NCBI RefSeq assembly: GCF_020966755.1 | Contig: NZ_JAJKFT010000010.1 | Location: 2,568,720-2,632,719, forward strand | Length of the DNA: 64,000 nucleotides | Source: Blastopirellula sediminis | GTDB taxonomy: Bacteria > Planctomycetota > Planctomycetia > Pirellulales > Pirellulaceae | Direction: 5' to 3' | Part shown: one piece after another, positions 1-64,000 of the stretch | Layout of the letters: each line of letters starts with the position of its first letter | Numbering within the stretch: the stretch's first letter is position 1 | Translations under genes and position numbers: made by a program | Notes under the pieces: model-generated | Databases searched by the model: none | What the model was told of the DNA's origin: nothing | The model's input: only the letters and a program-made list of their open reading frames with translations

Positions 1-682
1 CCCCGGCGCCATGCCAACCGCCGTGATAACCTTGCTTCGTCCCAGAGTTGTTCGCCGCCATGCCGGGGTCATATCCCGACTGTTCGCCGAGAAACAGCGT
101 GTTCGACGTGCCGTCGGTGATCGACTGGAAGCCGAGTTCCTGGTTGTAGCCAAAGGCGCCGTTGTCGCAGTTGAAGCCGTAGAACTGTTGGCATTTGCCC
201 CAGTCGGCCGAGTTCGCAGCGGCGCTACGATTGGCGGCGCCATTCACGCCGCAGTAGCTGTGGTATTGGTGCTGGCGAGCGTTCCAAGGGTAGCTCGACG
301 GCGGTTGCGTCGACGGGCAGACGAACGCGTCGAGTTCCACTTTCTCCAGCAACACCGCATTGGCGGTTGTTTGGTCCCCTTGGAACGACAGGCTGTAGTC
401 GAACTGATCCGACAGGTTACGCTGCTCGATGAACGGCAGGATGCTGACGCGCCAGTTGATGTTGTTGAGGTTGCCGAACGGCAGGACCAGGTAAGTGTCG
501 TGATACGTGTGGCAGGCGAGTGCGAGTTGCTTCAGCTTGTTGCTGCACGACATACGGCGAGCAGCTTCGCGCGCTTGTTGTACCGCAGGCAAGAGCAACG
601 CGATCAACACGCCGATGATCGCAATCACGACTAACAATTCAACAAGAGTAAAGCCCTTAGGGCTTCGAACAGAACGACTCAT
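1..682 (-). CDS. DUF1559 pseudopilin-like protein, C-terminus cut by window edge
   Basis: The product starts MSRSVRSPKGFTLVELLVVI, a type IV prepilin cleavage/methylation signal (GFTLVEL) followed by one hydrophobic helix. Next comes the DUF1559 pattern: LLPAVQQAREAARRMSC, a WRVSILPFIEQ stretch and an FLGEQSGYD-like region. Proteins of this type are abundant in planctomycetes and are thought to be exported and anchored like pseudopilins; their function is unknown. The ATG at 682 is preceded by a GGAG-type ribosome site. The reading frame is still open at base 1, so only about 227 residues are visible. It is divergent from nothing nearby; fabH lies upstream on the same strand, 520 bases away. 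Confidence 0.88.
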   Translation of the reverse strand, partial: MSRSVRSPKGFTLVELLVVIAIIGVLIALLLPAVQQAREAARRMSCSNKLKQLALACHTYHDTYLVLPFGNLNNINWRVSILPFIEQRNLSDQFDYSLSFQGDQTTANAVLLEKVELDAFVCPSTQPPSSYPWNARQHQYHSYCGVNGAANRSAAANSADWGKCQQFYGFNCDNGAFGYNQELGFQSITDGTSNTLFLGEQSGYDPGMAANNSGTKQGYHGGWHGAG

Positions 683-1202
683 TGGTGGCAGTTCTCCGAA
701 AGACAGATGGATGAAAGCAAAGGAGATCGAACGCAAACGAAAATGCCGCTTCTCAGTTCGCGTATTAGCTGCTGCCCAAATCCTGCCACGAGTGAGGGCG
801 AAGAGTCCTACAGTTAGCAGTAGGAACATCCCATTACCTTCATTCGCGACATGAATTGATAAGGGATCCTCTATTTCACATTCCGTACCAATCTCACGGC
901 AATTCGATGGAATTACCTCATTTTTCATCCCGCGATCTCGTTCATGCTTTGAGGAGGGGGAAGATTTGTATCGATTCGTCAATTCTCTGAGTTATTAGTC
1001 GCAGACTCCGCAAGTGCTTTGCGCACCGCCTGTATTTTGTGCTCAATAAATCGGCAGTGTGGCTGCACGTTTTTTCAACGAAACGCGGAAAACGCGGCGA
1101 CAGGCGCGCAAGGATGCGAAGAATTAGCGCGCAGAAACGAGAAGGCCCACGAGGTTAGGCCAAGAGTGGTTGTGAAAATCAACCGTGTCGTACGAAGGCG
1201 CT
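683..1202. other. Intergenic region, no gene supported
   Basis: This is 520 bases between the fabH stop and the start of the DUF1559 gene, both on the minus strand. It is AT-richer than its surroundings around 840-1000, consistent with a promoter region for the DUF1559 gene. The open frames here lack ribosome sites and protein-like composition. I see no repeat or RNA gene in it. Confidence 0.5.
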
Positions 1203-2252
1203 TTACCAGCGCATCAGCGTCGTGCCCCAGGAGAGGCCGGCGCCAAAGCCGGAGAGAAGGACGAGATCGCCGCGGCGAATCTTGCCCGCCTGGTACGCTT
1301 CGTCCAGGACCAGCGGAACGCTGCCGGCCGACGTGTTGCCGTAGCGATCGAGATTGATCACGATCTTCTCGCGATCGAAGCCGAGATTCTCGCAGGCCGC
1401 GTCAATGATCCTCACGTTCGCTTGATGCAGCAGCACCAGCGAGACTTCATCAGCCGTTACGCCGGCATGCGTCAATACGTCGCCGATGCTGTCGGCAATG
1501 ACACGCACGGCCCATTTGAAAACGCTGCGGCCATCCATGTGCAGATAAGCTTGGCCAGCGGCCAGGCTTTGATTGTCGAGTCGATGAGCCGAACCGCCCC
1601 CAGGCACGCAGAGGAGTTCGCCCCCTTCGCCTTCGCTTCCCAGCGTGTAGGAGAGAAAGCCTTGTTCTTCCGATCCGGCGCCCAGAATCACGGCCCCAGC
1701 GCCATCGCCAAACAGCGGATAGGTCTTCTTATCATCGGGATTGGCGATTCTCGACAACAGGTCGGCGCCGATCACCAAGGCTCGGCGACTCGTACCGGTT
1801 CGCACGAATTGGGCCGCCGTGATCATCGCATACATGAACCCAGCGCAGGCCGCACTGACGTCCATCGCGGCGCAACGAATCCCCAAGCGATCTTGCAGAA
1901 TGCAGGCGGTCGAGGGGGTCGGCATATCAGGAGTGAACGTTCCGACGACGATCAGGTCGATTTCGCTGACGTCGATCCCGGCGTTTTCGATCGCCGCACA
2001 AGCGGCCGCATAGGCCATATGGCTGGTCGCCATTTCTGGCGGCGCGTGCCGTCGCTCGCGGATTCCAGTCCGTTGAACGATCCATTCGGGGTCGCAGCCC
2101 AAGGACGAGAGATCTTCGTTCTTGACGATATTCTCCGGCACATAACTGCCGACGCCCAGAACTTGCACGCCTAGCAGTTGCCGCAAGGGACTGCGATTCG
2201 AGAGTTGTGAAGCAGACTGCCCATGAGCGGCAGTCGAACTAGCCGACGGCAT
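1203..2252 (-). CDS. fabH: Beta-ketoacyl-ACP synthase III (FabH)
   Basis: FabH condenses acetyl-CoA with malonyl-ACP to start type II fatty acid synthesis in the cytoplasm. The 349-residue protein has the thiolase fold signatures. The nucleophile is Cys136 in DVSAACAGFMYA, His276 lies in LLHQANVRI and Asn306 in GNTSAGSVP, giving the full Cys-His-Asn triad. The WIVQRTGIRERR motif near residue 57 is typical of FabH. About 28 residues precede the core start (LLGVQVLGVGSYVPE), so the true start could be further in. The gene stands alone here and is divergent from pyrB, with a 160-base gap. A related KAS III of secondary metabolism cannot be excluded, but the motifs fit housekeeping FabH well. Confidence 0.93.
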   Translation of the reverse strand: MPSASSTAAHGQSASQLSNRSPLRQLLGVQVLGVGSYVPENIVKNEDLSSLGCDPEWIVQRTGIRERRHAPPEMATSHMAYAAACAAIENAGIDVSEIDLIVVGTFTPDMPTPSTACILQDRLGIRCAAMDVSAACAGFMYAMITAAQFVRTGTSRRALVIGADLLSRIANPDDKKTYPLFGDGAGAVILGAGSEEQGFLSYTLGSEGEGGELLCVPGGGSAHRLDNQSLAAGQAYLHMDGRSVFKWAVRVIADSIGDVLTHAGVTADEVSLVLLHQANVRIIDAACENLGFDREKIVINLDRYGNTSAGSVPLVLDEAYQAGKIRRGDLVLLSGFGAGLSWGTTLMRW

Positions 2253-2412
2253 GTACGGGGAATTCCTGGGGGTAGCAAACTTTTTTGCGCGAATAGCCAG
2301 TATAACAAGCTTCGATCAATTTTCCCACTTGCGTGCGACTGGTTGCTGGAGCGGGTAATACCACCTAAAATCTCACGCCAGCAATCGCCAGGCAGCCCAG
2401 TATACTGACGCC

Positions 2413-3372
2413 ATGATCGAACTTCCCCCGGAACTGGAGTCGCCCCCCGTCCCCTGGACGCGGCGGCACTTACTTGACCTCGAGAGTCTCTCCGCCGAGG
2501 AGATCACCACGGCTCTCGACGTCGCCCAGCGTTTTAAAGAGGCGACACGGGACTGTAAAGTCAAATTGTCCGCCTTAGCCGGCGTCACGTCGGTGAATCT
2601 TTTCTTTGAAGATTCCACTCGGACACGCACCAGCTTCTCCTTGGCAGCCCGCCGTTTGGGGGCCGACAGCGTCGAATTCTCCGCTTCCAGCAGCAGCGTC
2701 TCGAAGGGGGAAACCCTGCTCGACACCGCCAAGACGATCGAGTCGATGAAAATCGACGCGATGGTGATCCGGCATCGTTCGCCCGGCGCCCCGCAGATGT
2801 TGGCGAAAAATCTCGATTGCTGCGTGATTAACGCCGGCGACGGCCCGCACGAACATCCGACCCAGGGGCTCCTCGATATCCTGACGATCCGCCAACATCG
2901 GGGAACAGTCGCAGGTCTAACGGTTGCGCTGGTCGGCGATATCGCCCATAGCCGCACCGCACGCTCGAACATCTGGGGTCTGAAAAAGCTGGGCGCCCAT
3001 GTGATCGTCTGCGGCCCCTCGACGCTGGTCTCGAAGCAGTGGGAAAAGCTGGGCGTCGAGGTTTCGCACGACCTGGACGACATCGTCGCTCGCTGCGACG
3101 TCCTCAACTTGCTTCGCATTCAGTTCGAGCGGCAATATACGCGACCGTTTCCCTCGGTCCGCGAATACGCGCTCCTCTACGCGATGAATCGCGAACGGAT
3201 GCGCCGCGCGAAAGAGAACATCCTGATCATGGCGCCCGGCCCGATTAATCGCGGGGTCGAAGTGACGCCGGAAGTGGCCGACGGTTCGCAGTCGGTCATT
3301 CTGCATCAAGTGAATAACGGGTTGGCGGTGCGAATGGCCGCGTTGTATCTGGTTACCAAAGCGTCGCGGTAA
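2413..3372 (+). CDS. pyrB: Aspartate carbamoyltransferase catalytic subunit
   Basis: This enzyme joins carbamoyl phosphate and aspartate in the second step of de novo pyrimidine synthesis. The 319-residue protein shows the carbamoyl-phosphate loop STRTR at residues 68-72 ([12 protein letters not shown]), the KGETLLDT segment with Lys98, the HRSPGAP motif near 121 and HPTQGLLD at 148-155. The aspartate-domain signature LLRIQFER follows, with the GPINRGVE motif near the C-terminus. Length matches stand-alone catalytic chains. The next gene starts 8 bases after the stop and encodes a dihydroorotase-like protein that lacks its metal ligands. No pyrI regulatory gene is present. The pair therefore resembles PyrB/pseudo-PyrC assemblies of pseudomonads (inference). 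Confidence 0.95.
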
Positions 3373-3380
3373 AGAAGAAC

Positions 3381-4649
3381 ATGTCGACCATCTTGCTGAA
3401 AAACGGCCGCCTGATCGATCCGAGTCAACAAACGGATCGCGTGACCAGCGTTCTCTTGAAGGATGGCGTCGTCGCGTCGCTGGACGCCGGTGACGCTACC
3501 GCCGAATACGTGATCGACGTCACCGGCAAGATCATCGCGCCGGGCCTGGTCGATATGCACGTGCAACTGCGCGAGCCTGGCTGCGAAGAAGACGAAACGA
3601 TCGCCAGCGGCGCCGCGTCAGCGATTGCCGGCGGCTTCACGTCGATCGCGTGCATTCCGAATACCGAGCCGCCGCTCGATACGGCGGCCGGTATCGAATA
3701 CGTGCGTCACAAGGCGGCTCGCGCCGATAAGTGCAACGTCTACGTCATCGCCTGCGTCAGCAGCGGCCGCAAGGGAGAGCAGCTATCCGAGATCGGCACC
3801 CTGGTCGAAGCCGGCGCCGTCGGCTTTAGCGACGCTTCCCGTCCGATCGCCAATCCGGAGCTGTTGCGTCGCGCGCTTGAGTACACGCAGATGTTCGACA
3901 AGCCGGTCCTCAATCGGCCGGAACTGGTCGAGCTGACGCATAACGGCGTAATGCACGATGGGATGGTCTCGCTGGTGTTGGGACTAGCGCCCCTTCCGGT
4001 TGAAGCGGAAGAGGTGATGGCCGCTCGCGACATCTGTTTGTGCGAAGCGACCGGCGGCCGACTTCACTTGATGAGCGTCTCCTCCAGCGGCACGATCGAG
4101 ATCCTCCGTCGCGCCAAATTGCGCGGCGTCCGTACGACCGCCGAGATTCATCCCTGCAACTTCTCGCTGACCGACGAAGCGCTTCGCTCGTTCGATCCGA
4201 ACTGCAAAGTCAATCCGCCGCTTCGCTCGGCCGATCATATCGAAGCTTGCATCGCAGCCCTGGCTGACGGCACGATCGACGTCATCTCGAGTGGTCATGC
4301 CCCGCGGGCGTCCGAAAAGAAGATGCACGAAATGACCGACGCGCCGTTTGGGATCGTCTCGCTGGAGACGACTCTCGGGCTGACGTCGACCAAGTTAGTG
4401 CAGCCGGGGCATTTGACCTGGAGCCAAGCGATCGACAAGCTGAGCACGACGCCCGCCAAGATTTTGGGACTGTCGAAGGGAACGCTCGCCGTCGGCGCCG
4501 ACGCCGACGTGACGGTGATCGATCCCAATCTGACGTGGACGGTCGACGCCTCGAAGTACCTCTCACGCAGCTCGAACTGCCCGTTTGACGGCTGGGAACT
4601 GACCGGCAAGGCGATTCACGTGATCGTCGGCGGCGTCATCAAGATGTAG
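3381..4649 (+). CDS. pyrC: Dihydroorotase-like protein with degenerate metal site (probable PyrC' type)
   Basis: The 422-residue protein has the overall class I dihydroorotase sequence: APGLVDMHVQLREPG, GGFTSIACIPNTEPP, KVNPPLR near 276 and a C-terminal amidohydrolase beta-sandwich region. However, residues expected to bind metal are replaced. The HxH motif reads H60-V-Q62; the SDDG acid reads SDAS (Ala152); the conserved His before CED/AED reads Arg179; HVS reads SVS (Ser232); PHH reads PCN; and TDHAPH reads SGHAPR (Gly305). Active family members keep these. The gene is 8 bases after pyrB and probably co-transcribed. The likely role is structural support of the carbamoyltransferase, as for PyrC' of Pseudomonas, with the active dihydroorotase encoded elsewhere. 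The family call is secure; loss of activity is inferred. Confidence 0.85.
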   Translation: MSTILLKNGRLIDPSQQTDRVTSVLLKDGVVASLDAGDATAEYVIDVTGKIIAPGLVDMHVQLREPGCEEDETIASGAASAIAGGFTSIACIPNTEPPLDTAAGIEYVRHKAARADKCNVYVIACVSSGRKGEQLSEIGTLVEAGAVGFSDASRPIANPELLRRALEYTQMFDKPVLNRPELVELTHNGVMHDGMVSLVLGLAPLPVEAEEVMAARDICLCEATGGRLHLMSVSSSGTIEILRRAKLRGVRTTAEIHPCNFSLTDEALRSFDPNCKVNPPLRSADHIEACIAALADGTIDVISSGHAPRASEKKMHEMTDAPFGIVSLETTLGLTSTKLVQPGHLTWSQAIDKLSTTPAKILGLSKGTLAVGADADVTVIDPNLTWTVDASKYLSRSSNCPFDGWELTGKAIHVIVGGVIKM

Positions 4650-4745
4650 GACGAATCGGAAAAACCGATTAGTTCGGGTCGATACGTTCGCCGAGAGAAC
4701 GTAGAATTCCGCGCAGGCTTCTATCCTTCTCGTGCGGAATCGACC

Positions 4746-5507
4746 ATGCCCCTTATCATCGACGGCTACAACTTGCTCTACGCAGCCGGCGTGGTCAGTT
4801 CGCTCGACGGGAGCGGTACGTTCGAGCAGGATCGACTGGCGCTGCTCGAACTGATTCGTTCGGTGGTCGATGACGAGGAGATTCGCCAGACGGTCGTCGT
4901 CTTCGACTCGGCCAAAGCGCCCCCCGGCTTACCGCGGACCGTCCGCTATCACGACATCGTCGTCCACTTCGCTTCCGAGTATGCCGACGCGGACGAAATG
5001 ATCGAAATGCTGATCGAGCGGCATGCGACTCCACGGCGGCTGACCGTTGTTTCTAGCGATCATCGCGTGCAAAGGGCCGCTCGACGTCGCAAAGCGACGG
5101 CGATCGACAGCGGGCACTGGATCGACCTGATGCGGCGGAAGCGGCGGGCCCAAAACAAAGCGGCCCAGATTCCGACCAAGCCGATAGCGCCCCCATCCGA
5201 ATCGGAAGTCTCACGCTGGATGCGTGAGTTTTCCGAGATCGACATCGATCAGATCTCCCGCGAGCTCAAACCGCTGAAGCGTCCGACTCCGCCGCCCACT
5301 CCTCCGAAACCGGTCGATCCCGAGCAGGCCAAGTCAGCTGGAGAAGAGGAATCGGAGAAGCCGGACGTTATAAATCCGTTTCCCGACGAGTTTGAAGACG
5401 ATATCCGGCAACTTGGGAGTCAGCTGGGGGGATCGATTTTCCCGGCCGACTATCTCGACCAGATTGCCCGCGAGTTCTGGGACGACGACGATAAGCCGTC
5501 GAGGTAG
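4746..5507 (+). CDS. NYN domain (YacP/PIN-like) putative ribonuclease
   Basis: The 253-residue protein begins MPLIIDGYNLLYAAG, the hallmark Asp-Gly-Tyr-Asn of NYN/YacP domains, a PIN-fold nuclease family. Further acidic positions lie in VVFDSAKAPPG, in YADADEMIEMLIE and in VVSSDHRVQRAAR, which together would form the usual acidic metal site. YacP (Rae1) in Bacillus is a ribosome-associated mRNA endonuclease; a role in RNA decay is inferred. Residues after about 160 are Pro- and acid-rich and appear disordered, ending in a short conserved-looking FPADYLDQIAREFW tail. It is 96 bases downstream of pyrC on the same strand, and no operon link is needed. Confidence 0.82.
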   Translation: MPLIIDGYNLLYAAGVVSSLDGSGTFEQDRLALLELIRSVVDDEEIRQTVVVFDSAKAPPGLPRTVRYHDIVVHFASEYADADEMIEMLIERHATPRRLTVVSSDHRVQRAARRRKATAIDSGHWIDLMRRKRRAQNKAAQIPTKPIAPPSESEVSRWMREFSEIDIDQISRELKPLKRPTPPPTPPKPVDPEQAKSAGEEESEKPDVINPFPDEFEDDIRQLGSQLGGSIFPADYLDQIAREFWDDDDKPSR

Positions 5508-5955
5508 GTCGGAACTGGACCTATCTATGTAATGCGCGGGCGCCATGGCCACGGCCTTGCGTGGCCATGATTGGACGTGAGTTCCTAAGTCCCGGCGGAA
5601 GCAGTCAAAGAGCGTTCTCTCAAACGGGTTTCTTGGGCCATCTGCCAGCTATTTGGTGGCGGCAATCATGGCCACGCAAGGCCGTGACCATGGCGCCCAT
5701 GTTTTCGTTTCCCCCGAAAACCCACCCTCATAGGTTCCGTTCCGAGCCTGATCTAGCGACTTTTCCCGCTTCTAAGCCGATTTCTTGCGGCGTAATCGTG
5801 CGCGATCCCCTGATCCGTAAAAACCGGACCATCCGGCACAGCTGCGCAAACCGCTCCTTTTTCCTAGGTGTTGCATTTTAGCCACATGTTACTCCGATCC
5901 CATACTCTGTAAGCGACACGTTCCCTCCCTCTCGCGTCCGTTGGAGATCCTACTC
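5508..5955. other. Intergenic region containing one palindromic repeat
   Basis: This is 448 bases between the NYN gene and the histone-like gene. The left half is a 161-base inverted-repeat element (annotated separately). The right half, about 5700-5940, has no supported gene. It should contain the promoter of the abundant-looking Lys/Ala-rich protein gene. Confidence 0.5.
5538..5698. repeat. 161-bp element with about 36-bp terminal inverted repeats
   Basis: The left arm (5538-5573, starting GGGCGCCATGGCCACGGCCT) and right arm (5663-5698) are near-perfect reverse complements, with one or two mismatches, separated by about 90 bases. The arms themselves contain the shorter palindrome GGCCACGGCCTTGCGTGGCC. 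There is no coding potential. It looks like a MITE or REP-type element; only one copy occurs in this window. Confidence 0.75.
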
Positions 5956-6432
5956 GTGGCCAAAGCCCAAACCAGCAAATCGACCCCGCGTAAGACCGCT
6001 GCGAAAAAGAGCACCCCTGCGAAGAAGACCGAAGCCAAGCGTAGCCCGAAGGCCGCCGCTCCCAAGAAGCGGGCCACCAAGGCTGTCGCCGCCAAGGAAG
6101 AAAAGGTCGCCGCGAAGCCGGCTGGCGAACAGGAAGTGATGATTGATCGTCGCCGCAGGGATGAGCCGGTCGCGATCGAACGCCGAGCCAAGGTCGCTCG
6201 TCGCCGTCAAATCGACCCGACCACCTGCGAACGTGATTACAACAACGACGAAATCGAATTCATGCAAGCCTTGGACGCTTACAAGCGTACCAGCGGCCGC
6301 ATGTTCCCGACCTGCAGCGAAGTGCTGGAAGTGCTGAAGGGTCTCGGTTACCAGAAGAACGTCGGCGGCGGCGAAATGCCGGTCGTCGAAGAACTGGAAG
6401 AAGCTCCGATCATGGAAGAAGTGGGCGGATAA
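5956..6432 (+). CDS. Histone H1-like Lys/Ala-rich protein with conserved C-terminal domain
   Basis: The first 60 or so residues are made of [13 protein letters not shown] repeats, like the tails of eukaryotic H1 and of bacterial Hc1/AlgP-type proteins, and would bind DNA non-specifically. Residues about 65-85 are Arg-rich ([18 protein letters not shown]). The C-terminal third is different: [20 protein letters not shown] and [18 protein letters not shown] form a compact, probably helical domain found in planctomycete hypothetical proteins. I chose GTG 5956 because GGAG lies 9 bases upstream; a TTG at 5941 would overlap that ribosome site. A strong terminator follows 37 bases after the stop. 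A nucleoid role is inferred. Confidence 0.8.
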
Positions 6433-6468
6433 TCGCCTGCAAACGCTATCATTGCTTGCTACCTGCGG

Positions 6469-6508
6469 AACAGGAAGACCTTCCCCTCGGTCTTCCTGTT
6501 TCGTTTCT
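6469..6508 (+). terminator. Rho-independent terminator after the histone-like gene
   Basis: A perfect 12-bp stem (AACAGGAAGACC paired with GGTCTTCCTGTT) closes an 8-base loop and is followed by TCGTTTCTT. It lies 37 bases after the stop codon of the Lys/Ala-rich protein gene and separates it from the TPR gene. Confidence 0.85.
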
Positions 6509-6653
6509 TGAGCGATTCTCTCTTGTCTCGGCGAAAAAATCTCTCTACTCTCCCGACGCGCGAAGAGTCTTTCTTCCGCCGGCAGGTCGCCGTTTCCCGT
6601 TTTGGGGGCGATGACGCAAAGATCCCGCACACCAAAGTACGAGGGCTCGCAAC

Positions 6654-7400
6654 GTGAGCGAACCATCAAAACGATCGACTTCGTCCAAAACCTGGCTCTA
6701 TCGCGCAGCGATGCTCGTGGCCTTGGCCTGCACCGGCTGCCAGATGGCTTCCACCAGTTCCAACGTCGCCGGCGTTCGCGCGGTGCAAAACGGACAGCCG
6801 ATGGTCGCGGTCAATCAATTCCAGCAGGCGCTGGCGAACGATCCAACGAACGCCGACGCCCTCTACAATATGGCGGCCACTTACCACGAGATGGCCAAGA
6901 CCAACAACGATCAAGCGATGTTGCAGCAGGCCGAGTATTTGTACAACCAATGCCTCGACCAAGATCCGAATCATACCGATTGCTATCGCGGCCTGGCCGT
7001 GCTGCTGATTGATACCAAGCAGCCCGACCGCGCCTACAAGCTGATGGAAGGTTGGGCGCAGCGTAATCCGACTTCGGCCGATCCGAAGGTGGAGCTGGCG
7101 CGGCTCTATCAAGAATTTGGCGACGACCAAACGGCCCTCGCCCAGCTGAACCAGGCCGTTGCGATCGATGCGAACAACGCCCGCGCTTGGGCGGCGCTCG
7201 GCAGCTTGCGAGAAAAGTCAGGCGACTACAGCCAGGCCTTGGCCAACTACCAGCGCTCGCTGGCGCTCAACAATTTTCAGGACGGGGTGAATACCCGCGT
7301 CGCCACCTTGGTTCGCCAAGGGGTGCAAGCCGATACGCCGCTCTCGCCCACCGGCGATACCCGCATCGTGCAAAACCCGAACACGACGCAGCGTTATTAA
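6654..7400 (+). CDS. TPR-repeat lipoprotein
   Basis: The 248-residue protein has an N-terminal signal with positive charges (KRSTSSKTW), a hydrophobic stretch and Cys residues in LACTGCQMAS that could serve as a lipobox, although the -3 residue is not ideal. From about residue 37 it contains four to five tetratricopeptide repeats, for example AVNQFQQALANDPTNADAL and ALAQLNQAVAIDANNARAW. Such proteins are scaffolds for protein-protein contacts at the membrane. The start is GTG with an AG-rich stretch 9-14 bases upstream. Partner proteins cannot be deduced from the neighbours; the downstream gene converges on it. Confidence 0.85.
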   Translation: MSEPSKRSTSSKTWLYRAAMLVALACTGCQMASTSSNVAGVRAVQNGQPMVAVNQFQQALANDPTNADALYNMAATYHEMAKTNNDQAMLQQAEYLYNQCLDQDPNHTDCYRGLAVLLIDTKQPDRAYKLMEGWAQRNPTSADPKVELARLYQEFGDDQTALAQLNQAVAIDANNARAWAALGSLREKSGDYSQALANYQRSLALNNFQDGVNTRVATLVRQGVQADTPLSPTGDTRIVQNPNTTQRY

Positions 7401-7410
7401 TCGGTTGGTT

Positions 7411-8541
7411 CTACTTCGCGTAAAACCAATCGACCGGCAACCGCTGCACGTTGGTCGTCTGCAGCCCGTTCCCTTGGCCTTTTCCTCTTAGGCCGGCGCA
7501 GTACGCCATCAAGACCTGGTCTTGGTCAAACGCCACCGCCAGGTAGCAGTACCAACCGTTGGGATTCTCTTCCAACGTCTTTACGTGCGTCCAGGTCTGA
7601 CCGTCGTCGCTCGAAATAGCGCAGCGAAGCGGCGTCCGCTTGCCGCGCAGCGAATCAGGGACGTCATGATGATCGTTCCAGAAAAGAAGCAGGTCGCCGG
7701 TCGAGGGAATCCGTTCGATCGTCGCCGGAGCGAGAGGCGAGATCATGTCGGAGGGCTTCAGCTGCGACCAGCTTTCGCCATCGTCACTGCTGTACGAAAC
7801 GAACTGGCTGCCGGCGTCGGTGCGGCACCAGAGCATCAGCCGGTCATCTTTTAAGGCGACGACGCCAGGCTCCTGCGTGATCACATCCTGGCCGTCCCGT
7901 TTCGGAGGTCGCGGCGCCGCCGCGCTTCGCTTCCACGTTTGACCGGCGTCGTCCGAGTAGTAACAAAGGATCAGCCCCGCGTTGTTCCGCTCCGGCATGC
8001 CGGGGCCGCGATGCTGCGCGACCGGCAACAAGATCCGACCGCTGGCAAGTTGAACCGCGCGGTCGTTGTTCAGGATGTAGTAGCCGATGTCGGCGTCGGG
8101 GATCGTGCAGATCGGCTCGCTCCACGTGGCGCCTTCGTCCTCGCTATGTCGCAAATGAGGACGGCAATCGTCCTGAGCGTTCTTGCGCAGGTAGAAGAGG
8201 GCGATCCGGCCATCGGCCAACCGAAGCAGCGAGACCGACATCACGTTCAGGCCCCCTTCGTTCGGGACCACAATCTTGTCTTCCTGCGACCAGGTCTTCC
8301 CACCGTCGTGGGAAATGCGGCTGGCCAAGTGGGCCTGGGCGTGATCGCCCGATCCGCCGTAGAAGTGGGTGTAGATCAAGAGGACGTCGCCGTTCTTCAA
8401 GACGACGAAGTCCCCTTCGCTGTTGCGCGGGTTTCCTTCGCGTGGAGGGAGCAGGACTTGCGACTTCGGCGGTTCGGCCCCGGTCACGGCGGTGGAGATC
8501 AACACGAAGAGGAAGCAGAGGCAACAAAGCGGCGATCGCAT
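7411..8541 (-). CDS. Secreted sialidase-family (BNR repeat) protein
   Basis: A signal peptide (MRSPLCCLCFLFVLISTAVTG) precedes a six-bladed propeller-type sequence. At least five Asp-box motifs are present: SHDGGKTWS, SEDEGATWS, SDDAGQTWK, SDDGESWS and SSDDGQTWT. The opening PREGNPRNSEGDFVVLKNGD matches the planctomycete/Bacteroidetes exo-alpha-sialidase-like group. True GH33 sialidases need an arginine triad and a Tyr/Glu pair; I cannot confirm these, so the activity on sialic acids is uncertain. It probably acts in the periplasm or outside on polysaccharides or glycoproteins. It converges with the TPR gene (10-base gap) and stands alone otherwise. Confidence 0.85.
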   Translation of the reverse strand: MRSPLCCLCFLFVLISTAVTGAEPPKSQVLLPPREGNPRNSEGDFVVLKNGDVLLIYTHFYGGSGDHAQAHLASRISHDGGKTWSQEDKIVVPNEGGLNVMSVSLLRLADGRIALFYLRKNAQDDCRPHLRHSEDEGATWSEPICTIPDADIGYYILNNDRAVQLASGRILLPVAQHRGPGMPERNNAGLILCYYSDDAGQTWKRSAAAPRPPKRDGQDVITQEPGVVALKDDRLMLWCRTDAGSQFVSYSSDDGESWSQLKPSDMISPLAPATIERIPSTGDLLLFWNDHHDVPDSLRGKRTPLRCAISSDDGQTWTHVKTLEENPNGWYCYLAVAFDQDQVLMAYCAGLRGKGQGNGLQTTNVQRLPVDWFYAK

Positions 8542-8608
8542 GCGACTTGGCTCGGATAGGGCAGGGGGCGGGAGGATTTGCGGTACGCCCAGTTTAACCG
8601 AAGCCCAA

Positions 8609-9349
8609 CTAGATCGCCGGAGTTAATTTCCAAACGCCGTATGGATTGTAGTAGAGATCGCCAGGAGGGAAGCGGCGGCACTCTTCGCGGCTGATTTCAT
8701 AGGAGGGAGCGTCCTCTTCCGTCCGAAAGTTCTCGCCGCTGTGGAGGACCGGCTCTTCGAGCAGCATGTACTTGAGGAAAGCGTCGATCGTTTTCGCAGC
8801 GGACTGCGAGTCGATCCCGGCGTCCATCACGCAATCGGGATAGCCGATGTTGTGCATGCCGCACGAGTAGTACCCGTCGTTGATGTTGCCGACGAAGACC
8901 ACGTAGGCCCAGTACAGATTCATCCGATGCGGATTGGCCGCCATGTCGGTCCATTTTGCGGCCGAGTGGGCGACGCCGGACGATTCGATCTTCACCGCGA
9001 TCCCGCCGCACTTCAGCAATGCGGCGGCGGCTTGCATGATATTCTTGGCCGCCTCTTCCGACCCGCCGTTGGCGATCAGATAGACGCAGGACCGATGGGC
9101 GTCGATCTGGGCGAGCGTCTTTTCATCGAGCCAGTCTTTTCCAACCGCCGCGAAGGCGGCGGCCATGCGCGGATTCCGCTCTTCAAACTGGACGGTGAAG
9201 GAAGCTCGCGACTCCATGTGCATCATGGCGACGCCGGCGTACAAATAGCCGCCGCTGTACTTGCCGACGGTCATGATCAGATCGTTGCGCGTCGCCCACG
9301 GACCAGGAATGCAGATAACCGTTTCAGGGAGTCGATCCGGGGAGCTCAT
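8609..9349 (-). CDS. Unrecognised cytoplasmic protein, possibly DUF4261-like
   Basis: This 246-residue protein has no signal peptide or membrane segment. Visible features are an opening VICIPGPWATRNDLIM, a central AAALLKCGGIAVKIESSG-like stretch and a region with MNLYWAYVVFVG, followed by YYSCGMHNIGYPDC with several Cys/His residues. The order and phrasing (a 'gpW..r..l' start, then 'G...kies.G..h....W' and a 'GMh..G.pD' block) resemble the DUF4261 family found in Gram-positive and Bacteroidetes proteins of unknown function. The family match is from memory and weak. It lies 71 bases after the 199-residue gene on the same strand and could be co-transcribed. Confidence 0.7.
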   Translation of the reverse strand: MSSPDRLPETVICIPGPWATRNDLIMTVGKYSGGYLYAGVAMMHMESRASFTVQFEERNPRMAAAFAAVGKDWLDEKTLAQIDAHRSCVYLIANGGSEEAAKNIMQAAAALLKCGGIAVKIESSGVAHSAAKWTDMAANPHRMNLYWAYVVFVGNINDGYYSCGMHNIGYPDCVMDAGIDSQSAAKTIDAFLKYMLLEEPVLHSGENFRTEEDAPSYEISREECRRFPPGDLYYNPYGVWKLTPAI

Positions 9350-9420
9350 GAAAAATTCCCCGTCGCGGAGAAGGAGGACGGATGGGGGAGTCGCCCGAGT
9401 AGCGGGGCGAGCTCGAGTTT

Positions 9421-10020
9421 CTAGAACGCCGCTCGCTTGTCAAACCCCAGCCGCGACTTCGCCAGCAGCGAGCGGAACTTGGAAGCGGGACGTGGACGAG
9501 CGGTCGGCAGGGCGCCAGCCAGGTGCGTCACATCAAAGTGGAGCGTTTGGTCGTTGTCGCAGTGAACGGCGTCGATCAGACGGTCGGCTTGCCGCAATAG
9601 CTGCTGTCCGACGCGCTGCGAATTTCCCTGGGTGACGCTGAAATAGGCCAGCAGGTCGTTTTCGTCCGAGAGATGGGTGATCCGGTAGGGAGCGGCGGCC
9701 GAACCGTCGCCGGTGGCCAGGATCCCTTCCAACATCGTCTGGAACAGGAATCGTTCCAGATCGGCCTCGCCGTAGCAACCCATTTCGCTGGCGGCGACGC
9801 CGGCAAAGAAGTGGGCGGCGGGACTGGCGACCCAGGCGAACGGCATTTCGGTGGTGCGCCAGTACGCTTCGCGGAAATCGCCGCGCTGACAAGCCGCTTC
9901 TAACTCGAAAGCGAAACCGCCTTGCGGATCAAAATCGGGTTCCGCGGCTACCTCGGCCTGCAGCTGGGCGAAGCCCTCGCTGGTTGGCGCTTCGAGATAG
10001 TTGCGATAAACGTCCGACAT
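9421..10020 (-). CDS. Conserved protein of unknown function (199 aa)
   Basis: I do not recognise the family. The protein is soluble, acidic in its first half and basic in its last 25 residues (RPRPASKFRSLLAKSRLGFDK). It has a repeated helical look, with FELEAACQRGDFREAYWRT and FFAGVAASEMGCYGEADLER resembling tetratricopeptide-like or DUF4919-like helices, and a DENDLLAYF motif. It starts at ATG 10020 with AGG upstream. A 380-base intergenic stretch precedes it. The next gene on the strand (8609-9349) may be in the same transcript. Confidence 0.7.
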   Translation of the reverse strand: MSDVYRNYLEAPTSEGFAQLQAEVAAEPDFDPQGGFAFELEAACQRGDFREAYWRTTEMPFAWVASPAAHFFAGVAASEMGCYGEADLERFLFQTMLEGILATGDGSAAAPYRITHLSDENDLLAYFSVTQGNSQRVGQQLLRQADRLIDAVHCDNDQTLHFDVTHLAGALPTARPRPASKFRSLLAKSRLGFDKRAAF

Positions 10021-10401
10021 TCAAAACCTCACCAAGGGGTCGACAAAACGGATGTTCGAGTTCGTTATCAGCTTCTCTAGAAGCTCTCGACATCGCGCGT
10101 GCGTCTTGTCTTAAAGGAGCCGCGCACTCAGTTAACTCTATTTAGACTAACGAGCGCTCTATCGAAAGGCAATAACTTTCGTGCATGCTGCGCGGCAATT
10201 TTTCTGCGCTGCGTTTGGTTCAATCAGCGCGCGATGGTCGCTTGATGATGCGAAGACTCGCTTTCGCAGCGCGCTCGAAGGTCGTTCAAAGCGCTGCGCG
10301 GTAATGCGGCCAAGAAACAACAATGGCCGCGAAGATGAACTCATCGCGACCTCGTTCTCGAGCAAAGTTTGGTCGTCAGACGACCAATTCAGCCATTGCG
10401 A
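10021..10401. other. Intergenic region, no gene supported
   Basis: This is 381 bases between the 199-aa gene and the yjfB-like gene, both on the minus strand. The sequence is rich in short GCGC-type motifs around 10190-10310 (for example GCGCGCGATGG, GCAGCGCGCTCG) but I find no convincing inverted repeat or coding frame. It probably holds the promoter of the 199-aa gene. Confidence 0.45.
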
Positions 10402-10602
10402 TTAGCCGAAAGCGTCGAAGGAAGCCCCTTTACCAGTCTCTTTGCCAATGCGACCCGCCGCTTCGATCAACGAAACTACCGCTTGGCCTTGCTGCTCTTG
10501 GGCGTCGAGTCCTTTTTTCGCCACCGCGAAGCTGATCTGCGACTGCGTCGCCGCTTCTTTCGCCGCGAGGACGCTCGAAATCGCCGGATCCAAACCTGTC
10601 AT
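10402..10602 (-). CDS. Small YjfB-like putative motility protein
   Basis: The predicted product has 66 residues and starts MTGLDPAISSVLAAKEA. The segment SQISFAVAKKGLDAQEQQG, then QAVVSLIEAAGRIGK, matches the YjfB family pattern (short proteins with a central QVxxxVLKKxxDxxxxQGxxLxxLL), which sits near flagellar genes in Firmicutes and is also seen in planctomycetes. The upstream in-frame ATG at 10626 would place the AGAAGGGG ribosome site inside the coding region, so the start at 10602 is preferred. No flagellar gene is nearby. Function is unknown; the motility label is inherited from the family name. Confidence 0.72.
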   Translation of the reverse strand: MTGLDPAISSVLAAKEAATQSQISFAVAKKGLDAQEQQGQAVVSLIEAAGRIGKETGKGASFDAFG

Positions 10603-10734
10603 CTCTACCCCTTCTGAATACAACAACGCTTATTCAGGGTATCGACCGCCACGAAGCGGAAACTTGGGCGAAAACAGGGCTCTCCCCTGGTGCGGGTTGG
10701 CGCGATCATGCCGGCTAATCGGTCTAATCGCGCT

Positions 10735-11256
10735 CTACTGCAAGCGGATCTTCAGTCCCAGCTCCGCTTTCATGTGGAGCAGGGCTTCGGCGTTCCCTTT
10801 CGCGTCGTCGACCGGGTGATGGGTATGCTTCGTCTTCCGCAGATGCTTGAAATTGACGAAACAGTCCTTCTGCATCCCTTTGTAGAGCGAGCCAAGGTTG
10901 GTCGAGCTGTGACCGAACGGGTTTTTCCCCACCAAGTGGTGGAAATACCAGTTGATGAACTGCCAATCGAAGCCGTTGTTGTCCGAAATGAACATCGGCT
11001 GTCCCTCGGTCGTCTCGCCGATCCACTGAGCGAAGCGTTTCATTTCGCTCTCAGCGGTAGGGAACTCCAGCGTTTCCTCTCTGGAGAAGCCGCTGACCGC
11101 CAGCGCTTCGGGAATCCACTTGTCCGAGATCGGGCGAAGACGCCCATAGAACGTCTGTTCGAGACCCGGCGTCACCAGCACGGCGCCAAAACAGACCATC
11201 GAGTAGTCGCCGGGGATCGGACCATCCGCCTCGACGTCAATCATGTAGTAACTCAT
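10735..11256 (-). CDS. DEDD-type 3'-5' exonuclease (DnaQ/RNase T-like)
   Basis: The 173-residue protein carries the DEDDh exonuclease motifs in order: ExoI as D7-x-E9 (MIDVEADGP), ExoII as Asp97 in SDNNGFDWQF, and ExoIII as HHPVDDAKGNAEALL with His about 147 and Asp151. This predicts a metal-dependent 3'-5' exonuclease acting on DNA or RNA ends in the cytoplasm. It is short and single-domain, like RNase T and oligoribonuclease-type proteins; the substrate cannot be told. The ATG at 11256 follows GAGGAAAAG; an upstream GTG at 11277 would add MKEEKKS, which merely encodes that ribosome site. It is divergent from the sulfatase gene. Confidence 0.85.
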   Translation of the reverse strand: MSYYMIDVEADGPIPGDYSMVCFGAVLVTPGLEQTFYGRLRPISDKWIPEALAVSGFSREETLEFPTAESEMKRFAQWIGETTEGQPMFISDNNGFDWQFINWYFHHLVGKNPFGHSSTNLGSLYKGMQKDCFVNFKHLRKTKHTHHPVDDAKGNAEALLHMKAELGLKIRLQ

Positions 11257-11448
11257 CGATTTCTTTTCCTCTTTCACTTTCTTTCTTTGCTCTCATTCAA
11301 CCCACGTCTTTGCCGCAGGGCAACATTCTTCGCACCCGCAGCATCCTGAGAGAGGAAAAAAAGAGTCGATCGGCGTCGATTTCCTTTTACAATAGGGAAC
11401 TTAGATCCCCTCTTTCGTCCCGCCACTGCGTCCCGCCGAGAAGTCTCC

Positions 11449-12879
11449 ATGCTCAGATCCGGTTCAATCGCTCTGTTGTTGGCGCTCTGGGCGTTGCCTG
11501 CGATCAGCGCAGCGGCCGATCCGAACGGTGCGAAGCCGAATTTCCTGCTGATCCTGACGGACGATCAGAGCTACGAAGCGGTCGGCTACCGCGGCATGAC
11601 CCAGGTGCAAACGCCGCATCTCGATCAGCTCGCCAAGCGGTCCCTCTCCTTTACGCACGCCTACAACCAAGGCTCGTGGAGTCCCGCCGTTTGTTTCGCC
11701 AGCCGCTTGATGCTCAACACCGGCCGCTTTGTCTGGCACGCCGAGCCGCACTTTCAGACCGCGGAGAAAGAACGTCAGGCCGGGCGGTTCTGGTCAGAAA
11801 GCATGAAGCGAGCCGGATACGACACCTACATGACCGGCAAGTGGCACCTGCGAGCCAACGCCCAGAAGGCGTTTGATCATGTCGGGACGCTCACGCTCCC
11901 TCTGCACACGCCAGAGCAATACAACCGCCCCTTAAGTGAGGATGACGTCACGTGGCAGCCCTGGGATCGAAAGTACGAGGGCTACTGGAAAGGGGGAAAA
12001 CATGCCAGCGAAATCGTCGGGGACGAAGCGGTTGAGTTTCTCCACCAAGCCGCCCAGCGAGAGCAGCCCTTCTTTATGTACGTCGCCTTCAACGCTCCGC
12101 ACGATCCGCGGCAGTCGCCCAAGCGATATGTCGACATGTATCCCCGCGATCAAATCGAGGTGCCGGCCAATTATCTGCCGGAGTACCCCGAGAAGGATCT
12201 GATCGGGCTCGATGATCAGCGGCGCGACGAACGCTTGGCGCCATTTCCCCGGACGCGACTCGCGGTGCAGACCCATCGCCAGGAATACTTCGCCATCATT
12301 ACTCATATGGATGAGCAGATCGGGAAGATCCTCCAGGCCTTGCGCGAGTCCGGCAAAGAAGAGAACACCTACGTCTTCTTCACCTCCGATCACGGGCTTG
12401 CGGTTGGGCATCATGGCCTGATGGGGAAGCAGAACATGTACGACCACAGCAGTCGCGTACCGCTGCTGATGGCCGGACCGAGCGTTGAGCCTGGAACAAA
12501 CGACGCCGCCGTTTACCTGCAAGACATTCTGCCGACGACGCTGGAACTGGCCGGCATCGCCAAGCCGGAGTACGTGGAGTTCCAGAGCCTGACGCCGCTC
12601 ATCTGGGGCGGCGAGACGCAATCGTACGACGCCATCTACAACGGCTATCTCGACCTGCAACGGTCGATCACCCAAGATGGCTTTAAACTGATCATGTACC
12701 CGCCGGCCGGGGTCGTAAAATTGTTCGACCTGCGGCGCGATCCCCTGGAAATGAACAACCTGGCCGCCGATCCGTTGCAAGCGGTCCGGCGGAAGGACCT
12801 CTACCAGGCGTTTCGCAAGTGGCAACAGAAGACGGGCGATTCGCTGGTGATGCCGGAATCGATCGTCAGCCAGATTTAA
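11449..12879 (+). CDS. Secreted formylglycine-dependent sulfatase (S1 family)
   Basis: A signal peptide (residues 1-22) is followed by the alkaline-phosphatase-superfamily start NFLLILTDDQSYEAVG, with metal ligands in TDDQ. The maturation site is Cys82 in VCFASRLMLNTGR: the C-x-[PA]-x-R rule holds with Ala instead of the usual Pro. TGKWHL near 132 and SDHG with GKQNMYDHSSRVPL at about 316-340 supply the other active-site residues. It would remove sulfate esters from algal or animal polysaccharides in the periplasm, after conversion of Cys82 to formylglycine. It is the first of three genes on the strand; the second sulfatase starts 41 bases later. Confidence 0.92.
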   Translation: MLRSGSIALLLALWALPAISAAADPNGAKPNFLLILTDDQSYEAVGYRGMTQVQTPHLDQLAKRSLSFTHAYNQGSWSPAVCFASRLMLNTGRFVWHAEPHFQTAEKERQAGRFWSESMKRAGYDTYMTGKWHLRANAQKAFDHVGTLTLPLHTPEQYNRPLSEDDVTWQPWDRKYEGYWKGGKHASEIVGDEAVEFLHQAAQREQPFFMYVAFNAPHDPRQSPKRYVDMYPRDQIEVPANYLPEYPEKDLIGLDDQRRDERLAPFPRTRLAVQTHRQEYFAIITHMDEQIGKILQALRESGKEENTYVFFTSDHGLAVGHHGLMGKQNMYDHSSRVPLLMAGPSVEPGTNDAAVYLQDILPTTLELAGIAKPEYVEFQSLTPLIWGGETQSYDAIYNGYLDLQRSITQDGFKLIMYPPAGVVKLFDLRRDPLEMNNLAADPLQAVRRKDLYQAFRKWQQKTGDSLVMPESIVSQI

Positions 12880-12920
12880 CACCCCTCATTCACCCCGGAC
12901 CAAGAAATATTGGAGTGCGT

Positions 12921-14408
12921 ATGTTCCTGCGATCGCTCTGCGTTTTTGTCGCCGCCTTTGGATCTCTGATCGGCTTCGCCGAAGCCGCCGATTCGAAACA
13001 GCCGAACGTCATCCTGATCATGACCGATGATCAGGGATACGCTCCGGTTGGACGTCACGGGCATCCGTGGATCGAAACGCCCAACATGGACAAGCTGTAC
13101 GACGAGTCGGTCCGCTTTACGCGGATGCTGGTCGCGCCGACCTGCTCGCCGACTCGTTCGGCCCTGATGACCGGTCGCCACCCGATGCGCAACGGCATCA
13201 CCCACACGATTCTGGAGCGGGAACGGATGACGCTGGATGCGGTCACGCTGCCGCAGACGCTGAAGAAAGTGGGCTACACGACCGGCATCTTCGGCAAGTG
13301 GCACCTGGGGGATGAAGACGAATACCAGCCGAATCATCGCGGCTTTGACGAAGCGTTCATTCATGGCGCCGGCGGCATCGGTCAGGCGTACGATTGCAGC
13401 TGCGCCGACGCTCCAGGCAATAAGTACTTCAACCCGGCGATCCGCCACAACGGCAAGTTCGTCAAAACCGAAGGCTACTGCACCGATCTCTTCTTCACCG
13501 CCGCTCTCGGCTGGATCAAAGAAAAGAAGGACGAGGACGCTCCGTTTTTCGTCTACCTGGTGACCAACGCTCCGCATGCTCCGTTCGTCTCGCCGAAGGA
13601 GAACGCCGAGCGGTTCACGAAGCTCGGGTTCGATGAAAATGCGGCCGGCTTTTACGGCATGATCGAGAACATCGACGAAAACCTCGGCCGCATGATGCAA
13701 AAGCTCGATGAGTGGCAACTGGCCGACGACACGGTCGTCATCTTCATGTCGGACAACGGCATGTCGGGGGGCGTCTCGGGTAAAAAAGGAAAGCCGCTCG
13801 GCAAATCGGCTGACGGCAAAGATCTGTGGGCGTACAACGCCGGCATGAAGGGACTGAAGGGGTCGAGCGACGAAGGGGGCGTGCGCGTTCCGTTCTTCGT
13901 CCGCTGGAAAGGAAAGATCGCTCCCAACCGTGACGTCGACCGCATCGCCGGGCACATTGACGTCTTCCCGACGATCGCCGCTTTGGCCGGAGCGCCGCTA
14001 CCGGAAGGTCAGGTCGAAGGTCGCAGCTTGCTGCCGCTAGTCGAAAACGAAAACGCCGACTGGAAAGATCGCTACCTCTTCACCCACCAAGGTCGCTGGC
14101 CGACCGGCGCCGAGCCGAATAACTACGAGTGGAAGACGTTCGGCGTCCGCAACCAGAAGTATCGCCTGGTCGGCGAAGACGCCTTGTTCGACATGGAAGC
14201 CGATCCTGGCCAGACGACCAACGTGATCGACCAGCACCAGGACGTCGCCGCGGCGATGAAGACGGCGTACGATGCGTGGTGGAAAGGAACGCGGCCGATG
14301 ATGGTCAACGAAACGGCCAAGATGTCGCCGACCCGACCATTCTGGGAAGCGTACTACGCCCAAGAGAAAGAGGGAGGAATCCCGGCGTGGGTTCCGCCGC
14401 AACTGTAA
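12921..14408 (+). CDS. Secreted arylsulfatase-type sulfatase (S1 family)
   Basis: The 495-residue product has a signal peptide (MFLRSLCVFVAAFGSLIGFA) and the motif NVILIMTDDQGY. The formylglycine site is canonical, Cys75 in CSPTRSALMTGRHPMR. FGKWHLGD and a metal-binding MSDNGMSGG follow, with FTHQGRWPTG near the C-terminus. It resembles the large planctomycete arylsulfatase A-like group. ATG 12921 has TTGGAG just upstream; a longer frame reaching back to 12819 overlaps the previous gene and lacks a signal peptide at its start. The pairing with another sulfatase suggests attack on a multiply sulfated glycan. Confidence 0.93.
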   Translation: MFLRSLCVFVAAFGSLIGFAEAADSKQPNVILIMTDDQGYAPVGRHGHPWIETPNMDKLYDESVRFTRMLVAPTCSPTRSALMTGRHPMRNGITHTILERERMTLDAVTLPQTLKKVGYTTGIFGKWHLGDEDEYQPNHRGFDEAFIHGAGGIGQAYDCSCADAPGNKYFNPAIRHNGKFVKTEGYCTDLFFTAALGWIKEKKDEDAPFFVYLVTNAPHAPFVSPKENAERFTKLGFDENAAGFYGMIENIDENLGRMMQKLDEWQLADDTVVIFMSDNGMSGGVSGKKGKPLGKSADGKDLWAYNAGMKGLKGSSDEGGVRVPFFVRWKGKIAPNRDVDRIAGHIDVFPTIAALAGAPLPEGQVEGRSLLPLVENENADWKDRYLFTHQGRWPTGAEPNNYEWKTFGVRNQKYRLVGEDALFDMEADPGQTTNVIDQHQDVAAAMKTAYDAWWKGTRPMMVNETAKMSPTRPFWEAYYAQEKEGGIPAWVPPQL

Positions 14409-14440
14409 GCAAGAGCCCCGACTGACCAGGAGGAAGTCCC

Positions 14441-15583
14441 TTGCGGATACCGTCGTTAGCGATTCTATTCGCCGCATTGCTGGCGGTCTGCAATTTGTCG
14501 CAGGCCGCCTTCTCGCAATCAACCGATCCGCACAACGTTCATCTGGGGAGAAATGAGCGGGGAGAGGTCGTCTCGGCCGACTACAGCGGGAGCGGCGGTC
14601 TGCGGGCTGCGCGACTTCATGATTATCCCCAGCTCGAATCGCTTTATGTTAGTTATGGTCTGACCCTGACCGCCGACGATATCGCCTATCTCGCCACGGT
14701 CGAGCAGTTGAAGTCGATCGAGGTCGGCTTTGCCGGCGCGAGCGGTGAGGAGGTCAAAATCGAAGCCGATTTGGCCCCACTGGCGAAGCTGAAACGGTTG
14801 AAGTGGGTCCATCTCAGCAAAGAGCAAATGCAGGACGACGACCTGAAGTTCGTCGCCGCTCTTCCCGAACTTGAGTATCTCGAGTTCCGCGGGGATACAA
14901 ATCCCTGGGGCGAGAAGGGGCCGGTCGTGACCGATCGATCGGTCGACTATCTAAGCAGAGCGTCGACGCTCAAGCACCTGTTGATTTGTAATGCGGCGCA
15001 TCTTAGCGACAAGTTCGTCGAGCAAATAACCCGAGGCGTGCCGGGTCTGGAGCATCTTGACGTCGATTCGCCCGATTTGACCGATGAGTCGCTGCGGCTA
15101 TTAGCGACGCGTTGTCAAAACCTGAATTGGCTCGATCTCAGTTCGGGGCAGATTACCGATGACGGCGTCCGGCATCTGGCCAACGCCAAAAACTTAGAAA
15201 TGTTGTGGCTCCGTTCGGCGGCTCTCACGGGAAGCTGCGTCGAATCGGTCGCCGGACTGAAGAAGCTCCGCCATCTGGAATTGACGGTCCCGACAGTCGA
15301 CCAGCGAGGAGTCGAGACGTTGGCCGCACTTCCCAAGCTGGAGATACTCGCTCTCCGCCGTCCGCCGCTAACCGACGAGCAGTTCGCCCGGTTTCGAAAT
15401 CATCCGTCGCTCGAGTCCGCATTTCTCAACGGATCTCAGCTGACGGAGAAGGAGACCCTGGCGACGATCGCGGCGCTGCCGCTGCTGAAGTACATCTCTT
15501 TTTACGGTAACGAACGGTTGGAGGGAGTGGTCGGCAAAGTACTGGCCCAACGTTCCCAGCAGCCTTCCGTCGAACGCGAATAG
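14441..15583 (+). CDS. Secreted leucine-rich-repeat protein
   Basis: The start is TTG at 14441, with AGGAGG seven bases upstream. The first 25 residues form a signal peptide (LAILFAALLAVCNLSQAAFS). The rest is built from about ten leucine-rich repeats of the planctomycete type, for example LKHLLICNAAHLSDKFVEQI, LNWLDLSSGQITDDGVRHL and LEMLWLRSAALTGSCVESV, where the repeats carry xLTDxxLxxLAxL phrasing. These probably form a curved binding surface in the periplasm. It is 32 bases downstream of the sulfatase and likely shares its transcript, but no enzymatic role is apparent. Confidence 0.87.
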   Translation: MRIPSLAILFAALLAVCNLSQAAFSQSTDPHNVHLGRNERGEVVSADYSGSGGLRAARLHDYPQLESLYVSYGLTLTADDIAYLATVEQLKSIEVGFAGASGEEVKIEADLAPLAKLKRLKWVHLSKEQMQDDDLKFVAALPELEYLEFRGDTNPWGEKGPVVTDRSVDYLSRASTLKHLLICNAAHLSDKFVEQITRGVPGLEHLDVDSPDLTDESLRLLATRCQNLNWLDLSSGQITDDGVRHLANAKNLEMLWLRSAALTGSCVESVAGLKKLRHLELTVPTVDQRGVETLAALPKLEILALRRPPLTDEQFARFRNHPSLESAFLNGSQLTEKETLATIAALPLLKYISFYGNERLEGVVGKVLAQRSQQPSVERE

Positions 15584-15653
15584 CTAGAAAACGGGGTCAG
15601 GAATCGTCGTCGCCGTAAACGACGTTATCGGTCCGACTCTCTCGGGCGAACGC

Positions 15654-16976
15654 TTACAACGTCGTACGCACATTACTGGTTGTTCCGACCAGCGTAATCT
15701 TGCACTGCGGCAGCGCCTCTTTCAGGCGGGCGGCGCCTTCCTTGGTGATCTGCGGTCCCAAGATGACTTCGCGCAACGTTTTGATCTTCGCCAATTCGTC
15801 GATCCCGTCGTCGCTGATCGCCGAGCCGCCGAGGTTCAGGTATTTCAACTTCGGCAGACCTTGCAGCGAGGGGATCACTTTGTCGGTCACCTTGTCGCTT
15901 TCGATCGTCAGGCTTTCCAGCTTCGTCAGTTTGGTCAGGTCGGCGAGCGTCGCGTCCTGAAATCCTTCTCCTACCGCCAGCGACGTCAGGTTACTTGCCG
16001 TCGGAATCGTCGTGAAGTCGGCGACGCCGCGGACTTTCAAGAGCGAAAGCTGGGTCAAGTTGGTGAGCGCTTCCATCGAGGGCCAAGCGTCGAGCGGCGG
16101 ATCGCATTTGAGCAAACCGACGTCCAGCGTTTCTAGCGATTGGATGGCGACCAGCTCTTGGACCAGTTCCGGCGAAACACGCACGCCGTCGAACGAGGCT
16201 AGCTCGCCAAAGTCGATAGCGATTCGTTTAAGATTCGGCAGTTCATGCAGCGTCGGCGCCGCCCCGGCAGGCGTTTTCGACGAGGTGATCCGCAGCGACT
16301 CGAGCTGCGAAAGCTTGCCGATCGCTTGCCACGCTTCTTCGCTCGGCCAGCGAACTTGATAGAGGAACAAGTCGCGGACCGAATTGAGCTTGGCGACCGC
16401 GGCGACCAGTTCCGGCGTCATCTCGGCGTCAATCAACGTCAGTTCCGTCAGACCGCGACAGTTGGTCAGCGGCGCCAGGTTCTCGGGTTTGGTTTCGCCG
16501 CCGACCAGCGTCAGATGGTGCAGCTTCGACGCCTTGGCGATCGACTCGTATCCCTTGACCGTCAGCGAGGTGCTGTCGAGATCGAGCTCTTCAATCGCGG
16601 AACGGCCGATCACCGCCGCATCGTCGTCGCTGATTCCTTTGCCGTAGGCGTTCAAACAGACCGGCGAGTCGAAACCGATAACCCGTCCGACCAAACCTGG
16701 CGCCGGCTGATTCAGGAAGAGAGTCACTTCTTCCAGCTCCGCAAAGGCGTTGGGGCCGAAGACGCCGTCGGCCCAGCTTGGCTCGGGCCGTACGCTTGGA
16801 TCTTCGCCAATCTCGGAGGTGAGGGTCAGTGCTCCGCCGGAGGCTTGCAATTCGTTCTGGAGGCTGTCGAAGCGGGCGGAACGAACTCGATAGTAGCCGA
16901 CATAGGCCAACACGACGGCCGTAACCGTCACCACAACCATCAACGCGAAGAGCGAGAAGCGGAAGAATCGTTTCAT
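15654..16976 (-). CDS. Membrane-anchored leucine-rich-repeat protein
   Basis: Residues 5-28 (FRFSLFALMVVVTVTAVVLA) form an uncleaved membrane anchor, and the remaining 410 residues lie outside the membrane. From about residue 125 there are repeated LRR units such as IEELDLDSTSLTVKGYESI, LHHLTLVGGETKPENLAPL, LESLTIESDKVTDKVIPSL and LKYLNLGGSAISDDGIDEL. The architecture (short cytosolic tail, one helix, LRR) is common in planctomycetes; partners are unknown. It converges with the other LRR gene at 15583, with 70 bases between them. Confidence 0.86.
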   Translation of the reverse strand: MKRFFRFSLFALMVVVTVTAVVLAYVGYYRVRSARFDSLQNELQASGGALTLTSEIGEDPSVRPEPSWADGVFGPNAFAELEEVTLFLNQPAPGLVGRVIGFDSPVCLNAYGKGISDDDAAVIGRSAIEELDLDSTSLTVKGYESIAKASKLHHLTLVGGETKPENLAPLTNCRGLTELTLIDAEMTPELVAAVAKLNSVRDLFLYQVRWPSEEAWQAIGKLSQLESLRITSSKTPAGAAPTLHELPNLKRIAIDFGELASFDGVRVSPELVQELVAIQSLETLDVGLLKCDPPLDAWPSMEALTNLTQLSLLKVRGVADFTTIPTASNLTSLAVGEGFQDATLADLTKLTKLESLTIESDKVTDKVIPSLQGLPKLKYLNLGGSAISDDGIDELAKIKTLREVILGPQITKEGAARLKEALPQCKITLVGTTSNVRTTL

Positions 16977-17084
16977 GTCGGACGAGCGTCTACCGATTGC
17001 CGATGGAAAGAAGAGCTAGATCGTTGATTGTACTGGCCCCGACTTGTTGAGGCGAATGACAAAGAAAAATAGGGAGAACCGGAA

Positions 17085-17115
17085 TAAAAAAGCCGCCGAG
17101 GATACCTCGGCGGCT
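17085..17115 (-). terminator. Rho-independent terminator of cysS
   Basis: On the minus strand a perfect 11-bp stem AGCCGCCGAGG/CCTCGGCGGCT with a 3-base loop is followed by TTTTTTATT. It starts about 30 bases after the cysS stop codon. Confidence 0.9.
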
Positions 17116-17144
17116 GTCGATCGGTTCTTTCTCTAGACGTCAGG

Positions 17145-18674
17145 CTAACCCAAGCGCCAGGTCGCCCCTTCTTTGCGGTCTTCCAGCGTCACTCCAATCG
17201 CCGACAAGCGATCGCGGATGACGTCGCTCATCTCGAAGTCCTTCTTCGAGCGAGCGGTCGCGCGGACGTCGATCAACAGCTGCATCAGTTGGCCGACTAG
17301 TTCGCTGTCGCCGCTCGACGACTTTTCGGGCGCCTTGACGAAGATCCCGAGGATGCCGGTCAGTTCGCGAAGGACCGAGAACGCCTTTTTGACGCTGGTC
17401 AAATCGGCCGACTTGTTCTCTTCCAGCTTCTGCTGGTCGATCGTCTTGTTGATCAAGCGGGCGATCTCGAACAATTCGCTGACGGCGCCGCCGGTGTTGA
17501 AGTCGTCGTCCATCTTTTCGAGATAGGCGTCGCGATGCTTGGCGACCACGGTCAGCAATTCGTCCTTGCCGGGAGCGAAGTCCCCTTCTTTCCGCGTCTT
17601 GGCGGCGGCCAGGTCGTAGAAGCTTTCGCCGGTCAGACGTTCGTACCGCTCAAACAGACGATAGAAGCTGTCGAGGCCGACGCCGGCTTCGGCGATCGCT
17701 TCTTCGCTGAAGAGGATCGTGCTGCGGTAGTGCGTCCGCAGGAGGAAAAAGCGAATCCGCTCGCCCCCTTGGTTCGCGATCATCTTGGCGAGACCGCCGG
17801 CGCCTTTGGAGCGGCTCATCTTGCCGCCGGCGTCTTCGGCCGCATCGCTCTCACGCTCGGCGCGACCGCCGATCTTGCCAGCCGCCGAATCGCGACGCAA
17901 CAGACCGTTGTGCATCCAGTATTTGACCATCGGCTTGGCGTGGCAGCATTCGCTTTGGGCGATTTCGTTTTCATGGTGGGGGAAGATCAGGTCGAGACCG
18001 CCCCCGTGAATGTCGAAGGTCTCGCCCAGGATCGCTTTGCTCATCGCCGAGCATTCGATATGCCAGCCGGGACGTCCTTCGCCCCACGGACTCTTCCAGC
18101 TCGGTTCTCCCTTTTTCGCCTTCTTCCAGAGGGCGAAGTCGCCGGGAGAGCGTTTGCGGGAAGCGGCCTCGCCACCTTCCCCTTGCATCGCGTCGACAGT
18201 CCGGTTGGTCAACTTGCCGTATTCCGGGTCTTTGGTGACTTCAAAGTAGACGTCCCCTTCCGACTCGTAGGCGAACCCTTTCTCGATCAGGTCGGCGACC
18301 ATCGCGATGATGCCGTCCATCGTCTCGGTCGCTTTCGGCATCTGGTCGATCTGATCGACGCCCAGCGCCGACAGATTGTGCAGGTAGTCGGCGATGTTTT
18401 CCTTCGCCACTTCTTCCATGCTGATGCCGCGTTCGATCGCCTTTTTGATCAGTTTGTCGTCGACGTCGGTGATGTTGACGACCAAGGTGACGTCGTAACC
18501 CGAGTAAGCGAGATAACGCTTGATCGTGTCAAAAATGACCGGGCCGACCATGTGACCGATATGCGCCTCGGCGTAAACCGTCGGCCCGCAGAGATAAATC
18601 CCTACCTTGCCCGGTTCGACCGTTTGAAACTCTTCCTTGGTTTTCGACAACGTGTTGTAAACGCGAATGGTCAT
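17145..18674 (-). CDS. cysS: Cysteinyl-tRNA synthetase
   Basis: This enzyme charges tRNA-Cys. The 509-residue protein has the class I signatures HIGH at 38-41 (AEAHIGHM) and KMSRS at 285-289. Zinc ligands are visible as Cys29 (LCGPTVY), Cys208 (WHIECSAMS) and the [10 protein letters not shown] segment at 233-242. A roughly 20-residue Gly/Ala/acid-rich insert ([20 protein letters not shown]) sits just before KMSRS, longer than in E. coli. The C-terminal DALR-like helical and anticodon-binding region ends in [15 protein letters not shown]. Downstream is a strong terminator. Upstream, on the same strand, an inverted-repeat element with a GxxExxY gene separates it from ispF. Confidence 0.96.
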
Positions 18675-18692
18675 GGCTTTGAGCGGTTTTCA

Positions 18693-19220
18693 GATAAAGA
18701 GAAATAGAACACGGAGGCCACGGATGAATCACGGACAAGCACGGTAAGAGCCGGATGCAGCGGGCCAACGTCTCCAGGTTTAGGTTTCGGGGGTAAGTAT
18801 TTTGCGACGGACTTGCGGCTTGGGGCCAAAATTGAGGAGCAAACCCAAGGGAGTTTGCGTTCCTCGCAAGTAGTTCACTAGCTGAGCTTCGTGAGCCGGT
18901 GAGATCGAATCCGCCGCTTCGATTTCGACAATCACTTCTTTGTTAACGAACAAATCGGCGAAATACTCGCCGACAATCACGCCATCATAAAAGACTTGAA
19001 TTGGATATTGAGGTTCGACAGCCAGTCCTTGGATCGTCAGTTCGTGGAACATCGCTCTCTCGTAGACTTTTTCGAGAAAGCCGGAGCCAAGCGTTTGATA
19101 GACTCGATAAAACGCATCAATAATCGGTTGAGTTCGCTGCTGATCAACAAGCATCGCCTTCTCTCCGACCGTGTCTTACCGTGGCTCTTGCCGTGTCCTC
19201 CGTGTTCTATTCTGTTTTCT
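18693..19220 (-). mobile_element. CACGG inverted-repeat element carrying a GxxExxY gene (copy A)
   Basis: The left end (from about 18693) contains AATAGAACACGGAGGCCACG followed by more CACGG units spaced 10-12 bases apart, and TAAG. The right end (to about 19220) is its reverse complement with a few changes: AATAGAACACGGAGGACACG and again several CACGG units. Together they bracket one gene, the GxxExxY protein. The element lies between ispF and cysS, which point the same way. Two geneless copies of the same ends occur at 24836 and 35165. No target-site duplication can be read with confidence. Calling it a mobile element is inference from repeated ends around a nuclease-like gene. Confidence 0.65.
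18780..19154 (-). CDS. GxxExxY protein (PD-(D/E)XK nuclease-like)
   Basis: The 124-residue protein contains the defining GxxExxY motif at residues 25-31 (GFLEKVY) and the PDDEXK_3-type core: Asp67 in YFADLFVNKE and Glu77 in VIVEIEA. In family members the latter usually reads E-[LI]-K; here Lys is replaced by Glu79, which may abolish cleavage. The C-terminal half (AQLVNYLRGT, PLGLLLNFG) is typical. The family is found in many copies per genome in planctomycetes and verrucomicrobia; its function is unknown, with nuclease activity predicted from fold only. It is enclosed by CACGG inverted repeats and sits between ispF and cysS. Confidence 0.9.
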   Translation of the reverse strand: MLVDQQRTQPIIDAFYRVYQTLGSGFLEKVYERAMFHELTIQGLAVEPQYPIQVFYDGVIVGEYFADLFVNKEVIVEIEAADSISPAHEAQLVNYLRGTQTPLGLLLNFGPKPQVRRKILTPET

Positions 19221-19249
19221 TCCGTCTTCCTTCATCCAGCTTCGGGGCG

Positions 19250-19738
19250 TCAGATTAACTCGTCGATCCGTTCCAGTAGGACGACGCATTCCGCTTGGAT
19301 CGCTTCTTGGCGGCCGACGGGGCCGACATGTTCGCCGGTTTTGGATTTGATGCCGATCTGTTCGGGATGGATGTCGAGGACCGCCGCTAGCGCGGTTCGC
19401 ATCGCTTCCTTGTAAGGCGAAAGTTTCGGTTCCTGGGCGAAAATCACCGTGTCGATGTTGATGATTCGCCACATTTCTTCGTTCACCTTGTGGTTGGCGA
19501 AGCGGAGAAAGTCGGCCGAGTCGCGCCCCTTGTTTTCGGCCGAGCTGTTCGGAAACAACTGGCCGATGTCCGGCAAATTGGCGGCGCCCAGTAACGCGTC
19601 GGTAATCGCGTGCATCAAAACGTCGGCGTCGCTGTGACCGACCAAGTGATGGTCGTACGGAATATCGACTCCTCCCAGGCGCAGCGGGCCCCCTTCGGCA
19701 AGCCGATGGGTATCATGCCCTAATCCGATTCGGATCAT
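19250..19738 (-). CDS. ispF: 2-C-methyl-D-erythritol 2,4-cyclodiphosphate synthase
   Basis: IspF forms the cyclodiphosphate in the MEP isoprenoid pathway. The 162-residue protein has the zinc ligands Asp9 and His11 in GHDTHRL and His43 in ADVLMHAITDALLGA, the HHLVGHSDADV flap, and SKTGEHVGPVGR near the C-terminus, which forms the hydrophobic cavity and CDP-binding region. Length is standard for a stand-alone enzyme without IspD. It starts at ATG 19738. The gene order ispF-cysS is common in bacteria; here the two are separated by the GxxExxY element. Confidence 0.95.
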   Translation of the reverse strand: MIRIGLGHDTHRLAEGGPLRLGGVDIPYDHHLVGHSDADVLMHAITDALLGAANLPDIGQLFPNSSAENKGRDSADFLRFANHKVNEEMWRIINIDTVIFAQEPKLSPYKEAMRTALAAVLDIHPEQIGIKSKTGEHVGPVGRQEAIQAECVVLLERIDELI

Positions 19739-19935
19739 GATGGGTCTGCCTGAGCTGGGAAGGTAACCTTAAAAAACGTCAGAGTTTGCGCTCCTTACGC
19801 GAACTCCCAATGGCGGGCGATTATAGCCCACATGGCGAAAACCGACAACGCGAACGAGCGAGGGTCGAATTCGGGCGTTTTTCGCCGCGGGCTTCCCGCA
19901 CTTCCTCTATGACCCGTCAGGGTTACAATCGAAGC

Positions 19936-20949
19936 ATGCCCCCAATTATCGAAATCCAGCAACTGACGAAGTCATACGAGGTCTACCAGAAGAAAGAGGG
20001 GCTTCTTGCCTCGATTCAGGGGCTGTTCCACCGCGAATACAAGACCATCGAAGCGGTCCGCTCGATCGATCTGACGGTCGACCAGGGGGAATTCGTCGCC
20101 TTCCTCGGTCCGAACGGCGCCGGGAAAACGACCACCCTGAAGCTTCTCTCCGGCGTCATTAACCCCACCAGCGGCAGCGCGACCGTCATGGGATACGTCC
20201 CCTGGAAACGCGAAAATGGGTATCGCCGGCGGTTTGCGTTGGTGATGGGGCAGAAGAATCAGCTGTGGTGGGACTTGCCGGCTCAAGACAGCTTTCGGCT
20301 CCACCAGAAGATCTACCGGGTCGATGAGAAAGAGTTCCAGCGAACCGAAGACGAACTGACCGACCTGCTCGACGTCCGCCGTTTGCTGAATCAGCCGGTC
20401 CGCAACTTGTCGCTCGGCGAGCGAATGAAGATGGAACTGATCGCGGCGCTGTTGCACTCGCCGGACGTTCTCTTCCTCGACGAACCGACGATCGGGCTCG
20501 ACGTCGTCGCCCAGCACAATATCCAGCAGTTCCTGAAGCATTACCAGGAAGAGCGGAAGATCACCGTTCTGCTGACCAGTCACTACATGAAGGATATCGC
20601 CGCCCTCTGCAAACGGGTGGTGGTGATCGCCGGCGGTGAGATCATCTACGACGGTTCGCTCAATGGCATCATCGATCGGTTCGGCGGTCACAAGATCGTC
20701 ACGCTGCAGTTCGATCAAGAAAGCGTTCCCGGCGACCTCGCCCGATTTGGCGACGTGATCGAGATCCAACCTCCGCGGGCCAAGATCCGGGTCGATCGCA
20801 ATGCGGTCGGACGCGTCCTCGGTTCGATCCTCGATCAGTACGAACTGGCCGACGTCAGCGTCGAAGATCCGCCGCTGGAGCAAGTGATCGCCGACGTCTT
20901 CTCGTTGTCACGCGGATCGGCGTCGCCCGAACCTGCGGCGACTCACTAG
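19936..20949 (+). CDS. ABC-2 type exporter, ATP-binding protein
   Basis: The 337-residue ATPase shows Walker A ([16 protein letters not shown]), the signature [16 protein letters not shown] and Walker [13 protein letters not shown], with an H-loop in [11 protein letters not shown]-terminal 80-residue extension follows. The sequence around the signature (NLSLGERMK) and the two DUF990-type permeases downstream fit the family exemplified by putative exporters with PF06182 permeases. ATG 19936 starts [14 protein letters not shown]; the open frame extends 50 codons upstream but has no protein-like sequence there. The next gene starts 24 bases after the stop. The exported substrate is not apparent. 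Confidence 0.92.
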
Positions 20950-20973
20950 TCACGAAGCGAAGGAGCATACGTC

Positions 20974-21831
20974 ATGAGCGAATTGGCGGCCCGCGCTTCG
21001 ACCTGGTGGGCGATCTTCAAAATCAATTTTCACGAGAAGCTGGTCTATCGCGGCGACTTCATGCTCGGCACGCTGATGCGATTTCTGCCGATCGTGACGC
21101 AGGTCTTCCTGTGGTACGCCGTCTTCGGTTCGATCCGCGCCCACATGAGCGGCGATGGCGATCAGGCGAAGATCGCCGGCTACACGTACGACAACATCGT
21201 CGCCTACTACTTGCTCTCGACCATCAGTCGCGCCTTCAGCAGTATGCCGGGCCTGGCCTCGGGCATTGCGCTGCAGATTCGGGAGGGGGAGATCAAGAAG
21301 TACCTGATCCAACCGCTCGACTTGATTTCGTTCATGTTTTTGAACCGGCTGGCTCACAAGCTGACTTACTACATCGTCGCCGCCGCGCCGTTCGCACTGG
21401 TCTTCTGGCTGTGCCGCGACTTCTTCAGCGGATGGCCGCCGCCGCATATCTTGGCGGCGTTTTTCGCATCGCTGCTGATGAGCTTCGCACTCGGGTTCTT
21501 CCTGGAAGCGACGATCGGCATGATCGGCTTCTGGTTCTTGGAAGTGAGCTCGCTGCTGTTCGTTTACATGCTGTTCAACTTTTTCCTTTCCGGGCACATG
21601 TTTCCGCTCGACATGCTCGACAACGTCAGCGGGCCGTGGGGAATGATTGTGCGGGGACTGCCGCTGATGTACCTCGCTTATTTTCCGGCGGCGGTGTTCC
21701 TGGGGAAGATTCAAGGGACCGAACTGGTGATCGGCCTGGTCGTGCAGTTGGCCTGGGTGATCTTCTTTTACGTCACGTGTCGGTTGTCGCTCTACTACGG
21801 CGTCAAACGATATAGCGGGTACGGAGGTTAG
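20974..21831 (+). CDS. ABC-2 type exporter permease 1 (PF06182-like)
   Basis: This 285-residue membrane protein has about six hydrophobic segments, including FLPIVTQVFLWYAVFG, FALVFWLC, a long FFASLLMSFALGFFLEAT stretch, LLFVYMLFNFFLSG and a C-terminal LAWVIFFYVTC. The motif IREGEIKKYLIQPLDLISF between helices two and three is characteristic of the ABC2_membrane_6 (DUF990) permeases, where it reads 'lr.G.l...LlrPl'. It would pair with permease 2 and the ATPase upstream to form an exporter. One base separates its stop from the next start, indicating translational coupling. Confidence 0.9.
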   Translation: MSELAARASTWWAIFKINFHEKLVYRGDFMLGTLMRFLPIVTQVFLWYAVFGSIRAHMSGDGDQAKIAGYTYDNIVAYYLLSTISRAFSSMPGLASGIALQIREGEIKKYLIQPLDLISFMFLNRLAHKLTYYIVAAAPFALVFWLCRDFFSGWPPPHILAAFFASLLMSFALGFFLEATIGMIGFWFLEVSSLLFVYMLFNFFLSGHMFPLDMLDNVSGPWGMIVRGLPLMYLAYFPAAVFLGKIQGTELVIGLVVQLAWVIFFYVTCRLSLYYGVKRYSGYGG

Positions 21832-21832
21832 G

Positions 21833-22690
21833 ATGTCTTCGGAACGCGCCGCGTACGGTTCAGTTTTTTATACGTTCGTCCGGAACAGTCTGATCCGCGA
21901 CCTTAGCTATCGCAGCAACTTCTTCATCGAGTGCGCGTCGAGCATGTCGTGGGTGCTGATGAACCTGGGGTTCTACCTGCTGATCTTCAGTTTCACGACT
22001 GAGATCGGCAACAACACCGGTTGGCGGAAGTTCGAGTTCTTCGTCTTCCTCTCGACGACGTTGTTCATCAATAGCCTGATGCAGACGTTCTTCATGCCGA
22101 ACGCTCAGGAATTCTCCGAGCTGATTCGGACCGGGCGACTCGACTTCGCGTTGCTCAAGCCGATCGATACCCAGTTTCTGATTTCGTTTCAGAAGGTGAA
22201 CTGGCCGTCGATGTCGAACTTTTTGTTCGGCATCATCCTGCTCAGCGTTTCGCTCTGGAACCTGACGCAGCGGCCGGAGAATCCACTGGTAATCACCCCG
22301 TACATGATCATCGCCTATCCGATGTTCATTCTGTGCGGCGTCGGCATTTTGTATAGCTTGATGATTGTGCTCGCTGCGACCAGCATCTGGCTGGGCCGGA
22401 ACCAATCTCTTTACGACTTCTGGTTCTACATCACCAGCTTTTCCCGCTACCCGATGGAAATCTACGAAGGGGGAATCGGGGGAACGCTCCGGTTCATCTT
22501 CACGTTCATGATTCCGATCCTGGTGGTGGTCAACGTCCCGGCCCGGATCATGGCGAAGCCGGTCGGCATTTCGTCAGTCGAGAATATCGAGCTGGCGATC
22601 TTCGCCGTGATCGCGACCGCCGGATGCATCCTGGGATCCCGCTGGGTCTTTAAGCGGGCGCTGCTGAGCTACCGCAGCGCGTCGTCGTAG
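21833..22690 (+). CDS. ABC-2 type exporter permease 2 (PF06182-like)
   Basis: The protein has 285 residues, exactly as long as its neighbour, and a similar topology. It has hydrophobic segments such as WVLMNLGFYLLIFSF, FLFGIILLSVSLW, MIIAYPMFILCGVGILYSLM and IFAVIATAGCILGSRW. The family motif appears as LIRTGRLDFALLKPIDTQFL. The conserved FSRYPMEIYEGGIG segment near residue 200 is also typical of DUF990 proteins. With the two preceding genes it completes an ATPase-permease-permease operon. Directly downstream lies a 156-bp inverted repeat. Confidence 0.9.
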   Translation: MSSERAAYGSVFYTFVRNSLIRDLSYRSNFFIECASSMSWVLMNLGFYLLIFSFTTEIGNNTGWRKFEFFVFLSTTLFINSLMQTFFMPNAQEFSELIRTGRLDFALLKPIDTQFLISFQKVNWPSMSNFLFGIILLSVSLWNLTQRPENPLVITPYMIIAYPMFILCGVGILYSLMIVLAATSIWLGRNQSLYDFWFYITSFSRYPMEIYEGGIGGTLRFIFTFMIPILVVVNVPARIMAKPVGISSVENIELAIFAVIATAGCILGSRWVFKRALLSYRSASS

Positions 22691-22704
22691 GTCGTGACCC
22701 TAAT

Positions 22705-22860
22705 CACTAACCCGAGGCGCGAGCCGAGGGAGTGCGGTCTCCAGGCGATATCGAGCTTAGAAGCGTGGGGCGATGAGTCGTCAATATCGATGCCGTTCGC
22801 GCTTCGACGTTTGACATCTACTAGCGTCCGCATTCCCTCGGCTCGCACCTCGGGTTAGTG
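22705..22860. repeat. 156-bp element with 33-bp terminal inverted repeats
   Basis: Left arm 22705-22738 (CACTAACCCGAGGCGCGAGC, then CGAGGGAGTGCGG) and right arm 22828-22860 are reverse complements with about two mismatches. The loop of about 90 bases is non-coding. It sits between the 3' ends of the ABC permease and asnB, which converge, and could act as a bidirectional terminator. The ends suggest a MITE/REP-like element; a single copy is present in this window. Confidence 0.8.
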
Positions 22861-22871
22861 TGCGGTTCGCG

Positions 22872-24788
22872 CTAGGCGTCGATCCATTCCCGTTGCCAGA
22901 GCTCCAGCACCAACAGCGCCCAAAGCCGGGCGCTATGGTCGAACTGGTTGCTCATATGCTCATCAAGCAACTCGCGAACCGTCTCTTCGCGGAAGAGCCC
23001 GCGGCTGAGCGCTTTCTCGGAGAGGAGCGAATCGGTGAGGAGCTCTTTCAATTCGTGCCGGAACCAATAGTCGAGCGGCACGCCGAAGCCCATCTTGGGG
23101 CGGTTCCAGATCTCCTTCGGCAAGCGATCGCCGAAGACCTTGCGCAAGATTTGCTTTCCCCGGCCGCGACTATATTTGCGGCTGATCGGCAAGGCCGCCG
23201 CATATTCGACCAACCGGTAATCGAGAAACGGCTGCCGCACCTCTAAGGCGTGCGCCATCGACGCGATGTCGACCTTGCAGTTCAAGTCGCACGGCAAGTA
23301 GGTCACCAGGTCGGCCAGCGAAGCGCAGGTTACTGCGTCTCGTTTGCCGCACCGTTGCCAGGCGGCTTTCAAGAAGTCGAACGGATCATTGTCGCCCAGC
23401 TGAGCGACGAACTCATCGCTATAGAGTTGCCCGCGTCTCGACTCGTTGAAGATGCTGATCCAGTCGAGATACCGCCGCTGCGGCGACATCGAGATGGCTT
23501 CCGAGAACCGTCTCCCTTGCCGCAGCCAAGACTTTTGCCGCCCGCTCGACGGCAGCTTCTGCCACACCTTGGCGCCCAGCACGCGTTTCAGCGGACCAAG
23601 CCGATCGATCATCGCCCCCAGGCCGACTGCCCGGTAACGTCGATACCCGGCGAACAGTTCATCGCCGCCGTCGCCGCTGAGCGCCACGGTCACTTCGGCC
23701 CGCGTTTGCTGCGAGACGTACCAGGTTGGAATCGCCGAACTGTCGGCCATCGGTTCGTCGTAGTGCCAAATCAGCTTCGGCAAAATCTCAAGGGCGCTCG
23801 GCGTGACTTGAAACTCATGGTGCTCGGTTCCCAGATGGGTTGCGACCTGCCGAGCGAAACTCGTCTCGTCATATTCCTTCTGCGGAAAGCCGATCGAGAA
23901 GGTCTTCACCGGGCGATCGCTGAACTTCTGCATTGACGAGACGACCAGCGACGAATCGATCCCGCCAGAGAGAAACGCGCCGAGCGGCACGTCCGCTTGC
24001 AGGCGAAGACGAACGGCGTCGTCAAACAGTTCGCGCAGTTCCGCCTCTTGCAGATGGGCAGGGCGTTTATCTTCGTGGGCGAAGTCCGGTTTCCAGTAGC
24101 GTTCGACATGAAGTCCGGCGTCGCTGAAGACCGCCAATTCGCCAGGCGCCAGTTTCTTGATCCCTTTCAGGATCGTGTTCGGATGGGGAACGTATTGATA
24201 GGTCAGGTACTCGTCGACCGCCGAAGGATCCACTTCACGCGGCACGTCGGGCAGTGCGAGGAGCGTTTTCAGTTCGCTGCCGAAAACGATTCGCCCGGCG
24301 TGGTGATAGTAGTAAACCGGCTTCTGGCCAAGTCGATCGCGGCCGAGAACCAGTCGCCGCTCACGCTGATCCCAGATTGCGATGGCGAACATCCCATTGA
24401 AGTGGCGAAAGCAGTCCGGCCCTTCGTCTTCGTAGAGATGGACGATCGTCTCGGTGTCGCTATGGGTGCGGAAGGTGTGCCCGGCGCCTTCAAGTCGCGA
24501 ACGCAACGCGTGGAAGTTGTAGATCTCGCCATTGAAGACGGTCCAGACCGTTTCGTCTTCGTTGGCCAACGGCTGATGACCGCCGGCCAAGTCGATAATC
24601 GACAAGCGGCGATGTCCCAGGGCGACGCCGGGGATCGGCGGATAGGGACTGCGCGACTGAAAATCGCGCTGATAATAGCCGGCGTCGTCCGGACCGCGAT
24701 GCGAAATGCTGTCGGTCATTCGCCGCAGCGCATCAGCCGAAACCGCAAGTTGTGGATCGGTCCAAGCCGCTCCGGTAATGCCGCACAC
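22872..24788 (-). CDS. asnB: Asparagine synthase (glutamine-hydrolysing)
   Basis: The 638-residue protein starts MCGITG, giving the N-terminal nucleophile Cys2 of class II glutamine amidotransferases. ISHRGPDD, GHRRLSIIDL and NGEIYNF complete the glutaminase domain (residues 1 to about 210). The synthetase domain has the PP-loop FLSGGIDSSLV near 268 and ALSGDGGDELFAGYRRY near 365. ATP and aspartate would be converted to asparagine with ammonia from glutamine. Length and the EYLTYQYVPHPNTI segment place it with the AsnB/'asn_synth_AEB' group that often works in exopolysaccharide or amidation clusters, so a specialised substrate is possible. It is downstream-convergent with the ABC exporter. 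Confidence 0.93.
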   Translation of the reverse strand: MCGITGAAWTDPQLAVSADALRRMTDSISHRGPDDAGYYQRDFQSRSPYPPIPGVALGHRRLSIIDLAGGHQPLANEDETVWTVFNGEIYNFHALRSRLEGAGHTFRTHSDTETIVHLYEDEGPDCFRHFNGMFAIAIWDQRERRLVLGRDRLGQKPVYYYHHAGRIVFGSELKTLLALPDVPREVDPSAVDEYLTYQYVPHPNTILKGIKKLAPGELAVFSDAGLHVERYWKPDFAHEDKRPAHLQEAELRELFDDAVRLRLQADVPLGAFLSGGIDSSLVVSSMQKFSDRPVKTFSIGFPQKEYDETSFARQVATHLGTEHHEFQVTPSALEILPKLIWHYDEPMADSSAIPTWYVSQQTRAEVTVALSGDGGDELFAGYRRYRAVGLGAMIDRLGPLKRVLGAKVWQKLPSSGRQKSWLRQGRRFSEAISMSPQRRYLDWISIFNESRRGQLYSDEFVAQLGDNDPFDFLKAAWQRCGKRDAVTCASLADLVTYLPCDLNCKVDIASMAHALEVRQPFLDYRLVEYAAALPISRKYSRGRGKQILRKVFGDRLPKEIWNRPKMGFGVPLDYWFRHELKELLTDSLLSEKALSRGLFREETVRELLDEHMSNQFDHSARLWALLVLELWQREWIDA

Positions 24789-24835
24789 GCGCTAGTCCGC
24801 CTTGCTGTCAGTCAGGTAAGTGCCGTTTTATCTTT

Positions 24836-24994
24836 AAGAATAGAACACGGAGGCCACGGATGGGCCACGGAAAAACAGGGTAAGAAAAGAAGATTCTGCA
24901 GTTAGAAAGAGGATCGGTTCTCAAAACCCATTCTCTCTTTTTTCCTACCGTGTTGCTCCGTGCTCTTCGCCGTGGCTTCCGTGTTCTATTCTTT
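24836..24994. repeat. CACGG inverted-repeat element, geneless (copy B)
   Basis: Left end AAGAATAGAACACGGAGGCC and further CACGG units (24836 to about 24888) face the right end at about 24942-24994, whose reverse complement begins AAAGAATAGAACACGGAAGC. About 55 non-coding bases lie between. It is an internally deleted or minimal relative of the GxxExxY element at 18693, in the asnB-PQQ gap. Confidence 0.8.
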
Positions 24995-25074
24995 CCGAAT
25001 CGCCGATAAGCGCAATTACAAAGATTGTAATCGGGCTCAGCGGGGCGACTAGCTGCAGAAAAAACAGGCGAAAA

Positions 25075-26370
25075 TCAGCGTTTGAGGCTGACGCAGACGA
25101 TTTCCTGGTCATTCCGGACGAAAACCGACCGATCGGCGAACGCGGGATGCGCCCAGGTCACCCCGCCGCGACGGGAAAGTTGGGCGGTCGTCGGCGCGAT
25201 GATCGCAGCCCGGTCGATTTCGTGATACCCCTGCTTCGAGAGTTCGGCGATGATCAACTCTCCCTTTTCGTTGAACAGCCAATAGAGCGTGCCGTTGCGA
25301 ACGAAGTGGATGTTGCTCCAGCGACCGGGCGGCGTCGCCGTCAGGTCGGTCCAGAGGCGATCGCCGGTGTTGGGATCAAGACAGCGGAGTTCGCCATGGC
25401 TGTCGCAGCCGTAGATCGCGTTGCTGGTGAAAACCGGCGTGCTGATGATCGACTGCAGCGCGTCGGTGTCTCGTTCGCTCGGCCCGACCCGTAGCCACAG
25501 CTTTTCGACGGTCGGCTGATTCTGATTCTGGTTCAGCTTGAGCATCAGCGAACCGTCGTAGAACGACGTCAGAAACAACCGGTCTCCCTGCACGACTGGG
25601 GTCGAAATCCCGATCGGCATGTTCTTCGGCGCCCATGGGAAACGCCAATAGACGTTCCCGTTTTTCGGACTGATCCCGGCGACGCTATCTCCGGTCCAGC
25701 AGACGACCACGTCCTTGCCCCCTTGATCGATCAGGATCGGCGCCGAATAGCCGGCCCGGTCATTCAGGGCGCGCCATTCTTCTTCGCCGGTCTTGGTATT
25801 CAGCGCAACAATGCAGGCGCCATCTGATCCGCCGATCTGTACGATGACGCGATCGCGATAGACAAGCGGCGCTGCGGCGATTCCCCAGTCGGGCATCCGA
25901 ATCTTGTAGTCGGCGTTGAGATCGCGCTGCCACAAGATCTGCCCTGTCGCCGCGTCGAGACAAAACAGATTTCCCATCGTGCCGAGGGCAAAGGCGCTGC
26001 CGTTATCGATGGTGACGCTGGCCCGCGGACCGGCCTGATAGCCGACGCCGACGTAGGGGCAGTCATATTCATGCGTCCAAAGCTTTTGGCCGGTACGCTC
26101 GTCGAAGCAGTGAATTCGCTCGATCTGCTTCGGTTCGACCAGGCGATCGGTCACATAGACTTTGCCAGCGGCGACGGTCGGGCCGCTATAGCCGGAACCG
26201 ATCGGCGCTCGCCAAACCACTTCCGGTCCCTCGGCGGGAAACTTGCGGAGGATTCGATCTTCGCGCCAAACGCCGTCACGATTGGCGCCGCGCCACTGCG
26301 GCCAGTCGTCGGCCGTCGCGACGGAGCAAACGGCCAGACATACGGCGAGCGAAAACCAGGTTGTACGCAT
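25075..26370 (-). CDS. Secreted PQQ-type beta-propeller protein
   Basis: A signal peptide (MRTTWFSLAVCLAVCSVATA) precedes DDWPQWRGANRDGVWRE, the standard opening of planctomycete PQQ-binding-like repeat proteins. Propeller blades are visible as FDERTGQKLWTHEY, LDAATGQILWQRDL, LNTKTGEEEWRAL and LDPNTGDRLWTDL. No catalytic residues of PQQ dehydrogenases are evident, so it is more likely a binding or scaffold protein in the periplasm. It is the last gene of an apparent three-gene transcript, 37 bases after the DUF1549/DUF1553 gene, and may assist the presumed cytochrome functions encoded there. Confidence 0.88.
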   Translation of the reverse strand: MRTTWFSLAVCLAVCSVATADDWPQWRGANRDGVWREDRILRKFPAEGPEVVWRAPIGSGYSGPTVAAGKVYVTDRLVEPKQIERIHCFDERTGQKLWTHEYDCPYVGVGYQAGPRASVTIDNGSAFALGTMGNLFCLDAATGQILWQRDLNADYKIRMPDWGIAAAPLVYRDRVIVQIGGSDGACIVALNTKTGEEEWRALNDRAGYSAPILIDQGGKDVVVCWTGDSVAGISPKNGNVYWRFPWAPKNMPIGISTPVVQGDRLFLTSFYDGSLMLKLNQNQNQPTVEKLWLRVGPSERDTDALQSIISTPVFTSNAIYGCDSHGELRCLDPNTGDRLWTDLTATPPGRWSNIHFVRNGTLYWLFNEKGELIIAELSKQGYHEIDRAAIIAPTTAQLSRRGGVTWAHPAFADRSVFVRNDQEIVCVSLKR

Positions 26371-26407
26371 CTGTCGAATCCTTCCGTGCGAACTGAACTG
26401 CCGCGAC

Positions 26408-29400
26408 TTAACGATTGAACAAAAAGGCGGGGCTGTTGATCAATGCCCAGGCCAGGTCTTGCACGCCGGTCAGACGCTGATTCTTTTCGAGCTCGGCCAG
26501 CTTGGCGACCTTCTCTTGCAGTTGTTTCAGTCGACCGTCGCGCGAGCGATAAAACTCGGTCAGCTTTTTCGTCTGCTCTTCGGTTCGCTCGGCTGCGGCG
26601 ACCGCCAGGATTTGCTGAATCTCTTCCGGCAAGCTGCTCTTCAGATGGAGCGGCCGCGGGCTGGTGGTGACCGAGACGCGGAACTTGCCGAGCAAGTGAT
26701 TGCCGTCGGTATACTGGAAGCTCATCCGCGCGGTCAAGTTCGTCCCGTCGGCGAAGCCGGCGTCGTCGGCCGTTTCGAAGATCGCCACGTGGGTCTCGTT
26801 GAACCGCGGACTAACTGCCCAGCCGCTGCCAGGATTGCCGTCCACGGCGCCGCGGACGTCCCAGCCTTGCTGCGAGAAGGTGGCCTCGCCGCCGGTCAGC
26901 GGCACTTCTGCCGACTGATTGGCGTCTTTGCTGCTCGTCGCCGTCAGCTTCAATTCGTTCAGCACGAAGTTGCCGTTCTGGGCGCGACCCGGTCCGCCGG
27001 CTGGCAGATTGGAATCGGCGAGCGCTTCGATCCGCACGCCGGTAATGCCGGTCAGGTCGGTCGGAAAGACGAGTTCATATTCATCCTTGGCGAGCGGGCC
27101 GGTGACGAAGATCGACTGATCGTCAAGCGATTTGAACTCGGCGCCGACGGTCGACTTCATGCTGGTCGCGGTGAGCGGCTTCCAGTCAGGCGTGCGAGCT
27201 GAACCGGCTTCCCAGTCGGCCATTTTCGCCATCAGCTCGGCGTCGTACTTGGCCAACTCTTGTTGGGCCTGTTCGTAGTCGCCGATCGATTCGTGCAACG
27301 TGCGGATCGCCAGTTCTCGCTCTTCGGCGGTCGGCTTGCGAGCGAAGAACCGCAGGAAGAGCTCTTCGACCAGCTGGCCGTCGTCAGGCGTCGACTGGGT
27401 CAACTTGGTCAGGGCGTTGTTCGGATCGACGATCGCGTCGGCGATGGTCGGACCGTTGATCAGCTTCATCACCGGGCCAAGCATCACGCCGCCAGAGCGT
27501 TCGCATTCGCAAGCGCTTTCCCGCGGCGGACGACCGAAGTCGTCGAGGAACGGAATGCGGGCCGAGACGTCGGTCAGCTGCGTCGCCCGGAAGCCGGCCG
27601 GAACGCCAGGAAGCTTCGGCGTGCTGCCGGTCGCTTCATGAATTGCGTCGTATAGCACTTCGGCCGGCAAGCGACGCGGCAACGCGTGCGAATAGTTGAT
27701 CGCGTCATCTTCGTTCCAGCGATTCGTGTCGACCGAATGTTGATAGACCCGCGACGTGCAGATGCGACGGAGGATCGCGTGCATGTCGAAGTCGGTGTCG
27801 ATGAACTCTTGCGTCAAACGATCGAGCAACTGCGGATTGACGGCCGGGTTGCCGGCGCGGATGTCGTCGATCGGCTCAATGATGCCGACGCCGAACAGAT
27901 AGCCCCACAGTCGATTGACGTAGCTCTTGGCGAAATACTGGTTCTCCGGCGAGGTCATCCAGTCGGCCAGCTTTTCGCGGCGTGAGTCAGCCTCGACCGC
28001 CAGGTCATTCTGATAGGGGAACTCCGGCGGCGCGACGCTCCCGGTCAGCAGATGCTTCACTTCACCCGATCCGGTGTCGTAGATCACTTCGGCCAGCGGC
28101 GTGGCGCCTTCGACCGCGGTGCCGCCGATCTTTTGACCGGCGAAATGCTTATCTTCTTTGCGACCGACTTGGGCGAAGAAGGCGGAGAGGTGATAGTACT
28201 GGCTCTGCGTCCAACGCTCAAACGGATGGTCGTGGCACTTGTTGCAGTTGAAGCGAACCGCCAGGAAAAGCTGCGTCGTGTTTTCCATGGCGCCTTCCGG
28301 ATCGCGGAGGATCTTGTAGTAGGAGCTCGGCGGGTTGTCGATGTTGGAACCGGAGGCGGTCAGGATCTCATGGACGAACTGATCGTACGGCTTGTTCTCG
28401 GCGATCGATTCTTTGATCCAGTCGCGGAACGCATGGACGCCCGGCTCGCCGAGGAACTTTTCGTTCACCTGCAGCAGATCGGCCCATTTGTTGGTCCAGT
28501 ATTCGATAAACGGAGCGCTGCCGATCAGCCGATCGACCAAGGCTTCTCGCTTCGCTTGGGTCGGCGCCTGATCGGCGAGGAAGGCTTTCACCTCTTCGGC
28601 GGTCGGGGGCAACCCGGTCAGGTCGAGCGAAACGCGGCGGATAAACTCTTCATCGCTGCAGATCGGGCTCGGCAGCACTTTGACGCGCTGCAGCTTGTCG
28701 TAGACCAGCTCGTCGACGTAGCTTTCGGTCGGCGGATTGTTCCACTCGAAGCCGGTACGATCACCCATCACGGTGACGGTGGTCGCCGCATAGGCGCCGT
28801 CGAACCGCGCGAGCACCGCCGCTTCGCCGCGACGCATCAGCGACAACACGCCGTAAGCGTCGGCGACCGCCACTTCGATATTGCCGCTTTCGATAAACGC
28901 GTCGGCGGTAACGTCTTTGACCGTGCCGTCGGCATACGTGGCGAGAATCACAAACTGCTGCTTCATCTTCGGCAGCGGAATCACCGGGTTCTTCGGCAGG
29001 ATCTCGATTGAAGTCACCTTGGGCGATTCAAGATTCAGTTTCACGCCGCCGGCGATCCAGTTGCGCAAGATCTCGTAGCGGCGATCTCCCGGCTTGGTCA
29101 GTTGCCCGCCGACATGCGGAATGGCGCCGCTCGTCTTCAGCAGCATCAAGCTTTGATCGGGCGCCGCCCGATTGAATCGGCGGCCGGCGATATCGTCGAC
29201 CAGCGCCCGGTGATCGTAGATCGGATCGTAACCACGGAGCGAAAGCTTGAAGCCGTTCTTGCCGTCCTTCGCCCCGTGACACGTTCCTTGGTTGCACCCC
29301 ATCTTCGACATCGCCGGGTTCACGTCGCGGACATAGTCAGCGTGGACTTCCGCTTCCTGATTGCGCACGACGACCGGGATGTTGACGCTCTGATCGCCGT

Positions 29401-29704
29401 ATTTTAGGACTAGCTGAGTCTCGCCATCGGCGGCGGGAGAAACGAGCCCGGTCGGCGAAATCTGGAATTGAGTCGACTGATCCTGGCGCTGGGCGACGCG
29501 GGTCAGGTCGACGATCTCGCCCGAGTCGAGCGTGCCGGTGACCAGCACCTGGGCGTAGGCGAACGGCGAATCGAGTTCGATCCGCTCGGGCCACGCTTCG
29601 ACTTTCACCAATTGCTTGCCGGCGGGAATCGTGTTCTCAGCAGCAGCGGCGGCCGCAAACATGGCCAGCAGCGACAACGTGCTGTAGATGACGTGCGATT
29701 TCAT
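26408..29704 (-). CDS. DUF1549/DUF1553 secreted protein with haem-like Cys motifs
   Basis: This 1098-residue exported protein (signal MKSHVIYSTLSLLAMFAAAAAA) has a Big-2-like N-terminal region, then a cytochrome-like segment MGCNQGTCHGAKDGKNGFKL, then a second Big-like stretch near 240-310. The DUF1549 domain (residues about 330-540) contains RRVSLDLTGLPPTAEEV and a true CXXCH in FNCNKCHDHPFERW. DUF1553 follows (about 580-830), with YFAKSYVNRLWGYLFGVGI and LPRRLPAEVLYDAI. A C-terminal helical tail ends in a normal DUF1553 phrase, ALINSPAFLFNR. The family is a planctomycete and verrucomicrobial hallmark, presumed to act in periplasmic carbohydrate breakdown or electron transfer. The first motif is CX4CH, not CXXCH. 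Confidence 0.92.
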   Translation of the reverse strand: MKSHVIYSTLSLLAMFAAAAAAENTIPAGKQLVKVEAWPERIELDSPFAYAQVLVTGTLDSGEIVDLTRVAQRQDQSTQFQISPTGLVSPAADGETQLVLKYGDQSVNIPVVVRNQEAEVHADYVRDVNPAMSKMGCNQGTCHGAKDGKNGFKLSLRGYDPIYDHRALVDDIAGRRFNRAAPDQSLMLLKTSGAIPHVGGQLTKPGDRRYEILRNWIAGGVKLNLESPKVTSIEILPKNPVIPLPKMKQQFVILATYADGTVKDVTADAFIESGNIEVAVADAYGVLSLMRRGEAAVLARFDGAYAATTVTVMGDRTGFEWNNPPTESYVDELVYDKLQRVKVLPSPICSDEEFIRRVSLDLTGLPPTAEEVKAFLADQAPTQAKREALVDRLIGSAPFIEYWTNKWADLLQVNEKFLGEPGVHAFRDWIKESIAENKPYDQFVHEILTASGSNIDNPPSSYYKILRDPEGAMENTTQLFLAVRFNCNKCHDHPFERWTQSQYYHLSAFFAQVGRKEDKHFAGQKIGGTAVEGATPLAEVIYDTGSGEVKHLLTGSVAPPEFPYQNDLAVEADSRREKLADWMTSPENQYFAKSYVNRLWGYLFGVGIIEPIDDIRAGNPAVNPQLLDRLTQEFIDTDFDMHAILRRICTSRVYQHSVDTNRWNEDDAINYSHALPRRLPAEVLYDAIHEATGSTPKLPGVPAGFRATQLTDVSARIPFLDDFGRPPRESACECERSGGVMLGPVMKLINGPTIADAIVDPNNALTKLTQSTPDDGQLVEELFLRFFARKPTAEERELAIRTLHESIGDYEQAQQELAKYDAELMAKMADWEAGSARTPDWKPLTATSMKSTVGAEFKSLDDQSIFVTGPLAKDEYELVFPTDLTGITGVRIEALADSNLPAGGPGRAQNGNFVLNELKLTATSSKDANQSAEVPLTGGEATFSQQGWDVRGAVDGNPGSGWAVSPRFNETHVAIFETADDAGFADGTNLTARMSFQYTDGNHLLGKFRVSVTTSPRPLHLKSSLPEEIQQILAVAAAERTEEQTKKLTEFYRSRDGRLKQLQEKVAKLAELEKNQRLTGVQDLAWALINSPAFLFNR

Positions 29705-29754
29705 AAAAGCGTTTCCTTGCCGAATGGATGTGCGCCGCTGAGCGGAAGGAAGGT

Positions 29755-31149
29755 TTAGTTCGTGGAGACCGTTTGACCCGTCAGCGGGACTGCCGAGAAC
29801 TCTCGCACCAGCGAGCCGTCTTCGACCTTGTTGATACGAATGACGCCGTCAAATCCGACCGACGCCAACTCTTTGCCGTCAGGACTGAACGCGATCGAAT
29901 AGACCGGGCCATGCTGCCCCTCCATCTGCCGCAGCAGTTTGCCGTCGGCCGCGTCGAAGAGGTGAATCTCGCCGGTCTGGTCCTTGCTGCTGCCAGCGGC
30001 GACCAACTTGGCGTCGGGCGAAAAGGCGACGTCGTACACGCGGCCCGGCAACGCCGGGAACGCGCGGATCAGGTTGAAGTCGTCGCCGATCTTGCGATCT
30101 TTTTCGCGGAACATCTTGTAGATCTTCGGCGCCCCGTCGGCGCCGCCGATCAGCAGTTGATCTTCGGTCGGATGACGCATCACCGACACGATCCCTCCTT
30201 TGAGCGCCCCCGGCGTGATGCTGGTAATGTTGTCGATAAAGCGTTCGGTCTTCACCTCGTACAGCTTCATCGTCATATCGCGGCTGACCGAGACCAAGTG
30301 CGAGCCATCTTTGGAGAAGGTCGTATCGAGAGCCCAGTCTTCATGGGCGCCGTTGAAGAGTTGTTGTTCGCCGGTCTCGGCGCTGAAGACGCGGACCGTG
30401 TTGTCGCCGCAGCCGACCGCAACTTGCTTACCGTCCGGGGACCAACTGCCGCCGTAAATCGTGTCGTACGAAACGGGAATCGAGAACGACAGTTCGCCGC
30501 TCTTCACGTCCCACATTTGCAGTTCGCCCAAACGTCCCGGCGAACCGCCGGCGACGACCAACTTTTCGCCGTTGGGAGAGAAGCGGGCCGATTCGATTCG
30601 CTCCGACATCCCGACCAAACGTTTGGCGATCCCGCTGCCGTCCGCATGTTGCAGCAGCACTTCGTGGTAACCCGATACGGCGAGCAAGCCGCCGTCAGGC
30701 GAGTATTCGATCGACGTGAGGACCGGCGGCATCGAATAGATCGGCGGATGATCTTGATCGAAGATCGGGCGAGCCGACTCCGGTGTATCGTCTTTGGCGC
30801 CTTGCGAGATCCAGAGGCTCAGCGTCTGGCGATCGGCTTCGCTCAGCGGCGGCTTCCCTTTCGGCATGTCGGCCTTGCCATCGGTCGGCGTGGTCTGCGC
30901 GACCAGCGAGCTTTCGTCCGGCTTGCCGGGCACAATCGCCGCTTCGCCGCTTTCGCCGCCGGCGATCAGCTTGGCGAAGTCGGTCATGACGTACTCGCCT
31001 CCTTGCTTGGCCGGTTGATGGCAGCCTTGGCAATTGGCCTGCAAGATGGGACGAACGTCACGATAGTAGCTGACCGTGCGCTCTTCTTCTGCAAAGAGTG
31101 GAGCGGAGCTGAATAGGAGCAACGCAAATACGAACAGCTTCGACGGCAT
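29755..31149 (-). CDS. Planctomycete cytochrome c (PSCyt1) with WD40 repeats
   Basis: After a signal peptide (MPSKLFVFALLLFSSAPLFA) the protein has VRPILQANCQGCHQPAKQGG, a CXXCH haem site in the PSCyt1 domain, with distal residues in the MPKGKPPLSEADRQTLSLWI region. From about residue 130 to the end there are six to seven WD40-type units, for example ARFSPNGEKLVVAGG, SWSPDGKQVAVGCGDNTVRV and IAFSPDGKELASVGFDGVIRI. It is likely periplasmic. It is the first gene of the set with the DUF1549/DUF1553 protein (50-base gap) and the PQQ-propeller protein. This trio is a recurrent planctomycete arrangement. Confidence 0.92.
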   Translation of the reverse strand: MPSKLFVFALLLFSSAPLFAEEERTVSYYRDVRPILQANCQGCHQPAKQGGEYVMTDFAKLIAGGESGEAAIVPGKPDESSLVAQTTPTDGKADMPKGKPPLSEADRQTLSLWISQGAKDDTPESARPIFDQDHPPIYSMPPVLTSIEYSPDGGLLAVSGYHEVLLQHADGSGIAKRLVGMSERIESARFSPNGEKLVVAGGSPGRLGELQMWDVKSGELSFSIPVSYDTIYGGSWSPDGKQVAVGCGDNTVRVFSAETGEQQLFNGAHEDWALDTTFSKDGSHLVSVSRDMTMKLYEVKTERFIDNITSITPGALKGGIVSVMRHPTEDQLLIGGADGAPKIYKMFREKDRKIGDDFNLIRAFPALPGRVYDVAFSPDAKLVAAGSSKDQTGEIHLFDAADGKLLRQMEGQHGPVYSIAFSPDGKELASVGFDGVIRINKVEDGSLVREFSAVPLTGQTVSTN

Positions 31150-31525
31150 CGCAACGGATCCTTTTCGAAAGCGCCGGCTTGTGAGCAGGATTGGGGAGTA
31201 GGGAAGGGAAGGGGGCCGCTGGGGATTTGCGGCGCGGGATGACGTGAGATTAATGCTAACCGAAAAGTTGGCGAGATTGCAAGAATTTCCTACCCCCCCG
31301 GCGGAATAATGGGGCGTAACAAGAGGTTAGCCGCGATAGCTCTCGCTATCGGGGCGGCGCAGCCGCTAGAAGCATCAAAGCTCGGCTGGGAAATAAATGG
31401 GGGTAGACCACTTCAGAATGGACTCGACCGCCGTGGGGCGGTGCGCGGCTAGATGCTTCCTGCCGACTTCGTCGGCCCAGATAGCGGGAGCTATCTGGGC
31501 TAACCCGTTGTCGTTGATTCGACGA
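31150..31525. other. Intergenic region holding one GGTTAGCC repeat
   Basis: This is 376 bases between the PSCyt1 gene start and the stop of the next minus-strand gene. Bases 31325-31505 are the repeat annotated separately. The remaining 31150-31324 should contain the promoter of the PSCyt1 operon; I see no gene. Confidence 0.5.
31325..31505. repeat. GGTTAGCC palindromic element, copy 1 (181 bp)
   Basis: The element begins GGTTAGCCGCGATAGCTCTC and ends GAGCTATCTGGGCTAACC. Each end forms its own hairpin (GATAGCtctcGCTATC; AGATAGCgggaGCTATCT) and the ends are also reverse complements of each other. The inner flanks contain GGCGCAGCCGC...GAAGCATC and GATGCTTCCTGCCGACTTCG. The centre differs from copies 2 and 3. 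It ends 20 bases downstream of the stop of the 31526-33469 gene. Confidence 0.85.
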
Positions 31526-33469
31526 CTACTTTCGCAGCGTCACGCCGGTTTCCATCCAACCATCGGGCTCGGTGGTGACGAAGAACCCGGCCGGGCCAAG
31601 GTAGGGCGCCATTTGCTCGAACGGCGGCAACTTCGACGCGTCGAGCTCTTGCATGCGATGCTTTTCATCTTCGTGACCGATCGCCCAGATGCGATTGATC
31701 GCTTCGCCCAGCAGCGACTTCGACTGCGGCATTTGATTGGTGCGAAGCATTTCGTGGGTGACGCGGAACGATTCGTCGGTCCGGCCGAACTGATAGAAGC
31801 TGTCCTGGTCCAAGCCAAGCGAAGCGAGCGCTTTTTGGACGCGAACGAAATCGGTCGCTCCGGCGAGATCGGATTTGCTCAGCAACGTCTTTTCCAGCAA
31901 GCCGACATGCGACGAAACCAACAACCATTTGTCATGGATGGTGATCGCCATGTTCGGCATTTTCGGTTGCTCTTCTTCTTCCTTGGCGGTCGCCATTACC
32001 AGGGCGGTCGGCATCGTCGGGCCGACAATCGTCAGGGTCGGCAGTTCTTCTTCGACTTCCTCCAGCTTCCAGCCTTCGATCTGGTTGCCGTCGGCGTCTT
32101 TCAGTTCGAGCGGTTCGGCGTTCGGTTCGTTCTTCAGGATCTTCCAGACCGCCGCTTTCACCTTGGCGACGTCGGTCAGTTCGACCGCCATCAAGCGGCG
32201 TTCGCTTTCGGTGGTGACCGGAATGGCGCAGTCGGAAATCAGAATCACTTCGTCGCCGAGATACGGCACGATGTCTTGCGGAATGTCGACCTGCGGACCG
32301 AGGTTATCTTCCTTCAGGCTTTCCATCACTTCGTCGAAGATCTCGTCGTCGGCGTAGGCGTTGACGATCGTCTTCACGTACTTGAAGGCGTCCTGCATGT
32401 CGAAACGGAAGGCGAAATAGGTCGCCACTCCATCCGGAACCCATGCCGGCGGAGCGATCATCGCGCCGTTGGGGAAGTCCATCACGCGGGCGCCGCGGAC
32501 GAAGCGGTCGCCGGGAGCGGCGCTGGGATCGTTGGGAGCGTAAGCGAACGAGCGGTGCAGAATGTCGAATTCGTTGTTCGGGCCAACGTTGAAGTTGACG
32601 ACGCCGCCGCCACCTTGGATCGCTTCAAAGCCTTCCCCTTGGAGCAGCTTCAGCAGGTCCTTGCCGCGCTTCTTGCGACCGCCCGATTGGGCCCGCATCA
32701 CTTCGACCAGGCCGAACGGTTCGACGAACCAGCGGATATCGGGCGCCAGGCCAGCCGCCGCTTTGTCGACGCGGGCTTGCACTTCCATGTAAGCCTTCAA
32801 ACCGGAGAGGGGAGTGGCCGCTTTGCCAGCCGCTTGGGCTTTCACGACGGCGGTCATCACGTCCAGGTTATCGCCGGCGAGGAGCTGGTCTTGGTTGATC
32901 AGGTAATAAGCGATTCGCGCTTCGACTTCCCCTTTCTTTTTCGGGAAGACGTATTTGACGCCGGGGGCGCCGCCGATGGTGACGCTCGACTTCACGGCGC
33001 CTTGCTCGACTTGATTCTTGTCGATCTTGGCGAGCAGCGCGTTCGCTTCTTTTTGCTTGCCGGTCACGTCGACGATCAGCATCATCGCGTGGGTCGGGTT
33101 ATCCATCTTCGGGTAGTCTTCGTCTTTGCCCGGTTGGAGCAGCGCGAAGGCGATTTCGCCGGCGTAGACTCCCTTCAGGTCGTCGACCTTGATCCCCAGC
33201 TTTACGCCGCCATCCGAAAGCCGCTCCTTGAACTGCTCCAGCAGGTCGTCGGTGAACGGCTTCATGTTTTCGTGCTGAGCCAATTCCCCCAATTGGGTCT
33301 TGTCAAAGTGAGCGCTCAGCTCGTCGAAATCGGGAAGGGAGACGAAACCCTTCGTCGTGTCGGGCAGCAGGTCCACAGCCGGAGGGACCGCTAAGGCCAG
33401 GGAGGTGGAAGCGGCAACGCAAATTGCGCAGATTGCCAAACGGAGACTCGGTGGCATGCGAAATTTCAC
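31526..33469 (-). CDS. Large secreted planctomycete protein of unknown function
   Basis: I do not recognise a defined domain. The 647-residue protein has an N-terminal signal (RLAICAICVAASTSLALA) and otherwise looks soluble, mixed alpha/beta and acidic. Repeating features are DELSAHFDKTQLGELAQHEN near the N-terminus, IAFALLQPGKDEDYPKMD, MLIVDVTGKQKEANALLAKI and DKWLLVSSHVGLLEKTL. These resemble DUF3352-like proteins, in which a periplasmic module built of serpin-like or lipoprotein-like repeats is assumed, but this is only a resemblance. It is monocistronic, with a repeat element just past its stop codon. Confidence 0.8.
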   Translation of the reverse strand: MKFRMPPSLRLAICAICVAASTSLALAVPPAVDLLPDTTKGFVSLPDFDELSAHFDKTQLGELAQHENMKPFTDDLLEQFKERLSDGGVKLGIKVDDLKGVYAGEIAFALLQPGKDEDYPKMDNPTHAMMLIVDVTGKQKEANALLAKIDKNQVEQGAVKSSVTIGGAPGVKYVFPKKKGEVEARIAYYLINQDQLLAGDNLDVMTAVVKAQAAGKAATPLSGLKAYMEVQARVDKAAAGLAPDIRWFVEPFGLVEVMRAQSGGRKKRGKDLLKLLQGEGFEAIQGGGGVVNFNVGPNNEFDILHRSFAYAPNDPSAAPGDRFVRGARVMDFPNGAMIAPPAWVPDGVATYFAFRFDMQDAFKYVKTIVNAYADDEIFDEVMESLKEDNLGPQVDIPQDIVPYLGDEVILISDCAIPVTTESERRLMAVELTDVAKVKAAVWKILKNEPNAEPLELKDADGNQIEGWKLEEVEEELPTLTIVGPTMPTALVMATAKEEEEQPKMPNMAITIHDKWLLVSSHVGLLEKTLLSKSDLAGATDFVRVQKALASLGLDQDSFYQFGRTDESFRVTHEMLRTNQMPQSKSLLGEAINRIWAIGHEDEKHRMQELDASKLPPFEQMAPYLGPAGFFVTTEPDGWMETGVTLRK

Positions 33470-33746
33470 TTCTTTTCTTCCTCCGCCTTACTTTCTATCT
33501 GCCTGATCGAGAGAGTGTGCCGGCATTCGCCTGTCGCGCACTCTTCCTATATCGGCAGCGGCGATCGCAAATAAAAACAATGTGTGGTCAGGAAACGCTT
33601 GCCGGTTGGTCTGCTATCACAAACCGGTCAAATTGTGCCGGATTTTCCGGATCCATGATTCTGAAGCGCCTGCGCAGTTTATGCAACCTGACTGGTCAGG
33701 GCAAACCCGGTGGACGCTACCGGGGACAAGTTTCATAATCGGCCGG

Positions 33747-35135
33747 ATGAATCCATATTCTAGCGAAAGCCTCTGTAGCGACCCGATCCACGGCTATATC
33801 CCCTTCGTCGTTGATGGCGAGCCTGGGGAAGTGACCGAGCGTCAGATTATTGACTCTCCCTGGGTGCAGCGGATGCGGCAGATTCATCAGCTGCAAACTG
33901 CCTGGTGGGTCTACCCAACGGCGGAACATACCCGCTTTCAGCACATTTTGGGGGTAATGCACCTCGCGAGCCGGGCGATCGAGCAGTTGTATCCGAGCTT
34001 GAAAGAGTCGTGCCCGGACGTGCCGAGCCGCGGATATGTCGAAACGCTGTTACGCATGGCGGGGCTCCTGCACGACGTCGGCCATGGTCCGTTCGGCCAT
34101 TTCTTTGACAGTCATTTTCTGTCGCAATATGGTCTGACGCACGAGAAACTAGGCGCCCAGATTATTGAAGAAAAACTTGCGGGGATGCTCTCTCAGCTCC
34201 GCCGAAACCCCAATAGCGCCCTGGAACCAGACGAACAGCTCAATCCGAGCGAGATCGCCTGGCTGATTCAACGTCCGCGTGAGGAAGAGCAGTCCGCCTG
34301 GCCGCAGTGGCTTATTCACTTGCGCAGCTTGCTGAGCGGCATCTACACGATCGACAACATGGACTTCGTCCTCCGCGACGCCTACATGACCGGCTACAGC
34401 AGCCGTTCGTACGATCTCGATCGCTTGCTTCATTACAGCTTTTTCACGCCGAAAGGGCTGACGATTCATCCGCGCGGCATGGGAGCGCTGAATCGCTTCA
34501 TGAATGCTCGCGCCGATCTCTTTCACAATGTCTATTTTCATCGCGAAGTGATCGCGATCGACAAAGGGTTGGAAGACTTGTTCCGCGATAGCCGCGATCA
34601 TTTCTTCCCCGGCGATCCCTCGCACGATCTCGAGCGTTATCGGCAGCTGACCGAGTTTTCGCTGCTGGTCGACGTCGCTCGCTGGAGCCAAAGCGAAGAT
34701 CCGCAACTGCGGGCACTGGGCCAGCGGTGGGATCGCTTGTTGGAGCGGGATATCCACTGGAAGTTCGTCTGCGAACGCTCGATCAGCTTCAATGATGCGA
34801 CCGCCGAACAGTCGAACATTTTGCGCTCGGACCGCATGGCCGAAGTCGCGATCCGCGATGGACTGCCGGCCGAGCTGAAAGAGTTGCCGCTGAAGGTGGC
34901 GGTCAGCCGGTATATCTTCCGGCACGAAACGGCCGGATCGCAGCAGAATTATTTGTACGATGCCGCACACAACGAAGTGCGTCCGCTGACCAGCGATCAG
35001 ATTTTTCGCAGCCTGCCGATCAGCCGCAAGATTTGCCGGATCTACGCGGAAAATACCGACCACGCGCGGCAGCTATCGTCCGCATTGGACGCACTGTTCG
35101 GGGGACATCGGATCGACGATCTGACCAACATGTGA
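33747..35135 (+). CDS. HD-domain phosphohydrolase (SAMHD1/dGTPase-like)
   Basis: The 462-residue protein shows the HD metal site: His66 in HTRFQHILGVMHL, the H109-D110 pair in LLHDVGHGPFGHFF and a later Asp in IDNMDFVLRDAYMTGY. The opening SDPIHGYIPF is the standard start of the SAMHD1-like bacterial group, which hydrolyses dNTPs or other nucleotides. Residues 300-460 form the usual C-terminal helical region. The frame is open upstream to 33582, but that sequence is not protein-like and MNPYSSESLCSDPIHGY is the better start. The true substrate is not deducible. Downstream is CACGG repeat copy C. Confidence 0.87.
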   Translation: MNPYSSESLCSDPIHGYIPFVVDGEPGEVTERQIIDSPWVQRMRQIHQLQTAWWVYPTAEHTRFQHILGVMHLASRAIEQLYPSLKESCPDVPSRGYVETLLRMAGLLHDVGHGPFGHFFDSHFLSQYGLTHEKLGAQIIEEKLAGMLSQLRRNPNSALEPDEQLNPSEIAWLIQRPREEEQSAWPQWLIHLRSLLSGIYTIDNMDFVLRDAYMTGYSSRSYDLDRLLHYSFFTPKGLTIHPRGMGALNRFMNARADLFHNVYFHREVIAIDKGLEDLFRDSRDHFFPGDPSHDLERYRQLTEFSLLVDVARWSQSEDPQLRALGQRWDRLLERDIHWKFVCERSISFNDATAEQSNILRSDRMAEVAIRDGLPAELKELPLKVAVSRYIFRHETAGSQQNYLYDAAHNEVRPLTSDQIFRSLPISRKICRIYAENTDHARQLSSALDALFGGHRIDDLTNM

Positions 35136-35487
35136 ACCTGGTTCCTGGTTTCCCCTACTTCTTGAAGAATGGAACACGGAGGCCACGGATAAATCACGGT
35201 ATTTCACGGCAAATCGAAGATGTAGGGCGGCTGGAATAAACGGAAGTCGAAATGCCACAGCAACGTGGAGTTGTTCGCTTTCCTGGCCCGCCTTTTGGCT
35301 TGCAGTCGCAATGTTGGGTTTCGCTTCGCTGCACCCAACCGACCACAGAGACTTTCTCTTGCCGTGTCTTTCCGTGGTTCTTCACCGTGGCCTCCGTGTT
35401 CCAGTTTCCGGTCAGTTGGCGATTTGTCGGAGCGCGCTATAATGCCCTGCGACGCGACCACTTACGAATCTTTGCGACAGGAATCTC
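35136..35487. other. Intergenic region holding CACGG copy C
   Basis: This is 352 bases between the HD gene and the AAA ATPase gene. Most of it is the inverted-repeat element at 35165-35409, annotated separately. The remaining 78 bases before the ATPase gene should contain its promoter. Confidence 0.5.
35165..35409. repeat. CACGG inverted-repeat element, geneless (copy C)
   Basis: The left end (AAGAATGGAACACGGAGGCC, with CACGG repeated every 10-12 bases) starts at about 35165. The right end at about 35358-35409 has the reverse complement AACTGGAACACGGAGGCCAC. About 147 bases lie between. They include the hairpin GTTGGGTTTCGCTTCGCTGC plus ACCCAACC at 35313-35340, a repeat seen scattered in many bacterial genomes. 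No gene remains. Confidence 0.8.
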
Positions 35488-36924
35488 ATGGCGTCTGAAT
35501 CGTCCGCAGAGCGGACCCATCGACCGCACACGCTGCGCGAGCTTCGCGACAGCGGCTGGAAATCGAAAAGCGTAAAAGACGAAATTCGCGACAACTTTGT
35601 GCGGATGCTCTCGGCGGGAGAGCCCCTCTTTCCGGGCATCGTCGGTTATGACGATACCGTGATCCCGGAGATCAACCTGGCCCTGTTGGCCGGGCACGAC
35701 ATGCTGTTCCTGGGCGAAAAGGGGCAAGCGAAAAGCCGCATCATGCGGATGATCTCGCGGTTTCTGGACGAAGAGGTTCCGTATCTCGACATCCCCGGCT
35801 GCCCGGTCCACGAAGATCCGTTTCATCCGATCTCGAGCGTCGCCAAAACCTACCTGGCGACCCATGACGAAAACCAGGTCCCGATCGGCTGGTGGAAGCG
35901 GGACGATCGCTATGTCGAACGGCTCGCGCCGGGGACCAAGTTCGCCGACGTCATCGGCGAAATCGATCCGGCCAAGTTGGTCGGCGGCGTAAGCATGTCG
36001 ACCGAAGACGCGCTTCACTTTGGTTTGATCCCCCGCATGCATCGCGGCATCTTCGCGATGAACGAATTGCCGGAACTGGACGAGCTGGTGCAAGTCGGTC
36101 TCTTCAACATGCTGGAAGAACGCGACGTGCAGATCCGCGGCTATCCCGTGCAGTTCGACATCGACTTGCTGTTGCTCTTCTCGGCGAACCCGGCGACCTA
36201 CAACCGAAGCGGCAAAGTCATTCCGCAGCTGAAGGATCGCATTGGTACCGTCGTGCACACGCACTACCCGCGCGAGCGTGATCTTGGCATTCAGATCATG
36301 GAGCAGGAAGCGGCGGTCGATCTCGGCGGCGACTTTCCGGTCGTCGTTCCGTATTTCATTCGCGAGATCTTGGAGCAGATCACCGTCTGCGGTCGTAAGA
36401 GCAAGTACATCGATCACCAGTCCGGCGTCAGCGCACGCTTCAGCATCGCCAACTATCGAACCGCAGTCGCCAGTGCGCGACATCGCGGCGTGATCCTGGG
36501 CGAAAAGCCGTCGGTCGTGCGACTGTCGGACCTGGGGCATCTCTACTCGTCGTCGCTCGGCAAGCTCGAGCTCGACATGATGGGGAGCCATCAGATGTCG
36601 GAACGCCAGGTTCTCGACGCTTTGATCGCCGAAGCGGTCCGCATCGTCTTCAGTGAGTATGTCGAACAGCACGGGCTGGAAGCGATCGGCGACATCTTCA
36701 GCCGCGGTGTGAAGATCGAAGTGGGGGATTTGCTCCCGTCGAGCCAATATGCCGAACGGCTGAAACATGTGCCGCCGATCTGGGACAAAGCGTTTGAGCT
36801 GAACGCCTCCGAAAACGAAGCGATGCGGGCCTCCTGCGTCGAGTTCGTGTTGGCCGGCTTGCACGCGATGGATCGCATATCCCGCTCGCAGCAGCATGGT
36901 CGGATCGAGTACGAGTTCGAATAG
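35488..36924 (+). CDS. MoxR/magnesium chelatase-like AAA+ ATPase
   Basis: The 478-residue ATPase has a modified Walker A, G76-EKGQ-A81-K82-S83 ([12 protein letters not shown]), where Ala replaces the second Gly. The Walker B position reads [15 protein letters not shown], with Asn192 before Glu193 instead of Asp-Glu. Sensor 1 is [16 protein letters not shown]. The sequence resembles planctomycete and chloroflexus 'magnesium chelatase' ATPases without a chlorophyll role. ATP-driven remodelling of a VWA partner is the likely function; the VWA gene starts 94 bases downstream. ATG 35488 is the natural start. Confidence 0.88.
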
Positions 36925-37018
36925 TAGTGACTTGCGTTGAAATTGACTGGTGCCATGCTCTTGCGGCGTCTTCGCCGGATGAGCATGTCTTCCCCGCGCG
37001 AAACGAATAGGGGCTAGC

Positions 37019-38722
37019 GTGAAACAACCTTACCGTCCCGGCGGCGTCATCCACACGTATCAAAAGTACGATCCGCAGCGGTTCCCCAGCCCGACGCAGG
37101 AGCCCCCGGACCTCGTCTCGCCGGCGATGGAGCATATGCTGATGTACGGCGAGATGCGCGAGCTGACGCCGGAAGAGTTGGCCCGCGCGATCAAGCTCGA
37201 TCCGAGTCAGATCGCCGGTCTCGGTCCGAGCCTCGAAGCGCTGATCAAAATGCTCCAGGAGCGGAAGCGGAAAATCCTGGAGACGTACGAAACCGACAGC
37301 GTCCAAAAGAAGGCCCGCAAGAACTACTACAAAACCGCCAAGCAGATCGACTATCCGAAAGGAAAGCTGGGAGACGCCGCCCGAGCTGCGGTCGATCAAG
37401 AGCAGATCTACTCGCTGGAACGGTTGTGGTATCTGGCCGATGACGCCCGCTCGCCGCTGGCCGGCGAATTGGTTCACTTGATCGAACGGCTCGGCGAAAA
37501 GTACGAAGTTGACGAACTCGCTGCAAAGTGGGACTTCACCGGGCGGACTTCAATGACGATCCCCGAAGCGATCGCCATCAAGGAAGAGCTAGAGCGAATC
37601 GACGAGCTGCTGAAGCAACTCGACGAGGCGAAGGAGACCGCGCAGATCGGCGTGATCGACATGTCGGAACTGTCGCAGTTCGCCGAGCCGGGGCAGATGG
37701 AGCAGTTAATGGAACTGCAACGTCAGCTGGAAGAATACGTCCGCAACATGGCGGAGCAGCAAGGGCTGACCGGCAACAAGGGCGCCTTCCAAATCACTCC
37801 CCAGGCGTATCGCATCTTCCAAGGAAAGCTGCTCGAGAAGATCTTCTCGAATCTGCAAGCGGCTCGGACCGGTCGTCATCAAGGACCGATTCTCGGCGAA
37901 GGCGCCGTCGAACTGCAGCAGACGAAGCCGTACGAGTTTGGCGATTCGATCACGCAGATGGATATCCCGCAGTCGATGATCAACGCCATCCTGCGTCAGG
38001 AAGGAGAGTTGCCGCTCCGGCTCAAACCGGAAGATATCGAAATCCACAAGACGCGCAACAGCCCGAAGTGTGCGACGACCGTCATCATGGATATGAGCGG
38101 TTCGATGCGATACGAAGGGCAGTACGTCAACGTCAAGCGGATGGCGCTCGCGCTGCAAGGTTTGATCCGTAGCGAATATCCCGGCGACTATCTGCAGATG
38201 CTGGAGATGTACTCGTTCGCCAAACCGGTGAAGCCCGGCGATGTGATCGGCCTGTTGCCGAAACCGGTGACGCTGCACGATCCGGTCGTTCGCCTGCGGG
38301 CCGACATGAGCGACCCCAGCGCCAGCGAATTCCGAATTCCGCCCCACTTCACCAACATCCAGCACGCGCTGCAGCAGTCGCGGCTCTTCCTGGCCAACCA
38401 GGACACGCCGAACCGCCAGATCATTTTGATCACCGACGGTTTGCCGACGGCCCACTTTGAAGGCTCGCAGCTCTTTTTGCTTTATCCGCCAGACCCATCG
38501 ACCGAAGCGGCGACGCTGCGTGAAGGCGCCCTGTGCGCACGCGAAGGAATCACGATCAACATCTTCCTGATCCCCAGCTGGTCGCAAACCGAAGAAGATG
38601 TTCGCTTCGCCTATCGCTTAGCCCAAAGCAGCAAAGGAAGAGTCTTCTTTACCGCGGGGCGCGATCTCGACCGCTACGTGATCTGGGACTATGTCCAGCA
38701 CAAACGCGAGATCATCGGCTAA
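37019..38722 (+). CDS. VWA-domain partner of the AAA+ ATPase
   Basis: The 567-residue protein starts at GTG 37019, with AGGGG upstream. Residues 1-345 are largely helical and charged. The C-terminal VWA domain has a complete MIDAS: Asp358-x-Ser360-x-Ser362 in VIMDMSGSMRYEG, a Thr/Ser region in LEMYSFAKPVKPGDV and ITDGLPTAHF. It ends with an ARE..TINIFLIPSW strand and the FAYRLAQSSKGRVFFTA motif. MoxR-VWA pairs act in assembly or activation of protein or metal complexes; the target here is unknown. It is placed in tandem with its ATPase on the same strand. Confidence 0.9.
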   Translation: MKQPYRPGGVIHTYQKYDPQRFPSPTQEPPDLVSPAMEHMLMYGEMRELTPEELARAIKLDPSQIAGLGPSLEALIKMLQERKRKILETYETDSVQKKARKNYYKTAKQIDYPKGKLGDAARAAVDQEQIYSLERLWYLADDARSPLAGELVHLIERLGEKYEVDELAAKWDFTGRTSMTIPEAIAIKEELERIDELLKQLDEAKETAQIGVIDMSELSQFAEPGQMEQLMELQRQLEEYVRNMAEQQGLTGNKGAFQITPQAYRIFQGKLLEKIFSNLQAARTGRHQGPILGEGAVELQQTKPYEFGDSITQMDIPQSMINAILRQEGELPLRLKPEDIEIHKTRNSPKCATTVIMDMSGSMRYEGQYVNVKRMALALQGLIRSEYPGDYLQMLEMYSFAKPVKPGDVIGLLPKPVTLHDPVVRLRADMSDPSASEFRIPPHFTNIQHALQQSRLFLANQDTPNRQIILITDGLPTAHFEGSQLFLLYPPDPSTEAATLREGALCAREGITINIFLIPSWSQTEEDVRFAYRLAQSSKGRVFFTAGRDLDRYVIWDYVQHKREIIG

Positions 38723-38732
38723 CGCAAGCAAG

Positions 38733-39362
38733 CTAATCCGTTTCCTTCCCCTCCAGCGCCAAAGTCAAATAGCTCTCCGGCCCGCCAAAGATTTGATCCA
38801 GCTTCTTCGACGCGTCGAGCAGCAGTTGCGTGTTGTCAGGGTGCTGCGTACGTAGTGCCGGCGCGCGGGTAATGTGGGCGGTAGCGGCGATGCTGTACGC
38901 GGGATAGTTGTAGAACAGCCATGCAGTGTAAGGATCATGCTGCATCATCGCTTGGAGATAGAGTTCAGCCAACTCGTTGGTCATGACGATCGGCTCCCCT
39001 TCGACCGGAGTTACCCGGCCTGAGCCGATCGCATCGGCCATGACGGCGCGGCAATACGTGATCGAGCCGGTCAGCGATTCGCCAAGCAGCAGGAGCAGCG
39101 TCCAACCTGTCAGCAGCGGATCCCCTCCGGCTTCGACCAGCAATTGCGACAGCTTCGTAAAGCGATTCGTGACTAAACGATGGACGCGTGCGTCCGCCAA
39201 GACTTCTTGCGCCAGCGTGAGCGACTCATTCAACTGCTCGACGCTCGACCCAGGGATTGCATCCTCGACCCCTTTGACCGCCGCGTCGATCAGATCCATT
39301 GTCGCTTGAGGAGATCGGGCGATTTCGGCCAACTGGTTCATCGCTGCGGGCAAATCAGGCAC
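38733..39362 (-). CDS. Conserved protein of unknown function (209 aa)
   Basis: I do not recognise the family. The product is mostly helical, with a central LLTGWTLLLLLGESLTGSI segment that is hydrophobic enough for a buried helix or a weak membrane segment, and a C-terminal DASKKLDQIFGGPESYLT. The start is not certain: GTG 39362 has GGAG about ten bases upstream, while an ATG at 39341 has none. A frame reaching to 39437 crosses the terminator of the alcohol dehydrogenase gene. Convergent with the VWA gene by a 10-base gap. Confidence 0.7.
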   Translation of the reverse strand: MPDLPAAMNQLAEIARSPQATMDLIDAAVKGVEDAIPGSSVEQLNESLTLAQEVLADARVHRLVTNRFTKLSQLLVEAGGDPLLTGWTLLLLLGESLTGSITYCRAVMADAIGSGRVTPVEGEPIVMTNELAELYLQAMMQHDPYTAWLFYNYPAYSIAATAHITRAPALRTQHPDNTQLLLDASKKLDQIFGGPESYLTLALEGKETD

Positions 39363-39379
39363 GTCGTTCTGGCTCCATG

Positions 39380-39422
39380 AAAAGAAAAGGGGCGTCCGAC
39401 TCTCGCTCAAGTCGGACGCCCC
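39380..39422 (-). terminator. Rho-independent terminator of the alcohol dehydrogenase gene
   Basis: On the minus strand a perfect 12-bp stem GGGGCGTCCGAC/GTCGGACGCCCC with a ten-base loop is followed by TTTTCTTTT. It lies 50 bases after the stop of the zinc alcohol dehydrogenase gene and just before the 209-aa gene. Confidence 0.9.
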
Positions 39423-39471
39423 AAAAGTTTGACGCAAATCTCAACAATTTTCCAGTCGTAGCAAACCCGGA

Positions 39472-40533
39472 CTACTCCGCTTTCAGCGAAGCCATATCGA
39501 TCGAGAAGCGATACTTCACGTCGCTCTTGACGATCCGTTCGTACGCTTCGTTGATCTTTTGGATCGGGATCACTTCGACGTCGGCGGTGATGTTGTGCTG
39601 GCCGCAGAAGTCGAGCATCTCTTGCGTTTCGGCCAGGCCGCCGATCGGGGAACCGGAGAAGCTGCGGCGTCCCATGATCAGGCCGAAGACGTTGACCGAG
39701 AGCGGTTTGTCCGGGGCGCCGACCATGGTGATGTTGCCGTCGCGGGTCAGTAGTTGGATGTAGGCGTTGATGTCATGCTGGGCGGCGACGCAGTCGAGAA
39801 TGAAGTCGAAGCTGCCGACATGCTTGTTCATCTCGTCCACGTTTTTGCTGATCACCACCTCGTCAGCGCCCAGCCGTTTGGCGTCTTCGACTTTGCTCGG
39901 CGAGGTCGTAAAGACGACCGTATGGGCGCCCATCGCATGCGCGAGTTTCACCCCCATGTGTCCCAAGCCGCCAAGGCCGACGATCCCCACCTTTTTTCCC
40001 TTGGTCACGCCCCAATGTCGCAGCGGCGAATAGGTGGTGATCCCGGCGCAGAGCAGGGGAGCGGCCCCGGCCAGATCCAAGTTTTCGGGAATGCGCAGGA
40101 CGAACCGCTCGTCGACGACGATCGAGTCGCTATAGCCGCCATAGGTGACCGGCGCCGTCCCATGCCGATCGGGCGAACCGTAGGTCAGCACCTGACCGGG
40201 GCAGAATTGTTCGAGCCCTTCGCGGCAGTTGGGGCACGTATGATCCGAGTCGACCAAACAGCCGACGCCAACCAGATCGCCCGGCTTGTATTTGCTGACT
40301 GCCGAGCCGACGGTGACGACGCGACCGACGATTTCATGCCCAGGGACGGCCGGATAAACGGCCGGCATCACTTCATGCCATTCGTCGCGAGCATAGTGAA
40401 TGTCGGAGTGGCAGATGCCGCAGAAGAGGATTTCGATCTGCACGTCGCGCTCGGTCGCGGTCCGGCGTGCAATGGTCGTTCCGGCCAGCGGCGAAGTTTT
40501 ACTAGCGGCGGCGTAGGCTTTGGCGGTAAACAT
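39472..40533 (-). CDS. Zinc-dependent NAD(P) alcohol dehydrogenase (YahK/CAD type)
   Basis: The 353-residue medium-chain dehydrogenase reduces aldehydes or oxidises alcohols. Catalytic zinc ligands are Cys38 in FCGICHSDIH and His66 in VPGHEIVG; structural zinc Cys residues fall in GCLVDSDHTCPNCREGLEQFC. The nucleotide site is VGIVGLGGLGHMGVKLA. GCHSD-type spacing and the YGGYSDSIVVDE motif place it in the YahK/AdhC group, which commonly prefers NADPH. ATG 40533 follows AAGGA by ten bases; a 43-residue upstream extension is excluded for lack of a ribosome site and family similarity. It is transcribed alone and ended by a strong terminator. Confidence 0.93.
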   Translation of the reverse strand: MFTAKAYAAASKTSPLAGTTIARRTATERDVQIEILFCGICHSDIHYARDEWHEVMPAVYPAVPGHEIVGRVVTVGSAVSKYKPGDLVGVGCLVDSDHTCPNCREGLEQFCPGQVLTYGSPDRHGTAPVTYGGYSDSIVVDERFVLRIPENLDLAGAAPLLCAGITTYSPLRHWGVTKGKKVGIVGLGGLGHMGVKLAHAMGAHTVVFTTSPSKVEDAKRLGADEVVISKNVDEMNKHVGSFDFILDCVAAQHDINAYIQLLTRDGNITMVGAPDKPLSVNVFGLIMGRRSFSGSPIGGLAETQEMLDFCGQHNITADVEVIPIQKINEAYERIVKSDVKYRFSIDMASLKAE

Positions 40534-40820
40534 CGGATCGGGGTCCTTTTTGGTTGTCTGTTCCTGACGTTGGTCAGTCCTGATGAAACCATTAAAGGCC
40601 CTGGCCCCCGCGATTCGTAGCGACGATCCTCCTGACGTTTTGCCTAATCCTGCGACATCCAAAGATGGGCCGCCGTTTTTGATCTGACCGCGACTTGCCG
40701 TGGAGCTGTTGTTCCATTCTTCTGACGATGCGGTAAATCTTTGCCAGGTTCTCTCTTTTCGCAGCGGGCCCGTGGCGTTACGATTGCGACCAGAACCGCT
40801 ACAAATTGCCGAGGATAAGA

Positions 40821-42662
40821 ATGGCCGCCAAGAAGAAAACTGCGAAGAAGTCCCCGAAAACGAAGTCGAAATCTCTCCCCAAACGCTCGGAAGTCGCCGT
40901 TGGCGATACCTGGGATCTCACGAGCTTGTACGACTCGCCGGAAGCGTGGGAAAAGGACTTCGCCAAACTGGCCAAAAAAGAAGCTGGGTTTGAGAAATTC
41001 AAAGGGACCTTGGCCGAAAGCGGCGCCGCGTTGGCCGCCTGTTTGAAGTTTGATCTGGAAGTCGATCGGCTGGCCGAACGGATCGGCACCTACGCCTTTT
41101 TGAAGACGACCGAAAACCAGGCCGACGACGAAGCGCAGCGGCGGATCGCTCGTTACCAATCGGTCGCCAGCAAGTTGGGTCAGGCCGCTAGTTACATTTC
41201 GCCCGAGATCCAGGCGATTTCCTCCAAACGGCTCGGCGAACTGCTCGACGAAAAGCCGATGAAGCCGTATCGACTGATGGTCGAACGGATGACCCGCTAC
41301 AAGAAATATACGCTGAGCAAAAAAGAAGAGCGCATCCTGGCGATGCAGAGCGAAATGTCGTCGGCCGCCGGCCAGGCGTTTCGCCAGTTGCTCGACGCTG
41401 ACTTGAAGTTCGGCACGCTGAAGAACGAGCATGGCGAAGAGGTCGAATTGGCGAACTCGAACCTGAGCGAGTTCCTCGTTTCGCCTGACCGTAACGTTCG
41501 CAAAGCGGCGTTCCACCAGTATTACGCCCAGTTCAAGGCGCACGAAAATACTCTGGCCGCGACCCTCTCCGGCTCGGTCCAGCGCGACGTCTACTACGCC
41601 AAGGTTCGCGGCTACGACAGCGCCATTCACCAGGCCCTGTATGCTGACGACGTGCCGCAATCGGTCTACGACAACCTGATCCAGTCAGTGCACAACCATT
41701 TGCCGGCGCTGCATCGCTATTACGATCTGCGTCGCCGCAAAATGAAGCTCCGCGACATTCATCACTACGACACCTACGTCCCGATCCTGAGCGACATCAA
41801 GACGCGTCACTCGTGGGACGAAGCGGTCGAGGTGATCATGGACGCCCTGATTCCGCTCGGCAATGAATATTGCGACGTCCTGAAGAAAGGGTTGACGACC
41901 GCTCGCTGGAGCGATCGCTATCCGAACGCCGGCAAGCAAAGCGGCGCGTTCAGCTGCGGGACGTTCGACGGGGCGCCCTACATCCTGATGAACTACAAGC
42001 CGGACGTGCTGGACGACGTCTTCACCCTCGCTCACGAAGCGGGGCACTCGATGCACAGCTACTATTCGGCCGGCAATCAGCCGTATCAGTACTACAACTA
42101 CACGATCTTCGTCGCCGAAGTGGCCAGCACGTTCAACGAGCAGCTGCTCAGCCAGTACATGCAGGAAAACGCAGACGACGACAAGCAGCGGGCCTACCTG
42201 GTCAACCGCGACATCGACGCGATCCGCGGCACGATCATTCGCCAGACGATGTTCGCCGAGTTTGAGAAGATCACGCACGCGATGTGCGAAGCGGGCGAAC
42301 CGCTCACGGTGCGAACCTTCCAGGAAGCGTACCTCGGCCTCTTGAAGAAGTACTTCGGTCCGGACTTCGCGATCGACGACGAACTGTCGCTCGAATGCTT
42401 CCGGATTCCGCACTTCTACCGCGCGTTCTACGTTTACAAGTACGCGACCGGGCTCTCGGCCGCGATCGCGCTGAGCAAGCGAGTGCTGAACGGCGGCGCG
42501 AGCGAGCTGAACGATTACCTGAACTTCCTGAAGGGAGGTTGCTCGAAGTATCCGCTCGACCTGCTGCGGGACGCCGGGGTCGACATGGAACAACCGGCCG
42601 CCGTCGATACGGCGCTGGCCCACTTCGAAGGGTTGGTCGACGAGTTGGACGGTTTGCTGTAA
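40821..42662 (+). CDS. pepF: Oligoendopeptidase F (M3 family) with Lys-rich N-terminus
   Basis: The 613-residue metallopeptidase cleaves short peptides. The zinc site H405-E406-x-x-H409 is in LAHEAGHSMHSYYSA, and the third ligand Glu lies about 25 residues later in VAEVASTFNEQLL. The M3B region around 540 has FRIPHFYRAFYVYKYATG. The protein begins MAAKKKTAKKSPKTKSKS, an 18-residue histone-like tail not needed for peptidase activity and absent in typical PepF. ATG 40821 is preceded by GAGGATAAGA, so this tail is probably real. The next gene is convergent, and a GGTTAGCC repeat lies between. Confidence 0.94.
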   Translation: MAAKKKTAKKSPKTKSKSLPKRSEVAVGDTWDLTSLYDSPEAWEKDFAKLAKKEAGFEKFKGTLAESGAALAACLKFDLEVDRLAERIGTYAFLKTTENQADDEAQRRIARYQSVASKLGQAASYISPEIQAISSKRLGELLDEKPMKPYRLMVERMTRYKKYTLSKKEERILAMQSEMSSAAGQAFRQLLDADLKFGTLKNEHGEEVELANSNLSEFLVSPDRNVRKAAFHQYYAQFKAHENTLAATLSGSVQRDVYYAKVRGYDSAIHQALYADDVPQSVYDNLIQSVHNHLPALHRYYDLRRRKMKLRDIHHYDTYVPILSDIKTRHSWDEAVEVIMDALIPLGNEYCDVLKKGLTTARWSDRYPNAGKQSGAFSCGTFDGAPYILMNYKPDVLDDVFTLAHEAGHSMHSYYSAGNQPYQYYNYTIFVAEVASTFNEQLLSQYMQENADDDKQRAYLVNRDIDAIRGTIIRQTMFAEFEKITHAMCEAGEPLTVRTFQEAYLGLLKKYFGPDFAIDDELSLECFRIPHFYRAFYVYKYATGLSAAIALSKRVLNGGASELNDYLNFLKGGCSKYPLDLLRDAGVDMEQPAAVDTALAHFEGLVDELDGLL

Positions 42663-42688
42663 GCGACCGTCGTTTGATACGTCGCATG

Positions 42689-42869
42689 GTTAGCCCCGAT
42701 AGCTCCGCTATCGGGGCGGCGCAGCCGCAGGAAGCATCAATCCCCGGCGATCGCCATGGGGAGGTGCGCACGCTCAAACGACGAGCCTTCCTCCGCTAGA
42801 ACTCAAGCTTCGGCCTGATGCTTCCCGCCGACTACGTCGGCCTCGATAGCGGAGCTATCGCGGCTAACC
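42689..42869. repeat. GGTTAGCC palindromic element, copy 2 (181 bp)
   Basis: It starts GGTTAGCCCCGATAGCTCCG and ends AGCGGAGCTATCGCGGCTAACC. Hairpins CGATAGCtccGCTATCG form at both ends. The interior contains the GCAGCCGCAGGAAGCATC and GATGCTTCCCGCCGACTACG arms found in copies 1 and 3, and the ATCGCCATGGGGAGGTGCGC segment shared with copy 3. It separates the converging pepF and HtrA-like genes. Confidence 0.88.
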
Positions 42870-42879
42870 GTCCGTTCGG

Positions 42880-44163
42880 TTACTTTTCGGCTTCCAGCTG
42901 CTTCACCTTTTCGCGTTCGGCGTCCAGCTGTTGCTGGTAGAACTCGATCAGCTTGGCGTAGCGATCGATCGCGCGTTGCAAAATTTCGATTTGCTCGTCG
43001 CGAGGATCGACCGGCTGTTCGTCTTCGCCGGCCGCTTCCATCACGGCGAGCGGATCGCGCGGCTCTCTTTCTTTCGCGGCCAGGCGAGCCAGTTCGATCC
43101 GCGGATCGTTGAGCAAACGGCGATCGGGGCCGAGTAGCGCGATTTGATTCGGAAACTCCACGCCGCCGCCGAGCGTGACGTCGATCGTCGCCAGCTTTTC
43201 TCCCTGCAGCACTTTCAGACGAATCTTGTCGCCGGGCTGCTTGGCGAGGACCGGGCCGATCGCCTGGTAAACGGAACGAATGTAGAGCCCGTCGACCGCG
43301 AGGACCTGGTCTCCTTTGGCGATGCCGGCCTGAGCGGCAGGGCCGTTTTCTTCGACTTTCTCGACCACGACCGTTTCCGCTTTTTCGCCGGCGGTTAACG
43401 TCAGACCGAGCGTCGGACGCCGGCGCTGCAGCACGACTACTTTGTCGGCCGCCTCCGAAGCGAGCAGCCGCTCAATATGTTTGCTGGGGACAGCATACGT
43501 ACGGGGAGCGTCGTCATTCGGCTTTTGCACGGCGACGACGATGCCGGCGAGCGTGGCGTCAGGATTGGCGATCCCTGATCCAGCCGCGGTTGCAGCGCCG
43601 CGGAGATCGCACTCGAGCAGCGGCGGAAGTTCGGCCCCGGGGATTTTGCGGTCGACCGCTCCGAGCATGCCGAAGGTTTGCACCGCTTGAGCGGCGCCCC
43701 AACCAGCGGCCGAAATCACCCAGCGGCCAGAAGCAGGTTCTTTCGGCGACAGCGTGATCGCGGGGACTTCCAGTTCGGTCAGCTCGAGAATCGCCAGGGT
43801 CGAGAAATGGTCGATCACTTTCAACTGCGCGTCGGCCTGACGACCGTCAGCCAGCGTCACGCGGAGGCGACTCCCAGCTTCGTAGCGGAGGCAGGTGACG
43901 ATGCGCTTGGGCGCAATCGCGACGCCGGTGCAAACGGTGACCCGCGACGGCGAGTTGGGTTGCTTGGCGAGCGGATCGGCCTCTGCGCCTTGCGGCGCGG
44001 CCGGCAGCGCGATCATCCGGACCGTGACGGTGGCGTCGGTCAGCTTCTTCGCGGCAGCTTCGAACTGCGGCAGCTCTTCCGCGCAGACCAGGCCGGTAGC
44101 CAAGCCGCAGGCGGACAACGCCAGCAGGATTGCTGCGAATCGAATTGTCGACGTCAAAGTCAT
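42880..44163 (-). CDS. HtrA-like protein with degenerate protease domain and one PDZ domain
   Basis: Signal peptide (RFAAILLALSACGLATG), then a trypsin-like domain at about 40-235 (TGVAIAPKRIVTCLRY, VTLADGRQADAQLKVID). The catalytic triad looks lost: the His of NxHVV reads Arg93 in TCLRYEAG, the Asp of SDxALI reads Thr122 in STLAIL, and Ser196 in AAGSGIANP is only a partial match to GNSGG. A PDZ domain follows at about 250-335 (PAAQAGIAKGDQVLAVDG). The last 30 residues are predicted coiled coil (FYQQQLDAEREKVKQLEAEK). It probably senses or binds misfolded or cell-envelope proteins. It lies 7 bases after the anti-sigma-like gene, last in the ECF operon. Confidence 0.85.
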   Translation of the reverse strand: MTLTSTIRFAAILLALSACGLATGLVCAEELPQFEAAAKKLTDATVTVRMIALPAAPQGAEADPLAKQPNSPSRVTVCTGVAIAPKRIVTCLRYEAGSRLRVTLADGRQADAQLKVIDHFSTLAILELTELEVPAITLSPKEPASGRWVISAAGWGAAQAVQTFGMLGAVDRKIPGAELPPLLECDLRGAATAAGSGIANPDATLAGIVVAVQKPNDDAPRTYAVPSKHIERLLASEAADKVVVLQRRRPTLGLTLTAGEKAETVVVEKVEENGPAAQAGIAKGDQVLAVDGLYIRSVYQAIGPVLAKQPGDKIRLKVLQGEKLATIDVTLGGGVEFPNQIALLGPDRRLLNDPRIELARLAAKEREPRDPLAVMEAAGEDEQPVDPRDEQIEILQRAIDRYAKLIEFYQQQLDAEREKVKQLEAEK

Positions 44164-44170
44164 GGGCGAA

Positions 44171-44701
44171 TTACAGCGAAACGGCGACCGAAGCGGCGTC
44201 GTGCTGCATCAAGTCGAGCAGCGCGTCGAGTTCAGCGGCGTTAGGACCTTGTTGGACCGGCTGCGGAGCCGGCAAGGAAACCTGGTGAATGTTCGGCGAA
44301 AAGTCGACCTGCGGCGCGACGATCGGCGTCACGGCGACATGGGGCGCAACCGGGGTCGGCGGCGACGCCGGGCGACCATTCCAGACGAGCGCGGCAGTGA
44401 CCAGCGCGACCGGCAGCATCCACAGCAGCGCCCGCCAAGGGGACGGTCCGCGGGGAGGAGCGGCCAACTCGGCTCGCTGCGCACGTTCCGGTTGCAGCAG
44501 TTCACGCTGCACGCGATCGGCACGATTCGACTCGTGCAGACGCAAGGCGTCGCAGCGGAGTTGATCACCCAACAGCAACAGGTCGTCGGGAAGCGCGGCG
44601 GTTTCCCACGCTTCGTCGGTTAGTTCAACTTCCGGCAGATCGGCTTCGGGCGAAGCGTCGTCGAAATCGCCGGGATCAAAAATTCGTGGTTCAGATGGCA
44701 T
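44171..44701 (-). CDS. Putative membrane anti-sigma factor
   Basis: The 176-residue protein has an acidic soluble N-terminus (FDPGDFDDASPEADLPEVEL), one transmembrane segment at about 105-125 (WRALLWMLPVALVTAALVW) and a Pro-rich periplasmic tail. There is no HXXXCXXC zinc motif, so it does not belong to the ZAS group. It starts at ATG 44701 and overlaps the end of the ECF sigma gene by 11 bases, a strong sign of translational coupling and of a sigma/anti-sigma relation. A longer frame up to 44788 runs inside the sigma gene and is discounted. The function is inferred from position and topology only. Confidence 0.72.
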   Translation of the reverse strand: MPSEPRIFDPGDFDDASPEADLPEVELTDEAWETAALPDDLLLLGDQLRCDALRLHESNRADRVQRELLQPERAQRAELAAPPRGPSPWRALLWMLPVALVTAALVWNGRPASPPTPVAPHVAVTPIVAPQVDFSPNIHQVSLPAPQPVQQGPNAAELDALLDLMQHDAASVAVSL

Positions 44702-45257
44702 CGGATCGTGAATCTCCAAGTTCGCGAGGGATCTCGCGTAGTTGGCCGGGGCTTTCGGCAACCAGTTTTCTGAGGGTACCCAATCCATGGAAAATGCGAC
44801 TCTTCACCGTTCCCAAGGGACAGCCGAGGATATCGGCGATCTCCTGGTAGGGGAGCTCTTCGCCAAAGCGGAGGACGATCGCTTGACGTTGACCGTCAGG
44901 CAGCTCGGCCGCCAGGCTCCAGAGGCTCCGTTTCCATTCTTCCGATACGACCGGCACATCCGCTGCGACCGCTGCGGCCGACCCGTCTTGCTGCTGGGCC
45001 AGCTTCTCGGTTTTTTCCTGATGCATCCGCCTTTTGCGGCGCAATCGGCGCTCCAAGTTCAGCAGAATCCCGTACAGATAGGTGTAGGGACTACTCCGTC
45101 CTTCAAACTTGGTCGGGTCGTTGGCGACGATCAAAAAGACCTCTTGGGCTAGATCGTCGGCATCCCAGGCGTTGCCGCACATCAGCAGCGCCGCCCGGTG
45201 GATCCGGTCGAAATAGAGGGAGGTCAGGTTTTCGACGTCAAGTCCGCGAATTTTCAT
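44691..45257 (-). CDS. ECF-type RNA polymerase sigma factor
   Basis: The 188-residue protein has region 2 (LYFDRIHRAALLMCGNAWDADDLAQEVFL, read in two parts: residues 14-42) with the DDLAQEVF motif of -10 recognition, a basic RRLRRKRRMHQEKTEKL linker and region 4 around AIVLRFGEELPYQEIADIL followed by GTVKSRIFHGL. It would direct RNA polymerase to envelope-stress-type promoters. The downstream membrane protein and HtrA-like PDZ protein form an operon-like row in the same direction (11-base overlap, then a 7-base gap), which suggests that the sigma factor responds to envelope signals. Confidence 0.92.
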   Translation of the reverse strand: MKIRGLDVENLTSLYFDRIHRAALLMCGNAWDADDLAQEVFLIVANDPTKFEGRSSPYTYLYGILLNLERRLRRKRRMHQEKTEKLAQQQDGSAAAVAADVPVVSEEWKRSLWSLAAELPDGQRQAIVLRFGEELPYQEIADILGCPLGTVKSRIFHGLGTLRKLVAESPGQLREIPRELGDSRSDAI

Positions 45258-45717
45258 GAAAATTTTTTCTTGAAGTTCGGCCGCTCTGGTAGGGGATTCA
45301 AGGCGAAGTTACGCCGCAAAGGATTCGATTTAACGGTATATTAACGCCCTGCAATTCACTCCCGCCCTGATTGGCCTCCGGACTTGGTCGGAAGTCGCCG
45401 CACAAAGGTTAGTGCCCTCCCCACGGGCGTAAGTTCAAATACGCAGGCAGATTGCGTAACCTGCCCCCTTCCTCGGCGTCAAAATAGAGGTATTTGCAAG
45501 TAAACCGATACTGTGCAACACTTTAGCCAAAAGAGGTTTGAGTTTGTCGGCACGCTAGTACAATCGTTGAATATTTTGCAGAGCACACTGTTTGCGCAGA
45601 TTTCGGAAACCCCCAGTCTTTCCTGTTGTCTTACCAAAGCGCCTATCTGTGTGGTATTATTTTTCGCAACTTTGCTGTCTCCACCTTAGATAGCCCCGCC
45701 CCAGGAGTTTGGCGACT
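45258..45717. other. Intergenic region between divergent sigma and glgA genes
   Basis: This 460-base divergent region must hold the promoters of the ECF operon and of glgA. It is AT-rich by local standards near 45480-45680, but I could not pick a single convincing -35/-10 pair. No gene or inverted repeat was seen. Confidence 0.5.
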
Positions 45718-47223
45718 TTGAATATTCTACTCGCCAGCAGTGAGGTATACCCGTTCGCCAAAACCGGCGGCTTGGCAGACGTTTGCGGTTCTCTTCCCTT
45801 AGAATTGCGACGTTTGGGCCAGGATGTCGCGGTCATCATGCCCGCGTTTCGGCAGTGCTTTACATGCGGTCAGCCCATTGAAGAGCTGCCCATCCATTTC
45901 GACTTGCCGATCGGAAGCAAGGTCGTCAGCGGCCAATTGCTGAAAAGCTTTTTGCCGGGATCGGACATTCCGGTCTATCTGGTCAAGAACGACGAATACT
46001 ACGATCGCCCTCAGTTATACCGCGAAGACGGCGAAGACTACCAAGACAATTGCGAACGCTTCGTTTTCTTCTCGCGCGCGATCCTGGAAGCGATTCGGTT
46101 GCTCGAATTGCCGGTCGACATCATTCACTGCAATGACTGGCAAACCGGCCTGGCTCCGGCCTATCTCGATATCGAATACGCCGCGACGCATGGCTACGAA
46201 AAGATCGCCACGTTGCTGACGATTCACAACATGGCGTACCAGGGCAATTTCTGGCACTGGGACATGGTCCTGACCGGACTCGACTGGAAGTACTTCAACA
46301 TGCATCAGATGGAGTTCTACGGCCATCTGAACTTCCTGAAGACCGGCATCGTCTTCGCCGATTCGATCAGCACCGTCAGCCCCCGTTACGCCCAAGAGAT
46401 TCAAAGCAGCCCGCTCGGTTGCGGTCTGGAAGGCGTACTGCGTGATCGCGCCAACGTCTTGTCGGGCGTGGTGAACGGCGTCGACTACGACAAGTGGGAT
46501 CCGGCGACCGACGACGCGATCGCCGTGAAGTATGGCCTCGGCGATTGGGAAATGGGGAAGCCGGCCTGCAAGAAGGCGCTTCAGCAAGAATTCAACCTGC
46601 CGACCGATCCTCAAGCGCCGATCATCGGCATGGTCGGTCGTATGGCCGATCAAAAAGGTTTCGACCTGGTCGCCGAAGTGATTCAGGAATGGGCTCGCAC
46701 GCGAAACACGCAGTGGGTCATCCTCGGCACCGGCGAACCGGGACACCAGACGCAACTGGCCCAGCTTGCCGAGCAATATCCCGACAAGGTCGGCGTGAAG
46801 GTTGAGTTCTGCGAAGCGAAAGCGCGACGCGTCGAAGCGGGCGCCGACATGTTCTTGATGCCGAGCTTGTACGAGCCGTGCGGTTTGAATCAGCTCTATA
46901 GCTTGAAGTATGGCGCCGTGCCGGTCGTGCGCGAAACGGGCGGTCTGGCCGATACGATTACCGACGCCGACGAAGACAGTTTGGCGGACGGTTCGGCGAA
47001 CGGCTTCAGCTTCCGCGAATACAGCTCGCACGCGCTCGCCGACACGCTGCAGCGAGCTTGCCGACTGTATCAAACCGACAAAGCGACCTGGAAGAAGATC
47101 GTTGATAACGGCATGGCCCAGGATTGGTCGTGGAAACGAAGCGCTGCCGAGTACGTTCGACTGTTTGAAGAGACGGCCGCCCGCAAGCAGAGCAAGGTCA
47201 GCGGCAACAAGAAGAAACGCTAA
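45718..47223 (+). CDS. glgA: Glycogen synthase (ADP-glucose)
   Basis: GlgA transfers glucose from ADP-glucose to glycogen. The 501-residue GT5 enzyme begins [20 protein letters not shown], with the KTGGL ADP-glucose loop at residues 15-19. The glycosyltransferase-B C-terminal domain shows [15 protein letters not shown], the catalytic-side [17 protein letters not shown] segment and [14 protein letters not shown]. The start is taken as TTG 45718, ten bases after AGGAG; TTG 45709 lies only two bases after that site. A GGTTAGCC repeat follows, then a galT-like gene and a GH57 gene, giving a compact glycogen-metabolism cluster on one strand. Confidence 0.95.
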
Positions 47224-47247
47224 ACTAGCGTTTGGCGTCTTGCTGTA

Positions 47248-47430
47248 GGTTAGCCGCGATAGCTCCGCTATCGGGTCGGCGCAGCCGCAGGAAGCATCCA
47301 TCCCCGACGCATCGCGATGGGGAGGTGCGCATGCTCCAACGACAATCGTTTCGCCGCTAGAAAGCGAGCTTCGGCTTGACGCTTCCCGCCGACTTCGTCG
47401 GCCCCGATAGCGGAGCTATCGCGGCTAACC
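47248..47430. repeat. GGTTAGCC palindromic element, copy 3 (183 bp)
   Basis: The ends GGTTAGCCGCGATAGCTCCG and CGGAGCTATCGCGGCTAACC are perfect reverse complements over about 26 bases. Interior arms (GCAGCCGCAGGAAGCATC, GACGCTTCCCGCCGACTTCG) and the GATGGGGAGGTGCGC segment match copy 2. It lies between the glgA stop and the galT-like start. Confidence 0.9.
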
Positions 47431-47473
47431 GGGAAATGAGACGCAACTTCACAAGGATGCTCACACCGATCTT

Positions 47474-48475
47474 ATGAGCGAGATTCGCCGCGAGCCTCTG
47501 TTAGGGTACGAAGTCGTCATCGCCGCGCGCCGCGCCGAACGGCCCCATCAATGGGATCATGCTCTGCCGACGGCCAAGCCGCTTGATTGCCCATTTTGCG
47601 AAGGAGCGGAAGTTTCGACGACTCCGGAGTTATGGGCGGCTCGCCCGGAAGGTTCGCCCCCCAATGGACCCGGCTGGAAAGTGCGCGTCGTGGCGAACCG
47701 CTTTCCGGCGTTCGACATGTCGGGAGAGGTGAGCGAAACCCACCCTGACGATCCCTTCTTCCCCAGTCAGACGGCGCATGGTTGGCAGGACGTGGTGATC
47801 GAGACGCCGGAGCATCTGGCCAGCTTCACCGAACTACCAGCCGAGAACGCTCGCCTAACGTTCGTCGCCTATCAGACTCGGCTCTCCGCCCTAAAAGAGG
47901 CTGGTCGTTGCAACTATGCGCAAATCTTTAAGAACGTCGGCGCTGCGGGGGGAGCTTCGCTGGAGCATAGTCACAGCCAGATCATGGCGACCGAGCGGAC
48001 GCCGCTGCATGTGCAAAAGGAATTGGACGCCAGCCGCGACTATTTCCACCACTATGGCCGCTCTTATTGGGCCGAACTGATCGAGCGCGAGTTGGCTGCG
48101 GCTGAACGTATCGTCTATGCAGACGACGACTTCGTCGCGTTCTGCCCCTTCGCGTCGCGCGTGCCGCTGGAAACGTGGATTCTGCCGCGGCAAGCGAGTA
48201 GCGATTTTTGCGGGGTTGATCTTACTCGATTGGAACAGCTTGCCCAGCTTACTCAACGCTGCCTGGCGCAGATCGAAAAAGCGTTAGAATTCTCGGCTTA
48301 CAACTATCTGATTCACACGTCTCCGTTTGACATAAATGCGCAGGCCTACTATCACTGGCGGTTAGTGATTTTGCCGCGCGCAACGACGCAAGCCGGTTTT
48401 GAGTGGGGGACGGGGATGTTCGTCAATCCTGTTCCGCCGGAACGAGCTGCGGAGCTGATGCGACTGGCGAAGTAG
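47474..48475 (+). CDS. galT: GalT-like nucleotidyltransferase (galactose-1-phosphate uridylyltransferase family)
   Basis: The 333-residue HIT-superfamily protein has zinc-binding Cys39 and Cys42 (DCPFCEG) and RFPAFDMSGEV. Its active-site motif is H165-S-H167-S-Q169 in LEHSHSQIMAT, with a second HIT-like motif YYHWRLVILPR. In classical GalT the site reads HPHxQ; HSHSQ is seen in a subgroup that includes ADP-glucose phosphorylases. The context, between glgA and a GH57 glucanotransferase, favours an ADP- or UDP-glucose/glycogen role over galactose use. The exact substrate is open. ATG 47474 follows the third GGTTAGCC repeat by about 45 bases. Confidence 0.88.
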   Translation: MSEIRREPLLGYEVVIAARRAERPHQWDHALPTAKPLDCPFCEGAEVSTTPELWAARPEGSPPNGPGWKVRVVANRFPAFDMSGEVSETHPDDPFFPSQTAHGWQDVVIETPEHLASFTELPAENARLTFVAYQTRLSALKEAGRCNYAQIFKNVGAAGGASLEHSHSQIMATERTPLHVQKELDASRDYFHHYGRSYWAELIERELAAAERIVYADDDFVAFCPFASRVPLETWILPRQASSDFCGVDLTRLEQLAQLTQRCLAQIEKALEFSAYNYLIHTSPFDINAQAYYHWRLVILPRATTQAGFEWGTGMFVNPVPPERAAELMRLAK

Positions 48476-48602
48476 GGCGGACTGTTGCGAATCGTCGCTT
48501 GTCGGCGCCGACCGCAACCTGGAAAAGCGCTCCCCTCGTCGGCGGCTTTGCCGATTTGCAAAGTTAGCTGTCGTATTCACCTTCCTCTTGAACGACCAAG
48601 CG

Positions 48603-50774
48603 ATGAGCAACTCGATCCGCCTTTGCCTTGTCCTGCACAATCATCAACCGATCGGCAACTTTGACGGCGTCTTTGAGCAGGCATATCAAGACAGCTATCT
48701 GCCGTTCCTCGACGTCTTCGATCGTTTTTCGGATGCGATCAAAATCGGTCTGCATACCAGCGGACCGTTGATGGAATGGCTCGACATTCATCATCCCGAA
48801 TATCTTGATCGCCTGGCCGCGCATGTTCGCGCAGGCCGCATCGAGATCATCGGCGGCGTCTTCTACGAAGCGATCCTGACGATGATTCCGGGTCGCGATC
48901 GCGTTGGTCAGATTCGCAGCTACACGCAGTGGCTCGAGAATCGACTCGGCGCGACGATCGGCGGGATGTGGATGCCGGAACGCGTTTGGGAGCAGCAGCT
49001 AACCTCCGACATCGCTGACGCCGGCATTCGCTACACGCTGCTCGACGACTTCCACTTCAAGAACGCCGGCGTGCAGCAGGACAAGCTGTACGGTTATTAC
49101 GTCACTGAAGAAGCGGGCCAGGTGTTGTCGATTTTCCCCGGCAGCGAACGGATGCGATACTTGCTGCCGTTCGCCGAGCCGCAAGAGACGATCGATTATC
49201 TGCGCGGCATCGCCGAGAATCATCCGAACAGCGTCGTCGTCTTTGGAGACGATGGTGAGAAGTTCGGCACGTGGCCTGACACGAAGGCGCACGTCTACGA
49301 TCGCGGCTGGTTGCATAACTTCTTTACGGCGCTGGAGCAAAACCAGGATTGGCTCCACACCACCACGCTCGCCGAAGCGGTCGATTCGCTGCCGCCGGTC
49401 GGTAAGGTCTTCCTGCCGGAAGGCAGCTACCGCGAAATGACCGAGTGGGTTCTCCCGGTTCCGCAGCAGGTCGCGTACGAAGACCTGGTTCACGAACTGG
49501 AGCACGAACCGAACTGGCCCCGCATCAAGCAGTTCGTCCGCGGCGGTTATTGGCGGAACTTCAAAATTCGCTATCCCGAAACCGACGAGATGTACAGCCG
49601 CATGATGGCGGTCAGCAAGCGCTTGGATCTGGCGCGTCGCAAGAGCGGCGCCGATCAACATCTGCTCGATTACGCACAAACCGAACTCTATCGCGGGCAG
49701 TGCAATTGCAGCTATTGGCACGGGGCGTTCGGCGGCGTTTATCTGCCTCACCTCCGGAACGCCGTCTACAACCATCTGATCGCGGCCGACAACATTATCG
49801 ACTCGGCGATCGGTCAGCCCGGTTCGTTCATTGACGCGGAAGCGGCCGACTTCAACTTTGACGCTCGCCAAGAGGTGAAGCTGGTTGATGAAAAGCTGCT
49901 CGCGCTCTTCGCTCCTTCGCAGGGTGGAATGATGTACGAGCTCGACGTTCGTACCATCTGCCACAATCTGCTGGCGACTCTCACGCGTCGACCGGAAGCG
50001 TATCACCGCAAGGTGCTCGCCGGACCGTCGTCGGCCGGCGGCGAAGTCGCGAGCATCCATGATCGCGTCGTCTTCAAGCAGGCAGGACTCGACGAACGTT
50101 TGCAGTACGACTCGTACGCGCGCAAGAGCCTGGTCGATCATTTCTTCGACAACGACGTACCGGCGCCGCTGGTCGCCAATGGCGAAGCGCAGGAACGGGG
50201 CGACTTCGTCCACGGCGCTTACGAAGCGAAGATTCGCCGCAATCCCGATCGCATTCAAGTGCAGATGAGCCGCGAAGGGAACGCCTGGGGCGTGCCGCTG
50301 AAGATCACCAAGGGGATAACCCTTTCGGCCGGCAGCTCGACGCTGGAGCTCGCCTATCTGATCGAAGGGGTCCCGCAAGATCAGCCGATGCACTTTGCGG
50401 TCGAAATGAATTTCGCCGGTCTGCCGTCAGGCGCCGACGATCGCTTCTTCCATCAAGGAGACGATCGCTTGGGACAGCTCGGTCAGCGGTTGGACCTGCA
50501 CCAGACGACGACGCTGGGTATGATCGATGAGTGGCTCGGGGTCGACGTCCGTTGGGAGGCTGATCAGCCGACCAGCGTTTGGACCTTCCCGATCGAAACG
50601 GTCAGCCAATCGGAAGGGGGCTTTGAATTGGTTCACCAAAGCGTGGTGATGATGCCGCATTGGTGGATCCAAGGGGACAAAGAAGGGCGCTGGAGCGTGA
50701 CGATGAAGCTGGAAATCGACACGTCTCTAGCCGAAAGTCGAATGCCATCGCAGGAGGTAGCGGCGACGACGTAG
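48603..50774 (+). CDS. GH57 4-alpha-glucanotransferase/alpha-amylase
   Basis: The 723-residue enzyme opens with LCLVLHNHQPIGNFDGVFEQ (read in parts: LVLHNHQPIGNF), the GH57 signature shared with Thermococcus 4-alpha-glucanotransferase. The nucleophile is probably Glu126 in MWMPERVWEQQ, and the acid/base Asp216 or Asp217 is in VVFGDDGEKFGTWP. DUF1925/DUF1926-type C-terminal domains follow. It would rearrange or hydrolyse alpha-1,4-glucans in the cytoplasm. There is no good ribosome site; ATG 48603 is preferred to the upstream TTG on family similarity. It follows the galT-like gene by 127 bases. Confidence 0.9.
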   Translation: MSNSIRLCLVLHNHQPIGNFDGVFEQAYQDSYLPFLDVFDRFSDAIKIGLHTSGPLMEWLDIHHPEYLDRLAAHVRAGRIEIIGGVFYEAILTMIPGRDRVGQIRSYTQWLENRLGATIGGMWMPERVWEQQLTSDIADAGIRYTLLDDFHFKNAGVQQDKLYGYYVTEEAGQVLSIFPGSERMRYLLPFAEPQETIDYLRGIAENHPNSVVVFGDDGEKFGTWPDTKAHVYDRGWLHNFFTALEQNQDWLHTTTLAEAVDSLPPVGKVFLPEGSYREMTEWVLPVPQQVAYEDLVHELEHEPNWPRIKQFVRGGYWRNFKIRYPETDEMYSRMMAVSKRLDLARRKSGADQHLLDYAQTELYRGQCNCSYWHGAFGGVYLPHLRNAVYNHLIAADNIIDSAIGQPGSFIDAEAADFNFDARQEVKLVDEKLLALFAPSQGGMMYELDVRTICHNLLATLTRRPEAYHRKVLAGPSSAGGEVASIHDRVVFKQAGLDERLQYDSYARKSLVDHFFDNDVPAPLVANGEAQERGDFVHGAYEAKIRRNPDRIQVQMSREGNAWGVPLKITKGITLSAGSSTLELAYLIEGVPQDQPMHFAVEMNFAGLPSGADDRFFHQGDDRLGQLGQRLDLHQTTTLGMIDEWLGVDVRWEADQPTSVWTFPIETVSQSEGGFELVHQSVVMMPHWWIQGDKEGRWSVTMKLEIDTSLAESRMPSQEVAATT

Positions 50775-50807
50775 AACTTCCAGCAGGTCCTAGGCGGATC
50801 TAATGCG

Positions 50808-51308
50808 ATGGTTTCTGCGGATATGATCGCGCAATCGCTCAAGGCTCTCTTGGGCGAAGCGCTGGACGGCGGCAAGCCGGAGGGAAGTTGGTTTATCAAC
50901 CGAAACGACCCCGGGCTGATACGTTTACTCTATCGTTATTCGGCGCTCGAAGCGTCGACTCCACCGGCCCCGGGCCGGATGCCGATCGCGGCACATGCCG
51001 AACATCTTCGGTATCACCTCTCGTTGATCGAGGCGACCTTGCGCGGCGAAACCGACGCGTTCGCCAACGCCGATTGGACCGCGGCGTGGCAAGTTCGCGA
51101 GATCCGGGACACCGACTGGCACGCCACGATCGCCGAGATCGAAGCGCTCGGCCGCGTCTGGCTTGAAGCGTGCGAATGTCCGCACGACTGGGACCAGACG
51201 ATGCTGACCGGCGCGTTCGCCTCGGTCGCGCATTTGGCCTATCACATGGGAGCGATTCGCCAGATCGGGCTGATCAACGAGTCGCGCGACGACTACAGCT
51301 ATCGCTAG
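50808..51308 (+). CDS. DinB-like four-helix protein
   Basis: The 166-residue sequence has the DinB/DUF664-type layout, with a helical bundle and metal-binding His residues spread along it: HAEHLRYHLSLIE near 63, WHATIAEIEAL near 104 and SVAHLAYHMGAIRQIGL near 142. DinB proteins are thiol-dependent metalloenzymes or damage-induced proteins; the reaction here is unknown. ATG 50808 starts 34 bases after the GH57 stop, so read-through from the glycogen cluster is possible. A second DinB-like gene lies at 52829 on the other strand. Confidence 0.8.
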   Translation: MVSADMIAQSLKALLGEALDGGKPEGSWFINRNDPGLIRLLYRYSALEASTPPAPGRMPIAAHAEHLRYHLSLIEATLRGETDAFANADWTAAWQVREIRDTDWHATIAEIEALGRVWLEACECPHDWDQTMLTGAFASVAHLAYHMGAIRQIGLINESRDDYSYR

Positions 51309-51490
51309 TTGACTCGTGATATGATCGGCAGGTTGCCGAAGTTTGGCGTCTGTTGCCCGGCGATCCGGTCGCTTTGGGGGAAAGACTTTACGTACCCACT
51401 GCGGGCGGTTAAACCGGGAGAATCGCGGCTGCGCATTCTGCCTTTTCGCACGCCGCTTTGAACCATCCCGCCCTCTCGGAATCCTTCCCC

Positions 51491-52750
51491 ATGAGCGATC
51501 CTGCCCCGCGTGCCGATCGGCGCGAATTCATCACCCAGATGTCGACTTTGGCCGTTGGCGCCGGCGCTTTGGCGGCGCTCGCCGCGCCTACGGAAGCGGC
51601 GGAAAGCGAAGTCACGCTGCAACCGGGACCGCCGGTCTTGCAAAACCCGACGTCCAGCGCGATGGCGGTCGCGTGGTCGGTCAATCGGCTGGCGACCGGC
51701 TATGTGGAATATGGAGAGACGCCCGAGTTGGGGCAGCGGGCTTACGCTCCGGAAACTGGTTTGAACCCGCTCAGCAGTCGGTTCCTACAGGCCCGTCTCA
51801 CCGGACTGACGCCAGGGAAAAAGATCTACTACCGCACGGTGACGACGCCGATCACCTTCGCCAACGCCTATAGGATCGAACAAGGCGACCCAATTGAGAG
51901 TGAGGTCTACGCGTTCGAGACTCCGAGCGCCGATGCGGCCGCCGCATCGTTCGCCGTGATCAACGACACGCACGAGAAGCTGGAAGTGTTGAAAGCGGCG
52001 ACGTCGCAGTTGGCCGCCGATCCGGCCGACGTGACCGTTTGGAACGGCGACATCTTCAACGACATTCGCAGCGATGATCAGATCGTCGCCCAAGTATTGC
52101 GTCCCGCCGATGCGCCGTACGCGTCGACCCGGCCGATTCTGTTTACCAGCGGCAATCATGACGTTCGCGGATCGCACGCTCGCGCGTTGTCGGCGGCGCT
52201 GCTCGATTGGCCGGATCAAGGCGCTTTGGGACGCAACTTCGCGGTGCGGCAAGGTCCGCTCGCTTTGATCGGTTTAGATACCGGAGAAGATAAGCCGGAC
52301 GCGCATCCGGTCTTCGCGGGGCTAGCCAACTTCGAGCCGTATCGCGAAGCGCAAGGAGCGTGGCTGGCCGAAACGCTACAGCGTGCCGAGATCGCATCGG
52401 CGCCCTACCTGGTGATCTTCTGCCACATTCCGCTCTGGGGACTTCCCGGCGACAACCCCGGCGACACTTTGGAAGGTTACGCCAGCTATTGTCGCCAAGC
52501 GCAACGAGCGTGGCATCCACATCTGGCGAAGGCAGGCGCCCAGCTACTCATTTGCGGGCACACCCATCGCTTCCGTTATGATGCGCCGACCGATGAGCGG
52601 GCCTATGGACAGATGGTCGGCGGCGGGCCGAGCTTGAGCGGCGGAACGATCATCCGCGGTCGGGCCGATAGCAAAGAACTGAAGATCACAGCGACGTCGC
52701 TCGACGGCAAGTCGCTCGGCGAGTGGAGCATCTCGCCGCGGCAAGGATGA
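51491..52750 (+). CDS. Tat-exported metallophosphoesterase with purple-acid-phosphatase-like N-domain
   Basis: The 419-residue protein starts MSDPAPRADRREFITQMSTL, with the twin-arginine signal DRREFI and a following hydrophobic stretch. An N-terminal fibronectin-like region (residues 45-140, ARLTGLTPGKKIYYRTV) is typical of purple acid phosphatases. The calcineurin-type metal site appears in order: INDTHEK, VWNGDIFND, FTSGNHDVRG, FCHIPLWG and LICGHTHRFRYD, so all five motif blocks are intact. It would hydrolyse phosphate esters or related substrates in the periplasm. A TTG-led extension from 51458 is discounted. It converges on the minus-strand DinB gene. Confidence 0.9.
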   Translation: MSDPAPRADRREFITQMSTLAVGAGALAALAAPTEAAESEVTLQPGPPVLQNPTSSAMAVAWSVNRLATGYVEYGETPELGQRAYAPETGLNPLSSRFLQARLTGLTPGKKIYYRTVTTPITFANAYRIEQGDPIESEVYAFETPSADAAAASFAVINDTHEKLEVLKAATSQLAADPADVTVWNGDIFNDIRSDDQIVAQVLRPADAPYASTRPILFTSGNHDVRGSHARALSAALLDWPDQGALGRNFAVRQGPLALIGLDTGEDKPDAHPVFAGLANFEPYREAQGAWLAETLQRAEIASAPYLVIFCHIPLWGLPGDNPGDTLEGYASYCRQAQRAWHPHLAKAGAQLLICGHTHRFRYDAPTDERAYGQMVGGGPSLSGGTIIRGRADSKELKITATSLDGKSLGEWSISPRQG

Positions 52751-52773
52751 TCCAGAGCGGAATCACTCGAGGG

Positions 52774-52799
52774 AAAAAAACGGCCGCAAAGTGCGGCCG
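52774..52799 (-). terminator. Rho-independent terminator of the second DinB gene
   Basis: On the minus strand CGGCCGC and GCGGCCG form a perfect 7-bp stem with a 5-base loop, followed by seven Ts. It is 30 bases after the DinB-like stop codon. Confidence 0.85.
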
Positions 52800-52828
52800 C
52801 TTACCTTGAGGTATTTTAATCTGATTTG

Positions 52829-53335
52829 TTAGCGAAGAGCCTTCCGGTTCTCTTTCACGTGCTCCAAATGGTGGTGGACGTGATTGATCGCGTGCAGCAC
52901 CAGGTGACGCAGCGTCAGGGTGCCGAGCTCGCTGAGGGTCGCTTCGCGATTCCAGGCGTCACGCGGCAACAGTCGCAAGGTGCGAGCCATTTGGCGGCGG
53001 GTCGCTTCGATCAGCAGCAGTTCTTCTTCCAGGTCGTGATGCTGATAGTCCATCGCGTCGTTGTAGCGAAAGCCATCAACTTCAATCAATTCCGGTCGAT
53101 CGGTCGCGGCGGTCCGCTTCATTCGATCGGCGTAGAATTGCTCGCAGTCGGCCAGGTGGCAAACGACCTCGAGCGTGCTCCACATATCATCAACCGGCTT
53201 GGCGGCGATTTCCTCTTCGGTCATGCCCGCGATCGCGGCGCGGATTTCAGAAGAACCCTTTTCGTAAGCGTCGATCAATTCTTCGATCGAAAACTCCTCG
53301 TGCTTGGGAGGCACGGGAGCAAGTGTGGTAGGCAT
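52829..53335 (-). CDS. DinB family protein
   Basis: The 168-residue protein belongs to the DinB four-helix bundle. His residues of the presumed metal site are in TLEVVCHLADCEQFYADR (near 56) and HLVLHAINHVHHHLEHV (near 150). The pattern 'W...e...HL.d.E' and 'H...Hl' is the family hallmark. Such proteins may act as thiol S-transferases or as metal-binding stress proteins. The start is MPTTLAPV at 53335; a frame 18 codons longer has no ribosome site. A terminator follows. Confidence 0.87.
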   Translation of the reverse strand: MPTTLAPVPPKHEEFSIEELIDAYEKGSSEIRAAIAGMTEEEIAAKPVDDMWSTLEVVCHLADCEQFYADRMKRTAATDRPELIEVDGFRYNDAMDYQHHDLEEELLLIEATRRQMARTLRLLPRDAWNREATLSELGTLTLRHLVLHAINHVHHHLEHVKENRKALR

Positions 53336-53473
53336 TTTGGTATGGTGGGTAGTGGGCGGATCGCTAGGGACCAGCGCCGCAGGTATCATGTAGCGGAAAG
53401 TACATCATTTTTATTCTACGGCTCGAATTCAAGTCGGGCCGTAGATTTTCTCGGCTTTTGAGGGTTTCCACGA

Positions 53474-54268
53474 ATGTACCTACGGGCACTTTTATGCGTA
53501 TTGTGCGTTTCTACGCCTCTGTGTGCGCACGATACATGGGTCGAAACCAACTCAAATGTAATCCGGACTGGGGATGCGATTTACGTCGACCTCAAACTCG
53601 GGAATCACGGCAATGATCATCGCGATTTTAAACTAGCGAGCAAGATCGATTTGACCGACTGCAAGCTGGCTATCGCGGGTCCTAGTGGTAAGGAATTTGA
53701 CCTTATTCCCGAGCTGGTTGACGTCGGTTACGCGCCCAAAGAGGGATACTGGAACGCCAAGTTCGCGGCCGCAAAGCCCGGCCTCTATTTGGTTTCCCAC
53801 TCTTTGGACAAGCTCGTAAATCACGGCCATCCAGTTCGTACTCTCAAAAGCGGAAAAGCGTACTTCCTTGTTACAGACAGTTTGGACAAAGTTGCTGAAA
53901 ACGTTCCCGGGTACGACAAGCCGCAGGGACACCCGTTGGAGCTCGTACCGCAGGTTAGCCCGGTTGCGCCGATGGGACCGGGGCAGCCGATCACCGTTCA
54001 ATTGCTACTTCACGGCAAGCCTTTAGCGGACGCGGTCGTTTCGTTCATCCCGCGGCGGCAGACGCTGAAGCCGGAGTTCGACGAAAACTTCGAACGCAAA
54101 ACCGACGCCCAAGGGATCGCCTCGTTCACGCCGACCACCGGCGACCAGTACCTGGTCGTGGCGCATCATCATGCTCTCGATGAAAAGACGGCCGACTATG
54201 ACGAGACCGCTTACTCGGCGACGTTGACCGTCTTTGTCCCTGAAGTTTGTCCTTGCTGCGGCGAGTAG
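53474..54268 (+). CDS. Secreted DUF4198 protein
   Basis: The 264-residue product has a signal peptide (MYLRALLCVLCVSTPLCA) directly followed by HDTWVETNSN, the mature N-terminus with the metal-binding His typical of DUF4198 and NikM/CbiM-associated proteins. A central GKPLADAVVSFIPR and a DAQGIASFTPT region form a carboxypeptidase-regulatory-like beta-sandwich. It ends VCPCCGE. Such proteins are thought to take part in periplasmic metal handling, but no transporter is nearby. The first half has AT-richer codons than the second (visual impression). Confidence 0.85.
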   Translation: MYLRALLCVLCVSTPLCAHDTWVETNSNVIRTGDAIYVDLKLGNHGNDHRDFKLASKIDLTDCKLAIAGPSGKEFDLIPELVDVGYAPKEGYWNAKFAAAKPGLYLVSHSLDKLVNHGHPVRTLKSGKAYFLVTDSLDKVAENVPGYDKPQGHPLELVPQVSPVAPMGPGQPITVQLLLHGKPLADAVVSFIPRRQTLKPEFDENFERKTDAQGIASFTPTTGDQYLVVAHHHALDEKTADYDETAYSATLTVFVPEVCPCCGE

Positions 54269-54304
54269 TCGCGGCGCGTTGATCTTCGCAGGAATCGAAT
54301 CTGC

Positions 54305-55090
54305 ATGACTGAAAAGAAGTTTCGCTTGGCCGCGGATCAGATCGAGTCGCTCATTGAGCCGATGGGAGGCTGCATCGCCACCGATCGAATCACGGTCGAC
54401 GGTCAGCCGGTCGGCTATATGTATCGCGAACCTCCTTCCAATCCGGATGACAGCGGCTGGCGGTTCTTCGCCGGCGACGAATCGGACGATTATGTGAACG
54501 ACGCCGACAACCTGGAGGTGTACGACGTCAACACGATCGCCAACTACGATCGCGAAGTGATTCCGCTGCTCGACTCGCCGATCGGCAGCGCCTTCGCGCG
54601 AGAAGGAGACGAGGGGGAGTTGATCGCCGTCGAAAGTCCGTTTGAAGCGGACGAACTGTTGCACCCGGACTTTCCGATTCTGGAGCCCGGCGTCTTTGCG
54701 CTCACCGATCGCTGGTCGCTCGATTTGCCCCTGCGCTTCAACAAGCGGCTGGAAGAAGATGGCCAGATGGTGCTGTGGCGCCCCGGCGTCACCATCTACG
54801 CTAGCGTCTGGGGGATTCCGGAAGATTACGATTCGTCCTTTGAGCTTCTCCGCGATCTGACCCGTGACCGGGACCCGGACGCCTTTGACTATCAAGAGCT
54901 GAAAGAGGGAAAGCTGCTCCGGATCGCCTATCGTCTGGTCGAGGATCATGACGGCGTCGACGTCCATGCGCTCTACTGCTTCGTCGCCGACGCCGATGGC
55001 TACGTCCATCTGTCGATTTACTTCGACGCGCCGGAGGATGTAGATCTCGCGAAGTCGATTTGGCAGGGGATCGCTTCCTCCGCCCCCTAA
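54305..55090 (+). CDS. DUF2185 (Imm33-like) cytoplasmic protein
   Basis: Residues 20-105 contain GGCIATDRITVDGQPVGYMY, then SGWRFFAGDESDDYVND and NREVIPLL-like text ending IGSAFAR, which is the DUF2185/Imm33 signature (WxF.sGdEs.eY). Some members are immunity proteins of polymorphic toxins, but no toxin gene is present here. The second half (residues 130-261) is unrelated and not recognised; it resembles a small alpha/beta domain with YASVWGIPEDYDSSFEL. No signal peptide. It follows DUF4198 by 36 bases and may share its transcript. Confidence 0.82.
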   Translation: MTEKKFRLAADQIESLIEPMGGCIATDRITVDGQPVGYMYREPPSNPDDSGWRFFAGDESDDYVNDADNLEVYDVNTIANYDREVIPLLDSPIGSAFAREGDEGELIAVESPFEADELLHPDFPILEPGVFALTDRWSLDLPLRFNKRLEEDGQMVLWRPGVTIYASVWGIPEDYDSSFELLRDLTRDRDPDAFDYQELKEGKLLRIAYRLVEDHDGVDVHALYCFVADADGYVHLSIYFDAPEDVDLAKSIWQGIASSAP

Positions 55091-55189
55091 CGCTCCAGGT
55101 CGACGCTAAGGCCCTCTTCAGCTAATCTGGACTCTTTGTCAGAGCGGGTTGGTCCCGCTCCTGTTTCGCCGTATTTGCTTTCACGCTCG

Positions 55190-55957
55190 ATGCTCGCTCG
55201 GACTTCCACAATCTCGTACTTCACCAGCATTTCCTTGCACGTCGCAGCGGCGGCGGCGCTGGTGTCATGGAGCATCCGGCCCGAAAGTTGGCGGCATCAG
55301 GTCGACGCCGGCGGAACGGTCACGCTGACCGCGACGATGGCTTCGGCCGAGTCGCAGCTGCAAGACGCCCCGGCGGTCGAGATCGAAGTGATCGAGACGG
55401 CGGAGGGGAGCGACGAAACGACCGAAGAGGCGCCGCTCGATCTGCAAAAGCAGCCGACCGCGATTCCGCTGCCGCTTGAGTCGTCGGAGGTGATCTTCAC
55501 GCCGCGCAGCGCCCCGGCCGCCATGTCGCGAAAAGAAGCGGCGTCGCAGCCGACTCCGGCCGAAACCCAACCATCCGAAACGCTCCCCCGCCGCGAAGCG
55601 ACGAAAGAGCCGCTCCCGGAGTCGGTCGTCGCCGAAGCGTCGCCCCCGACCGTCGATAGCGTCGCCGGCGCACGGATCGACGTTCCGCCGCAACCTACGC
55701 CGACGAACGCAGCGCCTGGCTATCCGCCCACTTCCCGTAGTCGCCGCGAAGAGGGACGGGTTATCTTGCGGGTCACGATTTCGGCGACCGGCGAAGTGGC
55801 CGAAGTCGAAATCTTTCAGTCGAGCGGATTCGAACGACTGGATCAGGCGGCGCTGCTGGCGGTAAAACAGTGGAAGTTCACGCCGGCGCAAAGCGAAGGA
55901 CGCAACGTGGCGACGCGTGTGAAGATCCCCGTCTCGTTTTCTCTGCGTACCGATTGA
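55190..55957 (+). CDS. TonB family protein
   Basis: The protein (255 residues from ATG 55190) has an N-terminal membrane helix (TSISLHVAAAAALVSW), a long Pro/Glu/Thr-rich spacer spanning the periplasm and a C-terminal TonB domain: YPPTSRSRREEGRVILRVTI, GEVAEVEIFQSSGFERLDQA and AVKQWKFTPA. TonB carries energy from the inner membrane to outer-membrane transporters. Planctomycetes encode many such proteins whose partners are uncertain; no ExbB/ExbD or receptor gene is near. A TTG-led frame from 55136 adds 18 residues, but the helix is placed better from 55190. The DUF1559-like gene begins three bases past the stop. Confidence 0.87.
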   Translation: MLARTSTISYFTSISLHVAAAAALVSWSIRPESWRHQVDAGGTVTLTATMASAESQLQDAPAVEIEVIETAEGSDETTEEAPLDLQKQPTAIPLPLESSEVIFTPRSAPAAMSRKEAASQPTPAETQPSETLPRREATKEPLPESVVAEASPPTVDSVAGARIDVPPQPTPTNAAPGYPPTSRSRREEGRVILRVTISATGEVAEVEIFQSSGFERLDQAALLAVKQWKFTPAQSEGRNVATRVKIPVSFSLRTD

Positions 55958-55959
55958 GT

Positions 55960-56709
55960 ATGCCGCGACTATTGTCCACCTTCCAACGACTCACGCGGGG
56001 GATGATGGGCCTGATTGTCGTCTTGCTGCTGGGTGCCGCGGCCTTTTCCTGCTGCTTTCCCTATCAGGCGAAGAGCCAGGCCGATTTAGAAACGATAGCG
56101 CGGGCAGTCTATAACTATCGGGATTTGTTCAACGATTTTCCCCCGCTGGTTGTGACCGACGCCGAGGGAACTCCGCTCCATAGCTGGCGAGTGCTGATCG
56201 TTCCCATGGTCGAATCCAATGGCTTCTATGACGCATATGATCTCGACTCTGCCTGGAACGGCGAAGCGAATGTCGACTTGCGAGATGGAACGCGGCGAGA
56301 TGACGGGGCGAAATTCCCGAATCCCTCCGACGTCGCTGGGGCCTTCACTTCGGAGCGAAGGCCCCACATCCTTGAGACGATCTACGTGGCGGTGGCGCGG
56401 GGACCGTTGCAGGAACGCCCGTTTGACCATGGCAATGAAGCGCCGCAGGCAGGGCATTATCTGTCGCGCGATCAATCGTTCATCATTCTCGAAGTCCAGA
56501 ACTCCGGCATTCATTGGATGGAACCACGCGACGTAAAGCTGCAGTTAGAGAGCTTTCCTGAGTGGACGGGCGTCGACGATATCCGTGATCAGATCGTCCG
56601 TTCCGTCGAGGTCTTTCGTACGACGTCCTATGACTACAAGGATGCGTGGCGCGTGCGTGATCGGGAGGAGACGCTCGCTTATCTTGACTCGCTGCGCGAA
56701 CGTCCTTAG
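55960..56709 (+). CDS. DUF1559-like protein lacking the prepilin motif
   Basis: The 249-residue protein has one N-terminal membrane helix (MMGLIVVLLLGAAAFSC) but no GFTLxEL cleavage site. The body matches the DUF1559 domain: LETIARAVYNYRDLFNDFPP, then LHSWRVLIVPMVESNGFYDA and LDSAWNGEANVDLRD. The usual C-terminal glycine-rich end of the family is missing. It is therefore a membrane-anchored relative of the pseudopilin-like protein at the left window edge. Its ATG at 55960 is two bases after the TonB gene's stop, implying coupling. Function is unknown. Confidence 0.82.
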   Translation: MPRLLSTFQRLTRGMMGLIVVLLLGAAAFSCCFPYQAKSQADLETIARAVYNYRDLFNDFPPLVVTDAEGTPLHSWRVLIVPMVESNGFYDAYDLDSAWNGEANVDLRDGTRRDDGAKFPNPSDVAGAFTSERRPHILETIYVAVARGPLQERPFDHGNEAPQAGHYLSRDQSFIILEVQNSGIHWMEPRDVKLQLESFPEWTGVDDIRDQIVRSVEVFRTTSYDYKDAWRVRDREETLAYLDSLRERP

Positions 56710-57149
56710 GCTTTCTCGTCTCCTAATTGCTCATCGTTGATGGAAAGTCCTTCTCTTCGGAGTAAGGCGTTCCGCCGAGCTCCGCCCCTGACCAGTGGTT
56801 GAATTCTCTCTTGACCTGCGGGTTGAGATTGTAGTATAAATTTGTACAGGCGTTGAGCCCTCCCTTCGTTCTCGAAACCGTCGAGAAATCAGCAGGTACG
56901 CGCTCGCGAAAACGGAATTGGCGATCCCAATTGTCGTTGGATGCGAGGTCGGCGTTTGATGGGTTCCGCCCAGTCTGACGGATGAATAACGTCGAAATGA
57001 CGCCAGCGTTCTAGCGCTAGGATGTGCCGGAGTCTGCCCGTTCGCCGTTTGCGAAACTTGCATGGAAATGCGACTGGCGCCGCCGATCGCTTTCGATGCG
57101 AGCGCGTCGCGCCGTTCTTGTGTGGGATCCAGAGCGGCTAAAACGGGCC

Positions 57150-57350
57150 CAGAAAAAAAATTACGCAGTCCAGTCCACTCCGACGCGAAAAAAAATTGCG
57201 CTGCGGTCCAGTCCACTGCGGAGCCAAAAGAATGCGGCTTGAAGTCCACTCCGCGCCGAAGTGAAAAAAGTTTTGCAGTCCAGTCCACTCCTCAGCCCCA
57301 ACGGGGCGACGCTAACCTAGCCCAGGGCGACAGCCCTGGGAAAATCGGGC
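57150..57350. repeat. GTCCAGTCCACT repeat block, copy 1
   Basis: The block holds four irregular units built on GTCCAGTCCACTCC or GTCCACTCCGCG, most followed by an A-run of six to nine bases and a GCG-rich spacer. It ends with CTCAGCCCCAACGGGGCG and CAGGGCGACAGCCCTGGG, two palindromes. It is duplicated, in the same orientation and order, at about 57520-57720. Confidence 0.75.
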
Positions 57351-57519
57351 GCAATTGAGCGTTGACGTTGGACTTAGCAATTTCCGGTTTAGATCGCCCC
57401 ATTGGGGCTTGCGATGGATCGGCAGACTTGACCCGGGGCTGCGTCGCCTGGCGGCGACTTACCCCGGGCTATATTAGCACCGCCCCGTTGGGGCTGAAGA
57501 GAGAATTGAACTGCTAATG

Positions 57520-57720
57520 GTCCAGTCCACTCCGGCTTAAAAAAAAATGCGCTGCAGTCCAGTCCACTGCGGAGCCCAAAAAAATGCGGTTTGAAGTCGA
57601 CTCCGCGCCGAAGCGAAAAAAAGTTTCGTGGTCCAGTCCACTCCTCAGCCCGAACGGGGCGGCGCTAAAGCAGCCCAGGGTGGAATCGCCGCAGGCGATG
57701 CAGCCCTGGGATTGCGCATC
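57520..57720. repeat. GTCCAGTCCACT repeat block, copy 2
   Basis: The order of units matches copy 1: GTCCAGTCCACTCCGGCTTA with an A-run, CAGTCCAGTCCACTGCGGAG, a GTCGACTCCGCGCCGAAGCG unit and GGTCCAGTCCACTCCTCAGC. It ends in the same CCCGAACGGGGCGGCGCTAA-type palindrome, followed by an AGCCCAGGGTGG...GCAGCCCTGGGA stem longer than in copy 1. Copies are about 85 percent alike by eye. Confidence 0.75.
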
Positions 57721-57848
57721 GCCAAAAAACGTTGACGTTGAATTCGGCCGAATCGGTGTTTGGCAATTCGTTGCGCTGGTGATCCTGTCGAAGGGAGATG
57801 GGCGCCGCATTCCCTTGCTTGCTCTGCGGGCTAGTTAAGAGAGGGCGC

Positions 57849-57875
57849 AAAAAAAGGGTGCGACTGATCGCACCC
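57849..57875 (-). terminator. Rho-independent terminator of the DUF1080 gene
   Basis: On the minus strand GGGTGCGA and TCGCACCC form a perfect 8-bp stem with a 4-base loop, followed by seven Ts. It is 30 bases beyond the DUF1080 stop codon. Confidence 0.88.
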
Positions 57876-57904
57876 TTGGAGATTCGCTTGTCCTCGTGTC
57901 CGCT

Positions 57905-58639
57905 TTACGGCAGTTCGCGGATGCGGATGTTGCGGAATTCGATCGGGCTTCCTTCCGATTCAAGGCAAAGGTAGCCCGTCGCCGGTACCGCGTTGTTGCC
58001 GCCGGAGACTTCTTCGCCGTTGACCCACAAGCGGACTTCGCCGTTGATCGCGCGGACGTAGTAGTGATTCCACTCGCCAACTCCTTTGCTCAGCTCCTTA
58101 GAAGGAAAGCTGCGCGAGCCGTTGGGCGACAGAGGAGGGAAGGGGGTCAGCTTCGACTTGCCGACCGGGAAGATGTCGCCGTTGGTGCTGAACCAATCTC
58201 CTTCTTTGCCGGTCGATTTTTTGTAGGAGTCTTTGTAGCCGTGATCGAGAATCTGCACTTCGATGCCGCCGGCCGGCAGGCCCGGTTTGGTCAGCTTTTC
58301 GACTTCGGCCGGAATGGTCCAGACGAAGCAGCCGGAGTTGCCCCCCGATTTCAGATGCTTCCACTGCAGCACCAACTCGAAGTTGGTGAACTCCTTCTTG
58401 GAACGCATCACGCCGACCGGTTTGCCGGTGCACTGGATGCCGCCGTCTTTGAAGGTCCAAGTATCTTCAAAGCAGTTGACGTTCTGGAAGTCTTCTTCGC
58501 CGAGCGAACGCCAGCCGTCGCCGGTCCCGTCGATGAACGCTTTCGGCAGCGAACCGGAAGCGGGCTCTTCGGCAATCGCCAGGCCCAAGGAGAGAAGCGA
58601 AACAGCGAACGCGGCGGTGATTTTGGAGGTGATGTTCAT
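57905..58639 (-). CDS. Secreted DUF1080 (3-keto-disaccharide hydrolase-like) protein
   Basis: A signal peptide (ITAAFAVSLLSLGLAIAEE) precedes a concanavalin-type beta-sandwich of the DUF1080 family. Typical text includes WTFKDGGIQCTGKPVGVMRS, TNFELVLQWKHLKSGGNSG and GGIEVQILDHG, and the end reads GYLCLESEGSPIEFRNIRIREL. Members are found throughout planctomycetes and Bacteroidetes, and some hydrolyse 3-keto sugars; the substrate here is not known. It acts in the periplasm or is released. The gene is single and ends at a strong terminator. Confidence 0.92.
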   Translation of the reverse strand: MNITSKITAAFAVSLLSLGLAIAEEPASGSLPKAFIDGTGDGWRSLGEEDFQNVNCFEDTWTFKDGGIQCTGKPVGVMRSKKEFTNFELVLQWKHLKSGGNSGCFVWTIPAEVEKLTKPGLPAGGIEVQILDHGYKDSYKKSTGKEGDWFSTNGDIFPVGKSKLTPFPPLSPNGSRSFPSKELSKGVGEWNHYYVRAINGEVRLWVNGEEVSGGNNAVPATGYLCLESEGSPIEFRNIRIRELP

Positions 58640-58763
58640 GCCGACAGATTAGGCCGGTTCGGCGCCGTTTGCAAGCAAATGCAACGTTTTGCCGAAGAGC
58701 GCAAAGGAATGACCATTCGATTAGGTCATTCCTCAACAGGGAGGGAGGATCGAAGCTACGTCG

Positions 58764-61283
58764 CTACTCCTTCGCTTCGAGCAGCTTCCACTGAATCTTG
58801 CAGTCGGGTAGTGCGGTTTTCAGTTGTTCATAGCCTGCTTGCGAGATCCCCGATCCTTCGAGATTCAACTCGGTCAGCTGTTTCAGTTGCGACAAGAAGG
58901 GAATCGTCGCATCGGTGATTTCAGGAAAACGAAACTCCAACTTGCGCAAGTTGCGAGCGACGGCGAACGGTTCCAAGTCGGTGGGAAGCAGCTCTTGCGG
59001 AGCGTCAATTGAAACTTCGCAAAGTTGCATGTTTGGGTTGTCTGGCGTCTCGCCGTGATGATAGGTCTTGTCGAGCGTGCGAATGGTCGAACCCTTCCAC
59101 GACAGAGCGTAGCTGCCGAGCTGGAAATCATTCCAGGTCGCCTGCGACTTGTATTCGCCGGTCGGCACGTCGGGGAAACCTTCCCACAGGACCGTCCCAT
59201 CGGGCGCGGTGACTTTCAGATTGCGCCAACGCGTGACCGTGTTGTGCGAACCGAGGCCGATCATGCCGCGCGGATGCGAATCGTCATGACGATCGAACAT
59301 CATTTTTCCATCGACGAAGCAGCGAATATGGTCGCCGCGAACTTCCACCTTTTGCGTGTACCACCGCCGGAATTCATGCTCGATTCCATACGGCATACCA
59401 ATTCGAATCCATTCTCCTCGGACCCGTTTAGTGACGTCCATGATGGTGCCGCCATAGCTGCCGGTGATCAGCACGCAATTATCGCGATCGGAAAGGGCTC
59501 GAAAGAAAAGGGCGCTCCCTTCCGACTTGGGACCAGCGTACAAGCTCCTCGCTTCGACGGTGACGTCATAGTCGGTCCAGTTGGGCGAACCGAACAGCAT
59601 GACCGCTTTGCCTGGCTTCTTTTGGACCAGTTCATCTCCCTCCATGACCCAATCGCCGATCCCTCCCGCTTCGCCGGCGAAATGCGGTTTTCGGCTTACC
59701 GGGGCGCCCGCGTCAAACGCTGGCATGGGTTCCAACAAATGCTGGGCCGGCGGAACGCTCAGCGGGCCTTCCTGCGTGACGCGAACCGTCTGGCGGCCAT
59801 TCTGGGTGATGGTGATCAGCTCTTGGCCGACCGGTCGGCCATCCTTGGTCGCTTGCAACTGGTACTTGCCGGGCCGCAGGCGAATCTCCTGCACGCCGGG
59901 CGTAGAGATTACCAGGTCTTTGCCGTCGATTCGCACCGCAACGCCAGGATCGTCGATTTCAACGACCAACGTTCCGGTCTTCGTGAAGAGACGCACGACC
60001 GTTTGCGACAAGCTGGTCGTTCCGGACGCTTCGCTCCAGCCGACGCCGATCACGGCGACCAGAAAAATCGCGACCGCCGCGGCCAGTGGCCATCGATTAC
60101 TGGTGCGGCGATCGCGTCTTCCTGTTTCGGCAAGCGTAACCTTGTTTTCATTTCGGGATTGGAGGAGATGTCCATCTTGCGCGTAGCGACGTTCAAAGTC
60201 GGCCAGCTGCTTTGCGACTTCGGCCGCCGTTTGATAGCGATCGCTCGGATCCTTCGCGTGCAACATCGCGATCAACTCCGTCAGCGGAGCCGGGACGTCC
60301 GGAATGATTTCGGCGATCGTGCGCGGCTCGTCCTCGATCACCCGTTTCAAGACGGCGATCGTCGTCGCAGCGCGGAAGGGAGGTCGGCCGCTGCACATCA
60401 AATAGAGAACGCCGCCGAGACTGAACAGATCGCTACGCGGATCGACAGCCTCGCCGCGAGCTTGCTCCGGCGACATGTACAACGGAGTGCCGGCAATCAC
60501 GCCGCTTTGCGTAATGCTGGCGTCGTCCGCCGTTCGCGCCAAACCGAAATCGCTGATCTTGATCCGCTGCGAGCTGGAGTCGAGCAAGATGTTGCACGGC
60601 TTGATGTCGCGATGAACGAGTCCCGTGGAATGGGCGACGGCGAGACCTTCCGCAATCTGGCGGCCGATCTGCAACGTTTCGGCCACGTCGAGCGGTCCGG
60701 TTTCATCGACGCGGTCTTGCAACGTTCCGCCATCGAGATACTCCATGACCAGGAAAGGAATCGGCTCATCCTCCACCGAGTAGATGCTGACGATATTCTC
60801 GTGGTGCAGACTCGCCGCCGCTCTCGCTTCGCGCAGAAAACGTTTGCGAGCCGGCGACGTCGTCGCCAACTCAGGCGCGATCACTTTAATCGCGACGACG
60901 CGGTGCAGTTTGTTATCGAACGCTTTCAACACAATCCCGCAGCCCCCTCGTCCCAAGACTTGCAGCGCTTCGTAATGCCCGAGCAAACCGAGCGAATTGG
61001 GAGAAGCGGAAGGCTGCAAGAACGACAAGTTGATTTCGGCCGGAGAATCGCCAGGCTCACATCGCGTTGGCGAACTGCAATCGATCGAATCGTCGGCGGC
61101 GGGAGCGAATTGACGCATCGCGGGCACCTTCAGGAAGTCGCCCGATCGCTCGTCGGCTTCCAGCAGAGATTCCACTTGTCGCCGCAGCGCAACGTCGTCG
61201 CCGCAAGCTTCGTCGAGATATTCCGCTCGCTGATCGGGGTCGGTCAGTTCGAGAGCTTGGCAAAAGATCGATTGTTCGTTCAT
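58764..61283 (-). CDS. Multidomain Ser/Thr protein kinase (kinase, TM, PEGA-like, DUF1080-like, LRR)
   Basis: The 839-residue protein has an N-terminal 60-residue helical region (ALELTDPDQRAEYLDEACG), then a Hanks-type kinase at about 104-365: glycine loop GRGGCGIVLK at 111-120, Lys133 in AIKV, HRDIKPCN at 224-231 and DFGLAR at 245-250, with GTPLYMSPEQARGE. After a membrane helix (AAAVAIFLVAVIGVGW) there is a PEGA-like domain (VAVRIDGKDLVISTPGVQE), a DUF1080-like sandwich and a short LRR end. ATG 61283 is chosen from the family's MNEQSIFCQALELT opening; the frame is open to 61415. It is downstream of an ECF sigma gene, a standard planctomycete pairing. Confidence 0.92.
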   Translation of the reverse strand: MNEQSIFCQALELTDPDQRAEYLDEACGDDVALRRQVESLLEADERSGDFLKVPAMRQFAPAADDSIDCSSPTRCEPGDSPAEINLSFLQPSASPNSLGLLGHYEALQVLGRGGCGIVLKAFDNKLHRVVAIKVIAPELATTSPARKRFLREARAAASLHHENIVSIYSVEDEPIPFLVMEYLDGGTLQDRVDETGPLDVAETLQIGRQIAEGLAVAHSTGLVHRDIKPCNILLDSSSQRIKISDFGLARTADDASITQSGVIAGTPLYMSPEQARGEAVDPRSDLFSLGGVLYLMCSGRPPFRAATTIAVLKRVIEDEPRTIAEIIPDVPAPLTELIAMLHAKDPSDRYQTAAEVAKQLADFERRYAQDGHLLQSRNENKVTLAETGRRDRRTSNRWPLAAAVAIFLVAVIGVGWSEASGTTSLSQTVVRLFTKTGTLVVEIDDPGVAVRIDGKDLVISTPGVQEIRLRPGKYQLQATKDGRPVGQELITITQNGRQTVRVTQEGPLSVPPAQHLLEPMPAFDAGAPVSRKPHFAGEAGGIGDWVMEGDELVQKKPGKAVMLFGSPNWTDYDVTVEARSLYAGPKSEGSALFFRALSDRDNCVLITGSYGGTIMDVTKRVRGEWIRIGMPYGIEHEFRRWYTQKVEVRGDHIRCFVDGKMMFDRHDDSHPRGMIGLGSHNTVTRWRNLKVTAPDGTVLWEGFPDVPTGEYKSQATWNDFQLGSYALSWKGSTIRTLDKTYHHGETPDNPNMQLCEVSIDAPQELLPTDLEPFAVARNLRKLEFRFPEITDATIPFLSQLKQLTELNLEGSGISQAGYEQLKTALPDCKIQWKLLEAKE

Positions 61284-61377
61284 GGGAAAACGACCGTCGC
61301 GGGGGTTTCGCAATGTGAGGTAAGACTGGCCTGGAGTAATGTGCGCAAACCAGGACGCGACGCGGCCAAAAAACTTT

Positions 61378-61953
61378 TTAAGCGTCTGAGTTCGCCTCGC
61401 CCTGCTCCAATTCACGGCGTAACCAGGCCCTGGCGTACGCCCAGCGGCGACGCGTTGTGCGGGGGGAAATTTCCAAGACTTTCGCCGCTTCAGAAATCGT
61501 AAGTCCGCCGAAGTAAAGGAGTTGTACGACGTCAGCGGCGAGCGAGTCGATTTGCTTCAAGCGATCGAGCGCTTCGTCGAGGGCAAGCAAGTCTTCACGC
61601 GGCTCCGGCAATGCGGCTGCGACGACATCCAAATCGTGCCGGGCGAGATCGCCTCCCCGCTTTTGGCTTTGTTTGCGACGCGCGTGATCAATCAAGATCC
61701 GGCGAATCGCGATGGCCGCCGCCGAGAAGAAGTGGCCGCGGCTGTTCCAGGTCGGCGACTCGTCGTCGCCCAAGAGACGCAAATAGGCCTCGTGTACCAA
61801 GGCGGTCGGTTGCAGCGTGTGCCCTGGCTTTTCCCGAGCTAGGTGGGTCGACGCGAGCGCTCGCAATTCGTCATAGACAAGCGGAAACAAGCGATCGGCG
61901 GCGTTTGGATCGCCTGAGTGCACGGCTTGCGCGGCTTCGAGAAACTTACTCAT
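61378..61953 (-). CDS. ECF sigma factor associated with Ser/Thr kinases
   Basis: The 191-residue protein shows the planctomycete ECF group signature: LFPLVYDELRALASTHLARE in region 2, LQPTALVHEAYLRLLGDD, the conserved RGHFFSAAAIAIRRILIDHARRK segment and region 4 DVVQLLYFGGLTISEAAKVLEISPRTTRRRW (cited in parts). These factors are nearly always followed by a multidomain kinase, as here (about 94 bases to the kinase start). The kinase probably controls sigma activity by phosphorylation, replacing an anti-sigma factor; this is inferred from the known gene pairing. The gene is separated by about 150 bases from the DUF4291 gene upstream of it on the strand. Confidence 0.94.
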   Translation of the reverse strand: MSKFLEAAQAVHSGDPNAADRLFPLVYDELRALASTHLAREKPGHTLQPTALVHEAYLRLLGDDESPTWNSRGHFFSAAAIAIRRILIDHARRKQSQKRGGDLARHDLDVVAAALPEPREDLLALDEALDRLKQIDSLAADVVQLLYFGGLTISEAAKVLEISPRTTRRRWAYARAWLRRELEQGEANSDA

Positions 61954-62109
61954 TTTGCGTGGGGCGTTAAGCGGCGAATCGTACGCGCGAACCGAGCCGT
62001 GCGAAAAACGCGCAAGCCAGGTTCGCGTCGTACTATTCTAAGCGCCGAGACGATCTCGTTCGACGAGATTGTCTCACAAAATGTTGGTTTCGAAATTGGA
62101 GACTCGATT

Positions 62110-62706
62110 TCACGATTCGATCCCCAGCCGCGCAGCGGTCGCTTCCTCCACCTTGTAGATCGACTCGCGCGGCAACAATCGCTTCGCTTTGTCGTAGTCG
62201 CCAGCTTGGCGGAACTGACGAAGCTTGGCGGTCAGCGGCGTGAGGTCGACGATTTCGCGAGTCCACTTTTCCGCGTACTCGGTGATCAGATGACGTCCGA
62301 CGCCAACCTGGATCGAGCGGTACTCGAGCTTCTTGCCGCGAAGCGATCGTTCAGGGTCCCATTGGACATGGACGATCGCATCAGCGAACTGCGAGCGCCA
62401 CTCGTCTTGCGAACGATGGACGCCGCTGTGATAGGAAGTGAGGACCGCTTGCCGCAGCGCTGCGTCCCAGCCGCTTCGCAAGATGCGCACGGCGAGGATC
62501 CGCGTTTGATTCGGCTTGGCGCCCCAACCGCTCCGCTCCATCAGCCACAAGTAAGAAGGCTTGATCCAGGTCATCCGCTGAAAGGAGAACGGAGCGACAA
62601 ACTGGCCGGCCGAAAGCGCAGCATCGGCGATGGCGTCGTTGTACGCCTGATAGACGACGATCGTCTCGCGATCGAAGTCGGCGCGGATTTCACGAAAGTT
62701 GGACAT
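62110..62706 (-). CDS. DUF4291 protein
   Basis: The 198-residue protein matches DUF4291: REIRADFDRETIVVYQAYN at the start, VAPFSFQRMTWIKPSYLWLM, HVQWDPERSLRGKKLEYRSI and WTREIVDLTPL. The family is small and widely scattered in bacteria and eukaryotes; its function is unknown. No signal peptide or membrane segment. The start is ATG 62706; a TTG two codons upstream is less likely. It is followed by the ECF sigma gene in the same direction and preceded by the TPR gene, whose stop is about 45 bases away. Confidence 0.9.
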   Translation of the reverse strand: MSNFREIRADFDRETIVVYQAYNDAIADAALSAGQFVAPFSFQRMTWIKPSYLWLMERSGWGAKPNQTRILAVRILRSGWDAALRQAVLTSYHSGVHRSQDEWRSQFADAIVHVQWDPERSLRGKKLEYRSIQVGVGRHLITEYAEKWTREIVDLTPLTAKLRQFRQAGDYDKAKRLLPRESIYKVEEATAARLGIES

Positions 62707-62751
62707 GGCCAACAGGGAGGGACGATGCGTACGATAGGTTCGCGCTTCGAT

Positions 62752-64000
62752 TCACTTACCGGGCCAAAGTTCAACTCGCCCCGTCGGGCCAGGTTCGGCG
62801 ATGCACGAGAAAACTCGCTCGCCGTAGATCAATTGCCCCTTGGGCAAGAATGGACGATGGAGCCACAGGTCGACGTACCAGACGAGCGGGCCGCCGGTCA
62901 GCTCGCGCGGCAAGGGGCGACGCCGATTGAGCGAACCCATCTCGTGCGAGACCATAATCGCGACTTCGTTTTCCGCGGGGTTGGTAGAGACGGTTCCTTT
63001 GAGGTTGCCGACGCGAACCGCCAGGTCGGAGAGAGCCTGAGGGTTTTCGCAGTACGGCTTTTCAAACGAGAGGACCCCAAAGGCGAACCGGCCGGTGTCG
63101 CCAGGGAGGTAGAGATCTTGGTTGGCCATAACGATCGCCAGCGGGAGTTGCGTTCCCTTTTTCGCGATCTCCGTGACGCGGCGGCGGAAGAGTTGGTCGA
63201 TCTGGTGCATCTCACGGCGAACTTGGTCGTTCTGTCCGAGCGCCTTGTAGGCGAGCAACCGATTGCAGTAGTTGGGGATCCAGTCGGGATCGATCTCGAT
63301 CGCCCGCGAGTAGTCCCGAATCGCTTCCTCATAATGTTTCGCGTCAAAGTAGAGGTCGGCCCGGTGCTCAAAAACGTCGGCGCTGTGGTCTCCCAGACGC
63401 AGCGCGGCGCTGAAGTCGTCGAACGCCTCTCGGTTTCGCTCGAGCAAACGATAAGCGAGACCGCGAAAGGTGTAAGCGCGAGCGAATTGCGGAAACTGCG
63501 CGATCGCCAGGTTCAGATCGGGGAGCGCCAAGTCAGGCCGCTCGAGATGATCGAGCGTCGCGCCCCGATAGAAGCGATAGGTTCCGTTATCGGGCGCCGC
63601 TTCGACCGCCTGGTTGAGATAGCTGTACGCTTCGGAGTAGTAACCCATTTCAAAGTAGTACTGCCCCATCCGGTAAAGGTTGTCAGGCTCCAGCGGATTG
63701 AGGAAATAGGCGCGTTCAAAGTCGGCTTTCGCCGCCGGCATATCGCCAAGTTCGATATAGACCGAGCCGCGGTTGGCGAACGACGCGTCCAAGTTGGGGT
63801 CAAGCTGGATCGCGGCGTTGTGATCGGCCAGCGCTTGATGGTAGTCCCCTAGCTTTTCGTACGACGTGCCGCGGCCGGTCCAGGCCAACGGATCGCGCGG
63901 CGCTAGTTGAATGGCGCGGGAATAGGCCTGAACCGATTGTTGGTACTCTTCGCAGAGATAGTGAAGCGTACCGAGTTGCGTCCAGGCGTCGGCGTAGTTG
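62752..64000 (-). CDS. TPR-repeat protein, N-terminus cut by window edge
   Basis: The frame runs off the right edge, so only the C-terminal 416 or so residues are visible. At least nine tetratricopeptide repeats can be seen, beginning with NYADAWTQLGTLHYLCEEYQ and SVQAYSRAIQLAPRDPLAW at the edge, then ALADHNAAIQLDPNLDASF, AYSYLNQAVEAAPDNGTYRF, AFDDFSAALRLGDHSADVF and AIRDYSRAIEIDPDWIPNY. The last 140 residues are a different, non-TPR region (LPLAIVMANQDLYLPGDTGR, FEKPYCENPQALSDLAVRVG). The visible TTG at 63888 is internal. It is probably a protein-interaction scaffold; the missing N-terminus could carry another domain such as a membrane anchor. Confidence 0.85.
   Translation of the reverse strand, partial: NYADAWTQLGTLHYLCEEYQQSVQAYSRAIQLAPRDPLAWTGRGTSYEKLGDYHQALADHNAAIQLDPNLDASFANRGSVYIELGDMPAAKADFERAYFLNPLEPDNLYRMGQYYFEMGYYSEAYSYLNQAVEAAPDNGTYRFYRGATLDHLERPDLALPDLNLAIAQFPQFARAYTFRGLAYRLLERNREAFDDFSAALRLGDHSADVFEHRADLYFDAKHYEEAIRDYSRAIEIDPDWIPNYCNRLLAYKALGQNDQVRREMHQIDQLFRRRVTEIAKKGTQLPLAIVMANQDLYLPGDTGRFAFGVLSFEKPYCENPQALSDLAVRVGNLKGTVSTNPAENEVAIMVSHEMGSLNRRRPLPRELTGGPLVWYVDLWLHRPFLPKGQLIYGERVFSCIAEPGPTGRVELWPGK

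Follow-up and report, generated by a model that had tools for sequence, protein, structure and literature searches.

GxxExxY genes lie, in most of the loci examined, between two inverted arrays of a short iterated unit: an inverted repeat above threshold was found in the flanks of 160 of 196 distinct genes. On balance we favor the explanation that these are genome-resident repeat elements, in which the GxxExxY nuclease would recognize the unit of its own element and aid the spread of that element, gene-less copies included. One such element lies between ispF and cysS in the window, i.e. the whole stretch of 64,000 nucleotides of Blastopirellula sediminis DNA that was analysed.

A GxxExxY gene alone between inverted CACGG arrays

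Two inverted arrays of four CACGG units each (18703-19211; read from the sequence and with a repeat finder) enclose the GxxExxY gene alone (Table 1), which confirms what the sequence-only reading had described. The repeat finder returned a pair of 21-nt inverted arms (18703-18723 and 19191-19211) with a complementarity of 95% and an inner inverted pair (18740-18752 and 19183-19195); it returned no inverted pair of ≥10 nt, i.e. no hairpin, inside either end. On the plus strand CACGG starts at 18710, 18719, 18730 and 18740 in the left array and CCGTG at 19169, 19179, 19191 and 19200 in the right array, with a unit spacing of 9-12 bp. The reading frame of the gene is the sole ORF of at least 60 aa wholly inside the array pair, and the ORF list holds no partner gene between the arrays. 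With a score of 128.8 bits against TIGR04256 (GxxExxY; cut-off 35) the gene is a full member of the family, and it also matches PF13366 (PDDEXK_3), which is the only Pfam match of the enclosed gene; no HUH (Y1) transposase was found in it, and no DDE transposase was found by Pfam in the window copy.

Table 1. Positions in the window of the GxxExxY element, its flanking genes and two gene-less array pairs
Feature	Position	Strand	Description
cysS, flanking host gene	17145..18674	-	
left inverted array, downstream of gene	18703..18749	+	AATAGAA, followed by four inward CACGG units
GxxExxY gene, 124 aa, predicted PD-(D/E)XK fold	18780..19154	-	D67, E77 kept; usual K79 = E
right inverted array, upstream of gene	19169..19211	-	four CACGG units
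ispF, flanking host gene	19250..19738	-	
E2, gene-less CACGG array pair	24839..24990	.	three units left, four right
E3, gene-less CACGG array pair	35168..35403	.	four units each end

With one mismatch allowed, the window contains 6 matches to the two-unit core CACGGANNNCACGG, where 1.86 are expected, and 6 matches were reached in 3 of 100 shuffles; the bare count exceeds chance modestly. All 6 matches form three convergent pairs with longer matching arms, which places them beyond chance. A chance origin of the arrays is ruled out by the repeat finder, together with the flank statistics, the ispF control and the agreement of the two ends given below.

Predicted fold and active site

An AlphaFold model of the window protein was computed from an alignment of 30 sequences (mean pLDDT 96.2) and searched by using Foldseek against the PDB, which returned SSO0001 (E-value 7.8e-5), which we take to be Cas4, and an archaeal Hjc (5.3e-4), followed by alkaline and lambda exonucleases. 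The fold of the model is of the PD-(D/E)XK type, closest to Cas4 and Hjc; no PDB structure matches the window protein by sequence. D67 and E77 are invariant in the 30-sequence alignment, and the window protein has E at position 79, where 98% of 91 aligned rows have K. ExE variants occur in some nucleases; the replacement of the near-invariant K79 by E makes the activity of the window copy uncertain. PADLOC gave no match for the window protein and a weak Cas4 match (18.4 bits) for one of three proteins tested, and PHROGs gave no match among three proteins.

Inverted repeats in the flanks of GxxExxY genes

GxxExxY genes were present in 138 of 294 sampled Planctomycetota genomes, with a maximum of at least 14 per genome. 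We examined 210 loci, of which 130 came from phylum or genus genomes (127 from the phylum search and 3 from the genus) and 80 were named records; the latter, the 80 records most similar to nine members, are hence a non-random sample. A gene covering at least 85 profile positions was obtained for 204 of the 210 loci (L120, L183, L191, L207, L218 and L262 were dropped), and 198 of these genes had flanks of at least 120 bp. Two loci were present in duplicate (L054 = L217 and L109 = L195), and removal of the duplicates left 196 distinct genes. The threshold for a flank inverted repeat was set at the 99th percentile of 179 control pairs taken farther out from the genes.

Above this threshold, inverted repeats were found in 162 of 198 rows, compared with 52/198 in direct orientation, 31/198 for flanks of mismatched loci and 0/28 for the ispF control. 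A stricter test on exact 6-mers gave 98/198 inverted, 31/198 direct, 22/196 for mismatched partners and 0/179 for the far control. After removal of the doubles the count is the 160 of 196 given above, so that the self-contained element that had been proposed for the window proves to be general among GxxExxY genes; 36 of the 196 genes fall short of the threshold for flank inverted repeats, and for 46 there is no typed unit. Named records outside Planctomycetota exceeded the threshold in 46 of 61 cases, from which count the 11 Planctomycetota among the 72 named rows were left out. By phylum, the named set exceeded it in Acidobacteriota (12/13), Planctomycetota (10/11), Chloroflexota (9/11), Pseudomonadota (9/10), Verrucomicrobiota (4/5), Bacteroidota (2/6), Thermodesulfobacteriota (2/4), archaea (2/3) and Cyanobacteriota (0/1), with few records in the others. 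Several bacterial phyla, and archaea in at least two cases, thus share the arrangement of arrays and GxxExxY gene.

Anatomy of the arrays

The element ends are arrays of a 7-base unit that varies between loci. Over 116 elements the consensus start of an end is TTMAC followed by CRCRRAG; units repeat at spacings of 8 (156), 9 (142), 10 (46), 11 (13) and 16 (21) bases, others being infrequent, and the median distance between the stop codon and the innermost unit is 14 bp. The unit types are CACAGAG (40), CGCAGAG (21), CACGGAG (19), CACGAAG, CACAAAG and CGCAAAG (10 each), CGCAGAT and CACAGAT (8 each) and CGCGGAG (7), plus rarer ones. CACGG as a general signal of GxxExxY genes was rejected because the unit differs by locus: the sequence-only reading of the CACGG ends as the signal of the enclosed protein stands for the window copy, and elsewhere CACGG is one unit among many.

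A unit was typed in 152 of 198 rows, against 3 of 179 far controls and 1 of 28 ispF loci. When the two ends were typed independently, the same unit was obtained in 106 of 125 distinct loci, compared with a mean of 16.5 and a maximum of 28 in 2000 shuffles. Inward orientation, defined as at least two forward units upstream and two reverse units downstream, was seen in 55 of 89 cases and the opposite orientation in 5 of 89 (control, 1/85). In some copies the array extends into the reading frame and yields N-termini such as NHRDTEAQR. No target duplication was found over 116 gene elements (best z 2.6 among 1568 combinations), so transposition proper is not established; its absence makes DDE transposition less likely and would suit a nick-and-recombine or a replication-coupled route.

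Co-variation of unit and protein

On a tree of the 152 typed rows, in which the two doubled loci are still included, the whole unit requires 71 changes, against 103.4 in shuffled data (minimum 94 in 300 shuffles). For position 7 of the unit 5 changes suffice, where shuffling gives 26.7 on average, and positions 2, 4 and 5 require 31, 29 and 23 against 43.7, 44.7 and 34.8; position 1 is uninformative. Co-inheritance by itself would produce such agreement between unit and tree. A test on independent pairs of the tree, again with the doubled loci included, linked base 5 of the unit to the start of helix 1, by an acidic second residue (14:0, p 1.2e-4) and by T (17.0 vs 0.6, p 1.4e-4), this link being the best of 654 tests at p ~1e-4, for which full correction would leave ~0.1. 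Bases 2 and 4 showed no residue link of the strength of base 5 in the independent pairs, and in the named subset the acidic residue reached p 0.06 at best.

With doubles removed, T stands at helix 1 in 94 of 112 proteins whose unit has G at base 5 and in 2 of 38 with A, and in named records outside Planctomycetota in 32 of 36 (G) vs 1 of 9 (A). The codon of the helix-1 residue lies beyond the array in 149 of 152 cases. The window protein, with TQ at the start of helix 1 (placed by eye) and CACGGA units, matches the rule for base 5.

Gene-less pairs and history in the genus

Array pairs in the window were counted with and without the gene, as the sequence-only reading had proposed: one pair holds GxxExxY, and two, E2 and E3 (Table 1), which that reading had missed, hold no GxxExxY gene. 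The sites of E2 and E3 are empty in the same-genus genomes G001, G002 and G003, where G002 has an unrelated insert at the E2 site; the relatives are ~80-88% identical around these sites, so that exact junctions are unreadable. From these comparisons the CACGG family appears to have settled at new sites in the lineage of the window, unless it was lost three times.

An empty site had also been sought in the ispF-cysS gap of close relatives, and the search went the other way: array sequence is kept there in all three genomes, which indicates that the insertion in the window most likely predates the split of these species. In G002 most of the gene has been deleted from this copy, leaving its two ends and an 87-bp remnant (89.7% identical), which shows that a gene-less pair can arise through internal deletion; G001 and G003 retain one array each. 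Next to the solo array in the G003 gap (L013) there is a further inverted repeat around GGGGTCAGGTCCCC, and a similar one is present in G001 (L046). Inside E3 (35310-35342 of the window) lies TTGGGTTTCGCTTCGCTGCACCCAACC, with a similar form in a different insert of G002 (L079); it is apparently another short dispersed repeat.

The window genome (7.05 Mb, 10 contigs) holds two GxxExxY genes, both by PF13366 and by TIGR04256. The second (C10:3460440-3460775) has flanking units of the CGCAGAT type, degraded on one side, and no CACGG; its counterpart in G002 (L009) lies cleanly between inverted CGCAGAT arrays. The sequence-only reading had held that GxxExxY genes elsewhere in the genome without its CACGG ends would speak against it; the second gene is literally such a case, and the idea was widened by it to other units, not broken. 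An AAA_25-like ORF (named by eye) adjoins the second GxxExxY gene in L042/L043, and a two-gene element with AAA_25 was rejected because no array of the CGCAGAT type lies on the far side of that ORF.

With at most two mismatches, copy-number matches in the genus amount to 62 in the window genome (G000), 9 in G001, 23 in G002 and 7 in G003, of which exact matches are 14, 1, 5 and 2, respectively; a simple comparison of copy number was set aside because about half of the matches in G000 are a GGAAG variant, a number of them within AAA_25 modules. On contigs C10 and C2 of the window genome (L366-L371) there is a multicopy module of ~2.6 kb with an AAA_25 (PF13481) ATPase gene, assigned by Pfam on two copies, plus shortened copies. 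Five module copies are bracketed by inverted CACGG arrays, and the similarity between copies runs past the arrays.

Array-rich genomes

A strict CRCRRAG array pattern, which misses units ending in T and the form of the window itself (0 matches in G000), was matched up to 479 times per genome (G105), and the reversed pattern at most 4 times in any genome. At least five strict arrays were present in 57 of 138 genomes with GxxExxY vs 10 of 156 without (p 3.7e-13); the sampled genomes are related, so p values for this association are optimistic.

When one mismatch to the CACGGAG form is allowed, the array matches in G105 number 265 forward and 270 reverse, 535 together, beside two GxxExxY matches. 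Among the matches listed, 36 of 43 neighboring pairs less than 600 bp apart are convergent, with a span of 90-261 bp (median 182). The unit was compared between gene-less and gene copies within one genome in G105 and in the window genome. In a G105 sample of 32 elements, the gene copy L062 included, GATG precedes ACC at -6 to -3, with each base kept in no fewer than 31 of 32 left ends and 29 of 32 right ends, so GATG outside ACC is common to the gene copy and the sampled gene-less copies. The interiors are similar in 47 of 496 pairs and show no similarity in 449, and for 20 of the 32 elements one or more similar partners exist. Eight elements, grouped by eye into a subfamily, resemble one another over their whole length, outer ends CTAGCCCG included; these ends are foreign to the arrays, and the subfamily may have been amplified by another element. 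GC-rich hairpins, TTCGCCTTCGGCGAA or CTCGCCTTCGGCGAG, often lie just outside the GATG end of gene-less copies in G105 (L288-L313, L346-L365).

The closed genome G342 (L386-L415), which is without GxxExxY, has 44 strict arrays and 11 Y1_Tnp matches. No inverted partner within 420 bp was found for any of the 30 arrays examined there, and arrays can thus exist alone. They are oriented by chromosome half, with 21 of 26 forward before ~3.5 Mb and 4 of 18 after (Fisher p 1.7e-4; counts and split point taken by eye), and at L404 there is one tandem run of ~20 units.

Proposed mechanism and alternative explanations

A full copy of the element would consist of an array of 2-4 iterated units, the GxxExxY gene and the same array inverted, the gene product being a small PD-(D/E)XK nuclease predicted to recognize the unit of its own element. 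Protein molecules would bind the arrays at both ends, where units recur mostly every 8-11 bp, about one helical turn, and would nick or cut either there or at an intermediate in folded form. Recombination or replication by the host would then copy the element, and gene-less copies that share its unit, to new intergenic sites and leave no fixed target duplication, and gene-less copies, arising at least partly by internal deletion, would be mobilized in trans. The enclosure and its generality, the agreement of the ends, the co-variation of unit and protein, the gene-less copies, the empty sites and the deletion decay described above are observations; binding, cutting and spread in trans are what we infer.

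An account in which GxxExxY is a passenger caught between arrays, and in which HUH/Y1 or ordinary IS transposases move the array pairs, is in our judgment unlikely. As REP sequences are served by Y1 (HUH) transposases, Y1_Tnp (PF01797) was taken as a control for it. Among GxxExxY-free genomes at least five arrays were found in 9 of 73 with Y1_Tnp vs 1 of 83 without (p 0.006), which favors a passenger, as do G342, with its arrays and Y1_Tnp matches and no GxxExxY, the foreign outer ends of one G105 subfamily and the CACGG arrays carried by AAA_25 modules. Given GxxExxY, however, Y1_Tnp adds nothing (48/112 with Y1_Tnp vs 9/26 without, p 0.51), and stratified for Y1_Tnp (48/112 vs 9/73 in Y1-positive and 9/26 vs 1/83 in Y1-negative genomes, with vs without GxxExxY) the association of GxxExxY with arrays has a Mantel-Haenszel odds ratio of 7.1. 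The unit, moreover, agrees at both ends and co-varies with the protein, and the link between residue and base is left unexplained for a passenger. The array pairs around the AAA_25 module and the arrays in GxxExxY-free genomes nevertheless count against a simple one-gene element.

A host role for the arrays as binding sites, with GxxExxY as an autoregulator or a DNA-structure or repair factor that has no mobility of its own, we likewise hold to be unlikely: the predicted fold nearest to Cas4, Hjc and exonucleases would fit repair, iterated sites about one turn apart would fit cooperative binding, and the family is rare on plasmids (6 of 72,556 records) and phages (0 of 50,697) in a search with one query, but the copy number of arrays ranges from none to several hundred matches within one phylum, and sites empty in relatives and an inverted pair with a deleted gene resemble an element, not an operator set. 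We regard as very improbable a defence or toxin module for which the arrays serve as decoy or self-recognition sites; the nuclease fold and the weak PADLOC match to Cas4 in one of three proteins would suit it, and against it stand the lack of a PADLOC match for the window protein, the lack of a partner gene between the arrays and the hundreds of array matches against two genes in one genome.

For the repeat element with its own nuclease we put forward a broader proposal, to which we give about even chances: that GxxExxY proteins are the sequence-specific nucleases of undescribed self-spreading repeat elements in many bacterial phyla and archaea, that these elements use lineage-specific 7-base words, that word and protein changed together many times, and that the resulting code could be read from genomes, starting with T/E vs S/N at helix 1 for base 5.

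Relation to known systems

The sequence-only reading had likened the window element to REP/TnpA-REP pairs with another enzyme class, and the architecture supports this. Two papers on REP/RAYT and REPINs (PMC8266576, PMC3116915) describe multicopy extragenic inverted doublets, an enzyme gene linked to the repeat and co-evolution of repeat and enzyme. The likeness of the present elements to REP/RAYT (TnpA-REP, REPtrons) and REPINs lies in all three of these points, and convergent, presumably extragenic doublets in many copies, as in G105 (36 of 43 pairs among the matches listed), resemble REPINs. In REP/RAYT the enzyme is an HUH transposase, whereas here it is a predicted PD-(D/E)XK nuclease, and the repeat is a palindromic hairpin there and a run of 7-base units here, with window ends free of hairpins of ≥10 nt. 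REP/RAYT, the closest system, thus differs in two defining features, enzyme class and palindromic repeat. We read the GxxExxY array system as one that may work like REP/RAYT, run by another enzyme class.

MITEs of DDE transposons are short non-autonomous elements with inverted ends that derive from a gene-carrying copy. The GxxExxY elements share with them the inverted ends and the short non-autonomous copies; unlike them, they have no target duplication (116 gene copies) and no DDE transposase (window copy), and they have iterated units in place of one terminal repeat. With the branch of Cas4, Hjc and lambda exonuclease they share the predicted fold and the acidic active-site residues, but the GxxExxY gene sits inside its own repeat element.

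The sequence-only reading knew of no description of such a system for GxxExxY, in agreement with the literature searched, which was mostly without subscription papers and bioRxiv preprints: no earlier account was found in it. The passages in which GxxExxY is named mention the family in passing and contain no array element; a literature search for PDDEXK_3 returned nothing, and one for the repeat strings returned a single unrelated match. If the proposal is correct, a large family for which no described role was found would gain a function and a DNA target, short iterated repeats that abound in a number of environmental genomes would be explained, the REP/RAYT way of life would extend to a second enzyme class, and the small nucleases with their matching DNA words would form a natural library.

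Settings of GxxExxY elements in other bacteria

A GxxExxY element lies between fabD and fabG on a megaplasmid of Sphingomonas parapaucimobilis (L419). The fabD-fabG gap is free of the element in S. paeninsulae and Rhizobium indigoferae (L420, L422), a comparison across species too diverged for junctions to be read. In Bacteroides finegoldii (L417) a GxxExxY gene with ends of the CACAGAG type lies between radA and an FAD gene, and in Gemmatirosa kalamazoonensis (L418) a near-perfect gene-less hairpin of CGCAGAG units adjoins a GxxExxY match.
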